Positions 1 through 20,167 of a DNA stretch of 20,167 nucleotides are shown piece after piece; positions within the stretch are counted from its first letter, which is position 1; each line of letters starts with the position of its first letter. Source of the stretch: a virus. Made by a program: the position numbers and the translations under genes. Under the pieces are notes generated by a model. The model saw only the letters and a list, made by a program, of their open reading frames with translations, did not search any database and was not told where the DNA came from. Location of the stretch: positions 1 through 20,167 of IMG/VR virus record IMGVR_UViG_3300037585_000447; one strand, given 5' to 3'.

Positions 1-1008
1 TTCAAGTCCAAGATATCTTCCTTCTCCATTAGACCAATTAGGAGATTCTTTTGTTATGAAAACTGATACATCAGTACGACCTGTAATTTCATCATAAACA
101 TCTTCTGTATCTACTGATGTTTGTGCAGTAACCCAATATCTGTTTGCAGTATCTTTTTCTACTAACAAGGAATTGTCTTGGACATCAGTTGGTTTTGATT
201 GTTCTTCTGTTACAGTTGTAATAGTACCACCTGTTGCTGTAATTCCACTTGAAGTTAAATATCTAATAATTACAATACCTGAGCCACCTGCTCCTCCTGA
301 ATAAGCTGCTGAACCACTATTTCCACCACCTCCACCACCTGAACCTGTATTTACTGTTCCTGCTGTTCCATTAGAATTATAACCTCCATTTCCACCACCA
401 CTTGTTCCAGAACCACCTGAACCTGAACCTTGACCATTTCCTCCACCACCTCCACCTGCACGACTTACTGCTGAACCTGTGATTGATGATGATGTTCCTA
501 ATCCTCCTGTAGGTGTTGTTTCTGTAGAACTTGAACCACCTCCACCACCACCATTAACATTAGTAATACCACTACCACCATCATTTCCTTGACCTGATGT
601 TGCACTTCCTCCTGTGCCACCTGCTCCTGCACCACCTCCAGAACCTCCAGAACCACCTGTATTGGTATTAGTTGCACCATATCCTCCTCCATCAGATGTA
701 ATAGTTGAAAATACGGAATCATTTCCTACAGTTCCATTACCTGAACTACTTCCTGCTCCACCTGCTCCTACTGTGATAGTGTAATTTTGTGCTGTAACTG
801 CAAATCCTGTTCCTGTTCTATATCCTCCTGCACCTCCACCTCCTGCTTGATTATAACCACCACCTCCACCTCCACCAATAACGAGATATTCAACATCTCC
901 TGATCCAGTAACAGCAAATGTTGAGTTTCCTGTGGTTGTGAATGAATGTACTTTATACTCATTTGATGAGGTAGTAATTCGTTTACTGTCTTTGTATTCT
1001 ATGGTCAT
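1..1008 (-). CDS. Glycine-rich tail fibre / adhesin-like protein, C-terminus cut by window edge
   Basis: The frame starting at the ATG at 1008 stays open for 336 codons to the window edge. The ATG overlaps the TGA of the upstream coiled-coil gene (ATGA), and a GGGAG lies about 12 nt upstream. The N-terminus (about residues 1-35) is followed by YLVIGGGGGGGYNQAGGGG and AGGYRTGTG, then YTITVGAGGAG, a long Gly/Ser/Thr/Asn-rich stretch to about residue 240, and GGSGIVIIRYL. This is the layout of the glycine-rich domain common in phage tail fibres, where polyglycine segments can pack as a rigid receptor-binding body. After it comes a non-glycine-rich part with a DTANRYWV motif, similar to the linker-type 'VETDT..RYW' strands of other fibre proteins. 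Likely role: distal receptor binding. The fold is inferred from composition; the receptor cannot be read. The C-terminus continues outside the window. Confidence 0.85.
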   Translation of the reverse strand, partial: MTIEYKDSKRITTSSNEYKVHSFTTTGNSTFAVTGSGDVEYLVIGGGGGGGYNQAGGGGAGGYRTGTGFAVTAQNYTITVGAGGAGSSSGNGTVGNDSVFSTITSDGGGYGATNTNTGGSGGSGGGAGAGGTGGSATSGQGNDGGSGITNVNGGGGGGSSSTETTPTGGLGTSSSITGSAVSRAGGGGGGNGQGSGSGGSGTSGGGNGGYNSNGTAGTVNTGSGGGGGGNSGSAAYSGGAGGSGIVIIRYLTSSGITATGGTITTVTEEQSKPTDVQDNSLLVEKDTANRYWVTAQTSVDTEDVYDEITGRTDVSVFITKESPNWSNGEGRYLGLE

Positions 1009-1796
1009 TGTGGTTTCGTTGCTCCCTGTGCCATAAATCCTTCTGAACCTAACTCGTCTAGTCCTATTCTTGATAGTGCATCTTGGTATGAATCCTTGAA
1101 CTCCTCTGCCATAGCATCTAAAAATTCATACATATCTCTTATTGTTACCTTTGAACTACTATTAATCTTTTCTTGAATTAGTACCAAGTAGGATCTTGTT
1201 CTTGTTTCTGCAAGTTGTGGGTGTATTCCTAACTGCTCCCAATATTCTACAACTGCCTTTGACACTCTGCCACCTGCTGACAAGTCCTGTATAGCCAATC
1301 TGAATGATGATCTTACCATGTTTGCAATTTCCTGTTTCTCAAAGTCTTTCTCGTTCCAATCATCAGGTATGTTGTTATTCTTTTTGATACTATCATACAT
1401 ATCTTGGAACATTCCAATTTCCCTAAGTGCTGTATTCATTGATATTGTAATTGATTCAATCTGTGACTCATATTCCTGTACCACTAACCTTGAATGAGCA
1501 TCTGTTTGTTTTCTTAGTTTTTCTATTGTAAGTTTTTTCTTTTCAATATTGTAGTATGCTTCCTGAAGTGCCTTGTACTTTTTATCTATCTGTGCAAGAC
1601 ATTGTTTCATTCTGCTTAATGGGGAGTCACTAATCATCTGCATTGTTTGTAAAGAGTAACTGCTTTGTGATGTGGAATGTCCAATAAGTGAACTTCCTCT
1701 CTTGTACTCTGGAAGTCTTTCTGTAATCTTTGCGATTTGTTTTTCATCTAAGGTAGCCAAATCAGTTACCTTGTTGAATAATTCTATATTAGTCAA
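1005..1796 (-). CDS. Helical coiled-coil protein of unknown function in the fibre module
   Basis: A 263-residue protein that starts at TTG (1796) inside the stop codon of the preceding gene (TTGA overlap), with a strong GGGGGAG ribosome-binding site 10 nt upstream that supports this start. I do not recognise a named family. Unlike its beta-rich, glycine/threonine-rich neighbours it is charged and probably mostly helical: residues about 60-130 (KKYKALQEAYYNIEKKKL onward) look like a coiled coil, and residues about 150-250 look like a globular helical domain. There is no signal peptide or membrane segment. The end (GSEGFMAQGATKPQ) is flexible. Its place between two fibre genes and its translational coupling to both suggest a virion-assembly or fibre-assembly role (chaperone, connector or minor structural protein), but this is context only. 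It reads as an intact gene with ordinary length and no frameshift. Confidence 0.85.
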   Translation of the reverse strand: MTNIELFNKVTDLATLDEKQIAKITERLPEYKRGSSLIGHSTSQSSYSLQTMQMISDSPLSRMKQCLAQIDKKYKALQEAYYNIEKKKLTIEKLRKQTDAHSRLVVQEYESQIESITISMNTALREIGMFQDMYDSIKKNNNIPDDWNEKDFEKQEIANMVRSSFRLAIQDLSAGGRVSKAVVEYWEQLGIHPQLAETRTRSYLVLIQEKINSSSKVTIRDMYEFLDAMAEEFKDSYQDALSRIGLDELGSEGFMAQGATKPQ

Positions 1797-3274
1797 AATC
1801 TTGATGCTCCCCCTAAATGATTTGTAGCTGCTGATAAATCTCCAAAGTCCGTTGCGTTTCCTGTGGTTGCAATAGTGATATAATCCATAACGTTTGAATA
1901 ATTACTACCTCCACTAGCAGTAGCACCACCACCAATAACACCTCTAGTATCTGATTCTACTCCAGCAGGTGCGTGTCTACCAACTGTTAAATCCCCAAAG
2001 TCAGTAGCGTTGCCTGTTGTTGCAATAGTGATATATTGTATTACATTAGTATTACCAGAACCCGAATTTGGATCTCCACCAGCAAATACTCCTCTAGTTC
2101 CATTTGATACGTCAGCAGGATATCGTAAATTCGATAACAAGTCACCAAAGTCAGTTGCATTACCTGCTGTGGATATAGTGATATAATCCATGACATTACT
2201 TGTATCTCCACCTGCAAATACTCCACGAGTATCAGATGATACTCCTGCTAAATCTTGTCTAGTTACTGTCAAATCTCCAAAGTCCGTTGCATTACTTGGT
2301 GTTGCGATTGTAATGTATTCCATGACATTACTTCCATTTCCACCACCAAAGACTCCTCTAGTTCCAGATGATACTCCTGCTACAGCGTGTCTAGCTACTG
2401 TCAAGTTTCCGAAATCTGTTGCATTACTTGGTGTTGCGAATGTGATATAGTCCATAACATCTGAATTAGCTCCTGTATGACCACCACCAAATATACCTCT
2501 TGTTATTGACGATACTGCTTCTACATAAGTTCTAGCAACTGTCAAATCTCCAAAGTCCGTTGCGTTTGACGGTGTGGCTATTGTGATATAATCCATAGCG
2601 TTTTGATAAGTACTTGCATAACCACCCCCAAATACACCTCGACCACCTGCATAGGGTGCAGTTCCAAGTTCAAACCAAACTTCTGAATGATATGCATTAG
2701 CATCAAATTTGTAGTAAATTTTTCTTGTATCCGTAATTTCTGCTCTGCTTCCTTCTTGGGCGTTTGCTACAAATGGTATTGCTGCTGCTGGTGTTATGTC
2801 AGAACCTAATACTGAGAGGTTTGAACCTGTGTCAAACCCATTTCCTGAATCTGTTACAGTTGTTTGTGTGATTTGTGCTGATGTATTAGCCCATTTGGAA
2901 ACACCTCTTACTCTTAAAGGAGCTGTTCCTGCACCTGTTGCATTTGTATAAACTGTATCATAAACACTTAATTTTTCCTCTCCTGAAATATTTACCATAT
3001 TCAAAAATGTTAAAGTTTGAACATCTCCTGTTCCTGCTGTTAATACATTTATGTTTGAAGTTCCACTTTGTCTTACACTATCTCCACCACCATTTACATC
3101 AAATCTTTCAGCATAATTAGATCCTGTATCTCCATTAAATCTCATTAAAGAGTTGCCTGTATGTCCATTCTGTGAGAATATTATATCTATTAATTTAGAT
3201 GTTGAAACAGTTCCAGTATCAAATGATTGATCATCTGCTGATACCGTATTTGAATAAATTTTACCCCAAACCAT
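1793..3274 (-). CDS. Tail fibre protein with six kelch-like repeats
   Basis: A 493-residue protein whose ATG overlaps the previous stop by one base (TAATG). Residues about 3-157 form a beta-rich domain also found twice in the upstream gene (RFNGDTGSNYAERF and GTAPLRVRGVSKWANTS are its hallmarks). Residues about 160-209 are a linker (ITDTRKIYYKFDANAY). Residues 210-493 hold six tandem repeats of 44-50 residues, each with (T/G)RGVFGGG, then MDYITIAT, then NATDFGDLTVAR. Such GG-containing repeats of about 45 residues fit blades of a kelch-type beta-propeller, and six is a usual blade number. Similar repeats occur in fibre-like proteins of marine phages. The likely role is binding a surface ligand on the host. 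There is no signal peptide. The propeller fold and the ligand are inferences. Confidence 0.85.
   Translation of the reverse strand: MVWGKIYSNTVSADDQSFDTGTVSTSKLIDIIFSQNGHTGNSLMRFNGDTGSNYAERFDVNGGGDSVRQSGTSNINVLTAGTGDVQTLTFLNMVNISGEEKLSVYDTVYTNATGAGTAPLRVRGVSKWANTSAQITQTTVTDSGNGFDTGSNLSVLGSDITPAAAIPFVANAQEGSRAEITDTRKIYYKFDANAYHSEVWFELGTAPYAGGRGVFGGGYASTYQNAMDYITIATPSNATDFGDLTVARTYVEAVSSITRGIFGGGHTGANSDVMDYITFATPSNATDFGNLTVARHAVAGVSSGTRGVFGGGNGSNVMEYITIATPSNATDFGDLTVTRQDLAGVSSDTRGVFAGGDTSNVMDYITISTAGNATDFGDLLSNLRYPADVSNGTRGVFAGGDPNSGSGNTNVIQYITIATTGNATDFGDLTVGRHAPAGVESDTRGVIGGGATASGGSNYSNVMDYITIATTGNATDFGDLSAATNHLGGASRF
1796..2647 (-). repeat. Six tandem 132-150 bp repeats encoding kelch-like blades
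   Basis: The six units begin at protein residues 210, 258, 305, 349, 393 and 443 of the fibre gene, giving spacings of 48, 47, 44, 44 and 50 residues. The core (ITIAT..NATDFGDL) is nearly identical in all units, while the stretch after FGGG varies in length and sequence. Repeat 4 is the most divergent (DLLSNLRYPADV in place of DLTVAR). At DNA level the repeats are similar enough for recombination to add or remove blades. Confidence 0.85.
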
Positions 3275-4341
3275 TAGTCATGACCCCACACTTTGATGAA
3301 TGAACCTGCATCAAGATTTCCACCTGAAAAATTATGTAAAGTTATATCTGTTATTTGGTTGCTTGTATTAGCCCATTTTCCAACAAATTCTCCCCTTCGT
3401 GGAGCATTTCCTGCTCCTGATGCGTTTTGTTGTACGACATTACAGATACATAATTTTTCATTTGATGAATTATTTACAATAAACATATTGTAAAATCTTT
3501 TATATGCACTATCTAAATTTGCATCATCACACGCTGATGAAGTGTTTAGTTGTGTGGCATCTGTTGCTCCATCAACACTACGTCTATTTGAGTAATTAGA
3601 ACCTGTATCTGAATTAAATCTAAATCCATTATTGATGTTTCCACCTGTTGCTTTGGCATAGACTTGAACCCACAAATATTTCTTAGCAGATATTGTGCCA
3701 CTTGAAAGATCATCTCCTGCTGATGATAATTCAACACTAGCCAACTGTTCCCAAAAGTTATCAGTATGTGTATCATCAGGATCCCAACCTAATACGACCA
3801 CCTCTGAACCTGAATTGAACTGTTGAGTTGAACCACCTGCTGTTGATTTTATACTAGTAATTGCATCACTTGTATTTACCCACTTTGAAACAGATTCAGT
3901 TCTGCTTGGAGCTGTTCCTGATCCTGCTGTACTTTGATAAGCATCATGATTAATAATCAGTTTTTCTTGTCCTGATATACTTGAAATCTTATTTATAGCA
4001 AAATGTGCAGTAGTTTGATTTGGAGACCAAGCTATAAGATACCTAGGTTGATTTACCGATAATGATTCAGATCCTCCTTCAGTTGAACGTCTAATAGCAT
4101 AATTATTTGATGCATCATTATTAAAAGTTCCATAAACATCAGCAGCAGAACTAAACCCTAATACATTAGTTAATACCATATAATACGACTTGTCAGGTAT
4201 TGATGATACATCTATTGTATGTGAACCTGAACTTAAAGTAGTTCTTGCTACTTCTTTCCAACCACCTGAAACAGCAGGTGTACCTGCAAAATCTGCTTGA
4301 GTTGCCTGAATCCTTCTACCTGCGTGATAAGTTACCGTCAA
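3274..4341 (-). CDS. Beta-rich tail fibre protein with two tandem homologous domains
   Basis: A 355-residue protein starting at TTG (4341), nine bases after the previous stop; a GAGGT site 6 nt upstream supports it. A short N-terminus (TYHAGRRIQATQADFAGTP) precedes two tandem copies of one domain of about 160 residues: copy A about 27-186, copy B about 196-353. Matching landmarks are TFNNDASNNYAIRR and RFNSDTGSNYSNRR, then GSGTAPSRTESVSKWVNTS and GAGNAPRRGEFVGKWANTS, and a closing VVVLGWD / FIKVWGHD strand. A third copy opens the next gene. The pattern fits a carbohydrate- or surface-binding beta-sandwich of marine phage fibres, but the exact fold is inferred. No catalytic residues are evident. 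The gene overlaps the next by one base, so the two are probably made together and may form one fibre. Confidence 0.85.
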   Translation of the reverse strand: MTVTYHAGRRIQATQADFAGTPAVSGGWKEVARTTLSSGSHTIDVSSIPDKSYYMVLTNVLGFSSAADVYGTFNNDASNNYAIRRSTEGGSESLSVNQPRYLIAWSPNQTTAHFAINKISSISGQEKLIINHDAYQSTAGSGTAPSRTESVSKWVNTSDAITSIKSTAGGSTQQFNSGSEVVVLGWDPDDTHTDNFWEQLASVELSSAGDDLSSGTISAKKYLWVQVYAKATGGNINNGFRFNSDTGSNYSNRRSVDGATDATQLNTSSACDDANLDSAYKRFYNMFIVNNSSNEKLCICNVVQQNASGAGNAPRRGEFVGKWANTSNQITDITLHNFSGGNLDAGSFIKVWGHD

Positions 4342-4350
4342 CTTGTAACC

Positions 4351-5295
4351 TCAAGCGATTTGTACTTCGACAGCAGATCCGTTTTTCCAAATTTTAGTAA
4401 AGACACCTTCATTATTAGCATCTATTTTTTTAATATAAATGTCACGATCACCAGCTCCAACAGTTCCGAATGATGAAGCTGTACCTGTATAAGTTGTAGT
4501 AGTATTATTTGAAAATGTATGAACTACTGTAGCACCACCACCAGCACTAGCCCAAGTCAAACCACCTGTATTGCCTGATTGAGCCTGTAAGAATAATCCA
4601 TTTGTAGGAGCATTAGAAACTTTTAAGTTTGCTTCATCAACTATGTTATCTGCTATTGTCAATGCTCCACTACCTGTTACTTCACCTGAGTGAGTAGCAT
4701 TTGTAACCTTTGCTGTATTTGCTGCTACTGCTGTAGCACTACCAATATCTGCTTCTGCTAGAGTTTGATTAATCCATGCAGATCCGTTCCATTTTAATAA
4801 TTCACCACTTGCTATTGAACTGATTGTAACATCTCCAATGTCACTAACTGCATTGACTACACCACCACCATATCCATACCAATAATTTCCTTTTCTAATT
4901 AGAATTGTTGGAACAGTTGAAGACAATGTTTCATTTGCATCACTTACTGTCTTAATATGACCATCTGCTGAAGGATTTGATGTGTTTGTTAATGTAATTG
5001 TATCGCCTGTATCTGCGAATAAATAAACTAAGTCATATTGACTTGTGTTTGTTATTGCTAGTTTGTCTAAAGTATCAGATGTACTTGACTCTGCTGCTAC
5101 AACTGTAATTGTATCTGTTACTGTTGCAACCCCACTTGCTATTGTTATTGTTGCAGTTGCTGGTGTAAAACCCAACATTCCTTGTGGATCTGGTGCTTCA
5201 TTCCATTCATTAGAACCAACTGGAGAAGTACCATCATCTGGATATGCAGAAGTGTTTACTTGTGTTGCGTGTTTATAGAGTGCTTTTCTAGCCAA
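4351..5295 (-). CDS. Tail fibre-like structural protein
   Basis: A 314-residue protein read from TTG at 5295, overlapping the 34-residue micro-ORF by 8 nt. The next in-frame Met is at residue 40, after sequence (ARKALYKHATQVNTSAYPDD) that looks like genuine protein, so TTG is preferred. Residues 1-45 look like an attachment segment; about 46-145 are Thr/Ala/Val-rich beta strands; about 150-250 carry motifs typical of phage fibre shafts (SIASGELLKWNGSAWINQT, HSGEVTGSGALTIADN, EANLKVSNAPTNGLFLQAQ). The C-terminal 50 residues (SFGTVGAGDRDIYIKKID to the end) look like a small cap domain. The family resemblance is to tail fibres of marine tailed phages. Likely role: trimeric fibre shaft. Trimerisation and receptor are inferences. 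Confidence 0.8.
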   Translation of the reverse strand: MARKALYKHATQVNTSAYPDDGTSPVGSNEWNEAPDPQGMLGFTPATATITIASGVATVTDTITVVAAESSTSDTLDKLAITNTSQYDLVYLFADTGDTITLTNTSNPSADGHIKTVSDANETLSSTVPTILIRKGNYWYGYGGGVVNAVSDIGDVTISSIASGELLKWNGSAWINQTLAEADIGSATAVAANTAKVTNATHSGEVTGSGALTIADNIVDEANLKVSNAPTNGLFLQAQSGNTGGLTWASAGGGATVVHTFSNNTTTTYTGTASSFGTVGAGDRDIYIKKIDANNEGVFTKIWKNGSAVEVQIA

Positions 5296-5392
5296 GTTTT
5301 ACCACCACATCTTCTTTAGTTTGAACCTTATCATTTAAACCTTCCTGTGGAGTATGGTTTAATTTTTCTAGTAATTTGAATAGACCACCCAT
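5288..5392 (-). CDS. 34-residue micro-ORF in the fibre operon
   Basis: ATG at 5392 lies 17 nt after the stop of the upstream fibre gene; the TAG at 5288 overlaps the TTG start of the downstream fibre gene by 8 nt, the same overlap size seen at two other junctions of this genome. The product begins MGGLFKLLEKLNHT and continues charged (LNDKVQTKEDVVVKLG); residues 3-11 could form an amphipathic helix. No strong ribosome-binding site is visible. It fills what would otherwise be the only longer gap in this block, which supports it as a real small gene or a translational-coupling leader. No function can be assigned. Confidence 0.5.
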   Translation of the reverse strand: MGGLFKLLEKLNHTPQEGLNDKVQTKEDVVVKLG

Positions 5393-5409
5393 TGAGATAG
5401 TCAAGGTGT

Positions 5410-5958
5410 TTAAACTCCGTTAAATGTATGATTTACGAAAATCTTTAATGTATCGCTTGATGTTTTGTCAAAGCTTGTTATTGAAAAATGTGTTAGTAAT
5501 TTTGTTCCATTTGCTGGACTTGCTGCTCCAACGTGAATACATCCACCAATAATTGCTGATGCATTAAAGTCGGATGTTGTCCAGCTTGTTCTCCATGTGA
5601 CAATATCGGTTCCTGCACCTGTATTGTCAGAATCACCATCATTTGTTTTAGGATAATTTGCATCAATAGCTTTTCTAGATGCTGTTACTGGAGTTGCTAC
5701 TTGTTGATAAGTATCGGCTTTGGCAGGGGTTGCAGAACCTGTTCTAAGTTCCATTCTTCCACTTGATCCGTCAAAGTCACTTGTTGGGGTTTCTCCTACT
5801 GCTTGTTGAGCATAGAATAAATCACCGTCATTTGTAACAATATTTTTAGCATAATACCATGTTTTTTCACCTGTTTTTGATTCACTAACAATACAAACGT
5901 TAAGATCAGGATTAATTTGATTTCCTACTGGTTTGTTTGATTTTCTTAGGTGTAACAT
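5410..5958 (-). CDS. Baseplate/fibre-connecting structural protein
   Basis: A 182-residue protein with ATG at 5958, the first gene after a 54-nt intergenic gap that holds a TATA-like box. Sequence is beta-rich: MLHLRKSNKPVGNQ, then KNIVTNDGDLFYAQQAVG, SSGRMELRTGSATPAKADTY, a Trp-Arg-containing strand (VTWRTSWTTSDFNAS) and a closing LKIFVNHTFNGV strand. The order of landmarks (NliVt-G, a small polar 'l-x-G-x-g/st' strand with Ala/Asp-Thr, an 'n' containing strand before a glycine-rich turn) parallels the 153-residue protein at 7429-7890, so the two may be distant paralogues. Likely a structural protein linking fibre to baseplate; assignment rests on position and composition only. Confidence 0.75.
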   Translation of the reverse strand: MLHLRKSNKPVGNQINPDLNVCIVSESKTGEKTWYYAKNIVTNDGDLFYAQQAVGETPTSDFDGSSGRMELRTGSATPAKADTYQQVATPVTASRKAIDANYPKTNDGDSDNTGAGTDIVTWRTSWTTSDFNASAIIGGCIHVGAASPANGTKLLTHFSITSFDKTSSDTLKIFVNHTFNGV

Positions 5959-5983
5959 TATAATTAAGTTAAATGTATTATGG

Positions 5984-5992
5984 TATATAAAT
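5984..5992 (-). promoter_or_regulatory. TATA box upstream of the second fibre transcript
   Basis: On the minus strand the sequence reads ATTTATATA, centred 30 nt upstream of the ATG at 5958. This would place the start of transcription a few bases before the ATG. It is the only good TATA-like element in the fibre module and sits in its largest intergenic gap, so it may begin a transcript that runs to the left edge. The spacing is 3-4 nt longer than at the head genes, so it is a little less certain. Confidence 0.6.
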
Positions 5993-6012
5993 ATTCTTAT
6001 TATACTAATATC

Positions 6013-7428
6013 CTATATACTAAATCTTTTTATTATACCATTATGACCAGCACTACCAGCAGTTCCATTAGTACCATTAGCACCACCATTTGCAACGTTT
6101 CCACTACCACCACTCGTTCCACCACCAGCACTACCAGCAGTACCAGTTCCACCACTTCCACCAGCTACAGTTAATGAACTGCCTGATACTTCTGTTAATG
6201 TATCATAAAGAAATATAATAGATCCACCATTTCCACCTGAACCTCCACCTGAACCTCCACCACCTCCACCTCCACCACCGTTTCCACTTCCAGAACTACC
6301 AGCACTTGAAGTTCCAGTAGCATTAGTTCCATTATTACCATTTGAATTTATAACTGCTGTAGATGCAATAGTAATTGAAGGTGCTATTAATACAACATAT
6401 CCTCCACCATTTCCACCTGAACCTGCATTACCTGCTCCATTACCACCAGCACCTCCAGTACCATCTCCACCACTTCCACCAGCACCACCACAACCTCCTC
6501 CACCACCACCAGCACCATATAATGCTGGGGTAGTTAAAAATGTAAGAAATATTTGATAAGTTTTACTAATGAAAGGATTACCAGCAACTACACCACCACC
6601 AGCACTACTAGCACCACCACTTTTTGCTGGATTACTATTCCCATGACCACCATAACCACCATTTCCACCAGCACCTCCTTGTTTTCCTGTAAACACGTAA
6701 GCAGATTCAGCTTTTTCAGTAACTGCTTCTCCACCACTTTGTGCTGGATTACCATTATTAGATCCATTATTTTGACCACCTCCAGTACCACCTGTAGTAG
6801 ATCCAGCAATGCCAAGAGTACCCTTACCAGCAGTAGTTATTGTACCATTAATTGTTATTGATTCATTGGCAAATATAGTAATACCTCTTTCAGATGCAGT
6901 TAGTGTTTGACCAGCATTTAATGTAAATGTTGTATAGAATTTTGCAGTTTCATCTATAGTTGTACTACTTGATACAGTTCTTGCACCATCTGAACCATCT
7001 CCCCATATTCTTATACGACCATTGTATCTTTGAACATTTGTTTGTATGTCTACTGCTGTAACACCACTACCGTTTGTAGTAGCTGTACCTATTAACAAAG
7101 AATCTGTAGGGGTTGTACCTGTTAAATTTGATGTAAAACTCCATGATTCTGCCTGACTATTAGAATCTCTTGCTAAAGTTATATAAATATAATTTACATC
7201 ATTTGCAGTAAGACTACCTTTTGAAGATGATGAATCATTATGAACAAATAGACCTTTTAATCTTGCCTTTCCTACTGCTATATTTACTGATAAACCTGTT
7301 CCTGCTGTAAGTGTGAATCCACTTACTAAATAATCATTGACAACATCATAAAACATATCTGTAAAATCACTAGGCTCGATAGTTTTTACACTTATACTAT
7401 CACTACGAGGAATAAGTATTTTTGTCAT
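6013..7428 (-). CDS. Large polyglycine tail fibre / adhesin
   Basis: A 471-residue protein whose ATG follows directly on the TAG of the upstream gene (no spacer). Residues 1-145 look like a baseplate- or fibre-attaching domain (MTKILIPRSDSISVKTIEPS, VNDYLVSGFTLTAGTGLSV, AVGKARLKGLFVHND). This resembles N-terminal domains of fibres that describe a quantity in a GLSVNIAVGKA-type strand. Residues about 150-200 are beta-rich (TTIDETAKFYTTFTL, ITINGTITTAGKG, reminiscent of solenoid turns). From about 205 to 462 the protein is polyglycine with runs up to 10 Gly, broken by short hydrophobic strands (GGGYVVLIAPSITI, GGSIIFLYDTLTEV). The end is GHNGIIKRFSI. Phage adhesins of this composition (for example S16 gp38) use packed polyglycine type II helices for receptor binding; the analogy is an inference here. 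Confidence 0.85.
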   Translation of the reverse strand: MTKILIPRSDSISVKTIEPSDFTDMFYDVVNDYLVSGFTLTAGTGLSVNIAVGKARLKGLFVHNDSSSSKGSLTANDVNYIYITLARDSNSQAESWSFTSNLTGTTPTDSLLIGTATTNGSGVTAVDIQTNVQRYNGRIRIWGDGSDGARTVSSSTTIDETAKFYTTFTLNAGQTLTASERGITIFANESITINGTITTAGKGTLGIAGSTTGGTGGGQNNGSNNGNPAQSGGEAVTEKAESAYVFTGKQGGAGGNGGYGGHGNSNPAKSGGASSAGGGVVAGNPFISKTYQIFLTFLTTPALYGAGGGGGGCGGAGGSGGDGTGGAGGNGAGNAGSGGNGGGYVVLIAPSITIASTAVINSNGNNGTNATGTSSAGSSGSGNGGGGGGGGGSGGGSGGNGGSIIFLYDTLTEVSGSSLTVAGGSGGTGTAGSAGGGTSGGSGNVANGGANGTNGTAGSAGHNGIIKRFSI

Positions 7429-7890
7429 CTAAAGACTCAACTGCCATTCAACGATTGCTCTTTTTGCTGATGTTTTAACAAATGGAGAAGAATCAATTTG
7501 TCTAGCAATTAAAACATCATTATTGTCTTTTAAACCTAACTCATTCCATGTATAATTACCTTCTGTATATCCGAAATCTACAGATAAATATAATGTTGTG
7601 GTAAGAAGTATTCTGTCAGCAGCAGTTATTGCTTTCCAATACTTATTACTTGATGCCTGTAAGTCAGTTTGTCCAGCAGCAGCAGCAGTTGTAGAATCAC
7701 CTACTCCTATACTGTTAGCATATCCACCACCTGTAATATTACCAATATATTTTAAAATTGTTTGTTTTCCAGCAGTTACAATAAGATTTTTAATGGTTTT
7801 ATTATAAACTTCTTTTTCAGTACCATCTGGTTGTTTTTCCCATGCCCTTACTCTTACATGACCATTAAGAGGAACTAACACATCAGCCAC
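7429..7890 (-). CDS. Small baseplate/tail-tip structural protein
   Basis: A 153-residue protein read from GTG at 7890, overlapping the hub gene stop by 8 nt; GGGAG about 10 nt upstream supports it. No ATG lies nearby. The first strand (VLVPLNGHVRVRAWEKQPDG) is followed by KNLIVTAGKQTILKYIG, ANSIGVGDSTTAAAAGQTDL and NYTWNELGLKDNNDVLIARQ, a common motif order of small tail proteins that sit between baseplate and fibres; the last strand is AIVEWQLSL. The position between hub and first long fibre fits a fibre-attachment or baseplate-wedge role. It shares this motif order with the protein at 5410-5958. No enzyme motif is visible. Confidence 0.75.
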   Translation of the reverse strand: MADVLVPLNGHVRVRAWEKQPDGTEKEVYNKTIKNLIVTAGKQTILKYIGNITGGGYANSIGVGDSTTAAAAGQTDLQASSNKYWKAITAADRILLTTTLYLSVDFGYTEGNYTWNELGLKDNNDVLIARQIDSSPFVKTSAKRAIVEWQLSL

Positions 7891-9892
7891 TTACATACAC
7901 ACTCCCTGACTGATTATTGGATGGATATTGAGATCCGTATGTTCCACTACCATAGTTATTGTCATTTTTATCTATTATAGAAGTGGAGTCGGGCATATTT
8001 AAGGTTTCTGTGAATTCTTCATGCACAAGTTGTACTACAATATCTCCAATTACAAGAGTTTCTTCTGGTGACTCATATTCCCTTATATCTTTACTTGTAG
8101 TCATGGCATCCTCTAAATCATGTATTTTTTGAGTTATTTGTTGGTCAATTTCTAAGAAATCAAAACTATATTCACCCACATTAATTTCAGTAATATATTC
8201 TGGGTATTTCCATGTTATACCTTTAATTGCAAAATCACTATCTATATTTTTAATAGTATTTGTTACATGTACAATATCATTTTCTGCTATTGAAACAAAT
8301 AATGTTGGTATTTGTATTTTTACATTTAATCTTATATCCTTATATCTGTTAAGATATGACTGTACAAATCTAATACCGTCAAATCTAGTTTTTATCCAAG
8401 GCATAATTAATTTTTTAGCATGAACACCATGTTCTGTTATACTATCCTCTCTTGTACCTCTTATATACAAAGGTTTTTCAAATTCATAATCAATCACTAC
8501 TGAACCACTAGGAGCAGTTGTAAACGTTACCGTTTTTCCAATACTGTCTATTTCATAGTCTTCTTCGGGTTCTTTTTCTGTTCCACCAACAGTAACTCTG
8601 GTACTTACAGCAGAATGTTCTAAATTAAAAACAGTCAAAGATCCGTTACCAGTAAAAGTCTCTATGGTATGATACCTAATATTTTCACCCAATACAATTA
8701 AATCATTGACTATTTCAGTATCATCATATGCTGATTTTAACAATTTACAGTTTGTTCCGTGTGTAAATATAAAATCTATATCAGTATGTTTTTCAGGTTC
8801 TAATACAAATTCTTTGTTACCATTTGTATAAAATATATGACCAGTTAATGCTGTAAAGTCTCTAAGAATATCTATTAACTTTCCAACAGCAATATATTTT
8901 TTTAATATCATTCCTACCAAATCTCCTTTTCTAATAAATGTTAAGGTAGTATTATTTGTAATTAGATTTTCAATAATTGCTTCTGGAGACTGATTATTAA
9001 ATTCTTCTCCTCGTATTTCTTGTTCTGCTAATTCTTTACCGAAACTGAAACATTTAACTTTCTGATGTACTGTTTCTTTAGAAACTTTTGTAACCCTACC
9101 ACCAAATTTTGTTACAGTTCGTGGGTTTCTATTATCATATACTTTTTCTCCATGTGCTGTAGAGACTGGAGTTCCTTTGTATAGTCTAACTGAATCCATT
9201 GACCCTGTAAAATATGTTGATGCTTCATCTCTACCAACTCTTAATTTTCCAGTTGTTGTCAAGTTATGAGATATTGTAGCAGTACCCTTTGATACCTTGT
9301 CCACATATAATGTTACCAAGTTTGATGAATCTCTGGTAACTCTTATCAAGTGATTTTCACCGTCATTAAATCCAGCAGATGATGACACTAATGTTGTACC
9401 GTTAAGTTCCAATGCTATATCGCCAGCAGTTGTATGATTTACACTTATTCCCAATCCGTTACTTGATGTTGTTCTTTTAGTGATTAAATATTGTTTATTT
9501 GTTGATGTCCATTTAACCCATATAAATGTTTCAAATTCTCCACTAAAATTAAGGTTAGTTTTATCATCAACTTCAAAATATGTAGAAGTACCATTTAATG
9601 ATAATGCCTTACCCTGCCATTGTCCGTCAATATATGTTAGACCTGCCGATGCAGTAGGTGTATTTAAATTACCACTTTCATCTATTACTGTTTCATTAAA
9701 ATTATATACAGCAGATAAATTAGTGACTGGAATCATATCATGTATTATTATAATTTTATCATTAGTGTTAACGTCTACAGTTGGTGGTACTGTTATATCA
9801 GCTTCATCTATAGCCCTATCTCCTTCTTTTATAATTTTAGTTTGTGAAAATGATTTCTTTACATCATTTATGAATACTGCTACGTTAACCAT
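7883..9892 (-). CDS. Baseplate hub / tail-associated protein with inserted LamG-like domain
   Basis: A 669-residue protein. ATG at 9892 is preferred over an upstream GTG (9934): it overlaps the previous stop by 8 nt, as at other junctions here, and gives a typical hub start (MVNVAVFINDVKKSFSQTKI). The hub sequence TVDVNTNDKIIIIHD (about 38-52) is interrupted by a concanavalin/LamG-like segment, about residues 56-258 (YNFNETVIDESGN, GKALSLNGTSTYFEV, NHLIRVTRDSSNLVTLYVD, SMDSVRLYKGTP), and resumes at KFGGRVTKVSKETVHQKVKC. Residues 330-400 continue the hub (VGKLIDILRDFTALTGHIFY). A second short insertion lies at about 414-474 (GNGSLTVFNL, VTVGGTEKEPEEDYEI, KTVTFTTAPSGSVVIDYEF). The tail (about 580-669) is a helix plus Asn/Gly/Ser-rich end. 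Role: closes the tail tip, carries fibres; the LamG-like part may bind glycans. Domain identities are from motif recognition. Confidence 0.85.
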   Translation of the reverse strand: MVNVAVFINDVKKSFSQTKIIKEGDRAIDEADITVPPTVDVNTNDKIIIIHDMIPVTNLSAVYNFNETVIDESGNLNTPTASAGLTYIDGQWQGKALSLNGTSTYFEVDDKTNLNFSGEFETFIWVKWTSTNKQYLITKRTTSSNGLGISVNHTTAGDIALELNGTTLVSSSAGFNDGENHLIRVTRDSSNLVTLYVDKVSKGTATISHNLTTTGKLRVGRDEASTYFTGSMDSVRLYKGTPVSTAHGEKVYDNRNPRTVTKFGGRVTKVSKETVHQKVKCFSFGKELAEQEIRGEEFNNQSPEAIIENLITNNTTLTFIRKGDLVGMILKKYIAVGKLIDILRDFTALTGHIFYTNGNKEFVLEPEKHTDIDFIFTHGTNCKLLKSAYDDTEIVNDLIVLGENIRYHTIETFTGNGSLTVFNLEHSAVSTRVTVGGTEKEPEEDYEIDSIGKTVTFTTAPSGSVVIDYEFEKPLYIRGTREDSITEHGVHAKKLIMPWIKTRFDGIRFVQSYLNRYKDIRLNVKIQIPTLFVSIAENDIVHVTNTIKNIDSDFAIKGITWKYPEYITEINVGEYSFDFLEIDQQITQKIHDLEDAMTTSKDIREYESPEETLVIGDIVVQLVHEEFTETLNMPDSTSIIDKNDNNYGSGTYGSQYPSNNQSGSVYVSG

Positions 9893-10373
9893 TGTTAGTC
9901 TCAATATTATCGTCAGTAGCCAACATAGAAGCACATGAGAATTGAATATTTGCTGTCCATGTTACAGGAGTATCTCCACCTTTACTGACAGAAATACTAC
10001 TTACTACACCAGTTCTTGTAAAAAACACAGTAGAGTTATCTGATTTTAACAATTTAATTTCAAAAGCATTTTCAATAGAAATTGGTTGAAAATCATTTAT
10101 TAAAAATGCCATCTGATCATCAGCAGTTAATATTGAACTGCCACCTGTCAATTCATCTACAACCGTAGTAGTTTGATCTACCAATGTCCATGATAAGTTT
10201 ATTGTTGATAAATTACCTTCAACCTTCATTCCTATTGCATCAGTATCAGCAGATTCGGGAATTGAATATACCATTACTGGACAATCTAACTTAGCATCAA
10301 TTTGATCAAAGTTTCTTATACGCAAAGTTCTTGTTGGAGTAGGTGAAGTTCTTTTAAGTATTATATCTGACAT
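9885..10373 (-). CDS. Distal tail (Dit-like) protein, putative
   Basis: A 162-residue protein whose ATG lies one base after the stop of the tape measure (TAA-A-ATG); an AAGGGGT sequence lies upstream. It begins MSDIILKRTSPTPTRTLRIR and is rich in beta strands (STINLSWTLVDQTTTVV, NAFEIKLLKSDNSTVFFTRT, VSSISVSKGGDTPVTWTANI, QFSCASML). Placement directly between tape measure and hub is where siphoviruses encode the distal tail protein that forms the ring joining tube and hub. The sequence itself did not let me identify the family firmly, so the name rests mainly on synteny. The 3' end overlaps the hub gene by 8 nt, indicating translational coupling. Confidence 0.7.
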   Translation of the reverse strand: MSDIILKRTSPTPTRTLRIRNFDQIDAKLDCPVMVYSIPESADTDAIGMKVEGNLSTINLSWTLVDQTTTVVDELTGGSSILTADDQMAFLINDFQPISIENAFEIKLLKSDNSTVFFTRTGVVSSISVSKGGDTPVTWTANIQFSCASMLATDDNIETNNG

Positions 10374-10374
10374 T

Positions 10375-12366
10375 TTAGATCATACCCCTTCTACTGTTTG
10401 CTTCAAGAATCCATCTTTGAATTGTTGGTTTCAACTGTTCAAAGTCAGCATTTTTGTCTATTTTTGCTATATTAATATTTATTACTGGAACTCCTGATGA
10501 TTTGTTTCCATGAGGTGATATATTAACATGTTCTGCACCTGCTTCACCAGCCATAAACATTGTAGGTGAATTAACCATACCACTAAATCCATTGGCTGCT
10601 GTTCTTGAATACCAAGAAGCAGCAGAACCACTTACATCAAATGATGGAATTTGAGATACACTCATTGCTATTTTTGCATTTCTTGTTGGTTTTTTATTTC
10701 CATCTTTTGTTGTGTATGTGAATTTTGATATTCTTTTTAATGCGTTATTTATCCATTTAGCAGCACCGTCAAATATTTTTGCAGTTCCTTCCATAGCGTT
10801 AGCAGAAACATCAGCATGATCTTCTGATTTTTCTGAATGTCCGAATATTTTTTTCCACCATTCTTCTATACCTTTTGAAGCATCAGCTATTGCATTAGTA
10901 GTTTTTTCAGATTTTTTCATATCTTCTTCAGAAGATGTTACACCTAACCATTCTAAAATTGGAGTCAACCATCCAGTTAATCCTTCTTTTAATGAATTAA
11001 ATCCTTCACTAACCCATGTCCAGAATCCTTTAAACATATCTGGTAACAACCATAAGAATATAGTATTAATTGTACCAATAAACATTAAGAATGGTCTCAA
11101 TATCATTTTACCTATATTTTGCAAACTGTCCCATACTCCACTAAAAGCATCAGGAATTGTAACAGTAAAGAAATCATGTACACCAATAGCAAATTCCTCT
11201 ATGGGTGTATATATTGAAGCCCATGCTTTTTCCAAACTTTTATTTACTCCTTCCCAATATTCTTTATGTTCCTCGTCTTTTTCTTCTTGGGTTTTACCAT
11301 CATCGAAAGGATTTTTAGGTATTAACTTTTCAAAAGCAGTTATTACCATTGGAATTATGCCACCCATAGCTGCAAGAAGATACTTAGCTGGATCTGTAAA
11401 GAAATCCATTATGAACTTACCTACCTGATCACCAAGTTTCATGGCAGTTTTCATCCATCCTTTGAACTGTGGTGCTATGGTTTTGATAAGTCCAATCATT
11501 ATAGGTCTTAATATTGCTCCAAAGAACGTACCTATTGGCATTAAGATCATTGTAACTGCAAATTTGAATAACTTCATCATAGCCTGAAACATTGGAGCTA
11601 CACTCAATGCTTTGATAATTGTAGATAAAATAAGACCACCAGCACCTACACCTAATGCTATACCCGTAGCGTGTTTCTTTGCAAACTTACCCATAGCTCC
11701 CAATGATTTTCCAAATTTATTTTTAGCAGAAGGTTCTTGCATATCTGCAACTGCTTTTTCACCACCCAATGCATTTACATTTGATGTTCTTGCTCTTTCT
11801 AGAGCTCCTAATTTTTTTTCACCAGAAGGATCTAGATTTTGAGCTTTCAACTGTTCTATTTCTGCTGTTTGTCTTATGACTTCATCTAATAATTCAAATT
11901 GTTTTGATAACCTATATACTGAACCACCCATTTTTTCAAAAATAGTTCCAACAGTTACACCACCTGTTAAAGCCTTTGTAAAGAAATCCATTTGTGCTCC
12001 AGCCTTTGCCTGTATATTTCTCATTTTGATGTTAGTTTGCACATCCTGTTGGTGCTCTCTTTGTTTTTCTATACTGTTTGCCTGTTGTACTGCCCTGTTC
12101 TTTCTTATAGTTTCTGTATGTTTATCTAACCAAGCATGATTGTCTTTCATTCTTCGAGCAGTTTCTTCTAATCTCTGATTTTTTGATTTTTCTATTGTTA
12201 ATGTTTTACCCCATTGATCAGCAGTTTTAGCCATTCCTTGAATAGCTTTTAAATTTGATTCATTTAATTTAATTCCAGATTTTCTAAGATCTCTAAGAAT
12301 TGCTGTAATACGGTTAATTTCTTTTCTTAGAAGTTCCTCGTCACTACTCTGCTCATTTATAGCCAT
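10375..12366 (-). CDS. Tail tape measure protein
   Basis: A 663-residue protein. Residues 1-125 are charged and probably coiled coil (ELLRKEINRITAILRDLRKS); about 126-215 continue helical. Residues about 233-300 are strongly hydrophobic (IALGVGAGGLILSTII, VTMILMPIGTFFGAILRPIM), with further hydrophobic stretches near 328-345 and 421-442. The C-terminal motif NSPTMFMAGEAGAEHVNISP (599-618) is the PT-F-GE-G-E-V type found at the end of many tape measure proteins. Tape length sets tail length, about 1.5 angstrom per residue in well studied phages, so a tail of about 100 nm is expected at most. No peptidase motif is visible. The hydrophobic region could help membrane passage, an inference. A TATA-like CTTAATATA is centred 27 nt before the ATG; GGAGG lies 12 nt before it. 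Confidence 0.92.
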   Translation of the reverse strand: MAINEQSSDEELLRKEINRITAILRDLRKSGIKLNESNLKAIQGMAKTADQWGKTLTIEKSKNQRLEETARRMKDNHAWLDKHTETIRKNRAVQQANSIEKQREHQQDVQTNIKMRNIQAKAGAQMDFFTKALTGGVTVGTIFEKMGGSVYRLSKQFELLDEVIRQTAEIEQLKAQNLDPSGEKKLGALERARTSNVNALGGEKAVADMQEPSAKNKFGKSLGAMGKFAKKHATGIALGVGAGGLILSTIIKALSVAPMFQAMMKLFKFAVTMILMPIGTFFGAILRPIMIGLIKTIAPQFKGWMKTAMKLGDQVGKFIMDFFTDPAKYLLAAMGGIIPMVITAFEKLIPKNPFDDGKTQEEKDEEHKEYWEGVNKSLEKAWASIYTPIEEFAIGVHDFFTVTIPDAFSGVWDSLQNIGKMILRPFLMFIGTINTIFLWLLPDMFKGFWTWVSEGFNSLKEGLTGWLTPILEWLGVTSSEEDMKKSEKTTNAIADASKGIEEWWKKIFGHSEKSEDHADVSANAMEGTAKIFDGAAKWINNALKRISKFTYTTKDGNKKPTRNAKIAMSVSQIPSFDVSGSAASWYSRTAANGFSGMVNSPTMFMAGEAGAEHVNISPHGNKSSGVPVININIAKIDKNADFEQLKPTIQRWILEANSRRGMI

Positions 12367-12387
12367 ATATAAACAATTCCTCCTATC

Positions 12388-12914
12388 TTATATTAAGTTT
12401 TTTGCCATTCTATTAGTGGATCTATTACTAGGAATGGAGTTCTGTCTTTGAGCTTCTTCCATCTGTTCTTTATGCATAGCAAATAATTTTTTAAGATATT
12501 CTATTGGCTGCTTGTCGACTTCTTCCTTTGACCAGCCAAATTGGCTGGCACAGGCGTAGTAGATTCCGTAGGTGAATCTATCTCCTCCTCGAAGCTTTGG
12601 AATGTCGCCATCCAATCCTCTATATATGTCGCTAAAGGGTGTACCTTAGTTATCTCCTTTAACATATGTTTAACTACTTTGGCATCTAACATTTTGATTG
12701 TAGTTATGTCTCCGACTTTGAATGGAGCCTTTTTAATTGTTAATACTAGTAGATTCATTCTGTAATTTGATAGATCAATTTTAGGTTTAGTTACATCACT
12801 AAGGTCAACTGATCCACTAATTAATGCTTCAGTCTCACCAAATGTCAAAGAATCCTCAAACTCAACAGTTTGTTCTTGACCGTTATATGTGATTGTAATA
12901 GGTATTAATACCAT
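12388..12914 (-). CDS. Tail assembly chaperone, long form (gpGT-like) made by -1 frameshift
   Basis: The -1 frame is open from just after a TAA at 12646-12648 down to the stop at 12388, but has no convincing start of its own. Translating the first frame to the slippery C CCT TTA (12639-12633), then slipping back one base, joins residues 1-94 to 81 further residues (SDIYRGLDGDIPKLRGGDRF and onward), giving 175 residues. The extension has ACASQFGWSKEEVDKQPIEY and a C-terminal helical part (KLFAMHKEQMEEAQRQNS), in keeping with T domains, which bind the tail tube or tape measure while the G domain coats the tape. Position between tail tube and tape measure is the standard one. Frameshifting of this gene pair is a conserved feature of long-tailed phages (established for lambda); its use here is inferred from sequence. 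Confidence 0.85.
12389..12397 (-). promoter_or_regulatory. TATA-like box before the tape measure gene
   Basis: Minus strand CTTAATATA, centred at 12393, 27 nt upstream of the tape measure ATG at 12366 and overlapping the stop codon of the chaperone extension. Spacing equals that of the better boxes further upstream. The sequence departs from CTTTATATA at one or two bases, so it is a weaker candidate. A GGAGG motif lies between box and gene and would be absent from a strictly leaderless mRNA, but would serve read-through transcripts. Confidence 0.5.
12501..12914 (-). CDS. Tail assembly chaperone, short form (gpG-like)
   Basis: A 137-residue protein with ATG at 12914 and TAG at 12501. It starts MVLIPITITYNGQEQTVEFE, then a helical core (LTFGETEALISG, NYRMNLLVLTIKKAPFKVGD, DAKVVKHMLKEITKVHPL), and a polar tail after residue 95 (DSPTESTTPVPANLAGQRKK). 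The helical core before the slippery site would be shared with the long form, and the polar tail is unique to the short form. Tail assembly chaperones prevent premature tube polymerisation and deliver the tape measure; they are not in the mature virion. A TATA box CTTTATTAA is centred 27 nt before the ATG. Naming is by gene order plus the overlapping frame architecture, which is strong evidence. Confidence 0.88.
   Translation of the reverse strand: MVLIPITITYNGQEQTVEFEDSLTFGETEALISGSVDLSDVTKPKIDLSNYRMNLLVLTIKKAPFKVGDITTIKMLDAKVVKHMLKEITKVHPLATYIEDWMATFQSFEEEIDSPTESTTPVPANLAGQRKKSTSSQ
12597..12660 (-). promoter_or_regulatory. -1 programmed ribosomal frameshift signal
   Basis: Three elements in order on the mRNA. 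AAAGGAG, a Shine-Dalgarno-like site at 12660-12654, ends 14 nt before the slippery heptamer. C CCT TTA at 12639-12633 matches X XXY YYZ exactly and lies in the zero frame (codons 93-94). A hairpin TTGGATG-GCGA-CATTCCAA at 12615-12597 starts 17 nt after it; it has 7 pairs with one bulged U and a GNRA-type GCGA loop. Internal Shine-Dalgarno-like sites are known to stimulate -1 slipping in bacteria (dnaX). The hairpin spacing is longer than usual, so its role is less sure. Confidence 0.8.
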
Positions 12915-12936
12915 GTAAATTTTAACATTTAGGTAA

Positions 12937-12945
12937 TTAATAAAG
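12937..12945 (-). promoter_or_regulatory. TATA box before the tail chaperone gene
   Basis: Minus strand CTTTATTAA, centred 27 nt upstream of the ATG at 12914. It directly follows (overlaps within a few bases) the stop of the tail tube gene at 12948. The spacing suggests a transcript that starts at or next to the ATG. Confidence 0.65.
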
Positions 12946-12947
12946 GT

Positions 12948-13943
12948 TTAGGCAGTTGTGTCTACTGATACTTTTGCTGCTTTAGCTTGCCAGTTAATTT
13001 CTTCAAATACAGGCTCTACTGGTTCAAGACCACTTACACCGTGATCTGCGAATGATACATCGTCTAATTCAATCTTAATTGATTTGTTTGCTGCTACGTT
13101 TTTAAAGTGTAATTCAATACCTACACCACTTGCAACTAATTCTTTTTGTGTTCTTACTTGGTCAATTACATATTGGATTAGGCTTTGGTCTTTGAATGCT
13201 GTTTTAAATCTTCCAGTGACATCAAGTACTTTTCTGTAAACGTCTACTGCTGCATTTGAGTTTAATCCGTAAAGTAATTCTGTGTTTTGTGCAAATGACA
13301 CATCTGCTTCCTGAACTTCTGCTACTGTTTGTAGTGATGATCCGTTTGATACTTTGAATGAACCGTGAGCAAATGTATAAGGTTCACCACCTTGATCAAG
13401 TGTTCCTGCACTCTGTTCTGTAATAGTACCAGATGTTCCTACAGCAGTACTTGTTTCTTTACCAAATGTCATATCAATACTACCGTTCATTGGTTCGCCT
13501 ATGCTTGTAGAAATGCTTAATGTATTTACTACACATCCATTTAATACTCTGGTTAATTTTGCGTTTGCACCAGTTTGTAATTCAATTTGTGTGGTAATTG
13601 ATTGTGTTGTTGGTGAAGTAGCTCCTTGTGCTAATGTTGCTGGATATAAGAACGGATCGTTTCCACTTGGTGATCCGTAAATTGATTGAAATATTTTATG
13701 TGAATGTGAGTCGTCGAATACAAATCCAACACTTAGGCTTCCTTGTTGTTGACCGTAAGCGAATTTTGTTGGTTCTACTTGACCTAATTTAGCTAAATTA
13801 ATTCTATTGTTGGTTAATGATAAACCAGTAACTTTGGTATTAAGACCAAATGTATTTGTTAATGAACTTGCTGTTGTTCCATATGAACCTGCTGTTTCAT
13901 AACCATATCTTACAGAACTACTAGCACCAGTATATACTACCAT
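12948..13943 (-). CDS. Major tail tube protein
   Basis: A 331-residue protein with ATG at 13943. The sequence is beta-rich and ends with conserved-looking tube-protein features. Residues about 1-100 hold KVTGLSLTNNRINLAKLGQV and FAYGQQQGSLSVGFVFDD; residues about 130-200 have GCVVNTLSISTSIGEPMNGS and IDMTFGKE, a pattern typical of tail tube proteins in which an inner barrel strand precedes an insertion; the C-terminal part (LYGLNSNAAVDVYRKVLDV, then GIELHFKNVAANKSIKIELD) is a second beta unit. Length is within the range for siphovirus tube proteins with an added domain. It sits just before the chaperone pair and after the tail terminator, as expected. It would stack as hexameric rings to make the tail tube. 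It has its own TATA box, in keeping with high demand. Confidence 0.85.
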   Translation of the reverse strand: MVVYTGASSSVRYGYETAGSYGTTASSLTNTFGLNTKVTGLSLTNNRINLAKLGQVEPTKFAYGQQQGSLSVGFVFDDSHSHKIFQSIYGSPSGNDPFLYPATLAQGATSPTTQSITTQIELQTGANAKLTRVLNGCVVNTLSISTSIGEPMNGSIDMTFGKETSTAVGTSGTITEQSAGTLDQGGEPYTFAHGSFKVSNGSSLQTVAEVQEADVSFAQNTELLYGLNSNAAVDVYRKVLDVTGRFKTAFKDQSLIQYVIDQVRTQKELVASGVGIELHFKNVAANKSIKIELDDVSFADHGVSGLEPVEPVFEEINWQAKAAKVSVDTTA

Positions 13944-13965
13944 ATATCTATAACCTCTCTATTAG

Positions 13966-13974
13966 TATATAAAG
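13966..13974 (-). promoter_or_regulatory. TATA box before the tail tube gene
   Basis: Minus strand CTTTATATA, centred 27 nt upstream of the ATG at 13943 and starting right after the previous stop (13979). This is the best form of the motif shared by the genes in this window. An AGAGAGG sequence lies between it and the ATG and could serve as a ribosome-binding site if longer transcripts are made. Confidence 0.75.
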
Positions 13975-13978
13975 ATTT

Positions 13979-14395
13979 TTAAGAAGGATCTGATTTTCTA
14001 TATGAAATTGTCACTACATAACTAAACATATTACGATATTGGTAGTTTTTACTGAATGATCCAATTACTCGTAAATCAGTATAAGTACTGCCTGTTATAT
14101 TATCCTTGATAATTTTAACTATTTCCTTTACAACTGAGTTATGTCTATCAATATCCTGATATGTTCTTATCTCCATTTCTATCATTTGGTCGTGCCAAAA
14201 TGCACTTCCACCTAGACCAAAATAGTTTATATCTTCGCCTTTTGGTGATAATATGACCTGATCACTTCTGTCATCTATGAATCCTACAGTTCTTTTATCC
14301 CATACTTTTGAGATTGTAGGTGGTCTTAAATTAGACCATTTTGACTTTATTAGTGATATTATGTCATCTACTGCATCATATGTTGTAATAGCCAT
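13979..14395 (-). CDS. Tail terminator / tail completion protein
   Basis: A 138-residue protein whose ATG at 14395 overlaps the previous stop (TAATG). Motifs are MAITTYDAVDDIISLIKSKW, PPTISKVWDKR, a strand WHDQMIEMEIRTYQDID and a last strand MFSYVVTISYRKSDPS. A short protein with an N-terminal helix, central beta sheet and the phrase 'ieiRtyqd..r' directly before the tail tube gene is typical of tail terminator proteins that cap the tube and join it to the neck. A weak TATA-like palindrome (ACTTATAAGT, 14418-14427) lies about 27 nt before its start. Assignment depends on gene order and size; the sequence family was not confirmed. Confidence 0.7.
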   Translation of the reverse strand: MAITTYDAVDDIISLIKSKWSNLRPPTISKVWDKRTVGFIDDRSDQVILSPKGEDINYFGLGGSAFWHDQMIEMEIRTYQDIDRHNSVVKEIVKIIKDNITGSTYTDLRVIGSFSKNYQYRNMFSYVVTISYRKSDPS

Positions 14396-15123
14396 TATCC
14401 CAACTTACCACTTTGATACTTATAAGTTTCACCATAGGGGAATCCATTAGTCCATTTTTCATTTTTTGAGAAAGATCCTTCTGCTGGTCGCATTTCTCTA
14501 GTGGCTTCATCCCATTGCATATCAGTCATGGTTGATGGTTTTCTACCCACATACCATATCTTTCTAGCTACTTTGAATGTAACCTCATCTATTGCTTTGG
14601 CAAGTTCTTTATCAGAAAAACCCCACCCTATAAACCCAAATTCTTCTCCAAATTCCTCAGTTAATGTAATATTTGAAGCATTTCCTACCTTTGTATTTTC
14701 AACCCATTGTCGTATGGATTCTATATTTGGTTTCTTACCTTCTGATCCACCATAAGGATTCTTTCCAGCAGGGTAATATGCTATGTCTCTAGGTTCCTGT
14801 ATATCATCCTCAGGGTTAGTAATTTTAGGTAATTTTCTTTCTGACTTTAAAACTATATCAGGTGCTTCTGTTAATGGTGCTCTTTGTACGTCTTGTAAAG
14901 ATTGAGACACAAAAGTACCAAGTTCTTCAGTAGTTATATCCGAAGATACTTTTACATCCTTTCTATTCTCTGGAACAGGTATTTCTACATCTTGACCCTT
15001 ATTGCTTACATATGCACTACCACCTTTCTTTTGAATTACTTTTGCAGTTGTTCTATTAGCAGTAGCCACAAATACTGACCAGCCTTTTTTAACCTTACCT
15101 TTAATACCAGAAAGTGAAACCAT
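14395..15123 (-). CDS. Head-tail joining / neck protein, putative
   Basis: A 242-residue protein whose ATG at 15123 overlaps the previous stop by one base (TAATG). The N-terminus is basic (GIKGKVKKGWSVFVATANRT), the middle is charged and extended (about 40-130), and the last part (about 150-230) has a helix with DKELAKAIDEVTFKVARKIW and a final polar stretch (FPYGETYKYQSGKLG). Basic N-terminus plus location between head-tail adaptor and tail terminator fits a neck or joining protein, comparable with HK97 gp10-type proteins, but it is longer than that group, mainly through the central extended region. No catalytic motif is evident. Genes 15123-15764, this one and the next overlap and are probably cotranscribed from one TATA box. 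Confidence 0.65.
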   Translation of the reverse strand: MVSLSGIKGKVKKGWSVFVATANRTTAKVIQKKGGSAYVSNKGQDVEIPVPENRKDVKVSSDITTEELGTFVSQSLQDVQRAPLTEAPDIVLKSERKLPKITNPEDDIQEPRDIAYYPAGKNPYGGSEGKKPNIESIRQWVENTKVGNASNITLTEEFGEEFGFIGWGFSDKELAKAIDEVTFKVARKIWYVGRKPSTMTDMQWDEATREMRPAEGSFSKNEKWTNGFPYGETYKYQSGKLG

Positions 15124-15764
15124 TATGGAATAACAAATACTTCTCTACGGTTAGAGATACAGTTTTCAATATCTTCTTGCCAATATTTCTTTGACTCACT
15201 AGGAGAAACACTTCCACCACTTGGAAGTTCATCCATTCTGAATGAGGTATTCATTATCTCTATTGCAGTCATTTTGATTATACAATCTGCAACATCTAAT
15301 GGTATTTCTGTATCACCTGCAAAGTTTTCTCCACCATATCTGTAAGTGACTCTAACTCTGTTTTTTCTTAGAATAGTGAATAAATAACCTCTTAAGTTTA
15401 ATGTTCCTCTCTCATATTCACAATGATACCATTGGTCTTGATCTACGATATTTTCCCATGAATCTGATTCTCCCTTCCAAATCTCTATCTTATCCCCTGC
15501 TGAAATGTCTAAAATTTGTATATTTCTATGTTGTAAGAATATAGGAGTACCCCATCCAAATGTGTATAATAAAGGCAAGTCGTGAACTTCTCTTGTAATC
15601 TTTTTAGTTTTCCAAGTATGACCTACCCTTCTGTCAAATTCATCCTCTTTTCTTGCAATAATCTTACGAACCATCTCTTTGTTTGGAGTGGTTGTGGAAG
15701 TGATAGGCACTCTTAAAAAGTCAATAATATCATTAACTGAACAGTAAGTTGTAGTCGTTACCAT
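15123..15764 (-). CDS. Head-tail adaptor (connector) protein
   Basis: A 213-residue protein with ATG at 15764. It has the usual layout of adaptor proteins bound under the portal: an N-terminal helical segment (CSVNDIIDFLRVPI, MVRKIIARKEDEFDRRVGHT), a beta hairpin region (IEIWKGESDSWENIVDQDQW, GTLNLRGYLFTILRKNRVRV with TYRYGG), and a C-terminal helical segment after EIPLDVADCIIKMTAIEIMN. The RVTYRYGG-(x)n-IPLDVADC phrase is characteristic of gp6/gp15-type connectors. The end (KYWQEDIENCISNRREVFVI) is helical and could contact the portal or tail. Gene order supports the call. It carries a TATA box centred 27 nt upstream and heads a three-gene overlapping set. Confidence 0.85.
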   Translation of the reverse strand: MVTTTTYCSVNDIIDFLRVPITSTTTPNKEMVRKIIARKEDEFDRRVGHTWKTKKITREVHDLPLLYTFGWGTPIFLQHRNIQILDISAGDKIEIWKGESDSWENIVDQDQWYHCEYERGTLNLRGYLFTILRKNRVRVTYRYGGENFAGDTEIPLDVADCIIKMTAIEIMNTSFRMDELPSGGSVSPSESKKYWQEDIENCISNRREVFVIP

Positions 15765-15786
15765 AAGAGTTATAAAGTTTACTTTG

Positions 15787-15795
15787 TATTTAAAG
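15787..15795 (-). promoter_or_regulatory. TATA box before the head-tail adaptor gene
   Basis: Minus strand CTTTAAATA, centred 27 nt upstream of the ATG at 15764, six bases downstream of the preceding stop codon (15799). It probably drives the overlapping genes at 15764, 15123 and 14395. Confidence 0.7.
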
Positions 15796-15798
15796 ATT

Positions 15799-16071
15799 CT
15801 ATTTGAATACTACTAAATATCTTGCAGTTGTACCTGTAACTTCTGCGTAAATACCGTCTTCAAATCTTCTACATATATCTTGAATATTTTGAATTCCTTC
15901 ACCATATACTGTAAATTCTGCTGGATCTGAATTAGCATCTCCATTATGGAATACTACTTTATCTCCACTTGCACCTGCTTTTACAACATGTACTGCAACT
16001 ATGACACCATGTCCAGCTTTTACTGCACCGTCACCAGATACGTCTTTTACATTATGATTAGTATAAGTCAT
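15799..16071 (-). CDS. Small beta-rich virion protein, possible capsid decoration
   Basis: A 90-residue protein with ATG at 16071, no signal peptide, one Cys. It reads as a small beta-sandwich: GDGAVKAGHGVIVAVHVVKA, GDKVVFHNGDANSDPAEFTV, FEDGIYAEVTGTTARYLVVF. The sequence ending in 'GIYaevtGTtArylVvf' is a common form of small head or fibre-associated proteins of marine phages, often placed near the capsid genes. A decoration protein bound to the outside of the capsid is the most likely role. It is monocistronic by appearance: it has a TATA box 26 nt upstream and a T-rich terminator stands before that. The role is inferred from motif and position. Confidence 0.7.
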   Translation of the reverse strand: MTYTNHNVKDVSGDGAVKAGHGVIVAVHVVKAGASGDKVVFHNGDANSDPAEFTVYGEGIQNIQDICRRFEDGIYAEVTGTTARYLVVFK

Positions 16072-16092
16072 GTTTACTGATAATATTGGTCA

Positions 16093-16101
16093 TATATAAA
16101 C
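16093..16101 (-). promoter_or_regulatory. TATA box before the small decoration-like gene
   Basis: Minus strand GTTTATATA, centred 26 nt upstream of the ATG at 16071. It lies just after a T-rich terminator of the previous gene. The 22 bases between box and ATG hold no ribosome-binding site, which fits a leaderless message. Confidence 0.75.
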
Positions 16102-16110
16102 ATTATTAGT

Positions 16111-16142
16111 AAAAAGAGAAAAAAATTGACTAGATCTTAGTC
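16111..16142 (-). terminator. Hairpin plus T-tract terminator of the 130-residue protein gene
   Basis: On the minus strand GACTA-AGATC-TAGTC (16142-16128), overlapping the stop codon, is followed by AATTTTTTTCTCTTTTT. The stem is only 5 bp, but archaeal transcription stops mainly at T-runs, which are present. Confidence 0.6.
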
Positions 16143-16534
16143 TAGAAACCGATTACTCTAATACGAATAGTCATAGAATTGACTGCTGTATCTGAAGCAT
16201 CTAATTCCTCAAGGGCTACAACTGTTGCTGTAGAGCTTGTTGGAGTATGACCATAAGCCTTAATTTTTCCTGTGGCTGCTGCCCCTGCTGCTGCTGGAGC
16301 ATATTGTAGAAGTAGTCCTTTGTTACAATGGAGTATTTCTGCTCCAATAACAGTACTAATTCTACCACCAAGTGATAGATCGACAGTATTACCATTAGTA
16401 GCGTATGTGTCAGAACCACCGTATGTTACGTCAACAATGGTGGATTTCAACTTTGATGTTAGTTCGCTTTGAATGGATAGTGTCTTTCCTGTAAGACTTT
16501 TATGGTCGGCATTTTGTGCGATTGTGATTGCCAT
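16142..16534 (-). CDS. Beta-rich virion protein, possible capsid decoration or fibre
   Basis: A 130-residue protein with ATG at 16534. Motifs are KSTIVDVTYGGSDTYATNG, VDLSLGGRISTVIGAEILHC, GLLLQYAPAAAGAAATGKIK and AVNSMTIRIRVIGF. The pattern 'vvdvTy..s-YptgG--vdl-lG', followed by a short Ala/Gly-rich strand 'gkiKayg' and a closing 'mtiRirviGf' strand, is widespread in small structural proteins encoded beside the capsid genes of marine tailed viruses. Likely role: decoration of the capsid surface or a short head fibre. It has a clear TATA box 26 nt upstream and a T-rich terminator at its end, so it is probably its own transcription unit, expected for an abundant protein. Confidence 0.72.
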   Translation of the reverse strand: MAITIAQNADHKSLTGKTLSIQSELTSKLKSTIVDVTYGGSDTYATNGNTVDLSLGGRISTVIGAEILHCNKGLLLQYAPAAAGAAATGKIKAYGHTPTSSTATVVALEELDASDTAVNSMTIRIRVIGF

Positions 16535-16555
16535 AAATTATATAAAAACCACTAA

Positions 16556-16564
16556 TATATAAAG
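16556..16564 (-). promoter_or_regulatory. TATA box before the 130-residue protein gene
   Basis: Minus strand CTTTATATA, centred 26 nt upstream of the ATG at 16534. It matches the consensus seen before the tail tube gene exactly. It sits in the gap just after the stop of the 43-residue gene (16580). Confidence 0.75.
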
Positions 16565-16579
16565 TTAAGTAAATGATGA

Positions 16580-16711
16580 TTATTGCATACCATCAAATAC
16601 TATGTGATTATTTGTACACATTATTCTACTACCATGTTCTTTGGCATAAATAACTGTACTGGAATTAACAAGTAATTCCGATATTTCTTTACAACTTATA
16701 CAGTCTTTCAT
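16580..16711 (-). CDS. 43-residue small protein with CxxC and CxxxH, likely metal-binding
   Basis: ATG at 16711 to TAA at 16580 encodes MKDCISCKEISELLVNSS, then TVIYAKEHGSRIMCTNNHIV, ending FDGMQ. Cys4-x2-Cys7 and Cys32-x3-His36 are spaced as in a small zinc-binding fold, with a short helix (EISELLV) between. Such 40-50 residue CxxC proteins are common in archaea and their viruses as DNA- or protein-binding regulators; the present one has no obvious DNA-binding helix and the role is unknown. Support for a real gene: a TATA box (ATTTATATA) centred 26 nt before the ATG, exactly as at neighbouring genes, and flanking terminators and promoter elements that leave just this space. Zinc binding is an inference. 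Confidence 0.7.
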   Translation of the reverse strand: MKDCISCKEISELLVNSSTVIYAKEHGSRIMCTNNHIVFDGMQ

Positions 16712-16732
16712 GATTAATCAAAGTATATACCT

Positions 16733-16741
16733 TATATAAAT
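16733..16741 (-). promoter_or_regulatory. TATA box before the 43-residue gene
   Basis: Minus strand ATTTATATA, centred 26 nt upstream of the ATG at 16711. It follows the T-tract terminator of the signal-peptide gene. Confidence 0.72.
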
Positions 16742-16747
16742 GTAGGT

Positions 16748-16778
16748 AAATAAAAATAAAAAGAGGGGATTATTCCCT
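16748..16778 (-). terminator. Hairpin and T-tract at the end of the signal-peptide gene
   Basis: Minus strand AGGGAATAATCCCCT (16778-16764), which contains the stop codon region, can fold into a small hairpin and is followed by CTTTTTATTTTTATTT. The T-run is the more convincing part for an archaeal system. Confidence 0.6.
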
Positions 16779-17717
16779 ATTGTACCAAAGATTATCTTCT
16801 AACAATTCCTCTAATACAGGCTGTGCTATCTGTTCTTGGATTTTTTTGTCCTCAGTAGTTGCATATCTGCTATTCTCATTCAAGTATTTCTGATACTCTG
16901 TGTTTGCTTGGGAGTAATATGCTATGTAGCCTTTAGGATTGACGTTTGTCTTTCCCTCATACTCATATACATCTTCACATCCCATTTGAACCTTGTGAGT
17001 GTCAGCATATAGCCAACTGTCACAGATAGGTCTCAAGTCTAACCTCTCAGAGTTTTTTGTGTATAACTCATAGTCTAATGCTTGAATACCTTTCCATGCA
17101 CTATAGTGGTCATAGAATACATCATCAACACCATTGGCTTTGTTAGCATATTCTACTGACAATACATAATGTTCCAATGTATTTTGTGCTTGACATTCCT
17201 GAATAGCCATTAACAAATCTCCTATTTGACCTCTTATCTCAATATTATTATATTTACCATGAGTAAATTCTGAGATAACAAATGAAGTTCTGGTTTGTAC
17301 TGCTGCACTATTACCAAGTCCACGTTGACATTCATCTAGTTGTTTTAACAACCTAAGATGTGTTGCATCTGTTGCATCTGCTTCTCCTTTATATAATTTT
17401 AATTGAAGTTTCTCAATTAATTTTTCTTCAGGAGTTCTGTCATCTACAATCTCAACAACTTCTGGAACTGCTGTTAGTTTAGCATATTCCTCTGCATACT
17501 GTTCTTCAGTTAGGATAGGTGCATATTTCTCTAGATCATCTAAAGAAAATGGCTCAATTTCTCCTTCCCAAATACATTGATATGTTGTATCAGATTCGAG
17601 CCAACAAGATTGACCATGATATTCAAATGGTACTTGTACTACTGATTCTTCTGCATATACTGCACTAAATGCTCCTAATGATAATAGGGCTACTAGTGCT
17701 ATTATTTGCTTCGTCAT
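16770..17717 (-). CDS. Secreted (signal-peptide) protein with several cysteines, in the head gene cluster
   Basis: Start: ATG at 17717 is preferred over a TTG at 17726, because a TATA box is centred about 27 nt upstream of it and the protein then begins with a classic signal peptide, MTKQIIALVALLSLGAFSAV, probably cut after YA (residue 22). The mature part of about 293 residues has Cys38 and Cys48 in a HGQSCWLES...TYQCIW module, then a helical acidic part (PILTEEQYAEEYAKL, TPEEKLIEKLQLKLYKGEAD), further Cys in DECQRG, QECQAQ, RPICDSW and MGCEDV, and ends in a charged helix. From memory this layout (VPFEYHGQSC with a later YxCxW, then helical repeats) resembles secreted proteins of Nitrosopumilus-type archaea; not checked. 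Six Cys suggest disulfides outside the cell. Its place between capsid genes makes it either a virion surface protein or a released host-directed protein. Confidence 0.85.
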   Translation of the reverse strand: MTKQIIALVALLSLGAFSAVYAEESVVQVPFEYHGQSCWLESDTTYQCIWEGEIEPFSLDDLEKYAPILTEEQYAEEYAKLTAVPEVVEIVDDRTPEEKLIEKLQLKLYKGEADATDATHLRLLKQLDECQRGLGNSAAVQTRTSFVISEFTHGKYNNIEIRGQIGDLLMAIQECQAQNTLEHYVLSVEYANKANGVDDVFYDHYSAWKGIQALDYELYTKNSERLDLRPICDSWLYADTHKVQMGCEDVYEYEGKTNVNPKGYIAYYSQANTEYQKYLNENSRYATTEDKKIQEQIAQPVLEELLEDNLWYNRE

Positions 17718-17739
17718 TACAAACAACCGTGTGGCAAGG

Positions 17740-17749
17740 ATATATATAT
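17740..17749 (-). promoter_or_regulatory. TATA-rich box before the signal-peptide gene
   Basis: Minus strand ATATATATA run, centred about 27-28 nt upstream of the ATG at 17717. It fits a leaderless start at the ATG and argues against the TTG 9 nt upstream as the initiator. Confidence 0.62.
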
Positions 17750-17755
17750 GTATCT

Positions 17756-17772
17756 AAAAAAATATAAAAAAA
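17756..17772 (-). terminator. Poly-T terminator after the major capsid gene
   Basis: Minus strand TTTTTTTATATTTTTTT lies 14 nt beyond the stop codon of the capsid gene. Two T7 runs separated by ATA fit archaeal intrinsic termination. No strong hairpin precedes it. Confidence 0.7.
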
Positions 17773-17786
17773 GGGTTTTGGTTTGA

Positions 17787-19004
17787 CTAGAGTTTAATGT
17801 CTCTAATTTTACCTTGTGATTTGAAATGGCGACAAACTGTCTCACCCATTGTTCTGAACACACCTTTCTCAACGAAAGCGTTGTTCACGAATGGATAACC
17901 AGCAGATCTTCTAGTTGCTTCGTAATACTCGGTTGGTATAGCCACTTGAATTCCAATTCTTGGATAACCATAACCTTCTGCATCAGAAGTATCTAATGCA
18001 AAGAGTCTTCCAATTTCAGAACCACCACCAGATGGGGCATCCTTTGTTGGAATGAATGGTACTCCGTAAATAGAGTCGACATGAATACCAGTACCCGTAC
18101 CTTTAAAGGTTTGAATACCGTTTACGTCTATCTGGACTAATTGCTCACCGTATGGGTTTGCAATACGGACACTTGGCATGTATAAGCCTTGTATCTCAGA
18201 GTAGACTTCATGGGAGCCTAGGAATACATTTGGATCTTTACCTGCTGCGATTCTAATCTTTCGTAAGAAAGTTCTTAGAACATCGTCAGTCAATACACCG
18301 TCAGTACCGATAGTACCAGAAGCAGATTCTACTGTACAGTCAAATTCTCCACCGTTTCCATCTCTGTCAACGGTAGCATCAGCAGCCCAAGGATCGTAAA
18401 ATCCAGAGTGGCTTCCACCTAGTGCATCTTCTTCAGCATCACTTGATACGATTCTATCAAGGGATTCTAAGTCTTTTGTACCAGTATGAGCACCACTTGA
18501 TGCTGCTGCATCGCTTTCAACATCTGCTAAAAGCATTCTATTAATGAACTCTTTGTGTTGTACTGCCATATACAATCTGAGTGAGCCTAAGCCTCCCCAG
18601 ATGTCGTCTTTACTGTGTGTTGACAACCATTCCATTACCTCTGATGCAGAGAAAGGGAGTTGTGCAGTTTTTGGCTTTACGTCAAGTTCTGCAACGGTTG
18701 GTTTCACGGTTTCAGCAATTAAACCACCTTCTGAAGTACCACCTAATGCTGTGTTAGCATTGTTGGTATTCAAGGTTGGTTTTGCAGTTATAACCCTCCA
18801 TCCAGATTTGTCCCAAGGGTATTTTGGGAGAATTCCGAATGCGTTTGCTTCAAGATTCAGTTGAGCCCATGCATAAGCACCAAAGATGGCGTTAAACATA
18901 CCAGCAGTACTGGTTGTTGAAGGGGCATCAGCTTTTCTAAGAAGGTTACGATTGTGTCCATAATATTGTGCCTCAAGCTCATCGATTGTTCTGATTTGAG
19001 TCAT
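17787..19004 (-). CDS. Major capsid protein (HK97-fold type)
   Basis: A 405-residue protein whose ATG at 19004 is one base after the stop of the preceding gene (TAA-A-ATG). Residues 34-60 (AGMFNAIFGAYAWAQLNLEA) form the N-arm helix region, 92-125 (SEGGLIAETVKPTVAELDVK, then PFSASEVMEWLS) the E-loop/spine area with the strand-turn-strand typical of HK97-fold proteins; a spine helix follows (LYMAVQHKEFINRMLLADVE, 144-163). The A-domain side is in the last third: VLRTFLRKIRIAAGKDPNVF (242-261), IYGVPFIPTKDA (312-323), GYPRIGIQVAIPTEY (346-360). The end is basic (CRHFKSQGKIRDIKL). Length and motif order fit archaeal and bacterial tailed viruses; position after a scaffold-like gene and before connector genes agrees. 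The fold is inferred from motif order. The gene lacks a clear own TATA box and has a weak AGGA upstream, so it depends on the upstream transcript. Confidence 0.88.
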   Translation of the reverse strand: MTQIRTIDELEAQYYGHNRNLLRKADAPSTTSTAGMFNAIFGAYAWAQLNLEANAFGILPKYPWDKSGWRVITAKPTLNTNNANTALGGTSEGGLIAETVKPTVAELDVKPKTAQLPFSASEVMEWLSTHSKDDIWGGLGSLRLYMAVQHKEFINRMLLADVESDAAASSGAHTGTKDLESLDRIVSSDAEEDALGGSHSGFYDPWAADATVDRDGNGGEFDCTVESASGTIGTDGVLTDDVLRTFLRKIRIAAGKDPNVFLGSHEVYSEIQGLYMPSVRIANPYGEQLVQIDVNGIQTFKGTGTGIHVDSIYGVPFIPTKDAPSGGGSEIGRLFALDTSDAEGYGYPRIGIQVAIPTEYYEATRRSAGYPFVNNAFVEKGVFRTMGETVCRHFKSQGKIRDIKL

Positions 19005-19005
19005 T

Positions 19006-20167
19006 TTAGTATGTTCCTACTTCGTCAGGTGTTGGAGTATAATATTTTCCAGCTAGAATATTTCTTGCTACTACACTTAGATTTCCACCTTCTCTTGCAT
19101 CTTTCAAAACAAATGACATATCTGTTTCAGCAGATTTGTTGATTGTCTCGATTGCTGCATTAGGTCTTGGAGTCTCGGTAGTAAAGTCGAAATTAGATTT
19201 CTCTTGCATTTTCAATCCAGATGGATCGGTTTCAGGTTTGTCTTCAGCATGTTTATCGTCGTCTAAGCCTGCTTGCACAGAGTTAGCTTGATAAGTATCT
19301 GGGACTGTAACCTTTGCACCAACATCTTCACTTGCTGAAGTTTGTGGCTTCAACGGTAAGTCAGTTGGGGTTTCCAATGCTTTCAATCTATCATCAATAC
19401 CTACTAGTGTAGAACTAACGTCTTTTTGAGTTTCTGCGAGGGACTTTATAACGTCAGTTAATGTACTGATGTTGGATTTGATTGCTTCTTGGAAGTCAGA
19501 TTTTTCAATTTCGTCTTTTGAGTCGTCGTCAGATGATTTCTCATCTTTTTCGTCTTTGTATTCTTTGTCAGATTTGTTATCTTCCATATCCTTATCAGAA
19601 TCTTTAATATCCGAGTTTATATAGTTTTCGCTACTTTTATAGGTGTCGTCTTTTGTTGATCCTTGTCCACCTAATTGATTATTTCCATCTTCTGTTTGAT
19701 ACCCTGATTTATTTTCTAAGTCATATTGTTCTTTTGGTATCTGTTTACCTGTTTTTGAGCTTATATATTTTGTATCAGATGTAGATACTGCTGGTTCTTT
19801 GACAACATCTAATTGTTTTTCATTTAATATATCTTTACCAGTTAAAGTTGGATTACTATCATCTGCCCCATATTGATTTCTATTTTTCTTAATTTCTTCT
19901 TCATCTTCCTCTTTATCTTCTTTCTTATCCTCTTTTACCTCTGTAATTTGTGCTGATTCATTACCTTGTTCATATTCCTTACTAGCATGTCTTACTCCAC
20001 CATAGTGAAGATTTGCATCTTTTTTAACTTCATCTTCCTTTTCTTCTGCTTTAATTTCAACATCATCATCATCGTCTACTGGACTTGATTCCCTGTTTGA
20101 TGATTTTTCAGGTGAAACATTTTGATTATATGCTCCATGTTTGTCACCATCTGCGTTTGAAAAGTCT
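19006..20167 (-). CDS. Acidic scaffold-like protein, N-terminus beyond window edge
   Basis: The frame ending at the TAA at 19006 is open for 386 codons up to the window edge; the Met at 19587 is internal, because upstream sequence in this frame has the same acidic, K/D/E/S-rich composition (DDDDDVEIKAEEKEDEVKKD, EDKKEDKEEDEEEIKKN) and no stop. A probable coiled coil lies close to the internal Met (DFQEAIKSNISTLTDVIKSL, then VSSTLVGIDDRLKALE). The final 50 residues (AAIETINKSAETDMSFVLKD, GGNLSVVARNILAGKYYTP) are better structured. High charge, disorder and coiled coil directly before the capsid gene are the usual marks of a scaffolding protein or scaffold domain. No protease catalytic triad is seen in the visible part. 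It could also be the C-terminal part of a fused portal or protease; the upstream end was not available. Confidence 0.75.
   Translation of the reverse strand, partial: DFSNADGDKHGAYNQNVSPEKSSNRESSPVDDDDDVEIKAEEKEDEVKKDANLHYGGVRHASKEYEQGNESAQITEVKEDKKEDKEEDEEEIKKNRNQYGADDSNPTLTGKDILNEKQLDVVKEPAVSTSDTKYISSKTGKQIPKEQYDLENKSGYQTEDGNNQLGGQGSTKDDTYKSSENYINSDIKDSDKDMEDNKSDKEYKDEKDEKSSDDDSKDEIEKSDFQEAIKSNISTLTDVIKSLAETQKDVSSTLVGIDDRLKALETPTDLPLKPQTSASEDVGAKVTVPDTYQANSVQAGLDDDKHAEDKPETDPSGLKMQEKSNFDFTTETPRPNAAIETINKSAETDMSFVLKDAREGGNLSVVARNILAGKYYTPTPDEVGTY

Follow-up and report, generated by a model that had tools for sequence, protein, structure and literature searches.

Gene organization of the tail region

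The DNA analyzed here, referred to as the window, is a 20,167-base IMG/VR virus record; its genes and all features described below lie on the minus strand. An ORF at 12501..12914, with homologues at at least 44 loci, encodes a predicted tail assembly chaperone of 137 aa (the 0-frame product, a gpG analogue), for which an AlphaFold model is described below. Its upstream neighbor at 12948..13943 encodes a tail tube protein (Pfam Phage_tube_2, E 3.6e-18; PHROG 290). The downstream neighbor at 10375..12366 encodes a putative tape-measure protein of 663 aa, named for its position, length and hydrophobic stretches; this ORF had no family match in Pfam or PHROGs. The order of tail tube, chaperone and long ORF recurs in the related contig L175, the tape measure being identified by position and length only.

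Within the chaperone gene, codons 93-94 contain the slippery heptamer C CCT TTA (12633..12639), read as CAC CCT TTA in the 0 frame. A second ORF in the -1 frame (12388..12645, stop codon at 12388-12390) would contribute an extension of 81 residues, a gpT analogue hereafter called the T domain. The predicted GT fusion (12388..12914) thus follows the 0 frame from 12914 to 12633 and then the -1 frame, giving 94+81 = 175 aa. As read from the sequence, a TAA of the -1 frame at 12646..12648 bounds the shift window upstream, so that the -1 frame opens 6 nt ahead of the heptamer in the window and up to 69 nt ahead of it in relatives. A first-pass annotation made from the window sequence had placed the in-frame heptamer and the TAA at these positions, which direct reading confirmed, and its figures for the 175-residue fusion and the 81-residue extension are all correct.

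The GT fusion would end ∼20 nt ahead of the ATG of the next gene (12366), which is preceded by AGGAGG. Unlike this downstream gene, the chaperone ATG (12914) has no Shine-Dalgarno sequence, and the chaperone gene may be leaderless or use another mode of initiation. Scans of the window and twelve related stretches detected no tRNA genes. Elsewhere in the window, the product of 1793-3274 contains numerous TRGVFGGG...NVMDYITIATPSNATDFGDLTVAR-type repeats and is perhaps a propeller-like tail or fiber protein. The product of 6013-7428 has a very glycine-rich C-terminal half with GGxGG repeats and is probably a tail fiber or adhesin, and the large tail-region protein of 7883-9934 contains a Laminin G domain (Pfam E 8.7e-6).

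The heptamer is invariant in three clades

Of the 5,896 codon pairs in the ORFs of the window, 23 hold an in-frame heptamer of the form X XXY YYZ, and about 0.17 would be expected in the 44-codon overlap; the window sequence alone is therefore suggestive but weak evidence. We collected relatives from viral contigs, searching with protein sequences and profiles, and sorted them into four clades, A (which includes the window), B, C and D. Because the search patterns fell outside the heptamer, these loci were not chosen for its presence.

Clades A, B and C supplied 66 distinct sequences, window included, and C CCT TTA is present in all of them; L173 and L177 raise this number to 68, and the most distant carriers share only ∼29% identity with the protein of the window. 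The codon ahead of the heptamer always ends in C (CAC in 32, TAC in 30 and TTC in 4 of the 66); in the rest of the chaperone gene, codons for His, Tyr and Phe mostly end in T. Synonymous changes were counted across 32 sequences with a tree length of 5.7 substitutions per site. The 33 conserved codons among codons 1-85 show a mean of 5.06 synonymous changes and a minimum of 1, compared with none at codons 92, 93 and 94. Codons 86-88, which contain the Shine-Dalgarno-like AAGGAG discussed below, are likewise devoid of synonymous change, and the intervening codons 89 and 90 have 4 and 8. Within clade B, the slip codons show no synonymous change vs. a mean of 4.04. Since the relatives share ancestry, the 68 sequences do not amount to 68 independent events; the tree is nonetheless long. 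We consider the conservation of the heptamer across distinct relatives decisive for the question of chance. The alignment of homologues, which the first-pass annotation had proposed as a check, thereby lends strong support to -1 frameshifting at exactly C CCT TTA. All 19 clade B sequences inspected (L090-L103, L153-L170) also carry GGG directly after the heptamer.

Codon freezing could in principle stem from two overlapping frames that each need fixed amino acids, with no slippage of ribosomes. Pro-Leu in the 0 frame and Pro-Phe in the -1 frame are indeed invariant in the main clades, and the overlap also reduces synonymous change further downstream. However, the -1 frame of the window has no start ahead of Pro-Phe, and a TAA lies two codons upstream. 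Moreover, the heptamer ends in A in every case, even though the -1 residue that this base opens can be Ser, Asn, Ile or Arg.

The -1 frame as a protein-coding sequence

All relatives have a conserved T domain. Of 32 relatives, 31 have predicted fusions of 168 to 175 aa and one, L077, has a fusion of 198 aa; the 0-frame product varies between 112 and 140 aa across relatives. We determined the substitution profile by codon position in 101 close pairs. Upstream of the overlap, the value at third positions of the 0 frame is 0.383 vs. 0.155 and 0.101 at the other two. Within the overlap, the maximum moves to third positions of the -1 frame (0.226 vs. 0.104 and 0.168, the latter being 0-frame third positions), where it stays past the 0-frame stop codon (0.421 vs. 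0.218 and 0.309). Judged by this profile, the -1 frame is under selection at the protein level.

The first-pass annotation had stated that the extension has no convincing start of its own, and the relatives bear this out: none of ATG, GTG and TTG is conserved as a start codon in their -1 ORFs. In the window, the only candidate near the beginning of this ORF is TTG at 12613-12615, and the next ATGs follow at least 162 nt past the heptamer. In several relatives the first ATG, GTG or TTG of the -1 ORF comes 117 nt or more beyond the heptamer; in L067 the whole -1 ORF is free of all three. These observations bear on the alternative that no fusion protein is formed and the T domain is made separately from an internal start, which in the window would be the TTG at 12613-12615. 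The window and many relatives do have a TTG (GTG in L028) 24 nt past the first base of the heptamer, but the codon is CTG in L010, L018-L021, L025 and others, and TTG or CTG at this place is a by-product of an invariant Trp codon in the 0 frame. We rejected initiation at this TTG, as the start is not conserved among relatives. Internal initiation, which L067 could not employ, would also leave unexplained the freezing of the heptamer and the T TTT TTA of clade D described below, and we regard it as extremely unlikely.

A different predicted slip site in clade D

Clade D, a sister clade, comprises 11 distinct sequences, of which L180 aligns to the protein of the window with 40% identity and no gaps. 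At the old site these sequences read CCG TTG, CCA CTA, CCC TTA or CCT CTA, and CAA TTA in one case, and codons 92-94 have undergone 3, 4 and 4 synonymous changes. Three codons downstream, all 11 share an identical AAT TTT TTA and with it a perfect heptamer, T TTT TTA. This is exactly the point at which the -1 frame opens in L180 and L192, right behind a TAA, and in clade D the conserved T domain (RGLDDEL...KFGWTK) is found downstream of this heptamer. As judged from these alignments, the codons are frozen where the slip site lies and drift elsewhere. Homologues without any slippery site, which the first-pass annotation had named as evidence against a frameshift, were thus not encountered: only clade D lacks C CCT TTA, and it carries T TTT TTA instead. 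The free drift of the old site alongside another heptamer also argues against mere overlap constraint, to which we give next to no chance as an explanation of the frozen codons.

Slippage of RNA polymerase instead of the ribosome could in principle yield the same fusion protein. Known cases require long runs of A or T; CCCTTTA contains no run longer than three, and only the TTTTTTA of clade D, with six T, could be considered. A change of frame during transcription is therefore, in our estimate, most improbable, and programmed ribosomal frameshifting is the reading that we pursue below.

Candidate stimulatory elements

A Shine-Dalgarno-like AAAGGAG lies 14 nt upstream of the heptamer (12654..12660), in the region of codons 86-88, where no synonymous change was seen; it is a probable stimulator. 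Among the 46 sequences of clades A and C, 45 have a stretch ∼14 nt upstream that can pair with the anti-Shine-Dalgarno sequence at the 3' end of 16S rRNA, in the shifting forms AAGGAG, GAGGTG and AAGGAGGT; in clade B such pairing is strong in only 3 of 20 sequences. The element is thus clade-specific, being kept in A and C and mostly missing from B. Of the three clades that carry C CCT TTA, two therefore support the earlier suggestion that AAAGGAG acts as a stimulator, the element being conserved there, where it may promote slippage; most of clade B does not.

The hairpin with a GNRA-type GCGA loop that had been put forward as a second stimulator can be drawn at ∼12597..12615, with a spacing of 17 nt to the heptamer. 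It shows no covariation, and one of its five pairs is broken in 6 of 20 sequences, so that we did not retain it as a conserved stimulator. No conserved structure downstream of the heptamer found support, the consensus fold being weak. Another hairpin, in which TAAAGG pairs with CCTTTA of the heptamer, is seen in the core clade; we rejected it as the main element because divergent members lose it but keep the Shine-Dalgarno complementarity. The arrangement resembles Shine-Dalgarno-stimulated frameshifting of the dnaX type, where the complement to the anti-Shine-Dalgarno sequence lies ∼10-14 nt upstream (14 nt here), but differs from it in that a downstream stem-loop stimulator is unsupported.

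Predicted fold of the short product

Neither frame of the chaperone gene matched Pfam or PHROGs, and no sequence similarity to known chaperones was found. The AlphaFold model of the 137-aa product has a mean pLDDT of 76.8. In a viral structure library, tail assembly chaperones are among the best matches to this model (E down to 3.8e-5), with chaperones of haloarchaeal viruses ranking lower. A Foldseek search of the PDB with the same model returned nothing significant, and a second PDB comparison gave YqbN (3klu, Z 8.0) and the HK97 tail assembly chaperone (2ob9, Z 5.0). These structural matches, moderate in strength, support a tail assembly chaperone fold for the short product. The structure model of the T domain is of low confidence.

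The virus and its probable host

Matches to the capsid protein of the window are confined to archaeal viruses. In related contigs, portal and RadA are nearest to haloarchaeal viruses, RadA also matching staphylococcal phages at a lower score. These relatives support an archaeal host, in agreement with the archaeal-type virus proposed in the first-pass annotation. The related contigs encode RadA, MCM, an AAA_5 ATPase and a VWA protein, and this RadA/ATPase set resembles, when compared by description, the radA, ATPase and cobS genes reported for marthaviruses of marine group I Nitrososphaerota (PMC7678222). The host is probably a marine member of the Nitrososphaerota. Profile scans of genome contigs with chaperone and RadA detected no relatives in host genomes, and a search of the related contigs for AmoC gave no match, nor did its control.

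Two further observations concern these viruses. The capsid proteins of the window (17787-19004) and related contigs are 97-100% identical, whereas chaperones of the same viruses share only ∼66-77%, which suggests module exchange or very uneven rates. Three related contigs encode secreted matrixin-like metalloproteases (L080:12811-13599, L085:8792-9646, L086:12870-13682), of which only that of L086 exceeds the cut-off of Pfam M10.

Discussion

The locus very probably belongs to an archaeal tailed virus that uses programmed -1 ribosomal frameshifting to express its tail assembly chaperone gene. This reading draws on comparative sequence evidence, namely a heptamer frozen at the nucleotide level, a -1 frame under selection, start codons that are not conserved, the gene order and the different site in a sister clade. 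We infer from it that slippage occurs, and the rate, tRNA steps, stimulator effect and roles of both proteins would be as follows. Most ribosomes would stay in the 0 frame and synthesize the short chaperone of 137 aa. In a minority, tRNA-Pro on CCU and tRNA-Leu on UUA would slip one base back onto CCC and UUU, and these ribosomes would continue in the -1 frame to yield the 175-residue fusion, whose C-terminal T domain probably draws tail tube protein onto a tape measure coated with chaperone. In the clade of the window, pairing of the upstream AAGGAG with 16S rRNA probably slows or tensions the ribosome and would thereby increase slippage.

Like the lambda G/GT-type frameshift of tail assembly chaperones (reviewed in PMC5009743), the gene occupies the slot between the tail tube gene and a putative tape-measure gene, has a conserved, start-less second ORF in the -1 frame and a conserved slippery heptamer at the frame junction, and encodes a short product with a chaperone-like predicted fold. 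In systems of the lambda type, the fusion is produced at a low ratio, binds both tape measure and tail tube, and does not occur in virions. The lambda G-GT logic invoked at first pass is supported by gene order, predicted fold and selection on the -1 frame. In contrast to lambda, the slip site is C CCU UUA (U UUU UUA in clade D), the virus is probably archaeal, and some clades carry a conserved internal Shine-Dalgarno-like element. Among haloarchaeal tailed viruses, a -1 shift has been predicted in the same gene of HCTV-1, -2, -5 and HVTV-1 (PMC5009743) and of Hardycor1 (PMC7911831), and HCTV-1 further shares related capsid, portal and RadA proteins and has an annotated joined chaperone; these viruses differ in their heptamers, their chaperone sequence and their high-G+C hosts. 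The sole experimentally proven archaeal -1 frameshift listed in a 2021 review, that of the Saccharolobus solfataricus alpha-L-fucosidase (PMC8211752), is likewise performed by an archaeal ribosome, but its gene is cellular, its slip site is A-rich and it does not control an assembly ratio. The same C CCU UUA was proposed, and disputed, for -1 frameshifting in giardiavirus (PMC8230311), which differs in its eukaryotic host, a downstream pseudoknot and the lack of conservation among strains. In the searchable literature, which leaves aside subscription papers on marine archaeal viruses, we found no earlier report on this chaperone family.

Although this type of -1 frameshift is already known from lambda and predicted in haloarchaeal viruses, the comparative evidence gathered here is unusually strong. 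According to the 2021 review, the case for archaeal -1 frameshifting otherwise comes from a single gene tested by experiment and from a few predictions in viruses (PMC8211752). Gene callers will overlook the T domain in these viruses. More tentatively, and with less than even confidence, we suggest that ribosomes of marine Nitrososphaerota have their own -1 frameshift system, which would favor an all-pyrimidine heptamer ending in UUA, use pairing with 16S rRNA as its main stimulator and dispense with downstream RNA structure. Viruses could, in this reading, replace C CCU UUA by U UUU UUA within a span of four codons and still make the fusion. With nearly 80 distinct natural variants in which the slip site is frozen, with clade D and its differently placed site serving as an internal control, and with some clades having the Shine-Dalgarno-like element and others lacking it, the family makes the choice of slip site and 16S rRNA-stimulated frameshifting in archaea directly testable.
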